DNA of 51,685 bases, from NCBI GenBank assembly GCA_035285325.1, contig JAYKJB010000124.1, positions 1 through 51,685 on the forward strand. The letters are read 5' to 3'. Below, one piece after another: positions 1 through 51,685 of the stretch. The translations under genes were made by a program, and so were the position numbers. Under the pieces are notes generated by a model. The model did not search any database. It had not been told where the DNA came from and saw nothing but the letters and a program-made list of their open reading frames with translations. The stretch is from Candidatus Sericytochromatia bacterium (GTDB lineage Bacteria > Cyanobacteriota > Sericytochromatia > S15B-MN24 > JAQBPE01). Every line of letters begins with the position of its first letter. Positions within the stretch are counted from its first letter, which is position 1.

Positions 1-1538
1 ATTTCCTTGGGGGTGTAATCCAGCAGAAACAGGATGTCGCACGTCACCATGGTCGAAGCCGTATCCAGCGGAATCAACAACGGACGATGCTCCACGCCAG
101 GGGCAAACGCCAGGCCGCAACCCCGCAAGACTTTCTTGTTCGGCACATGCGTCTGCGCCTGCACCACGAAGACGGGGGGAAGCGCCGCCGGCAGCGCCAG
201 CGTGAAGCCACCGGACGACTGGGTGAAGACCCAGGCCGTCAGCAGATTGCCTTCCAGGTCGAGCGCCCGGACCAGGGTTTGTTCCGGCCACAGCATTTCC
301 GTGACGCCGCCAGCCGTGTCTCGCTGCAGCGGCACCGCCGGCAACTCGCTCAGCAGGCCAAACTTGGCCAGTCCGACCATCTGCGCGGGGAAGTAGGGAT
401 AACCGGCCATGGCGGCCATGCCGGACGTCCCCGGCCGCAGCGTGGCACCATCCTGCCCGATCAAGGTCGAAGCGTCCTGCCCGATCAGGGTGGCGACATC
501 CAGGCCGATCAGCCCGCTGCCTTGCGGGCCGATCAAGGTCGCGCCATCCAGGCCGATCAGCCCGTTGCGGCGATCGCCCACCAGGGTCGAGCCATCCAAC
601 CCGATCAGCCCGTTGCCACGATCGGCGATCATGGTGGCCCCATCCAAGCCCACCAGCCCCCCGGCAGCCGAGGCCTTCAGGGTCGCCCCGTCCATACCGA
701 TCATCCCCGCCGCCGACCCGGTCACACTCGGGCCGGCCACCAGCCCGCTCGCCTTCACCGTGCCAAATAAGCTGGTGGCCAGGCCAGGCCCCCCCTGCGC
801 GGCAGCGCCCGATTGAGCCCCAGGACCCGCTGGTGCCAACGGCCCCGCCGCGACGATCGCGCCGCGCGCCGTGTCGTATCGGAGCGAGCCCGGCGCCGTC
901 AGGAGGTCGCTCAGCGGGCGGGTGCCGCCGGGTTCCCCGGCCAGCTGAAGCGAGAGGCCCTGGTCGCCCTGAGCCACCTGAGCGGCGAGGCGGGTCAGGC
1001 CATCGCCCGCCTTCAAATGGCCCCCGGCCGTGAGGCGGAGATCGGCCAAGCGCAGGGCATCCGGCGCCGGCAGCTGCGAGCCCAGCTGAGGCGAGACGGA
1101 ACCAGGGCGTGACATCGTCGCCTGTTGAGCTATGCCAGGCTGGGAAGGCTTGCTCACCAGGCGCAGGCGTCCGACGCTGGGATTGGCCAGGTCCACCTCG
1201 AGCGGCTCGAAGCCCTCCACGGCGACCAGATGCCGCGCGCGAGCCGCCAGCTGCTTGCCGGTCAGGCTCAAGGCCCCGTCGCGAATGACCATGTCGACAT
1301 CATCGAAGCGCACCCGGGTGCCATCGGGAAGAGGGCCTTCCGCACTTTCAAGAACCAGCCGCCGACCCGCCTCCAGGCCCACCGGTGCTCCAGCCGCCGT
1401 TGTCCCGGCCCGCAAACGAAGCGTTTCCTGCTCGTTGTAAGTCGTGGGGACAAGCTGACACGCTGAGACGGCAGTGGCCAGCACCCACCCGCACATCCGA
1501 CGGGAAACCCGGCGAGCGCCTGGATTCCAATCAGGCAT
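1..1538 (-). CDS. Repeat-containing lipoprotein, partial (C-terminus beyond window)
   Basis: An uninterrupted minus-strand frame runs from ATG 1538 to the window edge, over 510 codons without a stop. A TAA lies directly before the ATG, so this is the most upstream start; a GGAGG-like site precedes it. Residues 1-27 form a signal peptide with lipobox VSAC, so the product is probably a lipid-anchored envelope protein. The first half (about residues 30-240) resembles no family I recognise. Between about residues 275 and 380 lie six or seven short repeats of about 16 residues built on GLIGLDGATLIG, glycine/leucine/aspartate-rich, which suggests a beta-solenoid or surface-exposed stalk. The C-terminal part visible is a beta-rich segment ending near LFLLDYTPKE. 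The gene is divergent from the ferritin-like gene. Function unknown. Confidence 0.8.
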   Translation of the reverse strand, partial: MPDWNPGARRVSRRMCGWVLATAVSACQLVPTTYNEQETLRLRAGTTAAGAPVGLEAGRRLVLESAEGPLPDGTRVRFDDVDMVIRDGALSLTGKQLAARARHLVAVEGFEPLEVDLANPSVGRLRLVSKPSQPGIAQQATMSRPGSVSPQLGSQLPAPDALRLADLRLTAGGHLKAGDGLTRLAAQVAQGDQGLSLQLAGEPGGTRPLSDLLTAPGSLRYDTARGAIVAAGPLAPAGPGAQSGAAAQGGPGLATSLFGTVKASGLVAGPSVTGSAAGMIGMDGATLKASAAGGLVGLDGATMIADRGNGLIGLDGSTLVGDRRNGLIGLDGATLIGPQGSGLIGLDVATLIGQDASTLIGQDGATLRPGTSGMAAMAGYPYFPAQMVGLAKFGLLSELPAVPLQRDTAGGVTEMLWPEQTLVRALDLEGNLLTAWVFTQSSGGFTLALPAALPPVFVVQAQTHVPNKKVLRGCGLAFAPGVEHRPLLIPLDTASTMVTCDILFLLDYTPKE

Positions 1539-1762
1539 TTACGCGCCCCTCCATCCCCACAGTTCCCGGAGAACTTCTAGCAACATACCCCGAAGTTCAA
1601 GTGTGCGAGGGCACGCCAGCAAAACCCGCAAGCGCAGCCGCTGGAGCCGTCGGAGCAGACAGCCGGCAGTCGGCGACGATTGACGCCAGCCCCGCCGGGG
1701 TGGTTCAAGTGAAAGGCAGGCCCGCATGCTCGGCTTGCCACCAGCAAAGGAGTGAAATCGAG

Positions 1763-2224
1763 ATGAGCGCCACGACCGACACCACGCGTCCCGGCACCGG
1801 CCCCCTGAACGACCAGGTCATGCCGTTGCTGCACGACATCTACAAGGCCGAGATGGCCGGCATCAACCGCTACCTGCACTACTCGTTCATGATCATGGGG
1901 CACAATCGCATCCCGATCCAGGCCTGGTTCCGCTCGCAGGCCACCGAGAGCATGGACCACGCCACCATCATCGGCGAGAAGATCACCTCGTACGGTGGTC
2001 ATCCCCCCATGGTGGCGGCCGTCGCGGAGGAAACCAACCTCCACACGGTCGATGCGATCCTGCGCGAAAGCCTGCAACATGAGGAGGCCACGCTGGCCAT
2101 GTACCGCCGTCTGGTGGCGGTGGCGGGCGACGACATCGCCCTGGAAGAGCTGGCGCGCGGCTTCGTGCGGACCGAGACCGAGCACATCGACGAGGTCAAG
2201 AAGATGCTGCGGAGCCCGCACTAG
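1763..2224 (+). CDS. Bacterioferritin-like ferritin superfamily protein
   Basis: The 153-residue product has the length and four-helix layout of bacterioferritin. The ferroxidase-type ligands are visible: Glu in YKAEMAGINRY, ExxH in ESMDHA, Glu in LQHEEATL and ExxH in TETEHID. Such proteins oxidise Fe(II) and store it as a mineral in a 24-mer shell, often with haem between subunits; the haem-binding Met cannot be assigned with certainty. ATG 1763 is chosen because AAAGGAG lies 8-14 bases upstream and because the family begins here; the frame is open further upstream, but that part does not look like ferritin. A strong terminator follows, so it is probably monocistronic. A Dps-like or general ferritin-like stress protein is the alternative. 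Confidence 0.9.
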   Translation: MSATTDTTRPGTGPLNDQVMPLLHDIYKAEMAGINRYLHYSFMIMGHNRIPIQAWFRSQATESMDHATIIGEKITSYGGHPPMVAAVAEETNLHTVDAILRESLQHEEATLAMYRRLVAVAGDDIALEELARGFVRTETEHIDEVKKMLRSPH

Positions 2225-2266
2225 CCAGCCTCTGGCAGGCCTGGCGGCGAATCGCCCCAAGACCCG

Positions 2267-2294
2267 AAAGCCCCTCGCTTGCGCGAGGGGCTTT
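2267..2294 (+). terminator. Rho-independent terminator of the ferritin-like gene
   Basis: A perfect 12-bp stem (AAAGCCCCTCGC / GCGAGGGGCTTT) with a TTGC loop begins 42 bases after the stop codon. The T-run is short (CTTTCTCG). Confidence 0.85.
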
Positions 2295-2393
2295 CTCGAT
2301 TTCAGGGCCAAGCCCACCGCGACGCTCCAAGGAGCCTGTTGCGATTGGCGCCAGCGTCCCGCGTGAGTTTCCGCGGGAACGTCTGGCGGCGCG

Positions 2394-2738
2394 CTATTGA
2401 ATCGCCAGCAACTCCACGTCGAACTCCAAGGTGGCGTTGGGCGGAATCACCCCGCCAGCCCCACGCGCGCCATAGCCGAGCTCCGGCGGAATGGTCAGCT
2501 TGCGCGTCTCGCCCACTTTCATGCCGGCCACCCCCTCATCCCAGCCCCGGATCACGTCGCCGCGACCGAGGTCGAAGCGGAAGGGCTGGTTGCGCGAATG
2601 CGACGAATCGAAGACCTTGCCATCCATCAGCCGACCGGTGTAATGCACCGACACAACCTGACCGGGGGCGGCCACGGCGGCATCCTCCGCGCCGGGGGTG
2701 AGAATCTCGTAAGACAGGCCACTGGGCAATTCGGGCAC
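2394..2738 (-). CDS. FKBP-type peptidyl-prolyl cis-trans isomerase
   Basis: The 114-residue protein is a single FKBP domain. Visible hallmarks are [41 protein letters not shown] (core Trp and the GMKVGE turn), [21 protein letters not shown] and the closing strand [11 protein letters not shown]. These proteins speed up isomerisation of Xaa-Pro bonds during folding. There is no signal peptide, so it should be cytoplasmic. It starts with GTG at 2738, which has AGGAAG six bases upstream. It ends with TAG at 2394-2396 and sits tail to tail with the ferritin-like gene. Confidence 0.95.
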
Positions 2739-2949
2739 GGGAACTTCCTTTCTGAAAGGGGAGCCGACGCACGACCGTCAGCGGGCGTAAGCGAGGGGTC
2801 ATGGTAGCAGATCCCTACACTTAGACAGGCACGCGCAGCCGGATGGCGGAGGTCCCGGCAGGACCCTGCCCAATATCCTTGACTTAAGATAAAATTGAAC
2901 TGAAATTAACTTTATGAGCGGGCCCCATGGGCCTGTCAGGAGCTTTCCT

Positions 2950-4206
2950 ATGCGCCGCTTCCCGACCCCTGCCCTGCTCGGGCTGGCGATCGCCCTCTCC
3001 CTGCCGGCCTGCGGGCAGCGGCCCACGCCGCTGGCCCAGGCCGCCGCGACCGGCGCCACCGTGGCGCAGCGCGCCGATGGACGCAGCGAATGGCTGGTGA
3101 AAGTGGCGCCCCAGGCAGACCTGGCCGGCCTGGACGTGCTCGACCGCGACCTGGCCGCGCTGGGCTGGCTGACGGTGGCGCAGCCCGCCGGGATCTCCGC
3201 CAGTGAAGCCCGGCGGCGTCTGACGCGCCTGCCGGGGGTGCTGGATGCGCAGCCCAACCACGTCTACGGGCTGGACACGCCCGTCTCCGTGACGGCTCAG
3301 GCCCCGCGCTTGCCGGGCCTGTTGCAGGGCGACCCGGAGCTGGGACGCCAGTATCACCTGAACCTGATTCACGCCCCACAGGCCTGGGCCGTCACGCGTG
3401 GCAGCCGCCAGGTGCGCCTGGCCCTGCTCGACACGGGCGTCGACCCGGCCCACCCGGAACTGCGCGACCGGCTCGACCCGGAGGTGGGGCTTTACAACGC
3501 GGTGATGCGAAACAAGGACGTCCGGGACGGTCACGGCCACGGCACCCACACCGCCGGCATCGCGCTGGCCTCGCTGGACAACGGTGCCGGTGGCGCCGGA
3601 GTCGCCCCAGGCGTCAGCCTGATGGGCATCCAGGTGCTGTCATCGAACGGCAACGGCACCACCAAGAGCATCGCGACAGGGTTTCTCTATGCCGCCAACA
3701 ACGGCGCCCGCGTGATCAACGCCAGCCTGGCGGTCTACCGGCGCGACAAGGTGCTCGAAGCCGCCATCCAGCAGGCCCTGGACCGGGATGTCTGCATCGT
3801 GGCGAGCGCCGGGAACGTGGGCAAGGAGAATGATCCCGAAACCGCCCCACACCTGCCGTCGACCTATCCGGGCGTGATCGAGGTGGCCGCCACCGATGCG
3901 CAGGACCGCGTGGCGAGCTTCAGCAACTTCGGCAAGACCGTCAGCGTGGCTGCCCCCGGGGTGGATGTCTGGTCGACCTTTCCAACCAAGAACGGGATAC
4001 CTGGCTACGGGCTGGCCTCCGGCACCAGCATGGCCGCGCCTTGCGCGGCCGGCGTGGTGGCGCTGATTCGCAGCCAGCATCCGGACTGGAAGCGGGCCCA
4101 GGTCAAGGCCCACCTGGAGGCGCGCGCGCAGGATCTGGGGCTGGCCGGCTTCGATCCGCGCTTCGGCCACGGGCGCATCGACGCGGGCCGGGCCGTCGCC
4201 CTCTGA
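2950..4206 (+). CDS. Subtilisin-like serine protease lipoprotein (S8)
   Basis: The 418-residue protein has a signal peptide with lipobox LPAC (Cys21), a short I9-like propeptide region (about 35-115) and an S8 peptidase domain. The catalytic triad is intact: Asp161 in LLDTGVD, His197 in GHGTHTAG and Ser360 in GTSMAAP, with oxyanion Asn289 in ASAGN. It should act as a membrane-anchored extracytoplasmic endopeptidase. ATG 2950 is chosen over upstream starts because AGGAG precedes it and it begins the signal peptide. An AT-rich stretch just upstream (2879-2913) contains TTGACT and may hold the promoter. It faces a closely related subtilase at 4324-5562; both share the block KENDP..APHLPSTYPGVIEVA, pointing to a gene duplication. 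Confidence 0.95.
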   Translation: MRRFPTPALLGLAIALSLPACGQRPTPLAQAAATGATVAQRADGRSEWLVKVAPQADLAGLDVLDRDLAALGWLTVAQPAGISASEARRRLTRLPGVLDAQPNHVYGLDTPVSVTAQAPRLPGLLQGDPELGRQYHLNLIHAPQAWAVTRGSRQVRLALLDTGVDPAHPELRDRLDPEVGLYNAVMRNKDVRDGHGHGTHTAGIALASLDNGAGGAGVAPGVSLMGIQVLSSNGNGTTKSIATGFLYAANNGARVINASLAVYRRDKVLEAAIQQALDRDVCIVASAGNVGKENDPETAPHLPSTYPGVIEVAATDAQDRVASFSNFGKTVSVAAPGVDVWSTFPTKNGIPGYGLASGTSMAAPCAAGVVALIRSQHPDWKRAQVKAHLEARAQDLGLAGFDPRFGHGRIDAGRAVAL

Positions 4207-4227
4207 GGCGAACGCCGACAGGAACGC

Positions 4228-4254
4228 CTGGCCGGAGGCTTGCCCCCCGGCCAG
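4228..4254. terminator. Inverted repeat between convergent subtilase genes
   Basis: CTGGCCGG and CCGGCCAG (8-bp perfect arms, 11-base loop) lie between the two converging stop codons. There is no clear T-run; a bidirectional terminator is the likely role. Confidence 0.45.
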
Positions 4255-4323
4255 CGGGCTCCCAGCACACGCGAGCTTCCGCGCCGGAGAGGGCCAGGGC
4301 CCCGACCGGCGCGAACGCGCGGC

Positions 4324-5562
4324 TCAGTTGAGCGAAAGGGCCTTGCCCGCGTCGATCAGGCCGTGGCCGTGGTAGGGGTCGAAGCCAGCATCGCCGAGAT
4401 CCCGCGCGCCGGCTTCAATCCGACGACGCACCTCGTCCCGCTTGAGCCCGGGGTTCTCGCCCCGGATCAGGGCCGCGACCCCGGCCACGAAGGGCGCCGC
4501 CATGCTGGTGCCGCTGGCCGTGGTGTAACTCTTGGGCGCGGTGGGACCCAACCCGGCCCGCGGCCAGGTCGAGAGGATTGTCTCCCCCGGGGCGATCACC
4601 GAGACCGTCTTGCCGAAGTTGGAATACTTCGAGCGCACGTTGTCGGAATTCGAGGACGCCACCTCGATCACGCCCGGATAGGTCGACGGCAGGTGCGGGG
4701 CGTACTGCGGATCATTCTCCTTGTTCGAGTTGCCCGCCGAGGCCACCAGCACGCAGTCGCGATCCAGTGCATATTGCAGCGCCTCTTCCAGCACGGGCGA
4801 GTACTGGTACAAACCGATGCTCATCGACATGACCTTGGGCTGGTAGGTCATCGCGTTGACGATGCCCTTGGACACGCCTGAGGCTGTTCCCTGGCCCCGG
4901 CTGTTGAAGATCTTGACGGGCAGGAACTGGACCCCGGGCGCCACGCCCGCGATGCCCTCGCCGTTGTCGGCGGTCGCGCCGATGATACCGGCACAGTGGG
5001 TGCCGTGGCCGTGGTCATCCTGTGGGAACTTGAGCGGATCAATGACGTTGACGCCGGTCTTGTTGACCCGCCCTTCGAACTCGGGATGACCGAGGTCGAT
5101 GCCCGAGTCGATCAGAGCCACCAGCACACCCTTGCCGCGCTTGGGCGCCCGACTCCAGGCCTCGGCCACGTTGCCGGCGCGCAGGGAATACTGCTGACCG
5201 ACCATGGGATCGTTGCTGATGGCCTCCAACGACACCGGCCAATCGGGGGTCACGGAAGCCACGCCGGGATCGGCCGCCAGGGCGAGCAGGGCCTGACGCC
5301 CCGCGCCGTTGCTGGCCTGCACCACCAGCGCGCGCAGTTCCGGCAGGCGATCGACCACCGTCAGACCGGCCCGGTTGGGGGCCGCCAGCACACCGGGCAG
5401 CGCCTCGCCGCGCAGCATCACCACGGCGCGTTGCCCGCTCACGGCGAGCCCCGCCACCAGTCCTGCCCCACGCGTCTGGGGCGCGGCCGGCGCCTGCCGG
5501 CCGCAGCCGGCCGCGACCAGCGCGGCCAGGATCAAACCAGAAACCAAACGAGCTTGGCGCAC
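4324..5562 (-). CDS. Subtilisin-like serine protease lipoprotein (S8), operon member
   Basis: The 412-residue protein has a signal peptide with lipobox LVAAGC (Cys20), an inhibitor-I9-like propeptide at about 45-110 and a complete S8 domain: Asp152 (LIDSGID), His186 (GHGTHCAG), oxyanion Asn278 (ASAGN) and Ser353 (GTSMAAP). It is expected to be a lipid-anchored extracytoplasmic protease. The start is GTG 5562 with a GGGAGG site upstream. It is the last gene of a minus-strand run of four lipoproteins with gaps of 21 to 42 bases, so it is probably co-transcribed with the CpcT/CpeT-like, VCBS and GH15 genes. It is paralogous to the plus-strand subtilase that it converges on. Confidence 0.95.
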   Translation of the reverse strand: MRQARLVSGLILAALVAAGCGRQAPAAPQTRGAGLVAGLAVSGQRAVVMLRGEALPGVLAAPNRAGLTVVDRLPELRALVVQASNGAGRQALLALAADPGVASVTPDWPVSLEAISNDPMVGQQYSLRAGNVAEAWSRAPKRGKGVLVALIDSGIDLGHPEFEGRVNKTGVNVIDPLKFPQDDHGHGTHCAGIIGATADNGEGIAGVAPGVQFLPVKIFNSRGQGTASGVSKGIVNAMTYQPKVMSMSIGLYQYSPVLEEALQYALDRDCVLVASAGNSNKENDPQYAPHLPSTYPGVIEVASSNSDNVRSKYSNFGKTVSVIAPGETILSTWPRAGLGPTAPKSYTTASGTSMAAPFVAGVAALIRGENPGLKRDEVRRRIEAGARDLGDAGFDPYHGHGLIDAGKALSLN

Positions 5563-5583
5563 GATTCGAACCTCCCGCCTCGC

Positions 5584-6282
5584 CTAGCGCACCGAGCGCT
5601 TGATGAAGACGTAGCCGCCCTTCTCGGCGCCCCAGACCTGCTCCCCGTTGGCGTCGTAGCCGCGGTCCCAGCTCTTGAGGGTGCTGCCCGAGACGACCAC
5701 CTCACTGGTGGCATAGGCCGCGCCATACAGTTCGGACGGGCACTCCCGTCCGACCGTGCCGCCGGCCCAGATGCCGGGCGAGGTCTGGCGCAGGACCACC
5801 GCGCAGCCCGTGCGGGGCGTGAGGTCGGCTGGCTTGAGGTCACCCAGCGGGTTGGCCTGACGCCAGGCCCCCGCATACTTCAGGACGGGTTCCGGCAGCG
5901 TGTACACCTCGGAGGCCACCCGGCCGTCCGTGCGGGGCAACAGCCGGTAAACGCGCTGGCGATAAGGCAGCTGCACCTGCTTCGACAGGGCCTGCTCGAT
6001 GTACAGCCAGGGGCCATCCTTGCGCTCAGGCCACACGCGCACCATGTGCAGGGTGACGTCACGGTAGTTTTCGGGATCGGCCAGGGCCTGATCCTTGCTG
6101 TCATAGACGCCGATCATCTTGTTGGCCAGCGCGTTGAGGGTGGCCTGGGTGGCCATGCCCTGCGCCTGCACCGTGGCTTGCCCCTTGAGCGAGGCGGTCG
6201 GGGTCGTGCCGCAGGCCGAAAGCGCGGTCAGCAGCGCAAAGAGGGGCAGGCTGCGGGTCATCGGATGGGAGAAGGTGAACAT
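5584..6282 (-). CDS. CpcT/CpeT-family (chromophore lyase fold) lipoprotein
   Basis: The 232-residue protein begins with a signal peptide and lipobox ALSAC. The mature part follows the CpcT/CpeT pattern in order: a helix LANKMIGVYDSKDQALADPENY, strand HMVRVWPE, LYIEQALS, the motif PYRQRVYRL, a Cys-containing RTGCAVVL segment, GTVGRECPS, SEVVVS, and the near-invariant DRGYDANGEQVWGAEKGGYVFIK end. In cyanobacteria this family attaches phycoerythrobilin or phycocyanobilin to a phycobiliprotein Cys; in many non-photosynthetic bacteria its role is unknown. A lipid anchor and the absence of phycobiliprotein genes here argue against a lyase job in this organism. ATG 6282 has GAGGAA upstream. It lies 21 bases after the VCBS gene and 21 before the subtilase gene. 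Confidence 0.85.
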   Translation of the reverse strand: MFTFSHPMTRSLPLFALLTALSACGTTPTASLKGQATVQAQGMATQATLNALANKMIGVYDSKDQALADPENYRDVTLHMVRVWPERKDGPWLYIEQALSKQVQLPYRQRVYRLLPRTDGRVASEVYTLPEPVLKYAGAWRQANPLGDLKPADLTPRTGCAVVLRQTSPGIWAGGTVGRECPSELYGAAYATSEVVVSGSTLKSWDRGYDANGEQVWGAEKGGYVFIKRSVR

Positions 6283-6303
6283 GGAATCAGGTTCCTCGGA
6301 TGA

Positions 6304-7602
6304 TCAGCGCTTGGTCCGCTTGGCGGCGGGGGTGCGCAGGGTAAAGACGTGAATCTGGTGCTTGTCGTAAGCGGGCGCAAAGATCTCCGGCGCGCCGTCC
6401 GCATCGAGGTCGGCCACGGCCAGCTGCCCCACCGTGCAACCGAGGTTGGCCAGGTCGATCAGCTGGTAATTCCAGTCGCTGCGGTCGGTGCTGCGCGGCG
6501 CCAGCAGGTGGACCCGCTGCGAACCGTCACCGGCCAGCAGGATCAGGGCCTTGCCGTTGGGTGCGGCCCCCGGCACCACCACTGGGGCCCCGGGAGAGGC
6601 CTGGTTGGGACCGCCGTTGCGGGTTTCGATGCCCTTGGCGATCACGTGCTTGGGCCACAGCGTGTTCTTCCAGTCCTGAGGAATTTCATAGGCAAAGGCG
6701 CCGGCCTCGAGGTTGGCCTCGTGGTTGGTCAGCACGACATCACGACGGCCGTCGCCATTGAGGTCCGCCACTTCGAGGTCGAAGGCCGAGCCGCACTTGG
6801 TATCGATCACGCGGTTGCGCCAGGTGTCGCCTTCCTGCCAGAGCACCGTGAAGCGCTTGGAGAAGAACTCGGAGGCCAGCACCTCCTCGCGGCCGTCGCC
6901 ATCCAGGTCGGCCAGGCGGAAGTGAACATCCGGGCCCTGCGCGATCACGTGTTCTTCCCAGAAACCCGCGCGGTTGCGGCCTTCGCTGAACCAGACCAGC
7001 TCACCCAGCGCAGGGCCCATCATGGGCTTCTTGGCCCGCGCCGTCAGGATGTCCAGGCGCCCATCGCCGTTCATGTCACGCCACACGGCGCGGTGGTAGA
7101 ACCAGCCGGGCTTCTTCTCGGTGACCACGCCCGGATCCGTCAGCACGCGGCTCGCCCCGCCCGCGTTCACCAGGGTCAGGGCGCCGGTCTTGCCAGGCAC
7201 CAGGAAGCCGCCGGCCACCAGATAGCCACCCGGCATGACCGAACTCGGTACCGCCTTGACCTCGTTGGGCCAGACCGCATCCTTGGTGATCAGCTCGGGC
7301 GTCAGGCTCCGGCCGGCCAGCACCGCGTCGATCCCGCGAATGCGACGCACCGCATCGCCGCCGAAAACGCCAAAGGAGCTCACGATCAGGGTGGGCTGAT
7401 TGCGCTCTTCACCTTCGATGTGCAGGAAAGCGGGGTGATCGATGGCGATCGTCGCCCGCGGTTCAGCCCGGTAGCCACGCGCCAGGGCCGACAGGTCCGA
7501 GGCGGCCGCCCGTGGGGTCGCCACCCCGGGCAAGCGCCCGCAAGCCGACGAGGCGGCCACCAGGGAGCCCAGCAAGAGCGAGGCCAGGATGGGTTTTTGC
7601 AC
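6304..7602 (-). CDS. FG-GAP/VCBS repeat lipoprotein
   Basis: GTG 7602 is chosen because a perfect AGGAGG lies nine bases upstream and it opens a signal peptide (VQKPILASLLLGSLVAASSAC, lipobox SSAC). The mature protein of about 410 residues contains at least four calcium-loop repeats of the FG-GAP/VCBS type: DMNGDGRLDI, DLDGDGREEV, DLNGDGRRDV and the degenerate DLDADGAPEI. These typically form blades of a seven-bladed propeller used for ligand or carbohydrate binding rather than catalysis. It is the second gene of the lipoprotein operon, 42 bases after the GH15-like gene, so it may help capture or present the same substrate. No enzyme motif is seen. Confidence 0.85.
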   Translation of the reverse strand: MQKPILASLLLGSLVAASSACGRLPGVATPRAAASDLSALARGYRAEPRATIAIDHPAFLHIEGEERNQPTLIVSSFGVFGGDAVRRIRGIDAVLAGRSLTPELITKDAVWPNEVKAVPSSVMPGGYLVAGGFLVPGKTGALTLVNAGGASRVLTDPGVVTEKKPGWFYHRAVWRDMNGDGRLDILTARAKKPMMGPALGELVWFSEGRNRAGFWEEHVIAQGPDVHFRLADLDGDGREEVLASEFFSKRFTVLWQEGDTWRNRVIDTKCGSAFDLEVADLNGDGRRDVVLTNHEANLEAGAFAYEIPQDWKNTLWPKHVIAKGIETRNGGPNQASPGAPVVVPGAAPNGKALILLAGDGSQRVHLLAPRSTDRSDWNYQLIDLANLGCTVGQLAVADLDADGAPEIFAPAYDKHQIHVFTLRTPAAKRTKR

Positions 7603-7644
7603 GGTCAGGAACCTCCTAGGGACAATCCGGCAGGGGCCGGCCAA

Positions 7645-9819
7645 TCACGGCGAAACGAGAGGGAGAACGGAACCCGCCGCGGCGGGACGAGACGATTGAG
7701 GGGGCAGGCTCAGGGGCACGCGGCCCTGGAAGGCCAGGCTGGTGAGCACGTACTGTGCCTCCGGCCAGCCCAGCGGAAACGCACTGGTGAAGCGGCCCGT
7801 GCGCTCGTCGAAGACCTCGCCGAGCTGCAAGGAACCGGTGGTATGGGCCTTGTCGGTGTTGCTGGCGTGCAGGCGCTTGGCCAGGGCCGTGTCGCCGGCC
7901 TGATGGGCCACCAGCGCCAGCCAGTCGGTCAGCTCGCACCAGCCCTGCGCGCCGTACCAGTCATCGCCCTCCCAGCGGCGCACGCCGCCACCGGGTTGCA
8001 GCAGGCGTTGCTGGATGCGGGCCATGGTGGCGCGGGTGATCGGGTCCTGCGGACTGACCACGCCATAGGGCCAGGTGGCGCCCAGCACCGAGGCGTCGAT
8101 GATCGGGTCGGGGCGCGTCGCGCCAGGGCGCACGCCCTTGCCCCAGTAACCCTCGGGCGCCACCACCGCCTGCACGCGCAGCGCTTCCCGCAGGCCTTGC
8201 GCGGCCCTGCGCCATTCGCCGGCCTGGGCCGAGCGACCGGTGCGATCGGCCATGCGCGCCGCCGCTTCCAGCCCGCCCACGAACGAGGCGTTGGTCAGCG
8301 TCCAGCTCTTGTCCTTGAAGGTTTCCCAGAGGTCCATGTTGGGGCCGATCAGGCCCGAGGGCGTGATCTGGGCCTGCATGAAGCGACAGGCCCGCTCGAT
8401 CTGTGGCCACCACGCAGCGATCGCCGCCTGATCCCGGCTGGCCGCCACGTAGGCATCCACGGCCGAAACCCAGTAGCCGCCCATCCACTCGGAGCCGTGC
8501 TCCCAGGCCAGGAAAGGTTTCCCGTCGCCCCGGTGGGTCACCCACCAGTCGCCGTCGGCCTTCTGGGTGCGGGCCATGAAGTCGAGGGCCGCACGCGCTT
8601 CCACGTGGTAGCCGCACAGGGCCAGGGCGCGCACGTCCACGACGAGGTCCTGGATCCAGACGTACTTGTAGGCCGGGCTGATGGTCGAGGCAGCCGCCAG
8701 AATGCCGCCCGTGTCGGCCTGCAGCTGCTTGATCACGATCAGGGCACGCCGGAAGACGGCTTCTTCCCGGGCGTCCCCGCCCGAGCGTGGGGCCCTCGCG
8801 AGGTGATCACGCCAGAAACCGGCATCGGCCTCAGCCAGCCGCGTGAAGCCCTGCCGCCGGGCGTGGGCGATCGCCGCCAGCGCGGCCTCCGGCTGGGCGC
8901 CCACGCTCAGGTAAAGGTCCTGGCTATGGCGTGCGCCCGGCGCCAGGGCCGGCACGTCGAAACTGAGCGCGCCTTCGGTACCGGCCACGCCCTGGGCGCT
9001 GCGATGGCCGCTCAAACGCCCGTCCCGCGCGTCGATCCCGGCGGCCACGGCCGGCCCCAGGGCCAACCCGGCCGCACCGCACTGATAGCCGCTCGGCTCG
9101 TCGTCGCCGGCCATGGCGGTGGCACAGCCGGCTTCGGGGTTCTGCACCAGCAGGGCCTGTTCGGCCGGGCGCCAGCTCAGGCGATCGTCGCGGCCTGTCA
9201 GGGTCAGGGCGAAATCGGCCAGCGCCATGAAGGAGCCGCCGTTCAAGGCCTCCACCCCCGTGTTTTCCAGGGTCACGCGCCGGGCGATCACGTCGACGTC
9301 GCGCACGGCCAGATCCTCGATCACCAACCGATAGCGCCCCTTGGGCTCCGCAAAGGTGGAGATGACCCGCCCCGTATCCGGCACGACGCGCTGGGACACC
9401 AGGCGCAGCTCATCGGCCCAGCGCAGGCTCCGGCCGTCGTGGAAGCCCACCGTGGCGACGCGCAAACGATTCTCAGCGTAGCTGGGCCAGAGCATGTTGA
9501 TCAGCGCGCCCGGCCGCGCGAGGCGACCGAATTCGCGCGAGACTGCGCTCATGACCCGACCATTGGAGACCTGGGAAAAGTTGGGGCACACGCCGAAAAG
9601 CCAGGAGCCAGGCCCTGACATATCGAGCCCGCTGGCGCTCATGCCCAGGCGATCGACCGGCGTGGCCTGCGCGGGGCGCAGGGGAGACAGCCCGCAAGCG
9701 CTCACCAGACTGGCGGCCAAGCCGATCCCGATCAGCCCACGGATCCATCCGAGACGGCGAGACCGGCGCCCCAGCAGGGCACCTGGTAGCTGGTTCCAAG
9801 TGGAGCGACGGTGATCCAC
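7645..9819 (-). CDS. GH15-like glucoamylase/glucodextranase lipoprotein
   Basis: This 724-residue protein has an extended N-terminus, a signal peptide and lipobox LVSAC, an N-terminal beta-rich domain (to about residue 310) and an (alpha/alpha)6-barrel domain. GH15 hallmarks are the substrate-site block YKYVWIQDLVVD (the family usually has WxRD), the general-acid block PNMDLWETFKDKSW (usually DLWEE), and a C-terminal WEGDDWYGAQGWCELTDWL region that would carry the second carboxylate. Members release glucose from alpha-glucans such as starch, dextran or trehalose; the exact substrate cannot be read. The start GTG 9819 follows a GGAAAG sequence at a somewhat long distance, so a shorter N-terminus is possible. 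It heads a four-lipoprotein operon and carries the SARP-type box found upstream of other genes here. Confidence 0.85.
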   Translation of the reverse strand: MDHRRSTWNQLPGALLGRRSRRLGWIRGLIGIGLAASLVSACGLSPLRPAQATPVDRLGMSASGLDMSGPGSWLFGVCPNFSQVSNGRVMSAVSREFGRLARPGALINMLWPSYAENRLRVATVGFHDGRSLRWADELRLVSQRVVPDTGRVISTFAEPKGRYRLVIEDLAVRDVDVIARRVTLENTGVEALNGGSFMALADFALTLTGRDDRLSWRPAEQALLVQNPEAGCATAMAGDDEPSGYQCGAAGLALGPAVAAGIDARDGRLSGHRSAQGVAGTEGALSFDVPALAPGARHSQDLYLSVGAQPEAALAAIAHARRQGFTRLAEADAGFWRDHLARAPRSGGDAREEAVFRRALIVIKQLQADTGGILAAASTISPAYKYVWIQDLVVDVRALALCGYHVEARAALDFMARTQKADGDWWVTHRGDGKPFLAWEHGSEWMGGYWVSAVDAYVAASRDQAAIAAWWPQIERACRFMQAQITPSGLIGPNMDLWETFKDKSWTLTNASFVGGLEAAARMADRTGRSAQAGEWRRAAQGLREALRVQAVVAPEGYWGKGVRPGATRPDPIIDASVLGATWPYGVVSPQDPITRATMARIQQRLLQPGGGVRRWEGDDWYGAQGWCELTDWLALVAHQAGDTALAKRLHASNTDKAHTTGSLQLGEVFDERTGRFTSAFPLGWPEAQYVLTSLAFQGRVPLSLPPQSSRPAAAGSVLPLVSP

Positions 9820-9865
9820 GCGAGCTTGCTTTCCATGGTCTGAACGGGCGCGACGACGTGATCCC

Positions 9866-9897
9866 AGTATGCAGCCCAGGGGTTTCCCGGGGGTTCC
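9866..9897 (-). promoter_or_regulatory. SARP-type direct repeat and -10 of the GH15 operon
   Basis: On the minus strand GGAACC (9897-9892) and GAAACC (9886-9881) are exactly 11 bases apart, and a -10-like CATACT (9871-9866) begins 15 bases after the start of the second half-site. The predicted transcript start is about 40 bases before GTG 9819. Confidence 0.6.
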
Positions 9898-9986
9898 AAA
9901 AGACCAAGGTTAGGTTAAGGATGAATTAAAGATCGTTGAACCCCATCTCAAATAATTACCAAAGCTTAAGCTCTGGTTCCAGGCGT

Positions 9987-10018
9987 GGAACCGGGACGGA
10001 ACCGGGCCGTCAGACAAC
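9987..10018 (+). promoter_or_regulatory. SARP-type direct repeat and -10 upstream of the 10070 gene
   Basis: GGAACC occurs at 9987 and 9998 (11-bp period; the nine-base core GGAACCGGG is identical in both halves), with GACAAC at 10013-10018 as the -10 candidate. An inverted GGTTCC also lies at 9975-9980. The AT-rich stretch 9905-9970 upstream could act as an UP element. The first half-site is also followed at 15 bases by CGTC, which resembles an ECF sigma promoter, but this is not kept in the other copies. Confidence 0.65.
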
Positions 10019-10069
10019 CCCTCCAGAGAGCAGCGCCCGAGAGACGCGCTGAAGAGAGAGGAACACCCG

Positions 10070-10795
10070 ATGCCCACCGCCCCCTTGCCCGAGGTCACCT
10101 TGCCTGCCCGGCGTCGCCCCGTCGAACGCCTGCGCGTGGGTCCGCCATCGAGTCCGCCCAAGGTGCCCGTCTACTACGATCACCAGCAAGGCACCCTGGT
10201 CCGCCAGGGCAGCGGCCTGCCCGTCACCTGGGAAGAATGGAACAATCTGGACCGCCACCAGCGGCAAGAAGCGCTGCGCCTGGTGCCGGCCGCCAAGCGC
10301 GCCAGCATCGATGCGGCCATCACCATGCGGGCCCGGGCTCGCGCCTGGGTCGGTGAAGGGCTCGAACCCGAAGCACGCGACCGTTCTTTCCGTCTGCGCT
10401 TGCGCCATGCGGCCCGCCTGGCCCGCAAGACGTTGGGCGGCAGTCACGCCACGGCCGCCACGCTGGCGGAGCTGGCCGGTGGCATCGACCCCCAGCAAGC
10501 CCCGCGGGACACCCGCGCCAAGGGGCTGACCATCGCCCGCCTCGGCGAGGCGATCCGGCGCGGCTTGCTGCGCCCCGGCATGGTGGTCCACGCCTCGCAA
10601 AATCCCCGGGCCATTGCCGCGGGCGAATCGGCCCAGCCGGTCTGGCTGACCTATCTGGGTCCCGACCGCCAGCACGGGCCGCGGTTTGCCGATACGCAGA
10701 ACGATGCCTGGACGATCGAAGCCCTGGCCCGGGCCTATGAGAGCCACCAGATCGACTGGATCGCAGACCCTTATGCACCGGTGTCTGCCGGCTGA
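10070..10795 (+). CDS. Hypothetical protein, possible degenerate papain-like domain
   Basis: The 241-residue protein has no signal peptide or membrane segment and starts with a Pro/Arg-rich, probably disordered, tail. The middle (about 50-130) is helical and very Arg/Ala-rich. The C-terminal third contains LLRPGMVVHASQNP, then PVWLTYLG, which resembles the PGD...HVGIYLG pattern of NlpC/P60 or CHAP peptidases but lacks the catalytic Cys and His. This similarity is weak and the function is unknown. ATG 10070 has AGAGAGGAA upstream. It is preceded by a SARP-type box and followed by a terminator, so it is a single-gene unit next to the putative regulator gene. Confidence 0.75.
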   Translation: MPTAPLPEVTLPARRRPVERLRVGPPSSPPKVPVYYDHQQGTLVRQGSGLPVTWEEWNNLDRHQRQEALRLVPAAKRASIDAAITMRARARAWVGEGLEPEARDRSFRLRLRHAARLARKTLGGSHATAATLAELAGGIDPQQAPRDTRAKGLTIARLGEAIRRGLLRPGMVVHASQNPRAIAAGESAQPVWLTYLGPDRQHGPRFADTQNDAWTIEALARAYESHQIDWIADPYAPVSAG

Positions 10796-10813
10796 ACGTT
10801 TCGGGTTCAACCT

Positions 10814-10848
10814 GGGGAGAGGGTCTCTCTCTCTCTCTTCCTCTCCCC
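10814..10848. repeat. TC microsatellite inside an inverted repeat
   Basis: GGGGAGAGG (10814-10822) and CCTCTCCCC (10840-10848) flank a (TC)7 tract at 10824-10837. A pyrimidine-rich stretch also follows the gene ending at 15365. Confidence 0.6.
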
Positions 10849-10854
10849 ACACCA

Positions 10855-10888
10855 GCGCCCCTGGACCTGCCGTCCGGGGGCGTTTGGT
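10855..10888 (+). terminator. Terminator after the 10070 gene
   Basis: A GC-rich stem CGCCCCTGGAC / GTCCGGGGGCG with loop CTGCC is followed by TTTGGTT. Confidence 0.75.
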
Positions 10889-10931
10889 TGCTCGCATCAG
10901 GAAAGCGCGCCCTGCACAGGAAGGGACGGGC

Positions 10932-13900
10932 GTGCGCGGGTATAACCGGGGCGTGACCCTTGATGCCTGGATCATCCCGAGCAAGCTCAGCCCGCCCGCC
11001 TTGCCGCCGGACATCCTCCCGCGCGAGGACCTCTGCGCGACGGCGCGTGAGCCTGCGGTGACGATCCTGCAAGCCGGCCCCGGTGGCGGCAAGACCCTGA
11101 CCATGGCCCTGCTGGCCCAGCGCATCGGGGGTGAGCTGGCCTGGGTGTCGCTGGACCAGGACGACTGCGACCCGACCACCTTGTTTGCTTATCTGGTGGC
11201 TGCCATTCGCGCCCACGTGCCCCCCTTCGGAGACGAGGTGCGGGCCATGGCGGGGCAGGGCGCGCCCGCCAAGGCAGTCTGGTCGCGGCTGTTCCAATCA
11301 TTGGGGGCGTATGATCCGCCGGCCCTGACGATCGCCCTGGATGATGTGCATGGGCTGATCCAGCAGACGCCGGAGGTGATCAGTGGCCTGACCTACTTCC
11401 TCGACAAGCTGCCGCGCGGCGTGCGCCTGCTCCTGAGCACGCGCAAACGTTACCCGGGCGCCCTCGGCCGCCTGTCCGCCGCCGGCACCGTGCGCGTGAT
11501 CGATGAGGCGCGCCTGCGCTTCAACCCGGCCGAAGTGGACGCCTACATGCGGGCCCGGGTGCCCGGCCTGGCCGATGACCCGGCCTTTCGCGAGCGGGCG
11601 CACGCGCTGGAGGGGTGGCCGCTGGGCCTGGATCTGCTGACGGCGGACCCGGGCCGGGCGATCGCCCTGGGCGGCAGCGGTGGCAGCGACCCGGAAATCG
11701 AGGCCTACATCGCGGAGGAACTCTATCAAGGCCAGCCGGCCCTGCGCCGCAGTTTCATGCTGCGCGCGGCCATTCTGGAGGAACCGACGGCCGAGGCCTG
11801 CCGCGAGGTGCTGCAGCTGGCGGACACGGACACCACGCTGGCCGCGCTGGAGGCCGACCACCTGGTCACGCGGCGCGGCGAGGCCTACGTCTTTCCGAAC
11901 CACTTGCGTCAGTTCCTGCGCACCGAGGCCGAGCGCGTCGTGCCGGCGGAGGAACGCCGCGGCTGGCATCGCTGGGCGGCCGAACATTACCGCGAACAGG
12001 GGCGGGACGAGCTGGCCATCCCGCACCTGATTGCCTGTGGCGACTGGCGCGCCGCCGGCCAGGCTTGCCGGGAAAGCTTTCCACGCATGCGTCACGATGG
12101 TCGCCTGGCCCTGATCGGTCGCTGGCTGGACGCCTTTCCCGAGGCGGCCTTCGACCAAGACCCCTACCTGCTGGTCTGGCACGGCTCGGCCCTGGCCCGC
12201 GACGGCCGTCTGCCAGAGGGCCTGGCCGCCTTCGATCGCGCCCTGACGAGCTTCACCGCCCGAGAGGACCGGGCTGGCCAGTTCAAGGTGCGGGTGCGTC
12301 AGGCCAACATCGCGCTGGCACGTCAGGAGGCGCGCGACTACGCCAACTACCTGCTGGCGGCCCAGGCGCTGGCGACGGACGGCGAGCCCGAAGACCTGGC
12401 CGACCTGGCCTTGATTCGCGGGCATGCGGCCGAGCAAAAGGGCGATCTCGAGGGCTTCCGCAACTTCAACGAGCAGGTGCTGGCCCAGCGGGACGACGGC
12501 GGACTCGAACTCGCCGCCAGCCGCTACATCGCGCATGTGAACCTGTACACCTACCAGCTGCATCGCGGCGCCTATCGCGAGGCCCACGGGCATCTGGAAC
12601 GGGCGATCGCGATCGCCGATGAACGCAATTTCTACCCCTACATGCTGGCCGCCAAGCTGCAGCGCATCCACCTGTGGGCCTGCGAGGGCAAGGTGGATGA
12701 GGCCGAATCGGCCCTGAAAGCCCTGCCGGCTGGCTGGCGCGAGGTGCTCGACTGGCACGACCTGGCCTGTGCCCACGCCGTGGCGGGCAACATCGCGATG
12801 CTGAGGGGACAGTGGCGAGAAGCCGATGATCGACTCAAGGCCTCCCTGAACCTGTTCGATCGGATCGGCCTGCAGGAAGGCAAGAAGATCCCGCTGGAAC
12901 TGCAACTGTGGGTATGCGTTCGGCGCCACACGCCGCAACGCATGTCGGCGCTGCTGGCCGAGGCCAACGTGCCGGCCGGCAAGACGATCTACGACCTGGC
13001 CCTGCTGCTGCCGCGGGCGCGGGCCGCGCTGCAGCTGGACGATGCGGCCGGAGCCCTGGCGCTGGCGGGCGAGGCCGTCACAGGCCTGACGCCTCTGAAT
13101 GCGGCCCGGCACCTGGCCCATGCGCACGCCATCATCGCGGCCGCCCGGCTGCGCCTGGGGGAACGGGGGGCCGCGCGGGCGGCCTTCGAGCAGGCCGAAC
13201 AGCTCTTGCAATCCCGGCAGATCGCCTTCCTGCGCAACATGGATGCCGAACTGTGGAACGAGCTCTCCACCCTGGGCGCCGCCGCGCCGGTGGCCAGTGC
13301 GGCGGCCGCCGTGGCGCAGCAGGTGCGCACCGCCCCCTCGCTCGCCGAGACGGAACAGCAAGCCGGCGGCACGGCCCCCTTGGGCCTGACGCTGCGCATG
13401 CTCGGTGGCTTCGAAGCCCGCGTGGACGGCAGCGCGATCGACCGCTGGCCACGCCAGAGCGCCAAGCTGATCCTGGCCTCGCTGGCGATCTACCCGCGCG
13501 GCCTCACGCTGGTGGAACTGGCCGAACACGTGGGAGGAGGGGAAGCCTCCAACCTGACGCGCTTCAAGGTGGCCGTCTCGACCCTGCGTCGCATCCTGGA
13601 ACCGGAGGTGGAACACGGCCGCGAATCCCGCTTCGTGCAGTTCGCCGACGAGCGTTACTTGCTGGCCCCGGACGCGCTGGCCAGCGTCGACGTGCGGGCC
13701 TTCGAGAACGGGCTGACCACCGCCGAGCGCCTGTGGGCCGAGGACCCCAACGCCGCGGCCGGGCGGCTGGCCGAAACGCTGGCGCTCTACCGGGGCAATC
13801 TGCTCGATTGCGCGCCCTTCAACGACCGCTTCCTGCCGGAACGCGAGGCCCTGCGCTTCAAGGCCTTGCAGGGCTTCCTCAGGCTGGCGGCCTGGCAGAA

Positions 13901-14123
13901 AGCCTCGCCAAACGCCGCGGAGCAAACGCTGACGCGCCTGCTCGGGCTCATGCCGTGGGAAGAGGAAGCGGCCCTCGCCCTCATGCGGCACCACGCGGCG
14001 ATCGACCGACCGGATCGGGTCCGACAGGTCTATTGGGACTGCCGCAAGGCCCTCAAGGCGGCCTTCGGCGGCACACCCTCCGAGGAGTTCGAGCAGGCCT
14101 ATCAGGCCCTGCTCAAGGCCTGA
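10932..14123 (+). CDS. MalT-like STAND regulator with C-terminal SARP (winged helix + BTAD) output
   Basis: The 1063-residue protein begins with the MalT-type segment WIIPSKLSPP, followed by a P-loop (GPGGGKT, about residue 49) and Walker B (LTIALDDVH), then the winged-helix and arm regions of a STAND NTPase. Residues about 430-800 are alpha-helical and TPR-like. From about residue 817 to the end lie an OmpR/SARP winged helix (LRMLGGFEARVDG, WPRQSAKLILASLAIYP, LVELAEHV) and a bacterial transcriptional activation domain. The domain order is the reverse of AfsR-type SARPs. GTG 10932 has AGGAAGGGA upstream. GTG 10953 is an alternative: TATAAC lies six bases before it and would give a leaderless transcript. 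It is flanked by genes with 11-bp direct repeats, the expected SARP target. Confidence 0.88.
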   Translation: MRGYNRGVTLDAWIIPSKLSPPALPPDILPREDLCATAREPAVTILQAGPGGGKTLTMALLAQRIGGELAWVSLDQDDCDPTTLFAYLVAAIRAHVPPFGDEVRAMAGQGAPAKAVWSRLFQSLGAYDPPALTIALDDVHGLIQQTPEVISGLTYFLDKLPRGVRLLLSTRKRYPGALGRLSAAGTVRVIDEARLRFNPAEVDAYMRARVPGLADDPAFRERAHALEGWPLGLDLLTADPGRAIALGGSGGSDPEIEAYIAEELYQGQPALRRSFMLRAAILEEPTAEACREVLQLADTDTTLAALEADHLVTRRGEAYVFPNHLRQFLRTEAERVVPAEERRGWHRWAAEHYREQGRDELAIPHLIACGDWRAAGQACRESFPRMRHDGRLALIGRWLDAFPEAAFDQDPYLLVWHGSALARDGRLPEGLAAFDRALTSFTAREDRAGQFKVRVRQANIALARQEARDYANYLLAAQALATDGEPEDLADLALIRGHAAEQKGDLEGFRNFNEQVLAQRDDGGLELAASRYIAHVNLYTYQLHRGAYREAHGHLERAIAIADERNFYPYMLAAKLQRIHLWACEGKVDEAESALKALPAGWREVLDWHDLACAHAVAGNIAMLRGQWREADDRLKASLNLFDRIGLQEGKKIPLELQLWVCVRRHTPQRMSALLAEANVPAGKTIYDLALLLPRARAALQLDDAAGALALAGEAVTGLTPLNAARHLAHAHAIIAAARLRLGERGAARAAFEQAEQLLQSRQIAFLRNMDAELWNELSTLGAAAPVASAAAAVAQQVRTAPSLAETEQQAGGTAPLGLTLRMLGGFEARVDGSAIDRWPRQSAKLILASLAIYPRGLTLVELAEHVGGGEASNLTRFKVAVSTLRRILEPEVEHGRESRFVQFADERYLLAPDALASVDVRAFENGLTTAERLWAEDPNAAAGRLAETLALYRGNLLDCAPFNDRFLPEREALRFKALQGFLRLAAWQKASPNAAEQTLTRLLGLMPWEEEAALALMRHHAAIDRPDRVRQVYWDCRKALKAAFGGTPSEEFEQAYQALLKA

Positions 14124-14259
14124 GATCGGGTTCCATCGGGGCAGTCGGCGGTTCCGGTGCGGCGAGGACGTCTCCGCGCTCTTGAACGGGACAGAACCCA
14201 GCGGTCTTCAAGCAACCTTGGTTTTCATTAACAAGCACTTAACGATCAGACTTCCCGCT

Positions 14260-14291
14260 GGAACCGGGACGGAACCGGGGGGCGGCATAAC
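14260..14291 (+). promoter_or_regulatory. SARP-type direct repeat and -10 upstream of the 14334 gene
   Basis: GGAACC at 14260 and 14271 (11-bp period) is followed by CATAAC at 14286-14291. The two half-sites are identical over nine bases, and the 20-base core matches that at 9987. ATG lies 42 bases after the -10. Confidence 0.65.
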
Positions 14292-14333
14292 CTCCTTACG
14301 CGATGCAGGTTCGCGCCCCAGAGAGGATCCGCC

Positions 14334-15365
14334 ATGACCACCGTCCCGACTCGCCCCACCGCCCCAACACCGGCACCGGTCCGCACGGGCGCCATGCTGC
14401 TCCACGGCAGCCGTGGCGAGGGTGTGCGCGAACTGCAAGCGGCGCTCAAGGCCCTGGGCTTCAACGCGGGGGACGTCGATGGCGTGTTCGGCGAACGGAC
14501 CGGCATGGCGCTGCGCGACTTCCAGGTGTCCCACGCCCTCCCGGCGGATGGCGTGGCCGGTCCCCAGACGCTCAAACTCCTGAACGCCAAGCTGGCCGCC
14601 CGTCAGAAGGAAGAGACCAGCATCGACACGCGTTCCACCTGGAGCGGTGTCACGGGCAACGTCTACATGAACTTCGGCCACCGCCTGGTGGACGATTCCT
14701 TCGTGCATCTCTCGCGGGACAAGCGGCTGGTCTGGAGTGACACCGGCACGCTCGTCAGCCCCCACCAGTGGGCGGCCATCGGTAATTTCCAGCGCGAACA
14801 TTTCCTGAAACAGGTTCCCGTGGCCGAGCGTGAAGCCGTGATCAAGAGCCTGATGGGCGGCAGCGCGGCCAAGATCAAGCGCGAGGCCCCGCCCACCCCG
14901 GCGGTGGGTCGCAACCAGCCCCCCATGCCCGGCAGTTCGGCCGACCAGCAAATGAAGAACATGCTGGAGGTGGCCAAGCGCCACTCCGTCGGCAAGCGCC
15001 CGGATGGCTGGTGCTACATGCACGTCTGGAACTACATCGAGCGCTCGGGCTACGGCAACATGCCGGGTGAGGGCATCCCGGACTCGCATGCCACTTATGC
15101 CAAGCAGTTCGCCGAGTATGCGGATGCCAACCTGGCGCGGCTGGGGCTGCGCAAGCTGGCCCTCGATAATCCCTACAAGGCGCCCCCGGGTGCGATCGTG
15201 GTCGTGCGTCCCGGCACGCCTGGCACGGCTCACCCGATCGCGGGTGACATCGCCATCGCCACCGGCCAGGGCTGGTTCGCCAACGGCGGCGAGATGGGCT
15301 ACGGTGGGCCCGGCAACTTCCCGCCCGGCAACAAGCTGGTGCTCGGCATCTACGTGCCGGCCTGA
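14334..15365 (+). CDS. Peptidoglycan-binding, papain-like (CHAP/NlpC-type) protein without signal peptide
   Basis: The 343-residue protein has a Thr/Pro-rich N-terminal tail and then a classical PG_binding_1 domain (about 22-82: GSRGEGVRELQAALKALGF, DGVFGERTGMALRDFQ, GPQTLKLL). A middle segment (100-165) contains NFGHR and a QWAAIGNFQ helix. The C-terminal domain carries GWCYMHVWNYIE, PPGAIVVV, AHPIAGDIAIATG and NGGEMGYGG. Cys, His and a downstream polar residue are placed as in CHAP/NlpC peptidases, so cell-wall peptide or amide hydrolysis is plausible but unproven. No Sec signal is present, so export would need lysis, a holin or an injection-type apparatus. The start has GAGAGGA upstream. 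The C-terminal domain is shared with the gene at 22131-23093. Confidence 0.8.
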   Translation: MTTVPTRPTAPTPAPVRTGAMLLHGSRGEGVRELQAALKALGFNAGDVDGVFGERTGMALRDFQVSHALPADGVAGPQTLKLLNAKLAARQKEETSIDTRSTWSGVTGNVYMNFGHRLVDDSFVHLSRDKRLVWSDTGTLVSPHQWAAIGNFQREHFLKQVPVAEREAVIKSLMGGSAAKIKREAPPTPAVGRNQPPMPGSSADQQMKNMLEVAKRHSVGKRPDGWCYMHVWNYIERSGYGNMPGEGIPDSHATYAKQFAEYADANLARLGLRKLALDNPYKAPPGAIVVVRPGTPGTAHPIAGDIAIATGQGWFANGGEMGYGGPGNFPPGNKLVLGIYVPA

Positions 15366-15486
15366 TTCCTTTTCTTCTTCCTCTCCACTCCTCTCTCTTC
15401 ACACACCGCCGAGCCCTGGACCCGCCCCAAGCGGAACCGGGGTTTGGTGGTGTTTTTGGGGGGCATGAAGCCACTGACGCGTGGCG

Positions 15487-16065
15487 CTACCAGCTTCCGT
15501 AAGGCTGATTGAGCGCGCTCAGGCGATAGCCACCGGGCGTGGCCGTCAAGGTCGAGAGCGAGAGCGGCTCCACGTCGAGGAAGGCGGCCCTGCGCGTGCG
15601 CACGCCCAGCGCCGAGGCGACCAGGCAGCGAATCGGGCCGGCATGGCAGACCACCACCAGGTCTTCAGCCGGAAAGGCCGCGGTGGCCCGGGCGATCGCC
15701 CGCGTGACGCGGCGTCGCACATCCCCGAGGTGTTCCCCACCGGGCGGACGTCGGCGATCGAAGGCTTCCAGATAGGCCGCCGCCTCAGGGTCAGAAGCCA
15801 GCACGTCCGCCCAGGTGCGGCCCTCCCAATCGCCGTGGCTCTGCTCCCAAAGATCTGCCTCCTCGACCCACCGGGTCGCCCCGAGCCAGCCTGCCGTCTC
15901 GCGCGCGCGTCGGGCCGGGGAGACCAGCCAGCGGGCCTCAGGCCCCCAGGGCATCGCTCCGACGGCCGCGGCGGCCGGCAGCTCGGCCGCCACATCGAGG
16001 CGCCCCACGATCCGGCCGCGGTACGCCGCCTCGATCGGCGCATGGCGAATCAGAAACAGGCGCAT
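15487..16065 (-). CDS. cobC: Histidine phosphatase, alpha-ribazole phosphatase-like (CobC)
   Basis: The 192-residue protein is a histidine phosphatase of the phosphoglycerate mutase branch. It has the N-terminal LIRHAPIE motif (RHA instead of the more usual RHG), Arg in SPARRARETA, the acidic WEQSHGDWEGRTW block, and the second catalytic His in VVVCHAGPIR. It is the last gene of a cobalamin nucleotide-loop operon; its ATG overlaps the cobS stop codon (TGATG), so translation is probably coupled. The likely reaction is removal of phosphate from alpha-ribazole 5'-phosphate or from cobalamin 5'-phosphate. Sequence alone does not separate it from other family members; the assignment rests on context. 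Confidence 0.85.
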   Translation of the reverse strand: MRLFLIRHAPIEAAYRGRIVGRLDVAAELPAAAAVGAMPWGPEARWLVSPARRARETAGWLGATRWVEEADLWEQSHGDWEGRTWADVLASDPEAAAYLEAFDRRRPPGGEHLGDVRRRVTRAIARATAAFPAEDLVVVCHAGPIRCLVASALGVRTRRAAFLDVEPLSLSTLTATPGGYRLSALNQPYGSW

Positions 16066-16925
16066 CAGGGCCGCCAGACAGGGGCACCCAGGACCACCGC
16101 GGGTTCGATCGCCAGCCAGGCCCCGAGGGCGAGCAGGGCGACCAGCTCGCCGACCTGCTGGGAGGCCCCGAGCACGTCCCCGGTCACGCCCCCGACCTGC
16201 TCCCGCGCGTAACGATCCATGCCCAGCGCGCTCAGCAGGCACAGTGCCAGCACGCCCAGGGCCGCGGGCAGGGGCAGGCAGAGCAGTCCCAAGAGCAAGG
16301 CGGTCGCCAGCGCCACGAGGGGTTCCCGCCAGGAGAGCCCGACCGTGTCGGCCCCCAACCCCTCCGTGCGGGCCCGCGGTGAGCGCCAGAGCATGCCGAC
16401 GATGCCGGCGCGGCTGGCGGCATGCACCGCGACCAGCGCCGGGAGGGCCACCGCGAGCGGCAACCCGGCGATCGCCTGAATGCGCAGCAACAGGGCCCCG
16501 ACCAGTGCCAGCACGCCATACGTCCCGAGCCGCGAATCCTTCATGATCTCCAGCTTGCGGGCCACGCTCATGCCGCCGCCAAAGGCGTCGGCCACATCCC
16601 CCAGGGCATCCTCATGAAAAGCGCCCGTCAGCACGGCGGCACCCAAGGCGGCCAGCGTCGCGGCCAGCAGGGGAGGATAGTAGCCGCCCGCCAGGACGAA
16701 CATGCCCCCGACGGCAGCCCCGACCAGGCCCCCGACCAGCGGGTAATAGCGGCTGGCCGCGGCGATGTCGGCCGGCGTGACGTCGCCGGCCAGACGCAGC
16801 GGCACGCGCGTCAGGAAGATCACGGCGATCGCCATGCGACGCGGCTCCTCCTGCCAGAAGGGGCGCTGGATCGGTGCCACGGGCACGACCACGGCCGCAT
16901 CGGTCGGCGCAGGTTCCGGGTTCAC
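16065..16925 (-). CDS. cobS: Adenosylcobinamide-GDP ribazoletransferase (cobalamin synthase)
   Basis: The 286-residue integral membrane protein joins adenosylcobinamide-GDP and alpha-ribazole (phosphate) to make adenosylcobalamin (phosphate). Family motifs are seen: FLTRVPL near the N-terminus, RYYPLVGGLVGA, the Mg-binding-type HEDALGDVADAFGGG, KDSRLGTYG, and SRAGIVGMLW. Hydrophobic stretches support several membrane segments. GTG 16925 is used because GGAGG lies seven bases upstream; GTGA overlaps the stop of the upstream BluB-CobT gene, and the 3' end overlaps cobC. About 30 Pro/Ala/Val-rich residues precede the usual start, which is slightly long for the family. Confidence 0.95.
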   Translation of the reverse strand: MNPEPAPTDAAVVVPVAPIQRPFWQEEPRRMAIAVIFLTRVPLRLAGDVTPADIAAASRYYPLVGGLVGAAVGGMFVLAGGYYPPLLAATLAALGAAVLTGAFHEDALGDVADAFGGGMSVARKLEIMKDSRLGTYGVLALVGALLLRIQAIAGLPLAVALPALVAVHAASRAGIVGMLWRSPRARTEGLGADTVGLSWREPLVALATALLLGLLCLPLPAALGVLALCLLSALGMDRYAREQVGGVTGDVLGASQQVGELVALLALGAWLAIEPAVVLGAPVWRP

Positions 16926-18727
16926 GTCTGGCCTCCGGCCGCAAGCGGCTCTTCGAGGTTGGCTTCCTCGTAAGTCGATACCTCGGCCGAGACCCGCACG
17001 GCGGCCTTCAACAAGCCGAAGGCCAGGGCCGCGCCGCTGGCCTCGCCCAGACGCAGGCCCCAATCGAGCATGGGCACCAGTTCCAGGGCCGCGAGCACGC
17101 GGTCATGCGCGGGCTCCGCGGAGCGCGTGGCGGCAATCAGGGCCGTACGGCAGGCCGGTGTGCGCGCCGCCGCGATCAGCGCGGCCGCCCCGACAATGAA
17201 GCCGTCCAGCAAGACCGGCACCCCACGCGCCGCCGCCGCCTCGATCGCCCCGACCATGCCGGCGATCTCATAGCCACCCAGACAGCGCAGGGCCTCGCTG
17301 GGATCGAGCCGGGCGGCCGCCCCGTGCAGGGCCAGCGCGCGGGTCAGCACCTCCTGCTTGCGGGCCAGGCCCCGCGGCCCCAGCCCGGCGCCGGGCCCCA
17401 GCACCTCGGTCGGCGTCAGCCCCAACTGCACCGCCACCAGCGCCGAGGCGGCGGTGGTGTTGCCGATGCCCATCTCGCCCAGCACCAGCAGATCCAGCTC
17501 GGGCAAGCGCGTGACCGTTTCAGCCCCGGCGGCGATCGCCTGGGCCAGCTCGGCCGGGGTCATGGCCGCTTCCTGGCAGAAATTGCGGGTGCCGCGCCGC
17601 ACCTTGGCATCCAGCAGCGCATCGGCCGCGCCGAAATCATGGTCGACGCCGAGATCGGCCACCAGCAGACCGGCGCCGGTTTCGCGGGCCAGCGCGTTGA
17701 CCACGCCGCCGCCACTGAGAAAGCGATAGACCATCATGGCAGTGGCCTCGGGCTTGTAGGCACTGACGCCCTCCTCGCGCGCCACGCCGTGATCGCCGGC
17801 CATCACCACGATCCAGGGCGCCCGCAGGGTCGGCCGCATGCGCCGCTGCACCTCGGCCAGCTGCAGCGCCAGCGCTTCCAGCCGCCCGAGTGCGCCGCGC
17901 GGGGTGGGCAGGCGGCGAAAGCGGCGACGCAACAGGTCAGCCCCCAGCACGCCCTCGGCCGGATCGTCCGGCGGATGCCAGGAGCAGGGGGCCGGGGCCA
18001 GCACGACCGGCAGGTCCGGTGCGGGCAGGCCGGTCGGAGGGGGGGGCGCCCCGGCCGGCGCCTCGGCGAAGGGTCGCGCCACGCCCCAGCGATCCGCAAA
18101 CACCAGCGAATCCAGCGGCAGGCTCTCGCGCCAGCCGACCCGCCCCAGCAGCGGACTGGTCGGCAGCTCGACCGGATGGCCCAGGCACAGGTAGGCCACC
18201 GGCACCACCCCATCGGGCAGACCGAGCAGGGCCGCGATGTGCGCAGGTTCCATCAGGCTCATCCAGCCAACCCCCAGGCCCTCGGCCCGTGCCGCCAGCC
18301 AGAGGTTCTGCACGGCCAGGCAGGTGCTGTAGAGGTCCATCTCACGCATGGTCGCGCGCCCGAGCACATGCTCGCCGCCGCGGCCGCGATCGCACGTGAC
18401 CAGCAGATTCACCGGCGCATCCAGGATGCCCTGCAGCTTCAGCGCCTGGTAGGCGGCCTGGCGATCGCCGGCATGCAGCTGCGAGGCGCGGGCGTTGACG
18501 GCGCGAAAGTGGTCATAGACCTCCTGACGCAGGGTCGGGTCTTGCACCAGGATGAAGTTCCAGGGCTGCATGCGCCCGACCGAAGGGGCCTGGTGGGCGG
18601 CCTCCAAGATGCGCCAGAGCGTGGCCTCCGGCACCGGGTCGGGCCGATAGGCGCGCACGTCGCGACGCTCGCGGATGGCGCGATAGACCGCCTCGCGTTC
18701 GGCGGACGAGAAGTGAGGGTCGTGCAT
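16922..18727 (-). CDS. bluB/cobT: BluB-CobT fusion: DMB synthase and DMB phosphoribosyltransferase
   Basis: The 601-residue protein joins two enzymes of lower-ligand synthesis. Residues 1-215 are BluB-like, a nitroreductase-fold enzyme that breaks down FMNH2 to 5,6-dimethylbenzimidazole: AIRERRDVRAYRPDPV, HQAPSVGRMQPWNF, GVGWMSLMEP and CLGHPVELP. A Pro/Ala-rich linker follows. Residues from about 245 to 590 are CobT: MAGDHGVAREEGVSAYKPE, FLSGGGVVNALA, LLVLGEMGIGNTTAASAL and the catalytic-Glu segment LRLGEASGAALA. CobT moves phosphoribose from nicotinate mononucleotide to DMB. Fusion would pass DMB directly to the next enzyme. It follows an unknown gene by six bases and overlaps cobS by four, so all four genes appear to form one operon. 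Confidence 0.93.
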   Translation of the reverse strand: MHDPHFSSAEREAVYRAIRERRDVRAYRPDPVPEATLWRILEAAHQAPSVGRMQPWNFILVQDPTLRQEVYDHFRAVNARASQLHAGDRQAAYQALKLQGILDAPVNLLVTCDRGRGGEHVLGRATMREMDLYSTCLAVQNLWLAARAEGLGVGWMSLMEPAHIAALLGLPDGVVPVAYLCLGHPVELPTSPLLGRVGWRESLPLDSLVFADRWGVARPFAEAPAGAPPPPTGLPAPDLPVVLAPAPCSWHPPDDPAEGVLGADLLRRRFRRLPTPRGALGRLEALALQLAEVQRRMRPTLRAPWIVVMAGDHGVAREEGVSAYKPEATAMMVYRFLSGGGVVNALARETGAGLLVADLGVDHDFGAADALLDAKVRRGTRNFCQEAAMTPAELAQAIAAGAETVTRLPELDLLVLGEMGIGNTTAASALVAVQLGLTPTEVLGPGAGLGPRGLARKQEVLTRALALHGAAARLDPSEALRCLGGYEIAGMVGAIEAAAARGVPVLLDGFIVGAAALIAAARTPACRTALIAATRSAEPAHDRVLAALELVPMLDWGLRLGEASGAALAFGLLKAAVRVSAEVSTYEEANLEEPLAAGGQT

Positions 18728-18733
18728 GAAAAC

Positions 18734-19360
18734 CTAGAAGGTGGGCAACTTGTCGCCGAGCCCCTTGACCCAGCGGCGCACGCTGTTGGGGTCGGTTTTG
18801 ACGGCATCATACGCCTGGCTCATCCGCTGCACCAGGGCCAGTCGGTCGAAGACCGGCCGGAACGGCACGAACTGATAGACGAAGTCCGCCGTCTGCAAAA
18901 CCACGTGGGCCGGGCCATCCAGCGCCCTGGCCGTGCGGCCGAGGTCGCGGCTGGCGGCGCGCACCAGCGGTCCATTGGAGAACTGTTCCAGATTCTTGCG
19001 GGCCGCCACCACGCCCTGGTTGTGGCGCACCACGCCGGCCCGCCCCTCACGGGCCATCCAGGTGCGGGCGCGGGAGAGCCCGAGGCGATCGCCAGCGCCA
19101 TCCATCGAAGGGCTCATGCGACGCATCAGGCGCTCCTGGCGCTGCCAGCCGGCTTCCACCCAGCCCACCTTGCGACCGATCTCGCGCACGCTGGCGGCAG
19201 GAGGCAGCAGGGCGATCGGCTTGACGGCCTGCTCGGCCGCCCGAGCGGCCACGGGCGCCAGTTCCTCGCCGACCTCCCGGCTCGTGCGCACCGCGGCCTG
19301 GCGAGCAGTCGGCATCGCGTGCTTGACCGTGCTGGCGACTGCTTTCGAAAGGATCGACAT
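18734..19360 (-). CDS. Hypothetical protein heading the cobamide operon
   Basis: The 208-residue protein is basic, mainly helical, and has no signal peptide or convincing membrane segment. Its N-terminus (MSILSKAVASTVKHAMPTAR) resembles in composition that of the divergent gene at 19799 (MPITSQVVRQLAAKPTAQ), both Ala/Arg/Thr-rich and amphipathic. A distant relationship or shared targeting is possible. No known domain is recognised. ATG 19360 has GAGGAA upstream. The stop lies six bases before the BluB-CobT start, which has a poor ribosome site of its own, so the two are probably translated from one message. A SARP-type repeat lies at 19418-19449. Confidence 0.75.
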   Translation of the reverse strand: MSILSKAVASTVKHAMPTARQAAVRTSREVGEELAPVAARAAEQAVKPIALLPPAASVREIGRKVGWVEAGWQRQERLMRRMSPSMDGAGDRLGLSRARTWMAREGRAGVVRHNQGVVAARKNLEQFSNGPLVRAASRDLGRTARALDGPAHVVLQTADFVYQFVPFRPVFDRLALVQRMSQAYDAVKTDPNSVRRWVKGLGDKLPTF

Positions 19361-19417
19361 GGCAGGGATTCCTCACACACCACCCCGGGCGCCACCCGAC
19401 CAGGGCTCACATGAAAG

Positions 19418-19449
19418 GAGATGGTCAGCCCGGGTTTCACCCCAGTTCC
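19418..19449 (-). promoter_or_regulatory. Degenerate SARP-type repeat upstream of the cobamide operon
   Basis: On the minus strand GGAACT (19449-19444) and GAAACC (19438-19433) are 11 bases apart, and CATCTC (19423-19418) stands at the same distance as the -10 in the other copies. It is the weakest of the five copies. Confidence 0.45.
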
Positions 19450-19667
19450 AGCAGGAACATCTCCTCATTAACATCGGATTAATTTCCGGAAGTCGATCTG
19501 GATGCGCCGTTAGCGGCCAGGGATCCGTGCTGACGGGCCCAGTTCAGATTTGGGCCTTCAAAATCCCAGCATCAGTGACCGAAAATCAGTCCCCAGCTTG
19601 AATTGAGACCCTATCGCCGCGTCTGAAAATCAATTTAAACAAAACACAAAGTCGGACGGGCGAGTTC

Positions 19668-19699
19668 GGAACCGACCCGGAACCAGGGCGATGGAAACA
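19668..19699 (+). promoter_or_regulatory. SARP-type direct repeat upstream of the 19799 gene
   Basis: GGAACC at 19668 and 19679 (11-bp period) is followed by the weak -10 candidate GAAACA at 19694-19699. The 438-base divergent region 19361-19798 holds this box, the one at 19418-19449 and an AT-rich block at 19466-19490; no gene is seen in it. Confidence 0.55.
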
Positions 19700-19798
19700 G
19701 AAGGTGGTTGGTCGTTCACCGACCGTGTGTGTGAGAACCAGCTTCGCCCCCGCGCCGGTGGCGCCCGCGAAGCGGATGTGAGAGAAGGAATCCGACCC

Positions 19799-20704
19799 AT
19801 GCCCATCACCAGCCAGGTTGTCCGCCAGCTCGCCGCCAAGCCAACCGCCCAGGCTGCCCGCCAGGCGGCCAAGCGCACCAGCCAGGCGGCCACCCGCGTC
19901 GCCGGGGATGAGTTGGCCACCCGCAGCGCCACCAAGGTGGGTCGCACGGTCGCGGCCAAGGCGGCGGCCCAGGCCGTCATGGCGCCGCCGGTGCTGACCA
20001 AGAAGGCCACCCAGCTGCTGACCGGCGCGGGCGTCACCAAGCTGGTCGCCAGCGAAGCGCTGACGGCCGGCGATCTGGTCTTCCAGCAAGCCATCAAGCA
20101 GGGCCTCAAGCAAACGGACGCGCTGGCCCTGGCCAGCCAGCGCATCGCGGAAAAGCTCGGCACCGCCGGCGTGAACACGGAGCTGGTCACGGCGCTCACC
20201 AACGGCCTGCGGCCGGCCACGCGCGCCCAGCTGGGCAAGTCGGCGGCAGCCGGACGCGTCACGCGCAGCGTCAAGAAGGCCGCCGGCAAGACCAAGCCGG
20301 TGGTGAATCCCGTCCCCGGCAAGCCGGTCCCCGTGGCCCCGCAACCGCCTGTGGCCACCAAGCCGGCTCCCAAGGCACCGCCCGCGGCCAAACCGATCGC
20401 CAAGACGCCCCCCCGGCCCACCGGCACCCCCGCCCCGATCCGGCGGGCCGCCGAAGACCTGGCCCTGCTCGGCACCGCCGCCTACGAGGCCGGTCGGCTC
20501 ACCCGGCGGGCGGCCGATGCCACCTACCGCGCTGGGCAGGCCACCCGCGCCTACGTCGCGGAGGGCGGCATCACCCGGAGCTGGCAAGGCGCCTGGGCCC
20601 GCCACGACCAGGCCTATCAGACCATGCAGCGCGAACTCACGGAAACGACGCAGGCCGCCGGCCAGTGGGTGAAGCAGCTGGCCACGCGGGTGATCAGCGG
20701 CTAA
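19799..20704 (+). CDS. Hypothetical Ala/Lys-rich helical protein
   Basis: The 301-residue protein is strongly basic and rich in Ala, Thr, Lys and Arg. Residues 1-160 look like a series of amphipathic helices, residues 165-215 are a Pro/Lys-rich linker (many KPxPxAP steps), and residues 220-301 return to helix (RRAAEDLALLGTAAYEAG, QGAWARHDQAYQTMQREL). It has no signal peptide and no recognised domain. Such composition fits a nucleoid-associated, structural or exported effector-like protein, but none can be shown. ATG 19799 has AAGGA upstream. It is divergent from the cobamide operon and carries its own SARP-type box and terminator. Confidence 0.7.
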   Translation: MPITSQVVRQLAAKPTAQAARQAAKRTSQAATRVAGDELATRSATKVGRTVAAKAAAQAVMAPPVLTKKATQLLTGAGVTKLVASEALTAGDLVFQQAIKQGLKQTDALALASQRIAEKLGTAGVNTELVTALTNGLRPATRAQLGKSAAAGRVTRSVKKAAGKTKPVVNPVPGKPVPVAPQPPVATKPAPKAPPAAKPIAKTPPRPTGTPAPIRRAAEDLALLGTAAYEAGRLTRRAADATYRAGQATRAYVAEGGITRSWQGAWARHDQAYQTMQRELTETTQAAGQWVKQLATRVISG

Positions 20705-20727
20705 ACCCGATCCACTGCTCGAAGCTC

Positions 20728-20756
20728 GAGGCCAGGGGAGCAAGTCCCCTGGCCTC
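20728..20756 (+). terminator. Terminator after the 19799 gene
   Basis: A perfect 12-bp stem GAGGCCAGGGGA / TCCCCTGGCCTC with loop GCAAG is followed by the weak T-tract TGGTCTTG. Confidence 0.75.
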
Positions 20757-20774
20757 TGGTCTTGCCTGACCCTG

Positions 20775-20958
20775 GAAACGCCTATCGAGGGGCGTTTCAC
20801 AGGCGGGCAAGCTGGAATCCCTGACGGCAGCCCATAGGGACTGCGGAGACAAGATACGCACGCGCCTCCCGTCTTGTTCATCGCACAGGTGGACTACCAA
20901 TGAAGCCATCCCACGAAGCCAAATGGCTTCATGGGGACCGTTTGAAGCCGGGTATAAG
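20775..20958 (+). promoter_or_regulatory. Two inverted repeats and a -10 upstream of the barrel-like gene
   Basis: GAAACGCC (20775-20782) pairs with GGCGTTTC (20791-20798). TGAAGCCAT (20901-20909) pairs with ATGGCTTCA (20923-20931), and the half-site GAAGCC recurs at 20915 and 20944. TATAAG at 20953-20958 is a possible -10 for the gene at 21003. The second palindrome sits where an operator would be expected. Confidence 0.45.
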
Positions 20959-21002
20959 GGCAGCGGTTCAACGCCATACGATGCTTGAAAGGGACGCTTA
21001 CC

Positions 21003-21494
21003 GTGAAACGCCTGGCGCTTGCTCTCTCTGTCGCCCTGCTCTGTAGCCAGCCCGCATCCGCCTCGGCACAGACGAACGCGGTCCCGGGAACCGCCGTGGA
21101 ACGCCAAGGGCTGGGGATGTCCGTCAGCTGGATTGCCGGCTCAGGCCTGACTTACTTCCGCACCTTCCCGAACGGCTTCGGCTACCACGTGGCAGGTGTG
21201 GGTTGGGGGCAGGGCGCCAGTGGCTTCTGGAACGTCGGCGGCGCCCTCACCAAGGAACTGGCCCGCCATTCTTCAGGCTCGCTCTACGGCCTGCTCGCCA
21301 GCGGTGCGGGCATCTCGCTTTTCTCGGGCATGGGCGGGTTGTCAGGCGGCACCAGTCCGCAGATCAACGTCGCGCCAGGAGCCGGTTTCACCTGGGGCAA
21401 TTTCTTTTTCGAGGGCGGCATGTCCTTCTTTTACAACGACCAGGGTTTTGGCTACACGCCAGCCTTCGGCGGCGGGTTGCTGTGGTGGTTCTGA
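21003..21494 (+). CDS. Small exported beta-barrel-like protein
   Basis: The 163-residue protein has a signal peptide (VKRLALALSVALLCSQPASASA, cleavage near ASA-Q). The mature part consists of short alternating strands rich in Gly and aromatic residues (LGMSVSWIAGSGLTYFRTF, GYHVAGVGWGQG, FFFEGGMSFFYND) and ends in LLWWF. The terminal Phe is typical of outer-membrane barrels recognised by the BAM complex, so a small outer-membrane protein is the best guess. GTG 21003 is chosen because AAAGGGA lies eight bases upstream and it opens the signal peptide; a TTG further upstream is possible. The stop overlaps the next ATG (TGATG), which couples it to a lipoprotein. Confidence 0.75.
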   Translation: MKRLALALSVALLCSQPASASAQTNAVPGTAVERQGLGMSVSWIAGSGLTYFRTFPNGFGYHVAGVGWGQGASGFWNVGGALTKELARHSSGSLYGLLASGAGISLFSGMGGLSGGTSPQINVAPGAGFTWGNFFFEGGMSFFYNDQGFGYTPAFGGGLLWWF

Positions 21495-22069
21495 TGACAC
21501 ACCTCATTCGTCGCGCGGCCTGGATCGTGGTCACCGGAGCCCTGCTCGCAAGTTCGGGATGCGTTCCGTTCGGCAGTTCCGCCCGTACGATGCGGCCTGA
21601 AATCACCTCGATGATGAAGTTTGCCGCGTATCCCGGCGCCACGACCCTGTCGACGGAACCTTTCGGGGCCAATGATCCGCTGGGCTTGCCCAGTTCCGGT
21701 GCCATGCGGACCTTGCAGACCAAAGACACCCCCTCCCGCGTGTTCGCGCATTACCAGAAATTGCACGCCCGCTACGAAAAAGAGGGCTGGACCCTGGAGA
21801 GCGGTACCTGGGCTGATGAGGGCGGGGACCAGATTCCGGAAAACTACGAACGGGCCATTCGCATCACCCTGGCCTTGAAACAAAAAATGCGCATTGAAAT
21901 CAACGTGGCACCCGAATTTGAAGTCAATGACAGCGTCTCTGCTTCCCCTGCGCCGTCGCCGACTCCATCCGCGCCATCAGCGGACGTGCCCACTCCCAGC
22001 CCGAGCCCATCAAGCTCTCCGGGCGTCAAGAAGACCTGGAAGGTGACCCAATCATTCTGGGTTTACTGA
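21494..22069 (+). CDS. Hypothetical lipoprotein coupled to the barrel-like protein
   Basis: The 191-residue protein has a signal peptide with lipobox LASSGC. The mature domain (about 30-150) begins with MMKFAAYPGATTL and contains FAHYQKLHARYEKEGW, a pattern seen in small alpha/beta lipoproteins where a helix packs on a sheet and the start tracks YPGA; no family name can be given safely. A Ser/Pro-rich tail (SASPAPSPTPSAPS) follows and the protein ends in a short beta segment. It overlaps the barrel-like gene by one base, so the two are probably made together and may form an envelope pair. Confidence 0.75.
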   Translation: MTHLIRRAAWIVVTGALLASSGCVPFGSSARTMRPEITSMMKFAAYPGATTLSTEPFGANDPLGLPSSGAMRTLQTKDTPSRVFAHYQKLHARYEKEGWTLESGTWADEGGDQIPENYERAIRITLALKQKMRIEINVAPEFEVNDSVSASPAPSPTPSAPSADVPTPSPSPSSSPGVKKTWKVTQSFWVY

Positions 22070-22076
22070 CGTGGCA

Positions 22077-22117
22077 GGTTCGTGTGGCCAGCTCGTATAA
22101 AGACGGCCACACGAACC
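22077..22117. terminator. Bidirectional terminator between convergent genes
   Basis: A perfect 13-bp stem GGTTCGTGTGGCC / GGCCACACGAACC with a 15-base AT-rich loop lies between the stop codons of the lipoprotein gene and the minus-strand papain-like gene. Confidence 0.7.
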
Positions 22118-22130
22118 CCGTCTGAATCGT

Positions 22131-23093
22131 TCAGGCCGGCACGTAGATGCCGAGCACGTGACCATTGCCGGGCGGGAAGTTCTGCGGGCCGCCGTAGCCC
22201 ATCTCGCCGCCGTTGGCGAACCAGCCCTGGCCCGTGGCGATCGCGATGTCACCGGCCACCGGGTGGGACGTCCCGGGCGTGTTGGGCTTCACCACCACGA
22301 TCGCGCCGGGAGGGGCCTGATAGGGGTTGTCGAGGGCCAATTTCTTGAGGCCGTAACGTGCGGGGTCGGCATCGACCAGCTCAGCGAAGTTCTTGGCGTA
22401 AGCGCCCGACAGCGCGGGCGCGTTGGCACCGAAGGCGCCATATTTCACACCGAACTTCTCCAGGTAGTCGGCCACATGTGAATAGCACATGCCGTCCGGC
22501 CGCTTGCCCTGGGACTTCTGGATGGCCAGCTGCGCCAGATTGGCCATCTCGCCTTTGGCATCACCGGACAGCGGCAGATTGGGGTCAACCCCGGCCAGCG
22601 GCGCCGGCTTGGTTCGAAAGGCGCGCGAGGCCACGCCGGTTGCCATCTCCGCGAGAAAACCCGCGCGCTGCGCTTCCGGCACCTGGGCGGCGATCGCCTC
22701 CTGCTGGAACTTGGGCATGTTGGCCCACTGGTCGGCCGTGATTGCCTTGCCGTTGGCCGCCCAGACCGGCACCCCGGAGGGGTCCAGCTTGTACAGGCGC
22801 CCCTGGGCATCGGGCCGATGACCGAAATTCAGTTCCACCTTGGAGTCCGGGCCGCCCCAGGTCTTGCCGGTGTCCGGGGCAGGACGCGCAGCACTCGTCG
22901 CAGGCAGGGTGAGCTGACTCACCGGCCCGGGCGCGGTCGTCCGGTTGCCGTCGGCCGCGATGGCGGGACTTCCGGGCAGGGCTGGCGCAGCCGGCACCTG
23001 AGGAGCTGCAGCCGTGGGAAGCGTGGGCGCAGCCGCCGGCAGAGAACCTGCCAGAGGTGAAGTGGACGCACGCAGTGGCCCCGAATTCGACAT
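22131..23093 (-). CDS. Papain-like (CHAP/NlpC-type) protein, paralogue of the 14334 gene
   Basis: The 320-residue protein shares the middle and C-terminal regions of the protein at 14334 but has no PG-binding domain. Its first 90 residues are instead a Ser/Ala/Pro-rich tail. Common blocks are NFGHR, QWANMPKFQQEAI, GKRPDGMCYSHVADYLE, LKKLALDNPY.APPGAIVVV, SHPVAGDIAIATGQG and ANGGEMGYGG, ending GIYVPA in both. Candidate catalytic residues are the Cys in GMCYSHV and the His in SHPVAGD. There is no Sec signal. ATG 23093 is used because GAGGAG stands about eight bases upstream; ATG two codons earlier is too close. No SARP-type box is seen upstream; an AT-rich block at 23186-23212 may carry its promoter. 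Confidence 0.8.
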   Translation of the reverse strand: MSNSGPLRASTSPLAGSLPAAAPTLPTAAAPQVPAAPALPGSPAIAADGNRTTAPGPVSQLTLPATSAARPAPDTGKTWGGPDSKVELNFGHRPDAQGRLYKLDPSGVPVWAANGKAITADQWANMPKFQQEAIAAQVPEAQRAGFLAEMATGVASRAFRTKPAPLAGVDPNLPLSGDAKGEMANLAQLAIQKSQGKRPDGMCYSHVADYLEKFGVKYGAFGANAPALSGAYAKNFAELVDADPARYGLKKLALDNPYQAPPGAIVVVKPNTPGTSHPVAGDIAIATGQGWFANGGEMGYGGPQNFPPGNGHVLGIYVPA

Positions 23094-23225
23094 GAACATT
23101 CTCCTCAGCGAGCGGCCTTGCTGCCGCACCAACACCCTCATGCATGTATCACCCGGGACACGTCCGGCGTGACGTCAAATGCCTGTTAAGTCAATTAAAT
23201 CTATTTAATAAACTCACCTGACAGA

Positions 23226-23262
23226 AGGGCCCGCCGCGATCGCCATGATCGCAGCGGGCCCT
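23226..23262 (-). terminator. Terminator of the rpmH-khpB gene run
   Basis: A 9-bp stem AGGGCCCGC / GCGGGCCCT is extended inward by GCGATC / GATCGC and lies just after the khpB stop codon. It contains a HIP1 octamer and is followed on the minus strand by TTCTGT. Confidence 0.75.
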
Positions 23263-23276
23263 CTCCCTGAAAGGGA

Positions 23277-23876
23277 TCAGCGTGGGCGACGGGAGTGGTA
23301 GGTTCCGCCACGACGACCATCGAAGTTGCGCGGGTCGCGTGCGCGACCACCGCCCCAACGCCCGATCTCACCAGGGCGCGGACCCGTGGCGCCGCGCGGC
23401 TCGATCACGATGCGACGGTTGGGCTCCTCGCCGGTCGAATAGGTTTGCAGGTCAGGATATTGCTCGGAGACCAGGTGGTGCACCGTGCGACGATCGGCCG
23501 GGTTCATCGGCTCGAGTGCGAAGCGCTTGCCGCTCTCCTGCACCCGACTGGCCGCATGATGCGCATCTTCCAGCAACTTCTCCTCGTGGCGGGCGCGGTA
23601 ATCTCCCACGTCCACGCTGATGCGACGATCCAGACGCGTACCATAGAGCACGTTCAACAGATATTGAATGGCCTGCAGCGTCTGTCCCTTGCGACCAATC
23701 AACACGCCTGCATCCTCATCCGAATCGATGCGGATCGTGATTTGCTCCTCGGTTTCGCTGGTGATGGCGATATCCGCCGCCAGGTCCATGGCCCCCACCA
23801 GCGCAGCCAGAAAGTCGAGCGCCGTGTCGAGAATTGCGTCCTGTGATTCCACAACGACGTCTTCGGTGAACTCCAT
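23277..23876 (-). CDS. khpB: KhpB/Jag-type RNA-binding protein (KH + R3H)
   Basis: The 199-residue protein has a KH domain (about 40-110, with IGRKGQTLQAIQYLLN) and an R3H domain (about 115-165: RFALEPMNPADRRTVHHLVSE, RRIVIEPR). The N-terminal Jag_N domain of Firmicutes homologues is absent; instead there is a short acidic stretch. The last 40 residues are Arg/Gly-rich (GRWGGGRARDPRN), probably a second RNA-contact region. Homologues bind RNA together with KhpA and affect cell elongation and division. Its position right after yidC is the widely conserved rpmH-rnpA-yidD-yidC-jag order. ATG 23876 is three bases from the yidC stop. Confidence 0.93.
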   Translation of the reverse strand: MEFTEDVVVESQDAILDTALDFLAALVGAMDLAADIAITSETEEQITIRIDSDEDAGVLIGRKGQTLQAIQYLLNVLYGTRLDRRISVDVGDYRARHEEKLLEDAHHAASRVQESGKRFALEPMNPADRRTVHHLVSEQYPDLQTYSTGEEPNRRIVIEPRGATGPRPGEIGRWGGGRARDPRNFDGRRGGTYHSRRPR

Positions 23877-23879
23877 CCC

Positions 23880-24692
23880 CTATCTCCTCTTCTTGGATGC
23901 CGACTTCCCATCGTTGGCTGTCACGGGAACCGCCGACACTTCGATGGTTGAATTCGCCGCACTGGCGGCTGCAGGCTTGGCCACGCCGTACATGTTTTTC
24001 AACACCAGATACTGACCCATGGTGAAGAAATTCGAGAATACCGTGTAAAGCAGCACACCCGCCGGCAGCGGAATGAGCAGGAACATCACGGTGATCATGA
24101 TGGGCATGGTGTGCAGCATCTGACGCTGCATCGGGTCGTTCGGATCCGTCATCATCATGAGCTGGGTGATGTAGGTGGTGACACCGAAAACCACGATCAT
24201 GGCGATGTTGTCCCAGAACAAGCCCCCGGTCGTCAGGTAGTGGAAGAATCCGACAAACGGATCGAGCGGGGCATGCCAGGTGGGATAGAAGCCCACGCGG
24301 GTCAGGTCTTGAATGAACAGCCAGCCCTGATGGTTCAGGCGTTGGGTGAACTCGGTGGAAATCAGCAGCGTGTAGAGGGCGATCAGGAAGGGCATCTGGA
24401 TCAGCAAGGGCAAGCACCCACCAAAGGGATTGACCTTGTGTTCCTGATAGAAGGCCATCATGGCCTGATTGAGTTCCTGCGGGTTGTCCTTGTACTTGGC
24501 CTGCAATTCCTTCAAGCGCGGCTGGAGCTCCTGCATTTCCTTCATGCTGCGGTACTGCTTCGCAGACAGCGGGAAAATTGCCACGCGCACCACCACCGTG
24601 ATCATGATGATGGCAAAGCCATAACTACCGGAGACGCGGTGGAACATCTCCAGAATCGGCATCATCATGCCATTGACCAGATAATCGAACAT
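23880..24692 (-). CDS. yidC: Membrane protein insertase YidC
   Basis: The 270-residue protein is the short form of YidC/Oxa1, lacking the large periplasmic domain of Gram-negative YidC. It inserts membrane proteins with or without SecYEG. Hallmarks are the first membrane segment after MFDYLVNGMMMPILEMF, the conserved Arg in VVVRVAIFPLSAKQ, the cytoplasmic hairpin (MKEMQELQPRLKELQAKYKDN), GGCLPLLIQMPFLIALY, and PLPAGVLLYTVFSNFFTM. The C-terminus is short and basic (SASKKRR), fitting ribosome contact. No signal sequence or lipobox Cys is present before the first membrane segment. Confidence 0.96.
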   Translation of the reverse strand: MFDYLVNGMMMPILEMFHRVSGSYGFAIIMITVVVRVAIFPLSAKQYRSMKEMQELQPRLKELQAKYKDNPQELNQAMMAFYQEHKVNPFGGCLPLLIQMPFLIALYTLLISTEFTQRLNHQGWLFIQDLTRVGFYPTWHAPLDPFVGFFHYLTTGGLFWDNIAMIVVFGVTTYITQLMMMTDPNDPMQRQMLHTMPIMITVMFLLIPLPAGVLLYTVFSNFFTMGQYLVLKNMYGVAKPAAASAANSTIEVSAVPVTANDGKSASKKRR

Positions 24693-24752
24693 GAGTGTTT
24701 AAAACCTCGTCAGCTCCGGGCTTGTCGAACAAGGCGCCCTCGAACCGACGTC

Positions 24753-24974
24753 TCAAGGAACCGGATCGATTCCTCCGGGGTGAAAGGGGTGACAGCGTCC
24801 GATGCGGCGAACGGCTAGCGCGCCCCCTCGAAGCAGTCCGTGCCGGTCGAACGCCATGACCGCATAGTGCGAACACGTCGGATGAAACCGGCACACCCTG
24901 GGCCAGAAGCGGCTGACCGCCTGATAGATTCGGATCAGCGAAATCACCAAATCAACAAGACGAAACCGCGTCAT
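24753..24974 (-). CDS. yidD: Membrane protein insertion efficiency factor YidD
   Basis: The 73-residue protein shows the YidD pattern: RLVDLVISLIRIYQ, then RVCRFHPTCSHYAVMAFDRHG, GALAVRRIGRCHPFHPGGIDPVP. It is a small inner-face membrane protein thought to assist insertion by YidC. ATG 24974 lies ten bases after the rnpA stop. No ribosome site is evident, but TATAAT stands nine bases before the ATG, so it may be expressed from its own very short or leaderless transcript as well as from the rpmH message. Confidence 0.95.
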   Translation of the reverse strand: MTRFRLVDLVISLIRIYQAVSRFWPRVCRFHPTCSHYAVMAFDRHGLLRGGALAVRRIGRCHPFHPGGIDPVP

Positions 24975-24983
24975 GAGCCCGAC

Positions 24984-24989
24984 ATTATA
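24984..24989 (-). promoter_or_regulatory. Consensus -10 (TATAAT) nine bases before yidD
   Basis: TATAAT on the minus strand overlaps the rnpA stop codon. The surrounding bases closely resemble the -10/start region of lepA. No good -35 is seen. Confidence 0.4.
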
Positions 24990-25368
24990 CATCATTCTGG
25001 GGAAGGACTGGTTCGGTCGCCACCGGCTGCATCAGCCCCGCGCGCTGGCACTGTACCATCATGGCCTGACGGAGCTCGGCATAGGAAGCCTCGGCCGCCT
25101 GCGGCTTGACCTGGCAAACAAGCTGGAAACCGAAGCCCAGCTGTGGTCCGAGGCGTCTCAGGATGTCTCGCAGCTGTCGCTTGAGCCGGTTGCGCAAGAC
25201 GGCCTTGCCGACCTTGCGCGACAACGAAAATCCGAACGCCCGGCTTGTCGGTACCTCGGGGGTCTGCCTGACGCGCAAGGAAAAAAAAGGCCCACCGAAG
25301 GAACGTCCCTGGGCAAACACGACACGAAAATCGTGATTTTTGCGCAGGCGCTCTGCGGCGGGCAGCAT
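24985..25368 (-). CDS. rnpA: Ribonuclease P protein component
   Basis: The 127-residue basic protein matches RnpA: MLPAAERLRKNHDFRVVFAQGRS at the start, then FGFSLSRKVGKAVLRNRLKRQLRDILR, the family signature. It binds RNase P RNA and helps it cut the 5' leader from pre-tRNAs. The frame is open well upstream, but ATG 25368 is chosen because the family starts here and rpmH ends 14 bases before. The C-terminal tail after residue 110 (GLMQPVATEPVLPQNDV) is not conserved. Confidence 0.95.
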   Translation of the reverse strand: MLPAAERLRKNHDFRVVFAQGRSFGGPFFSLRVRQTPEVPTSRAFGFSLSRKVGKAVLRNRLKRQLRDILRRLGPQLGFGFQLVCQVKPQAAEASYAELRQAMMVQCQRAGLMQPVATEPVLPQNDV

Positions 25369-25382
25369 CGACCGGTGAGGAA

Positions 25383-25517
25383 TCAGGCGGACAGGCGCTT
25401 GCGCCCCTTGGCGCGACGACGCCGCAGCACGTTCCGACCACCTGAGGAGGCCATGCGCTGGAGGAAACCGTGCACCTTCTTGCGCTGACGCTTTTTCGGC
25501 TGGAAGGTCATCTTCAT
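25383..25517 (-). CDS. rpmH: 50S ribosomal protein L34
   Basis: The 44-residue protein begins [18 protein letters not shown] and ends [13 protein letters not shown], the typical L34 sequence. AGGTGA lies upstream of ATG 25517. It starts the minus-strand gene run through khpB. Confidence 0.97.
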
Positions 25518-25818
25518 GGGATTTCACCTGCCTTTCAGGGCGAGCGGTCATCGGACGACCTGCCGCGCCGGAGATTATGTTGATATCAAGATCTGCGCGC
25601 TGGATCGACCCGGTGCAAGCTGTTACGATGAGCAAGCAGACGCGCCGAACGGCCATGAGCCGTTTAAGATCCGGCTAAGAATTCGAATAATAACACATCG
25701 AGCAAGCCCCGATCAAGCATTTCAGGTGCGTCCGAGTTGACCATCCCCGCCGCTGGATCTGGTTATCGACCTGATGCCCGACCCGCTGGCCCAGCAATGA
25801 AATGATTCCCCGCCCCCC
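25518..25818. other. Divergent rpmH/dnaA intergenic region
   Basis: This 301-base region holds the promoters of both directions but no gene. CATAAT (minus strand, 25577-25572) is a -10 candidate for rpmH, next to the palindrome TTGATATCAA. TTGACC at 25737 is a -35 candidate for dnaA. An AT-rich block lies at 25670-25700. No perfect DnaA box is seen, and no ribosome site precedes the dnaA ATG. Confidence 0.5.
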
Positions 25819-27171
25819 ATGTCGGTCGACGAAGTCTGGCAAAAAAGCCTGGCCCAGATTCAAGCCAAGCTTGGCAGTACGCCCAGTTACAAGACGATTT
25901 TCGAACCGTCACGCCTGGTGACGCTCGAGAGCGGGCAAGCGGTCGTGGAAGTCCCCAATCGCTTCGTCCGCGACCAGATGCGCAAGCACCAGCACGATCT
26001 CTTGCTCCGCTCCGTGCTTCAGGACGTGTCGGGCGAGTCACTCGAGATCGAACTGATCGTGCCGATTGCCGACACCAGACCGGAGGCATTCGACCCCCCC
26101 ATCGTGGTCGAAAAGAGCCCGGCGCCGCTCGGACGACCTGGCGGGGGCAGTCCCGTCGTGGGGATCCTCAACCCCAAATATACCTTCGCGACCTTCGTGA
26201 TCGGCAGCCACAGCCATTTTGCCCATGCGGCGGCCGTGGCGGTGGCCGAGAGCCCCGCCAGAGCTTACAACCCTCTGTTCATCTACGGGGATGTCGGCCT
26301 GGGAAAAACCCATCTGATGCACGCGATCGCCCACCATTTGCTCGGTCGCCATCCGGAAATGAAGGTGGCCTATCTGTCGAGTGAAAAATTCACCAATGAG
26401 CTGATCAACGCGATCAAGGAAGACCGCATGATGGACTTCAAGAATCGCTACCGACAGATCGATCTGCTGCTGGTCGATGACATCCAGTTCATGGAAGGCA
26501 AAGAAGCCACCCAGGAAGAGTTTTTCCACACCTTCAACGCCCTGCACGAAGCGGGCAAACAAATCGTGATCAGTTCGGACCGGCCGCCCAAAGAAATCGC
26601 TGCCCTGACGGACCGCCTGCGCAACCGCTTCGAATGGGGCTTGATCGCGGACATCCAAACGCCGGATCTCGAAACCCGCATCGCCATTCTGAAAAAGAAA
26701 GCCGACGTGGATGCGATCCACGCGCCGGACGATGTGCTGCAATACATTGCCAGTGCCTATCCCAACAACGTGAGGGAACTGGAGGGGGCCTTCATTCGCG
26801 CGATGGCCTATGCCAGCCTGTCGAATGAACCCTTGACCGTGGGCCTGGCCGAGAAGGCTCTGGGCACCATCAGCCCCTCCAAGCCCATCACGATCGCCCT
26901 GATCAACGACATGGTGGCCGAACACTATCACCTGGACGTCACGGATCTGGTGGGTTCACGGCGAACCAAGGAAATTTCGCAGGCCCGTCAGGTCGCGATG
27001 TACCTGGCCCGGGAGCTGACCGACATGAGTTTGAACATCATCGGCAGCAAGTATGGCGGGCGTGACCACACCACGGTCATGCACGCCATCGAGAAGATCA
27101 AGGGCCAGATCGGACGCGACACCCAGCTGACGGCCGATATCCAGCGCTTCACGGCCCGCCTGAAGAGCTGA
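25819..27171 (+). CDS. dnaA: Chromosomal replication initiator DnaA
   Basis: The 450-residue protein has all four DnaA domains: the N-terminal oligomerisation domain (1-80), a short linker (about 80-115), the AAA+ domain with Walker A GDVGLGKTH (157-165), Walker B LLLVDDIQF (217-225) and sensor regions (SSDRPP, PNNVRELEGAF), and the C-terminal DNA-binding domain with the signature DMSLNIIGSKYGGRDHTTVMHA. It binds DnaA boxes and opens the origin. Domain II is short compared with many bacteria. ATG 25819 starts with MSVDEVWQKSLAQIQ, as expected; the C-rich sequence before it has no Shine-Dalgarno match. The putative origin follows directly. Confidence 0.98.
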   Translation: MSVDEVWQKSLAQIQAKLGSTPSYKTIFEPSRLVTLESGQAVVEVPNRFVRDQMRKHQHDLLLRSVLQDVSGESLEIELIVPIADTRPEAFDPPIVVEKSPAPLGRPGGGSPVVGILNPKYTFATFVIGSHSHFAHAAAVAVAESPARAYNPLFIYGDVGLGKTHLMHAIAHHLLGRHPEMKVAYLSSEKFTNELINAIKEDRMMDFKNRYRQIDLLLVDDIQFMEGKEATQEEFFHTFNALHEAGKQIVISSDRPPKEIAALTDRLRNRFEWGLIADIQTPDLETRIAILKKKADVDAIHAPDDVLQYIASAYPNNVRELEGAFIRAMAYASLSNEPLTVGLAEKALGTISPSKPITIALINDMVAEHYHLDVTDLVGSRRTKEISQARQVAMYLARELTDMSLNIIGSKYGGRDHTTVMHAIEKIKGQIGRDTQLTADIQRFTARLKS

Positions 27172-27196
27172 GGGCGTCGCGAGAGGGGACGCCCTC
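27170..27196 (+). terminator. Hairpin overlapping the dnaA stop
   Basis: GAGGGCGTC and GACGCCCTC form a perfect 9-bp stem with a 9-base loop. It begins inside the stop codon and is followed only by ACGACCTTCC, so it is a weak terminator. Confidence 0.5.
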
Positions 27197-27284
27197 ACGA
27201 CCTTCCCCAGACCCCTGGGCCTGCCGGCTGAGGTCTGGTGGATGCCGTCGGCCGGACCGGGGCTGCGTGTCCCTCGACTGATTG

Positions 27285-28007
27285 GGGATAACTTGGGGAA
27301 AGCTGGCGCCTGACCTGTGGATAACTTGGTGGAAAACGCATCAAGTTTTCTAGGCCTTGCGACATCTGAACAAAGATGTTAACGCCCCAAAGGCTTGATC
27401 TGACGATCGTTTCAGCCCTTGACAAGGCCTGAAGAAGCATTTGCCCCCCCTGGCGGCTCGGTGGAAAACTTGGGGAAAGTGAGGGGAAAAGCAGGGGGAA
27501 AAGCGGTGGATAAATCCCCCAAAATCCAGACAGGATGCTGAACCGTTGTAACCCTGATCACTTTTCCACCACTAGAAATGCCGCTCAGAGGGAATCGATG
27601 AAAACAAAAAACCTTTACTGAAGCGGGTTTTGAGGTTTTCCACCGTTCCCTCCATCGGGCCAGTCTGAGGGCATGGTGGAAAACTAGGTGGATAAATTCC
27701 TCCCAACCGCCGCCTCGTCGGTGGAAAAGTGGCTGGATTTTGCACCGCCTGAACGAGCCCGTGGACAAGTGCCGAACTTCTCCTGATCTTTTCAACCGGG
27801 TCCGAAGCAGGTCAGACTTGAAAAATCCCCTACTTATCCACCATTTCCACAGCCCCTATTACTACTGGTAAGAAAAATAAATAAAAGCAGGATTCTCTTT
27901 AAGAGCGCGTAAAAAAAAATAGGTGTCGCCGCGATCGGGGAGACAAACGACCGAACGGACAAAACGGTGGAGAATTCGGTGGATAACCTGCCGTTTTTGG
28001 TGGATAA
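27285..28007. other. oriC: Replication origin (oriC) with DnaA-box clusters
   Basis: The 976-base gap between dnaA and dnaN has no gene but many DnaA-box-like nonamers. TGTGGATAA (perfect TTATCCACA) is at 27316. TTATCCACC or its complement is at 27505, 27687, 27834, 27978 and 27999. TTTTCCACC or its complement is at 27328, 27460, 27562, 27636, 27675 and 27720. A TTATCCCCA variant is at 27284. That is 12 sites with at most one mismatch to TTWTCCACA plus weaker ones. The dnaA-oriC-dnaN-recF order supports the origin call. The local consensus ends in C rather than A. Confidence 0.92.
27857..27922. other. Candidate DNA-unwinding element
   Basis: This is the most AT-rich segment of the origin region (runs AAAAATAAATAAAA and A9). 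It sits between the box at 27834 and the pair at 27978/27999. The stretch CTATTACTACTGGTAAG next to the 27834 box could hold DnaA-trio-like triplets; this is uncertain. Confidence 0.6.
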
Positions 28008-28081
28008 CCAGGCGGAAAAGTGGGGGATGGGTTCTGAAAGACGAGCCTGCAACACCTCTTGCTGACGCTCAACCGCCTGCA

Positions 28082-28111
28082 TTTACCGGTTTTCTCAGCG
28101 GGTGGTATGAT
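28082..28111 (+). promoter_or_regulatory. Candidate dnaN promoter
   Basis: TTTACC (28082-28087) and TATGAT (28106-28111) are separated by 18 bases and lie 36 bases before the dnaN ATG. Confidence 0.5.
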
Positions 28112-28147
28112 GCCAACCCCGTCAGGAATCGTCGAAAGTACCTCGCC

Positions 28148-29296
28148 ATGCACGTCCTCGTTTCTCGTGAACAACTCGCCCGCGGCATTCAGGCCGTGAC
28201 CCGTGCCGTTTCGATTCGCGGTCCTTTGCCCATCCTGTCCCACATCAAGCTGGTGGCCGATCCCGACGCGCCGGTGACGGACCCGCACGGGGGAACCAGC
28301 AAGGGGGCCTTGATTCTGACGGCAACCGACCTGGAAATCGGTCTGGAAGCCAGAGTGATGGCGGATGTGCGGGTACCGGGCGCGATCGCCTTGGCTGCCA
28401 AAACGCTGGGCGATATCGTGACCAAATTGCCTGCGGCCGAGGTCGAGATCAAGAAGCCGGACGGCAGCAACGAGATCACCTTGCGTTGCCAGCGGGCCAA
28501 ATTCACTTTGCGCGGACTGTCGGCTCAGGAATTTCCCGAACTTCCGATGCCCAGCGAGGATGCCACGCCGGTGGCGCTGGAAACGGCGGAACTTTCTCGC
28601 AGCATCCGCCAAACCCTTTATGCGGCGGCCGGTGAAGACAAGGCGGTCATCTCGGGCATTCTGACCGAACTGGCGGAAGGCAAGCTCGAACTGGCGGCCA
28701 CCGATGGATTCCGTCTGGCCTGGCGGCAGGCGACCAGCCAGGGGGCTGATGCCAAGATGTCGCTGGTGGTGCCGCGTCGCACCATGGACGAACTCTCGCG
28801 GCAACTTACCGCCAGCGGTGCGGGACAGGTGCAGATCCGCTCGGCGCAGAACCAGGTCGTGTTTCAGATGCCTGACCGCTACATGACCAGTCGCCTGGTG
28901 GATGGTACCTATCCCAATTACCGACAGATCATTCCTCAGGCTTTCGAGCGTGAGGCCAAACTCGACCGAGCCAGTTTCCTGGCGGCTGTCGAACGGGTGA
29001 GCATCATGGCGCTCGATCGCGAAGCCCACACCATCAAGCTGGAATTCAAGTCCGGCGAGTTGCTGCTGATGGCGCAATCATCCGAGGTGGGTGATTCCGA
29101 CGAGGTGTTGCCGATCGAATTCTCCGGCGAGCCCATCACCATCTCGTTCAACGCCACCTTCGTGATCGATGCCCTGAAAAACGTGGACGCGGAGACGGTC
29201 CGCTTCAGCATGAACGCTCCTTTGCTGCCCGCCTTGTTGCGTCCGGAGCATTCGGATGATCAGATCTGTTTGTTGATGCCGGTGAATCGCGGTTGA
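28148..29296 (+). CDS. dnaN: DNA polymerase III beta sliding clamp
   Basis: The 382-residue protein is the beta clamp: MHVLVSREQLARGIQAVTRAVSIRGPLPILSHIKL opens the first domain, with TATDLEIGLE, AAGEDKAVISGILTE, LAATDGFRLA and the C-terminal LRPEHSDDQICLLMPV(N) in place of the usual PvR(l)-type tail. The dimeric ring keeps the replicase and other enzymes on DNA. The frame is open upstream to 27923, but ATG 28148 is the family start. A 21-residue insertion-like stretch (DPDAPVTDPHGGTSKGA) follows the first strand pair, slightly longer than in E. coli. It lies downstream of oriC and 80 bases before recF. Confidence 0.97.
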   Translation: MHVLVSREQLARGIQAVTRAVSIRGPLPILSHIKLVADPDAPVTDPHGGTSKGALILTATDLEIGLEARVMADVRVPGAIALAAKTLGDIVTKLPAAEVEIKKPDGSNEITLRCQRAKFTLRGLSAQEFPELPMPSEDATPVALETAELSRSIRQTLYAAAGEDKAVISGILTELAEGKLELAATDGFRLAWRQATSQGADAKMSLVVPRRTMDELSRQLTASGAGQVQIRSAQNQVVFQMPDRYMTSRLVDGTYPNYRQIIPQAFEREAKLDRASFLAAVERVSIMALDREAHTIKLEFKSGELLLMAQSSEVGDSDEVLPIEFSGEPITISFNATFVIDALKNVDAETVRFSMNAPLLPALLRPEHSDDQICLLMPVNRG

Positions 29297-29376
29297 GCCG
29301 GTTTCGGGCGCGCTGAACAAAGCCAGCTCCCTGGGGCGTTGCGCGTCTTGGCCATCCGAGGAACGGCACCGAAACG

Positions 29377-30492
29377 ATGTTTCTTCACCGTCTCGAACTC
29401 ACGGATTACCGCAGTTATCAGCAGCTTGCCGTCGAGTTTGAGCGTCGCAAGGTGATCCTGCTCGGGGACAACGCCCAGGGCAAGACCAACGTGCTCGAGT
29501 CCATCGGCATGATGGCCACCTTCAAAAGTCCGACGGCCCGCAAAGATGCCGACATCGTGCACTGGGGGCGCGAACAAGCCATCATCCGGGTGCGCGCGCG
29601 CCGCGAACTGAGTGAACTGGCGCTCGACATGCTGTTGCGCACCCAGGGCAGGCGGGCCTTTCGCTTGAATGGGCTCTCTCAGAAGCGCCTGCTGGATGTG
29701 CTGGGTAAGCTTTTGGTCGTCTGGTTTCGCAGCGAAGACATGATGCTCGTCAAAGGGGGCCCGGGTGAGCGACGCGACTTTCTCGACACCATGCTGGTTC
29801 AGCTCCAGGTCATGCACCATCAGCAACTTCAGGATTACCAGCGGGTGCTGGCGCAGCGAAATCAGATTTTACGAACCTGGCGCGAGCGACCGTCAGTGGG
29901 CTTGCTCGAGGCCTGGAATGAGCAGTTGCTGGGGTTGGCGCTGGCGATCTGGCGCCGGCGTCAGGCACTCGTGAACGCGCTTTCAGACCGGGTTTCTGCC
30001 CATCACGCCGCGATCGCCGAGGGACGTGAAGCGGTGGTGCTGCGCTACTTGCCTGCGGTGAATTTCGAAGGACCGGACGATGATTGGGAACCTCAGTTGC
30101 GAGAGGCGCTGGCGCGTGGGTTCCGTCAGGAAGTTCAGCGGGGCCAATCGCTGGTGGGCCCACATCGCGATGATCTGGCGTTTGAACTGGACGGGCGAGG
30201 GGCCAAGTTTTTCGGTTCTCAGGGGCAGCAGCGGACGCTGGTGCTGGCCCTCAAGCTGGCCGAACTGGAACACCTGCATCGCTGCAGTGGGGAAATGCCG
30301 TTGCTTCTGCTCGACGATGTGCTCGCCGAACTCGATATCAAACGCCAGAACGCCCTGCTTGCGGCGATTGGGGACGATGTTCAGACCTTTGTCACCAGCA
30401 CCCACCTCAACGATTTCTCGGCGGCCTGGGTCGATTCGGCAGAAATTTTCGATGTGACCAGGGGTGCTTTGACCCGGCGCCACACGTCCTGA
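29377..30492 (+). CDS. recF: DNA replication and repair protein RecF
   Basis: The 371-residue SMC-like ATPase has Walker A LLGDNAQGKTN (about 29-39), the signature GSQGQQRTLVLALKLAE and Walker B LLLLDDVLAELD. RecF works with RecO and RecR to load RecA at single-strand gaps. MFLHRLELTDYRSY at the N-terminus is the typical start. It follows dnaN in the conserved dnaA-dnaN-recF order. Confidence 0.97.
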   Translation: MFLHRLELTDYRSYQQLAVEFERRKVILLGDNAQGKTNVLESIGMMATFKSPTARKDADIVHWGREQAIIRVRARRELSELALDMLLRTQGRRAFRLNGLSQKRLLDVLGKLLVVWFRSEDMMLVKGGPGERRDFLDTMLVQLQVMHHQQLQDYQRVLAQRNQILRTWRERPSVGLLEAWNEQLLGLALAIWRRRQALVNALSDRVSAHHAAIAEGREAVVLRYLPAVNFEGPDDDWEPQLREALARGFRQEVQRGQSLVGPHRDDLAFELDGRGAKFFGSQGQQRTLVLALKLAELEHLHRCSGEMPLLLLDDVLAELDIKRQNALLAAIGDDVQTFVTSTHLNDFSAAWVDSAEIFDVTRGALTRRHTS

Positions 30493-30514
30493 TACGCGGA
30501 AAGACGGGCCCTGT

Positions 30515-30520
30515 TATAAT
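30515..30520 (+). promoter_or_regulatory. Consensus -10 (TATAAT) nine bases before lepA
   Basis: TATAAT ends ten bases before ATG 30530, so the transcript would have a leader of only a few bases. No clear -35 or ribosome site is seen. Confidence 0.5.
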
Positions 30521-30529
30521 GAGTGACTC

Positions 30530-32341
30530 ATGAGCGCCATCGATCCTGCCCGCATCCGCAATTTTTCCATCATCGCCCACATCGACCACGGCAAGTCGAC
30601 CCTGGCCGATCGCTTGCTGGAGTACACGGGCACCGTGTCCGCGCGCGAGATGGAGGCCCAGATCCTCGACTCCATGGACATTGAAAAGGAGCGAGGCATC
30701 ACCATCAAGGCTCAGGCCGTGCGGCTCGATTACCGGGCCGAAGATGGGGAAATGTACATCCTCAACCTGATCGACACGCCGGGCCACGTCGACTTCAACT
30801 ACGAGGTGTCCCGCAGCCTGGCGGCCTGCGAGGGGGCCTTGCTGGTGGTGGACGCCACGCAAGGCGTCGAGGCCCAGACCCTGGCCAACGTCTATCTGGC
30901 GGTCGACAACAACCTGGAAATCGTCCCGGTCATCAACAAGATCGACTTGCCTTCGGCCGAGCCTGAGCGGGTCAAGCAGGAGATCGCCGACGTGATCGGG
31001 CTGGACCCTGATCTGGCCGTGCTGGCCTCCGCCAAGGAAGGCATCGGCATCCACGAGATTTGTGAGGCGGTGGTGCGAACGGTGCCGCCCCCCAAGGGGG
31101 AGGCGGATGCGCCGCTGCAAGCGCTGATCTTCGACTCGTTTTACGACAGCTATCGGGGCGTGGTGATTTTCTTCCGGGTCATGAATGGCACCTTGCGGGT
31201 CGGCGACAAGGTTCGCTTCATGGCCACAGGCAAGGAATACGACGTGACCGAACTGGGGGTCATGCGCCCCAAGCAAACCCAGGTCAACGCCCTGTCCGTG
31301 GGCGAAGTCGGCTATCTGGCGGCCAGTATCAAGAGCGTCGGGGATGCCCGGGTGGGCGATACCATCACGCGGGTGGCGTCACCTGCCAGCGAGGCCTGGC
31401 CGGGTTACAAGCAGGCCATCCCGATGGTCTTCTGTGGCCTGTATCCCACTTCGGCCGATGACTATCCGGACATGCGCGAGGCGCTCGAAAAACTGTCGCT
31501 CAACGATGCCAGCTTGCATTGGGAGCCTGAAACTTCCGTGGCACTTGGTTTTGGTTTCCGCTGCGGGTTTCTGGGCCTGCTTCATATGGAAATCATTCAG
31601 GAACGCCTGGAGCGCGAGTACAACCTGACGCTCATCACAACGGCCCCTTCGGTGGAATATCGCGTGACCAAGACCAACGGCGAAGTCGTGATGGTCGATA
31701 ACCCGAACAACTGGCCCAATCCGGGGCAGATTCAGACGACGGAAGAACCGTATGTGAAGCTGTCCGTGATTACCCCGGCTGATTACGTCGGGGCCATCAT
31801 GGAACTCACCCAGAGTCGGCGCGGTATCTTCAAGAACATGGAATACATTGACAAGACCCGCTCCTTGCTCACGTACGAGTTGCCGCTGGCCGAACTGATC
31901 ACCGATTACTTCGACCAGCTCAAGAGCCGCACGCGCGGCTACGCCAGCTTGGATTACGAACTGATCGGGATGCAACCGAGTCAGCTGGTCAAACTCGACG
32001 TCTTGCTGGCCGGGGAAGCGGTGGATGCCCTTTCCACCATTGTGCATCGCGACAAGTCTGCCTATGTGGGACGTCAGCTGGCGGAGAAACTGCGCGAACT
32101 GATTCCTCGTCAGCAATTTGAGGTGCCCATTCAAGCCGCCATCGGTTCGAAGATCATCGCCCGCGAGACCATCAGCGCCATGCGCAAGAATGTGCTGGCC
32201 AAATGTTATGGCGGCGACATCTCGCGGAAGCGCAAGTTGCTCGAAAAACAGAAAGAGGGTAAAAAGAGGATGAAACAGGTGGGCCGCGTCGAGGTGCCCC
32301 AAGAGGCCTTCATGGCGGTTTTGCGCATCGGGGAAGACTGA
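30530..32341 (+). CDS. lepA: Elongation factor 4 (LepA)
   Basis: The 603-residue GTPase has G1 AHIDHGKST, the switch region [13 protein letters not shown]3 DTPGHVDF, G4 NKIDLP and G5 ASAKEGIG, then the domain II barrel and the LepA-specific C-terminal domain ending in [32 protein letters not shown]. LepA acts on the ribosome, back-translocating or remodelling stalled complexes and aiding 30S assembly. Length and motifs are as expected. It lies 37 bases after recF. Confidence 0.98.
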
Positions 32342-32445
32342 TCGGCATCACATAACGTTTCCCCTCGCGGGCGTATCATGCGGGCGTCGGCGTGCCGGAT
32401 GCGCGGCGCCAAGACGCTGATACAGCGTGGATAGCGGAGGCAGGT

Positions 32446-33999
32446 TTGGATTTCCCGTTCGAACAGACGCCGGGGTCGGGTTCCGGAGCGCCCACAGACG
32501 CCGCCTGGGGCGCGGGTTCAGCGCCTCCGTTGGGCGCACCGGGTACTGACGCAAGTCTGGATGATCTGCTGGCTCTGTATCAGGCGCCGCCCGATGGGGC
32601 TGCGACGCCATTCGCTTCCTTGGGAGAACCGGAGGCCTATCCGGCCTTTCCCGATTTTTCCTCGCCTGGGCCGACCTTTGGCGACGCCTCCTCGTCGTTT
32701 GCCAACTTCGATGCCCCTGGCGCCGACCAGGGCTTCCCCGACTTTTCCGCGGGCGTCCCGGATTTCCTGTCTCCGCCCCCGGATGGTTTCGCCGGATTTG
32801 GTGGCGACCCAGCCGCCTTCGGATTTCCTGCCGCAGATGCTGGAATGACCGATTCTTTTGCGGTGGGGGCGCCGGTGGAAGACGATCCGTTCGCCATGCC
32901 GGGCGCACCGGTATTTCCGGCCATGGACGCTGCCGAGGCCTCGCCGCCCGCTGATCCCTTTGCCATGGGGGCGCCGGCAGAAGACGATCCGTTTGCCATG
33001 CCGGGCGCGCCGGTATTTCCGGCCATGGACGCTGCGGAGACGCCTTCGCCCGCTGATCCCTTTGCCTTTGGGGCGCCGGTGGAAGACGATCCGTTCGCCA
33101 TGCCGGGCGCGCCGGTGTTTCCGGCCATGGACGCTGCTGAGACGCCTTCGCCCGCTGATCCCTTTGCCTTTGGAGCGCCGGTGGAAGACGATCCGTTCGC
33201 CATGCCGGGCGCGCCGGTATTCCCGGCCATGGACGCTGCGGAGACGGCCTCGTCCGCTGATCCCTTCGCCATGGGAGCATCCACGGAGGAAGACGACCCG
33301 TTCGCGATGCCGGGGGCGCCCGTATTCCCGGCCATGGACGCTGCGGAGACGGCCTCGCCCGCCGATCCCTTCGCCATGGGAGCACCTGCGGAGGAAGACG
33401 ACCCGTTCGCGATGCCGGGGGCGCCGGTATTTCCGGCCATGGACGCTGCTGAGGCGGCTTCGCCCGCTGTTCCCTTCGCCATGGGGGCACCCACGGAGGA
33501 AGATGATCCGTTCGCGATGCCGGGGGCGCCCGTGTTCGCCGCCATCGATGACACCATCGAAGAGGCGCCGGCAGCTGCTGGCATGGCTGAAACGGTCGTG
33601 GCGGCGGCGCCGGTAGCGGCGGCTCTGGCGGTTGCGGCTGCCCAGCCCACCTCACCACCCCTGGCAGGTCCAGAGGCAGTAGTGGCGCGTGAGGCCATGG
33701 CCCGGCAAGAGGTCGTGCTGAAGTCGGCTGAGGAACGCAGACACCTTCACGCCCAGCTAGATTCCATCGTCACCACGATCAACACCCAGCTCGATCACGT
33801 GCAGACGGACCTGTCGAATCTCTACACGGAACTTCAGCATGCCGCCATCCACCGTGCCCCGGTGGCCACGATTGTCGGCATCACCGAGCGAATCTCGTCG
33901 GCCCGGCAACGGGTGGGGGAGAACTCCGAACCTTACATGCAGGCGCTCTATCTGAGGCAGGTCGCTGACGCCTACATCAACCTCATGCAGGAACTCTGA
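32446..33999 (+). CDS. Tandem-repeat protein with coiled-coil C-terminus
   Basis: The protein (517 residues from TTG 32446) has an Ala/Pro/Gly/Phe-rich N-terminal part, six complete and one partial 34-35-residue acidic repeats built on EDDPFAMPGAPVFPAMDAAE, an Ala/Val-rich stretch (about 380-405), and a helical C-terminus of about 100 residues with coiled-coil character (EERRHLHAQLDSIVTTINTQ, TDLSNLYTELQ). There is no signal peptide. TTG 32446 is preferred since GGAGG lies five bases upstream; GTG 32392, with TATCAT 12 bases before it, would add 18 residues. The likely picture is an extended spacer joined to a dimerisation module, perhaps of a scaffold or cell-pole protein. No known family is recognised. 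Confidence 0.8.
   Translation: MDFPFEQTPGSGSGAPTDAAWGAGSAPPLGAPGTDASLDDLLALYQAPPDGAATPFASLGEPEAYPAFPDFSSPGPTFGDASSSFANFDAPGADQGFPDFSAGVPDFLSPPPDGFAGFGGDPAAFGFPAADAGMTDSFAVGAPVEDDPFAMPGAPVFPAMDAAEASPPADPFAMGAPAEDDPFAMPGAPVFPAMDAAETPSPADPFAFGAPVEDDPFAMPGAPVFPAMDAAETPSPADPFAFGAPVEDDPFAMPGAPVFPAMDAAETASSADPFAMGASTEEDDPFAMPGAPVFPAMDAAETASPADPFAMGAPAEEDDPFAMPGAPVFPAMDAAEAASPAVPFAMGAPTEEDDPFAMPGAPVFAAIDDTIEEAPAAAGMAETVVAAAPVAAALAVAAAQPTSPPLAGPEAVVAREAMARQEVVLKSAEERRHLHAQLDSIVTTINTQLDHVQTDLSNLYTELQHAAIHRAPVATIVGITERISSARQRVGENSEPYMQALYLRQVADAYINLMQEL
32866..33537 (+). repeat. Tandem 102/105-bp coding repeats
   Basis: Units start at 32866, 32968, 33070, 33172 (102 bp each), 33274 and 33379 (105 bp, one extra Glu codon), with a partial unit at 33484. 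They are almost identical at the DNA level, which suggests recent expansion by slippage or unequal recombination. Confidence 0.9.
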
Positions 34000-34080
34000 G
34001 CTCAGCCCACAGGGCCTTCGGCCTCTCATGCACGGTGCGTGGGAGGCCGCTGCTTGATCCGGCTCACGGTCTGCCCCGGT

Positions 34081-34105
34081 CGCCAACGCGGTTGGCGGCC
34101 TTTTT
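34081..34105 (+). terminator. Terminator after the tandem-repeat gene
   Basis: CGCCAAC / GTTGGCG stem with GCG loop, followed by GCC and TTTTT. Another imperfect hairpin lies at 34020-34048. Confidence 0.85.
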
Positions 34106-34119
34106 CATTTCTATGGCGC

Positions 34120-34149
34120 TTGACAAGCGATCGCCGGGCTCGGTATATA
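34120..34149 (+). promoter_or_regulatory. Sigma-70-type promoter of groES-groEL
   Basis: TTGACA (34120-34125) and TATATA (34144-34149) are separated by 18 bases. A HIP1 octamer GCGATCGC (34127-34134) lies inside the spacer. Confidence 0.85.
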
Positions 34150-34156
34150 ACCAGTG

Positions 34157-34183
34157 TTAGCACTCGTCTAACATGAGTGCTAA
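34157..34183 (+). promoter_or_regulatory. CIRCE element (HrcA operator)
   Basis: A perfect TTAGCACTC-N9-GAGTGCTAA inverted repeat lies just after the -10 and before groES. It is the binding site of the HrcA repressor and predicts heat induction of the chaperonin operon. Confidence 0.97.
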
Positions 34184-34257
34184 CAGGTTGAACGTGTTGG
34201 CCTGCCGCAAGTGCTGCTTGATGCAGGCGTCGTGCACCCCACAGGAGGAATGCAGAC

Positions 34258-34557
34258 ATGCCCGCTACCGCCACGAAGATCCGCCCCCTTGGCGATCGCG
34301 TCGTCGTGAAGGTCGTGAAGGAAGAGAAGACCGCTGGTGGTCTCGTCCTGCCCGACACCGCTCAGGAAAAGCCCCAGACGGGTGAAGTGCTCGCCGTGGG
34401 TCCTGGAAAGACCCTCGACAACGGCTCCCGCCAAACCGTGGATGTGGCCATCGGCGACAAGGTCCTCTTTGCCAAGTATTCCGGCACGGAGGTCAAACTC
34501 GATGGTGAGACCTACCTGCTGATTGCTGAGAAGGACATTCTCGGCGTCATCTCCTAG
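34258..34557 (+). CDS. groES: Co-chaperonin GroES
   Basis: The 99-residue protein shows [43 protein letters not shown], the mobile loop region included, and ends with [14 protein letters not shown]. The seven-subunit lid closes the GroEL chamber during ATP-driven folding. AGGAGGA precedes ATG 34258. It is 39 bases upstream of groEL under a CIRCE-controlled promoter. Confidence 0.98.
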
Positions 34558-36234
<1,677 letters not shown>

Positions 36235-36271
36235 GCCTCCGGCTTGCATCTTCCCGAATCAACACCAGCAG

Positions 36272-36300
36272 GAGGCCTCCGGTTTTACCGGGGGCCTCTT
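36272..36300 (+). terminator. Terminator of groES-groEL
   Basis: GAGGCCTCCGG and CCGGGGGCCTC pair (one G-T) around a TTTTA loop, followed by TTCCGTGTT. Confidence 0.8.
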
Positions 36301-36397
36301 CCGTGTTCGCCTGCGGCTGGCTCAAGCGAGGCCTTTCGCTCGGTAGACAGCCGGCCTGGCGTGGTATGACTCAGACAGGGGCGTGCGGGAGGTCCAG

Positions 36398-37246
36398 ATG
36401 GCAGCAGGGGAAGAGCCACCACGGCCAAAACTACCGGGCGGGCTGGAAATCAATCCGGAGCTGTTCAACAAGCCGTTGAACAAGCTGAGCGGTGTGTTGC
36501 GCGATCTGGTTGTCAAACCCGCGGCCGATGCCTTGGCTGATGCCGCTCAAAGGATGGCCGATGCGGCCGGTTCCGTCTCCAAGGGGCTCGAAACCAAAGC
36601 CGATCCAGCGTCTCCGGCGGAACCAGCGGCTGCTGGCACCGATCCCTCAACCGCGCGTCCACAAGCGCCCCAGCGGCCCGCTCAGGCGCGCCCCGGCACT
36701 GACGTTCTGGTTCGTAGTCAGGCCGTCACAGGGCCCTTGCGCGGCACGACCGATCCGCTCGCCAGTCGTTCCTCGCCCTCAGGAAGCCTTGAGCTGTCGC
36801 ACGCCCACCCGGAGGCTGCCCAAGCCAAGCCCGCTCACTCCGCGCCTGCGAGCGACATTCCCCAGGATCCGGCCGCCTTGGAGGTCTGGTTGAAAGAGCA
36901 GGCGGCGCTCTCGGATCGGCGGATGAACTTCATCGTGCAGTACCTCAAGGATCCCAGCAGCAGCCCGGATTTCTCCAACAAGCCCTTGGTGTACCGGATC
37001 GTCACGCAGGAGCGTTCCTACCAGCAGGCCCTGGTCGGACGCCTCCAGCAGCAACTGGAGTCCGCGCCCTCGGCGCAGCGGGGCTCACTCCAGGAGACCC
37101 TGCTGGAGGCTCAGCGGCGGCAAAGTCAGCTGTTCATCGTGTTGAAGAAGATCACTGGACGCAGTGGTCACACGGGGGGCACAGGTTACCTGGGGTCGGG
37201 CCCCGCCAAGCCCGCTCAAGGACCTGGCGCTGGCTCGGAAGGGTGA
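36398..37246 (+). CDS. Hypothetical protein with helical C-terminus
   Basis: The 282-residue protein has no signal peptide. Residues 1-70 contain an amphipathic stretch (ELFNKPLNKLSGVLRDLVVKP, ADALADAAQRMADAAGSV). Residues 70-165 are Pro/Ala/Ser-rich and probably disordered. Residues 165-255 form a helical domain (LKEQAALSDRRMNFIVQYLKD, RSYQQALVGRLQQQLES, QETLLEAQRRQSQLFIVLKK) followed by a Gly-rich tail. No domain is recognised. ATG 36398 has GGGAGG five bases upstream; GTG 36383 would add five residues. Two further signal-less helical proteins follow on the same strand. Confidence 0.75.
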   Translation: MAAGEEPPRPKLPGGLEINPELFNKPLNKLSGVLRDLVVKPAADALADAAQRMADAAGSVSKGLETKADPASPAEPAAAGTDPSTARPQAPQRPAQARPGTDVLVRSQAVTGPLRGTTDPLASRSSPSGSLELSHAHPEAAQAKPAHSAPASDIPQDPAALEVWLKEQAALSDRRMNFIVQYLKDPSSSPDFSNKPLVYRIVTQERSYQQALVGRLQQQLESAPSAQRGSLQETLLEAQRRQSQLFIVLKKITGRSGHTGGTGYLGSGPAKPAQGPGAGSEG

Positions 37247-37533
37247 TTGCGGGGCTTCTGGACGGGGGCTGATGGCCCGCAGGCCGGGGCGCTCACCGCG
37301 AGACCATATATCCCTTTGTTGTTGGCGGAGCATCGACCCTCGGCGTCAGTGGCTTGGCTTAGCGGACGGCCGTCGCAGGCTCGCTTCTCGTCCTTACCCT
37401 GTGTGGGTTGACTGGCGTTTGGTTGGCTCCTGAGGCTGTGTGGTACAGGGATAGTGGTGATGGCTGGCACGCCGTCGAATTTGTGGACGGTCTGACCGAT
37501 TCGACCGCTCGACCCATTCAAAGGAGTTGGCGT

Positions 37534-38760
37534 ATGTCTCGTGGAGTCTCCGGCATTCCCCCCAAGGCCCAGATGATAGCCTTGTTGGTCGCTTCCGGCG
37601 CTCGGACCGAGCGGGAATTGCAGGGCAAGACCCCAGCCCAGATTTTCCACCAGGATTATCGGCCCACCTTTTCCAAGGACAAGGTGCTGACCACGGATCA
37701 GGTCCGGCGCATCGGCGACGGGTTGGGATGGGACCAGGGCAAGCTCGATGCTGCCATTGTTCGGGCCAATGGCGGTCGTCGGGCGGATTCTGAGATCACG
37801 AATCAGGAATTCAATCGTCTGGTGGCCGATATGGGGGGGAAAACGCCTGCGGTGATGCTTCAGACCCTGCTGACCGACCACGTCACCTTCAAGACCTGGC
37901 CGGTCGATCGGAAGGCCTTCAAGGATGTTCAGGCTGAAGCGGAAAGCCAAGTCAATGCCTTTCTTGCGGTGGCCAAGGATGATACCCGGCCCGCTGCCGA
38001 ACGCCATCAAGCCGCGGATGAGGCCATCAAACTCGCCCGGGGGTACGATGCGGCCGTCACCGCCACGGGCATGTTTCCAAATTTCACGTTCGGAAAGTAC
38101 ACCAACCGACCCCCCGCCTACCGCTCATTGGCCAAAATGGCCAAGACGGCGAAGGAACTCAAAACGACGATCGACCAGGCATCCGCTGCAGCAGCAAGCC
38201 AGCCAAAAACGGCAGGGGTGGCGTCGACCCTTCCACAGCGGCAACCTCTCGATCTGGGTGCGCTTCAGGCCGAGGTGACTCAGGCCACCACGCCGGCCGT
38301 TCGCAGGGCCCTGAAGGCGGTTTCAGACGGCAAAGTCGAAAGCCAGAAGGACTTCGTGACGGCCATGTTGGGGGCCAAGGACCCCGCCTCGATCGATGCC
38401 CTGCGGGAATTGGCCAAGGAACGTGCCGCCGCCACGGGTGACGCGCTCTGGAAGGACTTGCATGCGGCTCTCGACACGACGGCGAGCCAGACTTTCGTGG
38501 CGTTGACGCCCGATTTCAAGCGCACCAAGCTGCGCCAGACGATCGATCAGCAGGATTGGAACAAGCTGGGCATCCAGGAACCACCCAAACCCAAGCCGGC
38601 TCAAACCACATCAGCGCGGCAACCCGTCAACAACCAAGCTGCAACGGCCCGCCAGGCGGCCAATTCGGGCGGTCTGGCGGGTGCCATCCGGCAAAACCGC
38701 CCCATTGCGTTCACGGGCGTTGTGGGAATCCCGGGCATGGCGTTGGCGTTTTCCAGATAG
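37534..38760 (+). CDS. EF-hand-like helical protein, paralogue 1
   Basis: The 408-residue protein aligns along its length with the product of the 39034 gene. It opens with GIPPKAQMIALLVASGA, then a LTTDQVRRIGDGLGWDQGKLDAAI block and a degenerate EF-hand-like turn ending EITNQEFNRLV. The middle is helical, and the C-terminal third matches the paralogue (KDFVTAMLGAKDPASIDAL, LTPDFKRTKLRQTIDQQDWNKLGI). About 45 extra residues, Gln/Ala-rich, end in a hydrophobic stretch (IAFTGVVGIPGMALAF). There is no signal peptide. AAAGGAG precedes ATG 37534. No function can be assigned. The preceding 287 bases (37247-37533) show no gene or clear promoter. Confidence 0.8.
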   Translation: MSRGVSGIPPKAQMIALLVASGARTERELQGKTPAQIFHQDYRPTFSKDKVLTTDQVRRIGDGLGWDQGKLDAAIVRANGGRRADSEITNQEFNRLVADMGGKTPAVMLQTLLTDHVTFKTWPVDRKAFKDVQAEAESQVNAFLAVAKDDTRPAAERHQAADEAIKLARGYDAAVTATGMFPNFTFGKYTNRPPAYRSLAKMAKTAKELKTTIDQASAAAASQPKTAGVASTLPQRQPLDLGALQAEVTQATTPAVRRALKAVSDGKVESQKDFVTAMLGAKDPASIDALRELAKERAAATGDALWKDLHAALDTTASQTFVALTPDFKRTKLRQTIDQQDWNKLGIQEPPKPKPAQTTSARQPVNNQAATARQAANSGGLAGAIRQNRPIAFTGVVGIPGMALAFSR

Positions 38761-39033
38761 CTTTGCCAGGCGTCCGGACTTTGCTAGCAACCCGTGGGTT
38801 GGTGTGCTGCCTTTGCGCGAGGTGTTCGGGGGAGACTGCTGGTCTTGTTTCCCGCCTGTTAACCCGTGTCCGGTGCGTTTAGCGGGCATGGGTTCGGGTA
38901 TGTCAAGCATGGACCGAGGCGCCATTCTGAAAAGGCGCGCTGGAGGTTTCCCGTCAGGCGACCGTCAACGTGGAGGTTGTTTTGGCGGAGACCACCGAAC
39001 AAATGGGTGATAAGCGAGGAGGATGACCAGGCG

Positions 39034-40545
39034 ATGACCGTATCGAACAATTCCAGCCTTCCCACCAAAGGTCAGATGGTGCGTTTGCTCGAGAACGCGG
39101 GGAAGGGCACTGCCGCAGAACTGAACAAACTCAGCGAGGCAGAAGTCAAGAAAAAGTACAACGCCACCTTCAAGTCCGATGACGTCATGACCAGCGACCA
39201 GGTGAAGGCCTTGGGGGCCAAGGCAGGCTGGGACCAGGGCAAGATCGACGCGGCACTGGCCAAGGTGGACACGAAGGACAAGGGGAAAATCAACAAGGCG
39301 GAGTTTGATGCACTGGTCCAGGAGGTGGGTGCCTCGCAGGGCAAGAGCCTGTTGCAGGCCCTGATCGCCGATCCGGAGACCTTTGAGAAGTGGAATCCGA
39401 GCCTGTCTGAGCTGACGGCCCTGGAAACCGAGGCCAAGACCGCTCTGGCGGACAAGCTCAACGAGGCCAAGGACACTTCCAAACCCGCGGCCGACCGCCT
39501 CAAGGCAGCGCAGGAAGCCGAGCATTTGGCCCGCCTGGTCAACTCGGCCGTCGCGGGTTCTGGTCACACCATGATCAACATGAACGCCCAGCGGGATGAG
39601 GCCATAACGCTGGTCAGCGATATGAAACTGGCCACGGGCGACGATGCGGAACTGGAGAAGCGACTTGGAGCCGCTGGCGCTGATGCCACCAAGATCGGCG
39701 CCATTGCGGCCGCATTGCCCGCTGGCGATGTGCGCCGGGAGGTGCTGGAGGCTCTGGTCGCTGATGGCAAGGTCGACTCAACCTTCGATAAGAGCATTCT
39801 GGCCGCACTCACCGAGAAGCGGAATGGCAAGCTTGGCGTGGCGGAGATGGAAAAGTCGCTCAAGGCGGCTCTCGCCGCGGTTTCGGGGGGTGATGCGGCC
39901 CAGATCGAGCTGGCCGCCAAGGCTTACTCCGCTGCGGCCAGTGGTGAAAACCAGAAACTGGTAGGCGACTTCAAGGACCGGGCCACGGCCCTCAGCCAGA
40001 TTGCCAAGGCGACGACGCCCAAGGTGCGTGAGGAACTGCTCAAGGGCATGGATGGGGTGGATAACGACAAGAAGCAATCGGATGACCAGGTGGCCTTCGC
40101 GAACGCGGCGAAGGCAGCGAGCACGAAAGAAGACCTGGCAGCTCTCAAGGCCTTTGGCAACATGCAGACGCAAGAGAAGGACCCCTATTTCGACGCGACC
40201 TTCATGAACAAGCTGGACCTGATCGAGAAGAACTTCGATGGTTTGAAGGCAGAGCCGGATGTCTGGTCGAACATGATGAAACTGTTGGCTGACAAGGTCG
40301 ACAATAAAAAGGATTTTGGGGCTGCCCTGATGGCGGCCAAGACCCCTGCAGCCGTCGACGCCCTGCTGGCCTACTCGGCCGATCGAGGGACCCACTTCAA
40401 GGGCGTGGACGTCTGGGACAAGATGTTGGTTGCCTTTGCCGGGAAGGACAAGGCGGCCTTTATCGGGTTGACCTCAGACGCCAAAAAGGCCTGGCTGCAG
40501 CCCAGTTTCACGGATAAGGAACAAACCGAGCTGGGCATCAAGTAA
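39034..40545 (+). CDS. EF-hand-like helical protein, paralogue 2
   Basis: The 503-residue protein begins with LPTKGQMVRLLENAGKG and a block MTSDQVKALGAKAGWDQGKIDAAL, followed by an EF-hand-like loop VDTKDKGKINKAEFDALV in which Asp1, Gly6, Ile8 and Glu12 are kept but positions 3 and 5 are Lys. The rest is a string of Ala/Lys-rich helices; the C-terminal 130 residues match the 37534 product and end TELGIK. About 100 residues in the centre are not found in the paralogue. There is no signal peptide or membrane segment. GAGGAGGA lies upstream of ATG 39034, and a strong terminator follows. Calcium binding is possible but doubtful; the role is unknown. Confidence 0.8.
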   Translation: MTVSNNSSLPTKGQMVRLLENAGKGTAAELNKLSEAEVKKKYNATFKSDDVMTSDQVKALGAKAGWDQGKIDAALAKVDTKDKGKINKAEFDALVQEVGASQGKSLLQALIADPETFEKWNPSLSELTALETEAKTALADKLNEAKDTSKPAADRLKAAQEAEHLARLVNSAVAGSGHTMINMNAQRDEAITLVSDMKLATGDDAELEKRLGAAGADATKIGAIAAALPAGDVRREVLEALVADGKVDSTFDKSILAALTEKRNGKLGVAEMEKSLKAALAAVSGGDAAQIELAAKAYSAAASGENQKLVGDFKDRATALSQIAKATTPKVREELLKGMDGVDNDKKQSDDQVAFANAAKAASTKEDLAALKAFGNMQTQEKDPYFDATFMNKLDLIEKNFDGLKAEPDVWSNMMKLLADKVDNKKDFGAALMAAKTPAAVDALLAYSADRGTHFKGVDVWDKMLVAFAGKDKAAFIGLTSDAKKAWLQPSFTDKEQTELGIK

Positions 40546-40601
40546 GGCGTTCGAGACTTGGTGGGCCAGCGAACCCTCTACCGGGGGTAAAACTCGGTGG
40601 C

Positions 40602-40628
40602 AAAGGGCCCCTGCGGGGGCCCTTTTTT
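40602..40628 (+). terminator. Strong terminator after the 39034 gene
   Basis: AAAGGGCCCC / GGGGCCCTTT stem with a short TGCG loop and a six-base T-run. Confidence 0.93.
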
Positions 40629-40731
40629 AAGGTCTATATCCAGTCGACAGGATGCGCACGATGCTGGTTTTTTTCGGTCGGACTGTCACCACCCCGGGTG
40701 AATGGCCGCGCCTGGATGCTGCGATCTGATT

Positions 40732-41415
40732 TCAGTTGGGCGGCCTTTCACTGCGGATCTGCTGCGTCAGGTGTTCGAAAATGAAGCGCACGAGGGCCTC
40801 GCGATCCGCCTCGGAGACCTGGGTGAATTGAAAGCCGCTGGTGAAATAGCGCGTGGCCACGCCCTGAGGGAACGGGTTGGCGCGCACCACCTTGCCGTGC
40901 AGTTCCAGGGGGCCGGCGGGCAGCGACAACTGCAGGCGCAGGAGGCTGTTGGGAATGAAGGGGCGATCGCCGGCCAGCTGGCAGCCTGCGCCGCTCAGGT
41001 CGAGAATGCGCAGGGTGCTCGGCTGAAAATACCGCCCGGCCATGAACAAGGCCGCCTGCACCTCCAGCGTCATGCTGGCGCGCACGTTGCCGCGGCGCTG
41101 CGCCTTCACGAACGCCTCCGCCGGGGGGCGCGTCAGCACCCAGGTGTCGCCCATGACGCCCTCGATGGTGGTCGTGCAGGCCCACACGAGCGTGTCCTGA
41201 GGCAGGTGACATGTGACCCGGCTGGGGTGCTCCTGCAGCACCAGCGACACGCCATCCAGGATTGGCGGGGCGATCAGGAGCACCTCATCCCGCACCGCGA
41301 CGATTTTCGAAAAGTAGGTCGTTTCCTCGTCCGTGACCTGCCCCGTGGGGGGCAGCACGATCTCGAGGGGTTGATCCGCTTTCAGCGGGGGCAGCTGGTC
41401 TTCCGGCCCGGTCAT
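40732..41415 (-). CDS. PilZ-domain protein, probable c-di-GMP receptor
   Basis: The 227-residue protein has an N-terminal YcgR-like beta domain (about 10-105) and a C-terminal PilZ domain (about 105-220). PilZ motifs are QRRGNVRASM, where Arg residues would contact c-di-GMP, and DLSGAGCQL, the [D/N]xSxxG part. Such proteins bind c-di-GMP and change motility, polysaccharide or pilus output by contact with partners. It is cytoplasmic. ATG 41415 overlaps the CYTH gene stop (ATGA), so the two are coupled, which may tie a nucleotide- or polyphosphate-related enzyme to c-di-GMP sensing. Confidence 0.88.
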   Translation of the reverse strand: MTGPEDQLPPLKADQPLEIVLPPTGQVTDEETTYFSKIVAVRDEVLLIAPPILDGVSLVLQEHPSRVTCHLPQDTLVWACTTTIEGVMGDTWVLTRPPAEAFVKAQRRGNVRASMTLEVQAALFMAGRYFQPSTLRILDLSGAGCQLAGDRPFIPNSLLRLQLSLPAGPLELHGKVVRANPFPQGVATRYFTSGFQFTQVSEADREALVRFIFEHLTQQIRSERPPN

Positions 41416-41942
41416 ACCAGCGTGCCGCTCACACGGGCGTCGCGCAGCAGGTCGCGATAGCTGCGGGTGATGCGCGGGTGCCCCGCCAGCCCGAGGCGTG
41501 CGATGGTGGCTTCCAGCCTCGCCAGGGTCGCGTCGCGTTCGTCCGCGACGGCCTCCACTTCACAGTAGCTGCCCAGCCCGCTGATCAGATCGATCACCAC
41601 GTGGACGCCATTCGGCAACTCCCAGCTGTCGCGATGTTTTTCCACCACCTCGCCGGGCGGAAAACCCAGGCGCGTGAACACGGTCAGCCAGGTGTCCAGC
41701 TGCTCCGGTTCGATCGCCGGTTCCCACTCCTCGCGCACGCGAATGCCGGCCACCTTCTCGAAGCCGGCCTTGAGGGTCACGCAGGCCTTGTCGCCATCCT
41801 GACGGACGCGCAGGGCCACCGGCAGTCCGGCCGTGGCCAGGTAGACGTCCCGCTGGGGGCCGCTGCGCGTCGGCGCCCCGAGCAGGGCCCGCAAGCGGGC
41901 GGTCTCGGCGGCATCCAGGGCAAATTTGGCTTCGATTTCCAA
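41412..41942 (-). CDS. CYTH-domain phosphohydrolase
   Basis: The 176-residue protein starts with the CYTH signature EIEAKF (ExExK) and continues with VALRVRQDG, CVTLKAG, VREEWE, KHRDSWELPNGVHVVIDLISGLGSYCEVEA and ITRSYRDLL. CYTH enzymes form an eight-stranded tunnel and act on triphosphate substrates: class IV adenylate cyclases, thiamine triphosphatase or inorganic triphosphatase. Which one applies cannot be read. TTG 41942 is chosen because AAGGAG lies upstream at good distance and the protein then begins MEIEAKF as in the family; TTG 41972 would add ten unsupported residues. Confidence 0.88.
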   Translation of the reverse strand: MEIEAKFALDAAETARLRALLGAPTRSGPQRDVYLATAGLPVALRVRQDGDKACVTLKAGFEKVAGIRVREEWEPAIEPEQLDTWLTVFTRLGFPPGEVVEKHRDSWELPNGVHVVIDLISGLGSYCEVEAVADERDATLARLEATIARLGLAGHPRITRSYRDLLRDARVSGTLV

Positions 41943-42047
41943 GGCTTCCGTCTCCTTCGATCGGCCCGGCAAGCAGGTGCTTGAGGCGCTCGGGCCGTCA
42001 TCGCCTCAGCCCGGGCGGCCTCGCCTCCGGGTGTGTTCGGCGGCTGT

Positions 42048-42788
42048 TCAGGCTGTCTGGCTGGCGCTTTCGGTCCGAGCAAACGCCAGGGCTGCTTCCA
42101 TGGCGGCTCGGGCCACCTGTTCCGCCTCACAGTCTTGCAGCATTTCGTGGCCGCTGCGCTGGAACATCTCGATCCGCAGCGGGGCGCCAAGCTTGTTGCG
42201 CAGCAACTGGGGCACGATCCCGTGCACGATCGTGTCGCGCGTGGCGAACAGGCCGACCACGGGAACCTGAATCTGGGCCAGCCGTTTTTCCGTTTCCCAG
42301 GCGAAGTCGAGCAGCTGATGGAAGGCGGCGGTGGGAAACTTCTTGTAGTTGGTCGAGCGGGCGGCGCAGCTGGGATCCGCGAAGCCGTTGGGGCTGTCCC
42401 AGTAACGCACGATTCGCTTGATCAAAGGGGTGAGGGCCGCCAGCGGGTCGCGGAAACGCAGGGCCGGGGCGCACACCACCAGCCCGGCGATCGCCTGTGG
42501 GCGACGATGGCCCAGGGTCAGGGCCACCAGCCCGCCCATCGAGAGACCGACCACCACGACCTTCTCCACCTCGCCGAGCAGCTCGTCGAGCGCGGCCTCG
42601 GCGTCGGCCACCCAGTCGTCATAGCTCACGCCATCCATGTCCTGATAGCGGGTGCCGTGCCCGCGCAAGAGTGGCATGCGCCAGGGCCAGCCGTGTTTCT
42701 CGGCCTCCGGTACCATGCTGCGGACGGTGTCGAGGCTGCCGGTGAAGCCGTGGAGGATCAGCAGACCCGTGGGTTTCTTGTCGGGCAT
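42048..42788 (-). CDS. Alpha/beta hydrolase, carboxylesterase/monoglyceride lipase type
   Basis: The 246-residue protein has an alpha/beta-hydrolase fold with LLILHGFTGS (oxyanion-side HGFTG), the nucleophile elbow GLSMGG, the acid in FATRDTIVH and the catalytic His in RSGHEMLQD. The closest pattern is the Est30/monoacylglycerol lipase group, which cleaves short- or medium-chain esters; the substrate is open. It has no signal peptide. It lies 105 bases upstream of the CYTH gene on the same strand and may share a transcript with it. Confidence 0.92.
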   Translation of the reverse strand: MPDKKPTGLLILHGFTGSLDTVRSMVPEAEKHGWPWRMPLLRGHGTRYQDMDGVSYDDWVADAEAALDELLGEVEKVVVVGLSMGGLVALTLGHRRPQAIAGLVVCAPALRFRDPLAALTPLIKRIVRYWDSPNGFADPSCAARSTNYKKFPTAAFHQLLDFAWETEKRLAQIQVPVVGLFATRDTIVHGIVPQLLRNKLGAPLRIEMFQRSGHEMLQDCEAEQVARAAMEAALAFARTESASQTA

Positions 42789-42883
42789 GGCGCAGGCACC
42801 TTTTTGGGCAAGGGGAAGCTGGATGGAGCGATTGTAGCAAGTTCACGGGCGTCTCCCAAGCCTCGTCGGTGCGACAATAGCCG

Positions 42884-43225
42884 GTGTCTTGGCCTTTCTG
42901 GCCGAAGAACTTCAAGTCGTTCAAGTTGGGGGAAAAGCAGGCGGCGTCTTTGGTCAGTCTGGGTGTTTCGGAGGATCCTCGCGATGCCTATGCTCGTGCC
43001 GGAATGCCAGACCCGAAGTGCGAAAGGGGTGCCCCCATGATCGAGGCCGAGGTCCATCGCAACGGACAGTTGTTGTTGCAACGCACCTACCATGAGCCGG
43101 CGTTGTCCCTCGAAACCGTGCTCAAGCAACTCGAGATGTACATCGTGAACGAACAGCTCAACACCGCGGGGGAGTGCCTCTTGCGCGTGCGTTTTGCCAG
43201 CGTATCCAAGGCGGGTGGCGCTTGA
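42884..43225 (+). CDS. Small hypothetical protein
   Basis: From GTG 42884 the product is 113 residues. The last 62 (from ATG 43037: MIEAEVHRNGQLLLQRTYHEPAL..) look like a compact alpha/beta domain. The first 50 (FWPKNFKSFKLGEKQ) are less certain. GACAAT lies five bases before GTG 42884 and could drive a leaderless transcript; AAAGGGG before ATG 43037 supports the shorter form. No family is recognised. Confidence 0.5.
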   Translation: MSWPFWPKNFKSFKLGEKQAASLVSLGVSEDPRDAYARAGMPDPKCERGAPMIEAEVHRNGQLLLQRTYHEPALSLETVLKQLEMYIVNEQLNTAGECLLRVRFASVSKAGGA

Positions 43226-43325
43226 CGGCGTGATCGCCGGGATGCCTGAAGTGCGCCCTGAGCGTGCCTCAGCCGGCTCAACCGCCACCTGGCCGCATCC
43301 CAACGGGATCAGGCGGGCGGGCGTG

Positions 43326-44390
43326 TCATCCTTCACCGAAGTGGCGATAGCCCATGGGCCCGTCGAGACGATGCAGAGCGCCATTCAGGCCTCTCAGCCA
43401 GGCCCCGCTGGTCACCCCCCTCTCTGGCGAGACGACCTCCCCGACCCAGAAGCTGGGCGTGCCGCTCTCCCTCAGGGCCGCCTCGATGCATGCGCGATCG
43501 TCGGGCGCGCAGCAGCCGACCAGGTGATAGTCCTCGCCGCCGTTCAACATCCCCTCCAGCGGGGCCACCCCCCTCGTTCGGGCCACCGCATCGCGGGCCG
43601 GGCAAGCGGGCAGCGCGGACTCCTCCAGGATGACGGCGACCTGGCTGGCCGCCGCCAGGTGCTGGAGGCTGCATGCCAGCCCGTCACTGTCATCCAGCAA
43701 GGCCACCCGCGCTCCCCCTGCTGCCAGGGCCAGGCCGGCCGCAATCTGAGGCACGGGCCGCAGGTGGGCCTGACGGAGACTGTCTTGCCAGGCGTCTGGC
43801 AGGGTCTGGTGGTCTTGGGGCCGCTCCAGGAGCTGAAATCCGGCCGCAGACCTGCCCGGCACCCCGGTCAGGAAGAGCTGATCACCCGGCTTGGCCTGGT
43901 CTCGTCGCAGCAGCTGGGCACCCGGCACGCCGAAGACCGTCACGCTGACCATGATCGGTCCCGGGCTGCCGGTGGTGTCGCCCCCGGCCAGCCAGACGCC
44001 GTGGGCCTGCGCCAGGGCCAGGAATCCACGATGAAAGTCGTTCACCCAGGCAGCGGGAAGCGCTGAGGGCAACGACAGCACCAGCAGCGCCGCCGTCGGG
44101 CGGGCCCCCATGGCCGCGAGATCGCTCAGGTTCACCGCCAGCGCTTTCCAGCCCAGATCCTCGGCCGAACAGGTGTTCCGTCTGAAGTGGACGTCCTCGA
44201 CCAGGGCGTCGACCGAGGTCACCAGGCGGGCCTCCGGGAGAGGAATCAGCGCAGCATCGTCTCCGATGCCCAGCCCGCCAGACGGGGGTGGCTGAGCGTC
44301 AAGCAGGGTGGCAATCAGGCCCGCCTCCCCCAGTTGGGCCAGAGGGAGGCCGCTGGCGCGTGAAGGATGTGGGGCGCGGCTGTCACGCAT
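43326..44390 (-). CDS. thiL: Thiamine-monophosphate kinase
   Basis: The 354-residue protein is ThiL of the PurM/AIR synthase fold, making thiamine diphosphate from thiamine monophosphate and ATP. Motifs are LGIGDDAALIP, TSVDALVEDVHFRR, LAVNLSDLAAMGA, LAGGDTTGS, LLDDSDGLA and the C-terminal NGGEDYHLV. The usual DiSDGL has become DDSDGL, a mild change. ATG 44390 has no good ribosome site; TTG 44408 is an alternative that adds six residues. There is no TPP riboswitch pattern upstream. Confidence 0.93.
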   Translation of the reverse strand: MRDSRAPHPSRASGLPLAQLGEAGLIATLLDAQPPPSGGLGIGDDAALIPLPEARLVTSVDALVEDVHFRRNTCSAEDLGWKALAVNLSDLAAMGARPTAALLVLSLPSALPAAWVNDFHRGFLALAQAHGVWLAGGDTTGSPGPIMVSVTVFGVPGAQLLRRDQAKPGDQLFLTGVPGRSAAGFQLLERPQDHQTLPDAWQDSLRQAHLRPVPQIAAGLALAAGGARVALLDDSDGLACSLQHLAAASQVAVILEESALPACPARDAVARTRGVAPLEGMLNGGEDYHLVGCCAPDDRACIEAALRESGTPSFWVGEVVSPERGVTSGAWLRGLNGALHRLDGPMGYRHFGEG

Positions 44391-44530
44391 GGGAGCGGGG
44401 AAGGTCAAAAGGTGTGAGCACGCGGGGCTGGGTCTCCGCAGAAACGGGGCCCCCTCATTTTAATGCAAACTTCACGCCGACTTGGGCAAGTGGCGCGCAA
44501 AAGCCACGACATGTGCCGCAGGAGGGCGTG

Positions 44531-45034
44531 ATGAGTTCGCTCAATCATCGGCTTGAAAGCCAGTTGAAGTCTGTGGGGCAGGACCCGACCCTGCGCCCGG
44601 CCCTGGCCCAGGTGATCAAGGTCAAGCAGACCCCAGGCGTGACCAGTGTTCGCGTCTATGAGGCGGCACTGGACGCGGCCCGGGATACCTTCGCGGTCTC
44701 GACCCCGCATCCTGACCTGGTGCGCGAACGTGCCTTGCTGATTGCCAGCGCCGCTGCGGCGGAAACGTCCGTGTCCCTGGCCGACCTGCCTGCCGGAGCC
44801 GACAAGAGTCGTCACTGCTTTCTGAGCGCCTACATGAGCCTCAAGCTGGCGCGGATCGCCGATGGGGTGCTGCCGCGTGCGCTGGCCGAACGGGTCGGTG
44901 TCTGGGGCAGCATGGGCATCGGCCTGCTCAAGGAGCTCTATGACATGGTCTTCGCCACCGGCTTCAGCCGCGCAGACCTCGTGGCCGATCTGGCAGGGGC
45001 GCGTTTGCCCTTCCAGGCCCCCCGCTTGGGTTGA
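44531..45034 (+). CDS. Hypothetical protein, weakly YfiM/DUF2279-like
   Basis: The 167-residue protein has no N-terminal signal. The second half carries the ordered pattern DKSRHCFLSAYMSLKLA, GSMGIGLLKELYDMVFATGFSRADLVADLAG, which resembles the DK..H ... KE.yD ... DL.aD..G layout of YfiM/DUF2279-type envelope proteins. The likeness is by eye only. AGGAGG lies before ATG 44531, and TTTAAT at 44458 is a -10 candidate. Confidence 0.7.
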   Translation: MSSLNHRLESQLKSVGQDPTLRPALAQVIKVKQTPGVTSVRVYEAALDAARDTFAVSTPHPDLVRERALLIASAAAAETSVSLADLPAGADKSRHCFLSAYMSLKLARIADGVLPRALAERVGVWGSMGIGLLKELYDMVFATGFSRADLVADLAGARLPFQAPRLG

Positions 45035-45044
45035 ATCATTCACC

Positions 45045-45073
45045 CTGATTTCTACCTAAACTTAACGCATAAT
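45045..45073 (+). promoter_or_regulatory. Candidate promoter of the propeller lipoprotein gene
   Basis: CTGATT and CATAAT stand 17 bases apart in an AT-rich patch about 63 bases before the start codon. Confidence 0.4.
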
Positions 45074-45135
45074 TTAGTCTCTACGGGGCAAGCCGGTTGC
45101 CGCATGGCCGGATAATCTCCCGGAAGGAGTGTGTT

Positions 45136-46116
45136 GTGCGCGGGATCAAAGGCCTTCTCGAATGCTGTGCCTGCCTGGTGGCGCTGAATGCCACGTGGTT
45201 GGTGACAGGTTGTGGAACGGCCCGCCTGGCATCGCTTCCCGTCGAACCCGCGAGCCTTCAGACCGCCCGCTTCGGTTTCGGGGCGGAAGGGGGGGCCCAG
45301 CCGGCTCTGTGTGTCCGGCAGGACGGCACTTTCGTGCTGGTATACGAGTCTACCCGGACGGGCGATCGCCACTTGCGCCTGGCGACCTCACGCGATGGAC
45401 GTGTGTGGAGCACGCCCGAGTGGGTCGCACGAGGCGAGTTCACCGACAAGAGCCCAGCCCTGCTGGAAGATGCCGTCGGGGGGCTTCACCTGTATTTCAT
45501 CTCGAATCGTGACGGCGCCCATCCGCAGGTGTATCACAGCCTGTATGAAGGCACCTCCTTTTCGGCAGCGGATCCTCTGACCGGTCTGGACGGCGCCCAG
45601 GACTTGGCCGTGACCCGCGTGGGCGATCAAGCGGTGCTGGTCGCGGAGGTGATGGGCGCCGGTGTGGTGGCCTTTGCCGGAGCCCCTGGACGCGCCCTCA
45701 AGGCGTTGCCTGCGCCTGCCACGGCCGGCGCAGAGCCTGCCGTGTGTGCGGCGTCTGATGGGCGGGTGGTCGTGGCCTTCCAGCGCGAGGGCAAGATCGT
45801 GGTGCGCGAGGGACGCCCTGGTGAGTGGGGCCCCGAGGTGGTGGCTGCTTCGGCGGCTTCCCGCCTGCGCGATCCGGCACTGCTCTGGCGCGAGGCCGGC
45901 GGCATGCTGACCTTTGCGGAGCGTGGCGAAGCCGGCCTGGCCCTGCGCCATAAAGCCTTCGATGCACAGCTTGCCTTTGTCGATACCGATGCCCCCGCCC
46001 TGGGGGAGGGAGAGGCAAGAGGCGCAGCCTGGGCGACTTCCGGAAGGAAGACGTTGCTGGCTTGGGGTATGAAATTAAGGAATGGCCAACAGGGCGTGAT
46101 GGTCACGACCCGCTGA
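45136..46116 (+). CDS. Asp-box (BNR-type) beta-propeller lipoprotein
   Basis: The 326-residue protein has a signal peptide with lipobox LVTGC and a repeat structure of about five to six blades, seen as recurring strands such as GTFVLVYESTRTGDRHLRLATS, GGLHLYFISNRDGAHPQVYHS and GRVVVAFQREGKIVVREG. One clear Asp box SRDGRVWSTP is present. The fold is that of sialidase-like or arabinanase-like propellers, but no sialidase Arg triad is evident, so binding rather than catalysis is likely. GTG 45136 has GGAAGGAG six bases upstream. It lies 29 bases before the MshEN-C39 gene, so the two are probably co-transcribed. Confidence 0.82.
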   Translation: MRGIKGLLECCACLVALNATWLVTGCGTARLASLPVEPASLQTARFGFGAEGGAQPALCVRQDGTFVLVYESTRTGDRHLRLATSRDGRVWSTPEWVARGEFTDKSPALLEDAVGGLHLYFISNRDGAHPQVYHSLYEGTSFSAADPLTGLDGAQDLAVTRVGDQAVLVAEVMGAGVVAFAGAPGRALKALPAPATAGAEPAVCAASDGRVVVAFQREGKIVVREGRPGEWGPEVVAASAASRLRDPALLWREAGGMLTFAERGEAGLALRHKAFDAQLAFVDTDAPALGEGEARGAAWATSGRKTLLAWGMKLRNGQQGVMVTTR

Positions 46117-46145
46117 CGACCTGCTAGCCGACACCGGAGGAAACG

Positions 46146-47462
46146 ATGGCGACCAGCCTGCCGACTCGGAACATCCCCACCCAGCAGATGATGGGTGAAA
46201 TTCTTGTTTCCCAGCAATGGGTGACGCCCTCTCAGCTGGGCGATGCCATTGCGGAGCATCAGCGCACCAATGAACGCTTGGGTGAGGTGCTCGTGCGCCA
46301 GGGGCACCTGACGCACATGGAACTGGAGTTCATCCTGGCCCAGCAGAAGGGCAACACCATCACGGGGGATGCCGACAACGTCAAACTGCGGCTTGGCGAT
46401 ATTCTGCGCAAGTCGCAACGCCTCAGTTCCCGGGCGCTCGGTTCCGCGGTCGCGGAACAGCGGCGTACCAATGAAAAGCTGGGCGAGGTGTTGCTGCGTC
46501 TGGGCCTGCTTGATCCACTCGAACTCGATGCGGTGCTGTCGCTTCAAAGTGATTTCAATCAGGGCGACCCGATGGCTGTGCGCCTGTTGTTGGGCGAGAT
46601 TCTGATCGCCTCCAAGCGCCTGTCGCGCAAGCAACTGGCGGATGCCCTGGAAAATCAGCGTCTCAGCAAGAAGCAGATCGGTCAGGTGCTGGTCGATCTT
46701 GGCTTCGTGAACAAGCTGGACATTCGCAACGCCCTGAAGATCCAGGCCAAGATGGTGGCCGCCGGTCTGGTGGCCATGATGAGCGTGGCCTCCATGACGG
46801 GCTGTGCCGCCCCCAACGTGCCCACCACCTCGTTGGCCTTGCAGAACGTCAAGTACGAGCAGGTCAACAAGCGGGTGAGGCAGGCGGGCTTCGACTCCAC
46901 CAAGGGCACCTACAAGGTCGCCAGCTTGCCCGGTGGTCGCCAGTTGCTCAGCTTCTCCGACGGCAGTCGGCTGGTCAAGGACGTGCCATTTTTCAAGCAG
47001 GGCCGAGACAACACCTGCGCCCAGGCCGCACAGACCGTCGTGCTCAACTACTGGGGCATCAAGCAGGACTACCAGGCCCTTGTGCGCCAGCAAAACCGCA
47101 TGAACACAGCGACTCACTACGACAAGATCGTGGAAAATCTCAAATCAAACGGCTTGCAGGTCAAGGCCATGCGGGGCGGTAACCTGGGCTACCTCAAGTC
47201 CCTGATCGACCAGGGCAAGCCGCCGATCGTGCTGCTCGAATTCAACAACGACCTCTTCCAGAACCACTACATCACCGTCGTGGGCTACAACAACATGACA
47301 GGCAAGATCATCTTCCACGACTCGATCGACGGCCCCTTCCAGCAACTCGACGAAGAAGAGTTCGAGTTGATGTGGCAGAGCAAGAAACTCGCCAACCTGC
47401 CGGTTTTCGGTGGGGGCAATTTCCAGGGTCTGATCATCGAGGCTGAGAAACCCGGCACCTGA
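46146..47462 (+). CDS. Triple MshEN repeat fused to C39-type cysteine peptidase domain
   Basis: The 438-residue protein has three consecutive MshEN-like modules, each made of two LGExL..xxx(I/V/L)xxxxLxxAL half-motifs: about 15-75 (MGEILVSQQWVTPSQLGDAI, RLGEVLVRQGHLTHMEL), 78-140 (LRLGDILRKSQRLSSRAL) and 145-200 (LLLGEILIASKRLSRKQL). A hydrophobic segment ending in MTGCAAP (about 203-222) follows, then a C39-like peptidase domain: Cys in DNTCAQAAQTVV, His in QNHYITVVGYN, and Asp in IIFHDS. MshEN modules of pilus and secretion ATPases bind c-di-GMP; C39 peptidases cleave leader peptides at double-Gly sites or act on other peptides. The combination suggests c-di-GMP-linked protease activity. 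CGGAGGAAA precedes ATG 46146. Confidence 0.85.
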   Translation: MATSLPTRNIPTQQMMGEILVSQQWVTPSQLGDAIAEHQRTNERLGEVLVRQGHLTHMELEFILAQQKGNTITGDADNVKLRLGDILRKSQRLSSRALGSAVAEQRRTNEKLGEVLLRLGLLDPLELDAVLSLQSDFNQGDPMAVRLLLGEILIASKRLSRKQLADALENQRLSKKQIGQVLVDLGFVNKLDIRNALKIQAKMVAAGLVAMMSVASMTGCAAPNVPTTSLALQNVKYEQVNKRVRQAGFDSTKGTYKVASLPGGRQLLSFSDGSRLVKDVPFFKQGRDNTCAQAAQTVVLNYWGIKQDYQALVRQQNRMNTATHYDKIVENLKSNGLQVKAMRGGNLGYLKSLIDQGKPPIVLLEFNNDLFQNHYITVVGYNNMTGKIIFHDSIDGPFQQLDEEEFELMWQSKKLANLPVFGGGNFQGLIIEAEKPGT

Positions 47463-47521
47463 GCGGTCGCCTGGCGTCGCCTTGACACCCGGGCGCCCCG
47501 TCGCCGATAATCAAGGGCCCC

Positions 47522-47593
47522 GGGCGGTTGGCTCAGTGGTAGAGCACTTCGTTCACACCGAAGGGGTCACGTGTTCGAATCACGTACCGCCCA
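47522..47593 (+). tRNA. trnV: tRNA-Val (anticodon CAC)
   Basis: The 72-base sequence folds as a tRNA: acceptor GGGCGGT / ACCGCCC, D-arm GCTC/GAGC, anticodon stem CTTCG/CGAAG with loop TTCACAC (anticodon CAC), five-base variable loop, and T-stem ACGTG/CACGT with loop TTCGAAT. The discriminator is A; CCA is not encoded. Confidence 0.96.
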
Positions 47594-47608
47594 CTTGTCA
47601 TTGTTCAC

Positions 47609-47640
47609 GGCCTCCAGTTGCTGCTGGAGGCCGTTTTTTT
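47609..47640 (+). terminator. Terminator after tRNA-Val
   Basis: A perfect 9-bp stem GGCCTCCAG / CTGGAGGCC is followed by G and seven T. Confidence 0.95.
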
Positions 47641-47667
47641 GGCGATGGTGCCACTGGGGCCCCGGCG

Positions 47668-48610
47668 TCATGGCTCGGACTCTGTCGGCCGATTGATTGG
47701 CTGGGCCGTGGGAGCGATGGGCTTCGACCCATCAGCGGGGGCTGACCATTCAATCCGCACCGGTTGTCTCAGGTGCAGATCGTGCTGAGAGTGGGGCATG
47801 GTCAGGCCACGGGCCACGCATTCGCGATGAATCTGGTAGTTCAGCGCACTGCGAATCGGAGCGGCGTCCTGGGGTTCCTCGATCCAGACCAGCAGTTCAA
47901 GCTGGATGGCATCCGTGCCGAAGTCCACCAGCCAGACGCAGGGGGCCGGTTCCGACAGCACCCGCGGGTGTTGAGTGGCCGCCGTGAGCAGGGCTTCCTG
48001 CGCCACATCGAGGTCCTGACCATAGGCCAGGCGCACGGGCAGATGCAGCCGGATCCGGGCATCGCCGAAAGAGCGGTTGATCACGTGTTTCGAGATGAAT
48101 TCCGAATTGGGCACGATGATTTTCACGTTGTCCAGCGTCACGATCGTGGTCGCGCGCAGGCGAATCTCGCGCACCACGCCCACGAACTCCCCCACCGTCA
48201 CGAAGTCTCCCGGCTTGATCGGGCGCTCCAACACGACGATCAGGCCGGAGACGAAGTTGCTGGTCACGTTTTGCAGGCCAAAGCCGATACCGATCGTGAG
48301 AAAGCTGAACATCCAGCCGAGGGCCCCCAGCTGCAGATGCGCCAGCTGAACGCCCAGGATAAAGACCAGCAGCGCCACCATATAATGCGCCACCCGGGCC
48401 ACCGTGAAGGAGCGCCCGGTTTCCAGGCCCGTGCGCTGGAGCACCGGGACGGCCAGGCCCTGTTCGAACCAGTGGGAGAGACGCAGGGCCAGCCAGACGA
48501 TCCCTCCCAGGGCCAGCACCTGCACCAGGGTCAGTGGCGTGCCGGCCGGAACCCGGGCTCAGGGGCAGGCTGATCAGGTCGCGCAGGGCGCCCCACAATG
48601 CGAAATCCAT
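47668..48610 (-). CDS. MscS-family mechanosensitive channel with apparent frameshift
   Basis: The main frame (47668-48525, 285 codons) has the MscS pore helix region GWMFSFLTIGIGFGLQNVTSNFVSGLIVVLERP, the beta domain (IKPGDFVTVGEFVGVVREI, VPNSEFISKHVIN) and the C-terminal alpha/beta domain. The normal N-terminus (MDFALWGALRDLISLPLSP, ATG 48610) lies in another frame; removing one base in the CCC/GGG run at 48552-48557 joins it as LSPVPAGTPLTLVQVLALGG, typical of the family. The main frame alone has a TGA upstream and only a GTG (48525) without ribosome site. This is either a sequencing indel or a recent inactivating mutation. TAGAAT lies six bases before ATG 48610. The channel would release solutes on hypo-osmotic shock. 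Confidence 0.85.
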
Positions 48611-48748
48611 GCTGGGATTCTACCGCTCATGCCGTCTGCTTGGTGCCGTCCGACTCGCCGCGACACCAAGCAGAGGGAGGAGACAGGGCGAGTGCGCCGG
48701 CTTTGGCTGCGTGATGCTGGGCCTCAGCCTCGCTCGGCGAAGGCCGCT

Positions 48749-50059
48749 CTACGGCTTCGTCGGTGCCTGTTCACCGGGGGCGACGGGAGGTGTCGGCGGT
48801 TGAATCGGTCTTGCCGCGTTTGATGGGGCCTCGGTCTGCGTTTGCAGGACCAAATCATCCAGCTTCCACGGGGACACAGGGGCCTCGCTCATCGACTTGA
48901 GCGATCGTTCGAGATTCACTAACCTCTTGAAGGCCGGATCTTTCAACACCGGCTTGCCTTTGCCACTTGCCAGTTCCCCGGTGGCTTCGAAGGCGGTTTG
49001 CATCAAGGCGTCGAGCTTGAACAGTTCCTCCGGCATCACGGCAGCCTGCAAGGCCGCATCCAGTTTGGCCAGCACGGCCTCGGCGCGTTTTCTGGCAGGC
49101 CCCTCCAACGATTCGATCTGGGCTGCGAGCTGGTCTCGGCGTCGCGTCAGGGTTCCATGCATCTTCTCTCCCTGGGCCCACTTTGCGGACAAGGCTTCCG
49201 CCTCTGCACTCGCACCGGCCACGTCGCTCAAGGCGGCCCGTTTCAACAACGTGTTGATCTGCTCCCGCAAAGCCTCCTGGGCCTTCGGCCCTTGCGGCTT
49301 GGCTGCCTGCAGCAAGCCTGCCATCGCCTGGTCGAATTTATCCAAGGTCTTCTCGGCCACGGCATCGCGCGCCTTGCTCCGCAGTTGCTGAATGGAGTCC
49401 CGCACGCGCTGGCCCGTTTCCTGGCTCCAAGCGACGCCATCTCGCCCCATGCGGCTTTCGGGGAGTGGTGCGGTCTTGACGATGTCGTTGGTCGCGCCCC
49501 CAATCTTGCCCATCAGGGCTGCGTGCTGCGGGCTGGAAGGGTCCAGGTGTTGAACACTTTGAAACAGGCCCAAGGCTTGTTCGACGGTACCCGCCAACGC
49601 TTCGAGCTCACCGAGCGAGTTGGCGCCTTTCAGCGCTGCGCGGGCCGCGTCTGCAAAGGCGCCAGCTGCGCCACCAGCCCCGCCGGCCAGGCCCGTCATG
49701 CTGGCAATTTTGTTGATGTTCGCGCGGGTGCGATGGAGCAACTCGGCGCATTTTTCTGCCAGGGGAACCAGGGCGTTGGCGATTTCCATGGCCCCGCTCA
49801 GGTCGCCGGCCCGGGCCTTGGCCAACGCCTGCCCCATCAGTTCACTCAACATCCCTGCGATTCCGCTGTTGCCCATGCTGTTGCTGATGGACGCAACCCG
49901 ACTCAAGGCCTGCAGGATCTCGGAGAGCCGCTCTTGGTCTTTTTTGCTCCCGGCTCTCAAGGTTGCCCGAGCGCTGCTGATCATCGCGGACATGGAGGCC
50001 GGAGCGGGTTCGGGTGGCCCGTAGACGGGCACGTACCGGATTCTGTATTCGATTTTCAC
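48749..50059 (-). CDS. Hypothetical long helical protein
   Basis: The 436-residue protein starts with a short beta segment (MKIEYRIRYVPVYGPPEP) and is then almost entirely helical, Ala/Leu/Lys/Gln-rich, with heptad-like stretches (QALSRVASISNSMGNSG, RRRDQLAAQIESLEGPARKRAEAVLAKLDAAL) and a Pro-rich tail. No signal peptide or membrane segment is present. It resembles in style the signal-less helical proteins at 36398-40545 but no clear homology is visible. GTG 50059 has GAGGAGA nine bases upstream. No known domain is recognised. The region 50060-50274 before it holds AT-rich DNA (50128-50160) that may contain its promoter. Confidence 0.75.
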   Translation of the reverse strand: MKIEYRIRYVPVYGPPEPAPASMSAMISSARATLRAGSKKDQERLSEILQALSRVASISNSMGNSGIAGMLSELMGQALAKARAGDLSGAMEIANALVPLAEKCAELLHRTRANINKIASMTGLAGGAGGAAGAFADAARAALKGANSLGELEALAGTVEQALGLFQSVQHLDPSSPQHAALMGKIGGATNDIVKTAPLPESRMGRDGVAWSQETGQRVRDSIQQLRSKARDAVAEKTLDKFDQAMAGLLQAAKPQGPKAQEALREQINTLLKRAALSDVAGASAEAEALSAKWAQGEKMHGTLTRRRDQLAAQIESLEGPARKRAEAVLAKLDAALQAAVMPEELFKLDALMQTAFEATGELASGKGKPVLKDPAFKRLVNLERSLKSMSEAPVSPWKLDDLVLQTQTEAPSNAARPIQPPTPPVAPGEQAPTKP

Positions 50060-50274
50060 GCTGGCTGTCTCCTCGCCCGAAGGTTCTCTCTTCCCGATGT
50101 TTTCTCTTGGTCCTTGTATGCCACCAACTGACGCAATTTAACGAACTCTTATTGCCTTTGTTGTCCCGTGAGGGGGCGATTGGTGTCGGCTCAGGTCCAC
50201 CAGGGTGGGGAGGGGGGCGATTGCCCGGATTTTGAAGGCGGCCTCGAGAAGCGGCGAAACTTCCCCAAGCAAAA

Positions 50275-50302
50275 GGCCACGGCAGCCTGCGCCGCCGTGG
50301 CC
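50275..50302 (-). terminator. Terminator of the Gly/Gln/Pro-repeat gene
   Basis: GGCCACGGC / GCCGTGGCC stem (9 bp, perfect) is followed on the minus strand by TTTTGC, 23 bases after the stop codon. Confidence 0.85.
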
Positions 50303-50325
50303 CGAAGATGAACGTGGCGCTGGTG

Positions 50326-51685
50326 CTAATGCACCATCAGCACGCCTTCGGCGACTTCCCAGCTGCCGTCCTTGAACTTGGTCGAGAAGCGCAGCCAGTA
50401 GCTACCGGCTTGGAGGCCCGACGGGTCGATGGTGACCTGGCCATTCTCGCCATCGGCCTGATAGGCCCCGTTTTCTGCGCCACCCACCGGGTTGCCGGTC
50501 TGACCGTTCTTGTAGCCGGCGTCGAACAGGTTGACGAAGGTGCAGTTGCCCTGACCCAGGTGCGTGCCCGTGCCCTTGAACGCCACGGTTACCTTCGCGC
50601 CGCCGGCGATCACGCCCAGGTCATTGGTCACCTGGATGTTGAGCACGTTGCTGACGGCGGCGTTGCCGGCCATGCCGATTTTCGTGTCTTCCGGTGAGCA
50701 TTGCACGATGCCCACATTCGGCAAGTTGCCCGGCTTGAGGTCACCGGGTTTGAGGCCGGGTTTGTCATCGGCTGGTTTCTCTTCCCCGGGCTTGACGCCA
50801 GGCTTGAGGCTGCCCGGCTTCAGCAGTTCTCCCCACTTCTTGGGCTTGCCGTTGTTCGGCTTGAAACCATTGAGGCTGAAGGGGAGTTGCTTGCCGTTGG
50901 GCAGGAAGATGAAGCCTTGGCCCGTGACTTTCCCATCAGAACCAACCTCCTTGCTCCATTCCACCTTCACGTCACCGTAGCCCTGCATCTTGAGCAGGCC
51001 CTTGAAGGTGATCTGGTGGCTGCCGTCTGGCTTGAATTTCTTGGTGCGTGCTCCCTCCGCTGCCCGTCCATCCGGGCTCTTGCCCTTCACGGTCTGCGTG
51101 ACATCGGCGAGGTTGCCATCGGCGTCATACGAGCGCTCGAGCAGATTTTCCCGCTCTCCTTCGCCGTCTCCCGCCATGGCGATCTTGAGGGTGGCCTTGC
51201 GCTTGCTGGCGTCGACCTGGACCCCCGCCTTCTTGATGGTCTCCTTGAGCTGGGAGGCCATGCCGCCGGGGCCGCCGTTCATACCGCCGGGGCCGCCGTT
51301 CATGCCGCCAGGGCCGCCGTTCATACCGCCGGGGCCGCCTTGTGGTTTACCCCAGGTCCAGTTGGCGCCTGGGGGCGTCATGCCGGGCTGACCGGGCTGA
51401 CCGGGTCCCCATCCGCCGGGCTGACCAGGCTGACCAGGCTGTCCGGGTCCCCATCCGCCGGGCTGGCCGGGCTGGCCAGGCTGACCGGGCTGACCAGGCT
51501 GTCCGGGTCCCCATCCGCCAGGTTGACCGGGCTGGCCAGGCTGACCGGGTTGACCGGGCTGTCCGGGTCCCCATCCGCCAGGTTGACCGGGCTGGCCAGG
51601 CTGACCGGGCTGACCAGGCTGTCCGGGTCCCCATCCGCCGGGCTGACCAGGCTGTCCGGGTCCCCATCCGCCGGGCTGACCAGGC
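50326..51685 (-). CDS. Gly/Gln/Pro-repeat protein, partial (N-terminus beyond window)
   Basis: The frame is open from the window edge to TAG at 50326, 452 codons. The visible N-terminal part is about 100 residues of collagen-like low complexity ([12 protein letters not shown]). It is followed by four GGPGGMN-type repeats, a beta-rich domain (about [20 protein letters not shown] to [17 protein letters not shown]), a Lys/Pro/Gly linker with LKPG repeats, and a C-terminal Ig-like domain ([28 protein letters not shown] ... [26 protein letters not shown]) with two Cys. The architecture fits a secreted surface protein; the signal peptide would lie off the window. The internal ATG at 51381 is not considered the true start. 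Confidence 0.85.
51265..51335 (-). repeat. 18-bp tandem repeats encoding GGPGGMN-type units
   Basis: Four near-identical 18-bp units encode GGPGGM(N) in the minus-strand frame. Confidence 0.85.
51384..51685 (-). repeat. 9-bp and higher-order repeats encoding GQP/GGWGP
   Basis: Nine-base units (GGTCAGCCC/GGACAGCCT types) encode GQP. They are grouped by GGCGGATGGGGACCC (GGWGP) blocks into higher-order repeats that run off the window. Confidence 0.9.

Follow-up and report, generated by a model that had tools for sequence, protein, structure and literature searches.

A 51,685-nucleotide contig of Candidatus Sericytochromatia bacterium (the window) carries five pairs of direct repeats around a gene with a SARP-type output domain, which raises the question of whether these pairs are the promoters of one local regulon and of which proteins read them. 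The window is contig C124 of a genome of 3.83 Mb in 138 contigs (G000). Genome statistics come from searches with patterns and profiles, for which reversed patterns served as controls, and genes were called with a simple codon-usage script.

Phased Repeats Around the SARP Gene

The initial annotation described GGAACY-N5-GRAACC upstream of five genes, in both orientations and at a constant distance from -10-like hexamers. All five sites were recovered with 0 mismatches, all in intergenic DNA (Table 1). The 15-base offset between the start of the second half-site and that of the hexamer was exact at 5 of 5 sites, and the second base of the hexamer was A at all of them. Plausible start codons followed at leader-like distance, at 9819 and 19360 on the minus strand and at 10070, 14334 and 19799 on the plus strand. 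A whole-genome scan yielded seven exact matches in 3.83 Mb, five of which were within this 9.8-kb stretch (Poisson P ~1e-13). The two remaining matches were in coding DNA, one at C21:87770 and the other in galE at C58:7372, and the reversed pattern gave 3 matches genome-wide.

At SARP promoters, direct repeats are 11 or 22 bp apart, and the 3' repeat is ~8 bp from the -10 (PMC10936776); a poor or absent -35 is a further feature of such promoters. The geometry proposed for the five sites agrees with this description: their repeats are one turn (11 bp) apart, the 3' repeat is ~8–9 bp from the -10, and none of the five promoters has a sigma-70-like -35.

Table 1. Promoter elements and genes of the window.
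Feature	Position	Strand	Elements or product	Profile E value
Composite promoter 1	9866–9931	-	TTAATTCATCCTTAAC 9914–9929; GGAACC-N5-GAAACC 9881–9897; -10 CATACT 9871–9866	5e-10 (loci searched)
Operon downstream of promoter 1	7645–9819, 6304–7644, 5584–6282		GH15-type glucan hydrolase operon	
Composite promoter 2	9956–10023	+	TTACC/TTAAG 9956–9970; GGAACC-N5-GGAACC 9987–10003; -10 GACAAC 10013–10018	3e-9 (loci searched)
First gene after promoter 2	10070–10795	+	ORF, 241-aa protein	
Candidate regulator	10953–14123	+	STAND ATPase of the MalT-like kind, SARP output domain at the C-terminus; probable start GTG 10953	
SARP output domain of regulator	13341–14120	+	Winged helix and BTAD	
Composite promoter 3	14227–14300	+	TTAACAAGCACTTAAC 14228–14243; GGAACC-N5-GGAACC 14260–14276; -10 CATAAC 14286–14291	1e-10 (genome)
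Gene after promoter 3	14334–15365	+	Protein with peptidoglycan-binding domain and C-terminal domain	
Composite promoter 4	19414–19485	-	TTAATCCGATGTTAAT 19467–19482; GGAACT-N5-GAAACC 19433–19449; -10 CATCTC 19423–19418	3e-8 (loci searched)
Probable operon under promoter 4	15487–19360	-	Helical protein 18734–19360; nitroreductase-CobT fusion 16922–18727; CobS 16065–16925; histidine phosphatase from 15487	
Composite promoter 5	19633–19701	+	Distal TTAAA only (19635); GGAACC-N5-GGAACC 19668–19684; -10 GAAACA 19694–19699	3e-6 (loci searched)
Gene under promoter 5	19799–20704	+	301-aa alanine-rich helical protein	

A Composite Promoter of Two Genomes

The period of 11 assigned to the repeats stood, whereas the hexamer GGAACY/GRAACC proved too narrow and the general half-site is GNAAC. 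Relaxed to GRAAC-N6-GRAAC without other elements, the pair gave 42 matches vs 31 controls in the genome scan, which is near chance, and was dropped as evidence on its own. The GNAAC pair and the -10 were correctly placed in the initial annotation, but a second repeat with a period of 11, TTAAY/TTAAC, had been overlooked upstream of them; once it was included, the signal became genome-wide. The sites described initially are thus the downstream half of a larger composite promoter, which consists of TTAAY-N6-TTAAC, 16–17 bases, GNAAC-N6-GNAAC, ten bases and a -10 of the form NA(T/C)AAC. The distal TTAAY starts 32/33 bp and the proximal TTAAC 21/22 bp before the first GNAAC. Both copies were found at promoters 1, 3, and 4 of the window; at promoter 2 the proximal copy is accompanied by a degenerate distal copy, and at promoter 5 the distal copy alone is present.

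Approximately 22 composite promoters were counted in G000 and 12 in Cyanobacteria bacterium RYN_339 (G001), a metagenome-assembled genome and the single relative of the same family that was compared, with 0–1 matches for the reversed-pattern controls. TTAA-N17/18-GNAAC-N6-GNAAC had 14 matches in G000 and 9 in G001, with reversed controls of 0 in both, and the corresponding TTAA-N28/29 pattern had 13 and 7, with reversed controls of 0 and 1, respectively. When the first gap was left free between 6 and 36, almost every match fell at 17, 18, 28, or 29; when the gap between the half-sites was left free between 1 and 16, 14 of 15 matches in G000 were at exactly 6. Moreover, in 27 promoters aligned on the second half-site, position +16, which is the second base of the -10, was A without exception and position +18 was A in 22. 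Neither position had been used in site selection, and for the 17 sites of G000 alone the A at +16 has P ~4e-16. The -10 box NA(T/C)AAC is therefore fixed independently of the repeats.

A sequence-only profile (R1) was built from 26 of these promoters. Of the 150 top-ranked first-look candidates scored in each genome, 23 in G000 and 12 in G001 matched it with E < 0.005; most matches listed were training sequences. Those that were not, at C26, C76, C12:23870, and C113 of G000 and C41 of G001, again had A at +16 and were located just 5' of gene starts. In 11 further genomes, drawn from the same order, class and phylum, the lowest E value among the best 150 candidates of each was 0.025, which is not significant.

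The five sites of the window therefore belong to a class of composite SARP-type promoters that is spread across the genome. A regulon of just five promoters, as first proposed, does not describe this class, given that ~17 further composite promoters, each with or expected with the second repeat element, are on other contigs of G000. A hairpin in the 5' leader (GAGCGGCGGTTCCGCTC) was also considered; its mean folding energy was just 1.6 SD below that of shuffled sequences, and it is hence not claimed.

The Candidate Regulator and Its Paralogs

The SARP-type output of the gene amid the sites was confirmed by profile and by fold, both of which pointed to AfsR and EmbR. Residues 911–1053 of the 1055-residue regulator matched the BTAD family (PF03704) with an E value of 5e-11 and 43.6 bits, the cut-off being 22.1. 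A profile built from the C-terminal 260 residues of 15 paralogs matched, along the entire domain, solved structures that have an OmpR-like winged helix followed by a BTA domain (8hvr, E 6e-11; 2fez, E 4e-7); a search of solved structures with the single sequence gave no match, so that the profile alone succeeded. The AlphaFold model (pLDDT 93) matched the fold of AfsR (8hvr) with E 1e-10, and the top six Foldseek matches were AfsR and EmbR. The N-terminal half of the regulator is MalT-like (NCBIfam model, E 2e-43). The SARP domain is therefore behind a MalT-like ATPase and not at the N-terminus, its usual position, which was not taken as essential. On the same strand, at 10941–10955, a TATAAC without a GNAAC or TTAAC element ends 6 bases 5' of the probable GTG start, where a leaderless transcript is possible.

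Eight SARP-like genes, including that of the window, were found in G000 and ~thirteen in G001. A composite promoter at 57545–57623 on contig C75 of G000 is within ~1.7 kb of the SARP paralog there, and another is within that distance of its ortholog on C361 of G001 (orthology support 96/98). The 6 others of the 7 remaining SARP-like genes of G000 had no composite promoter nearby, most composite promoters were far from any SARP gene, and proximity of the two counted by locus was not significant (P ~0.15). The SARPs are tied to the GNAAC pair mainly by the conserved adjacency of C75/C361 and by the cluster of five sites. V-[AT]-[VI]-S-[TY]-L recurs in the recognition helices of all three SARPs that adjoin composite sites, but three cases do not suffice for claiming a code. 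An unbiased search for recurring hexamers with an 11-bp period around the other SARP paralogs revealed no paralog-specific motif, as GC-rich coding repeats swamp it.

The Upstream Element

Similar to a Pho box, the upstream element consists of TTAAY direct repeats with a period of 11. Alone, TTAAY-N6-TTAAY had 63 matches in G000 vs 4 reversed controls. An excess of TTAAY-N6-TTAAC was also seen in families of the order in which the composite is absent (18:0 in G003 and 19:0 in G007), and the element is thus most likely read by a distinct and older regulator. No phosphate transporter permease (PstC) was found above its cut-off in G000 or G001, and the sampled genes downstream of TTAAC sites were not phosphate genes. 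Seven typical OmpR-type (Trans_reg_C) proteins are encoded in G000, of which none is beside a composite site. In G000 and G001 as well as in further genomes of the order, copies of TTAAY-N6-TTAAC without GNAAC are widespread, as in a larger regulon of its own, and some of them are just 5' of CATAAG -10 boxes (loci L063, L067, L069, and L073).

Proteins Proposed to Read the Composite Promoter

The best explanation of the GNAAC pair, and one that we regard as probable, is that it is bound by SARP-type activators. Two SARP-type protomers would sit side by side on GNAAC-N6-GNAAC, on one face of the DNA and over the position of the missing -35, and would hold the vegetative RNA polymerase on the weak NA(T/C)AAC -10, as AfsR does. 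Two turns further upstream, the Pho-box-like TTAAY-N6-TTAAC would be occupied by another winged-helix regulator, whose most likely class is OmpR/PhoB. With two regulators at one promoter, transcription is proposed to integrate two inputs. The MalT-like SARP of the window would be the likeliest binder of its five neighboring sites, and paralogs such as that of C75 may serve other composite sites. Seven other SARP-like genes are present and the C75 gene also adjoins a composite promoter, and control of all five sites by the window regulator is therefore an inference. Binding and activation are likewise predictions, as are the identities of the paralog that acts at a given site and of the protein on TTAAC.

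Regulators of the OmpR/PhoB type also use repeats with a period of 11 near the -10, those of PhoB being ~10 bp 5' of it (PMC1906773), and could therefore bind the GNAAC pair themselves, with the SARP gene as a bystander. Although seven typical Trans_reg_C proteins are available for this role, none of the seven response-regulator genes has a composite site beside it, whereas one SARP gene has the five sites around it and the members of an orthologous SARP pair each have an adjacent site. Significant matches to the composite are, moreover, confined to the two genomes in which the SARP clade is expanded, and we consider a response regulator on GNAAC unlikely. Somewhat less likely still is a single SARP operator of four protomers, in which all four half-sites ([T/G]NAAC, spaced 11, 21–22, and 11 bp) would be read by one factor instead of two. 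TTAAC and GTAAC differ by a single base, SARPs are known with both 11- and 22-bp spacings (PMC10936776), and the SARP of C114 and its ortholog on C289 each have TTAAC repeats ~2 kb away; however, TTAAY-N6-TTAAC is at many promoters without GNAAC, and in families of the order without the GNAAC pair it is enriched alone.

An alternative (ECF) sigma factor might also recognize the sites, GGAAC being a frequent -35 motif of this group. The half-sites are, however, 21 or 10 bases from the -10, compared with an ECF spacing of ~16, both of them are present at the exact period of 11, and the -10 is of the vegetative type; an ECF promoter is thus very improbable.

For the preferred reading, SARP-type activators on the GNAAC pair, a wider role can be put forward tentatively, with chances slightly short of even: the phased Pho-box-like and SARP pairs may act as a genome-wide coincidence detector, in which an expanded MalT-SARP family shares or divides the GNAAC half-sites and controls envelope-directed hydrolases.

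Genes Downstream of Composite Promoters

The first or second genes after composite promoters include those of M48, M14, and M23 peptidases, a phospholipase-D-like protein and an alpha/beta hydrolase, as well as a LuxE-type synthetase operon and two DUF3370 proteins transcribed from divergent promoters. The window contributes a peptidoglycan-binding protein, the GH15 glucan hydrolase operon and the cobamide operon. Many products have no known family; in the window, the 241-aa protein had no match in Pfam or NCBIfam, and the 301-aa protein had no family match. From this partial list, the theme of the regulon appears to be envelope-directed and secreted hydrolases. The product of the gene at 14334 and that of a gene on C113, which also follows a composite promoter, have a common C-terminal domain (67% identity over 124 aa). 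Related genes that kept the composite promoter are at three small-protein loci in G001 and, in both genomes, encode repeat-rich lipoproteins.

In the operon of promoter 4, the nitroreductase-family domain fused to CobT is possibly BluB-like and its neighbors encode CobS and a histidine phosphatase; the assembly of the cobamide lower ligand is gathered in this one operon. A search for a riboswitch of this operon in Rfam found none.

Five loci (L218–L221 on C118, C252, C368, and C96 of G001, and L200 on C117 of G000) have similar composites followed by CTTGTGAGCGGC and then by stretches of >160 to 1000 nt in which no gene was called in that direction. They may represent long leaders or encode small proteins or RNAs. 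At three loci of G001 (L222, L223, and L225 on C12, C13, and C41), a composite promoter precedes a member of one family of small basic proteins (MREKKTNPGYVKTRLFGEVEKAL...), and all three genes are truncated at a contig end, a pattern suggestive of a repeated element.

Comparison With Known Systems

SARPs are known mainly from Actinobacteria, where they activate antibiotic clusters. If the proposed reading is true, SARP-type recruitment of RNA polymerase would serve general control in the cyanobacterial phylum, together with the phased box of a second regulator. Profile R1 provides a sequence rule for predicting the targets of uncharacterized SARPs in uncultured lineages, and the composite promoter places numerous genes of unknown function together in a single regulated group.

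The TTAAY repeats, with their period of 11, resemble the cyanobacterial Pho box of SphR, CTTAACCT with a 3-bp linker (PMC1906773). Different from that box, they are in two copies and not three, ~47 and 58 bp 5' of the -10, and the sampled downstream genes are not phosphate genes. The proposed meeting of a SARP and a PhoB-class regulator at one promoter is similar to the AfsR-PhoP cross-talk of Streptomyces, as cited in PMC10936776; in that cross-talk the binding sequences overlap, whereas the two elements described here are separate and phased. Similar to the window regulator, SARP-LAL proteins of the PimR type join a SARP to a large ATPase and have direct repeats with a period of 11 (PMC5930380). 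PimR, however, acts on a single target gene, its heptamers are CGGCAAG, and its operator lies clear of the -35.

A close parallel in promoter architecture is afsS of Streptomyces coelicolor, where AfsR occupies a pair of 11-bp repeats that cover the -35 region (8hvr; PMC10936776). Both systems have a SARP output domain, recognized here by profile and fold, in a regulator with an NTPase and a repeat part, as well as two one-turn direct repeats that cover the -35 region and end 8–9 bp before a weak -10. Different from AfsR, the SARP domain of the window regulator is C-terminal, its sensory half is MalT-like, its predicted half-site is GNAAC, and it is outside Actinobacteria. Different from AfsR-afsS, the promoters described here have a second repeat pair at a fixed distance upstream and are in front of many targets, mostly hydrolases and proteins of unknown function.
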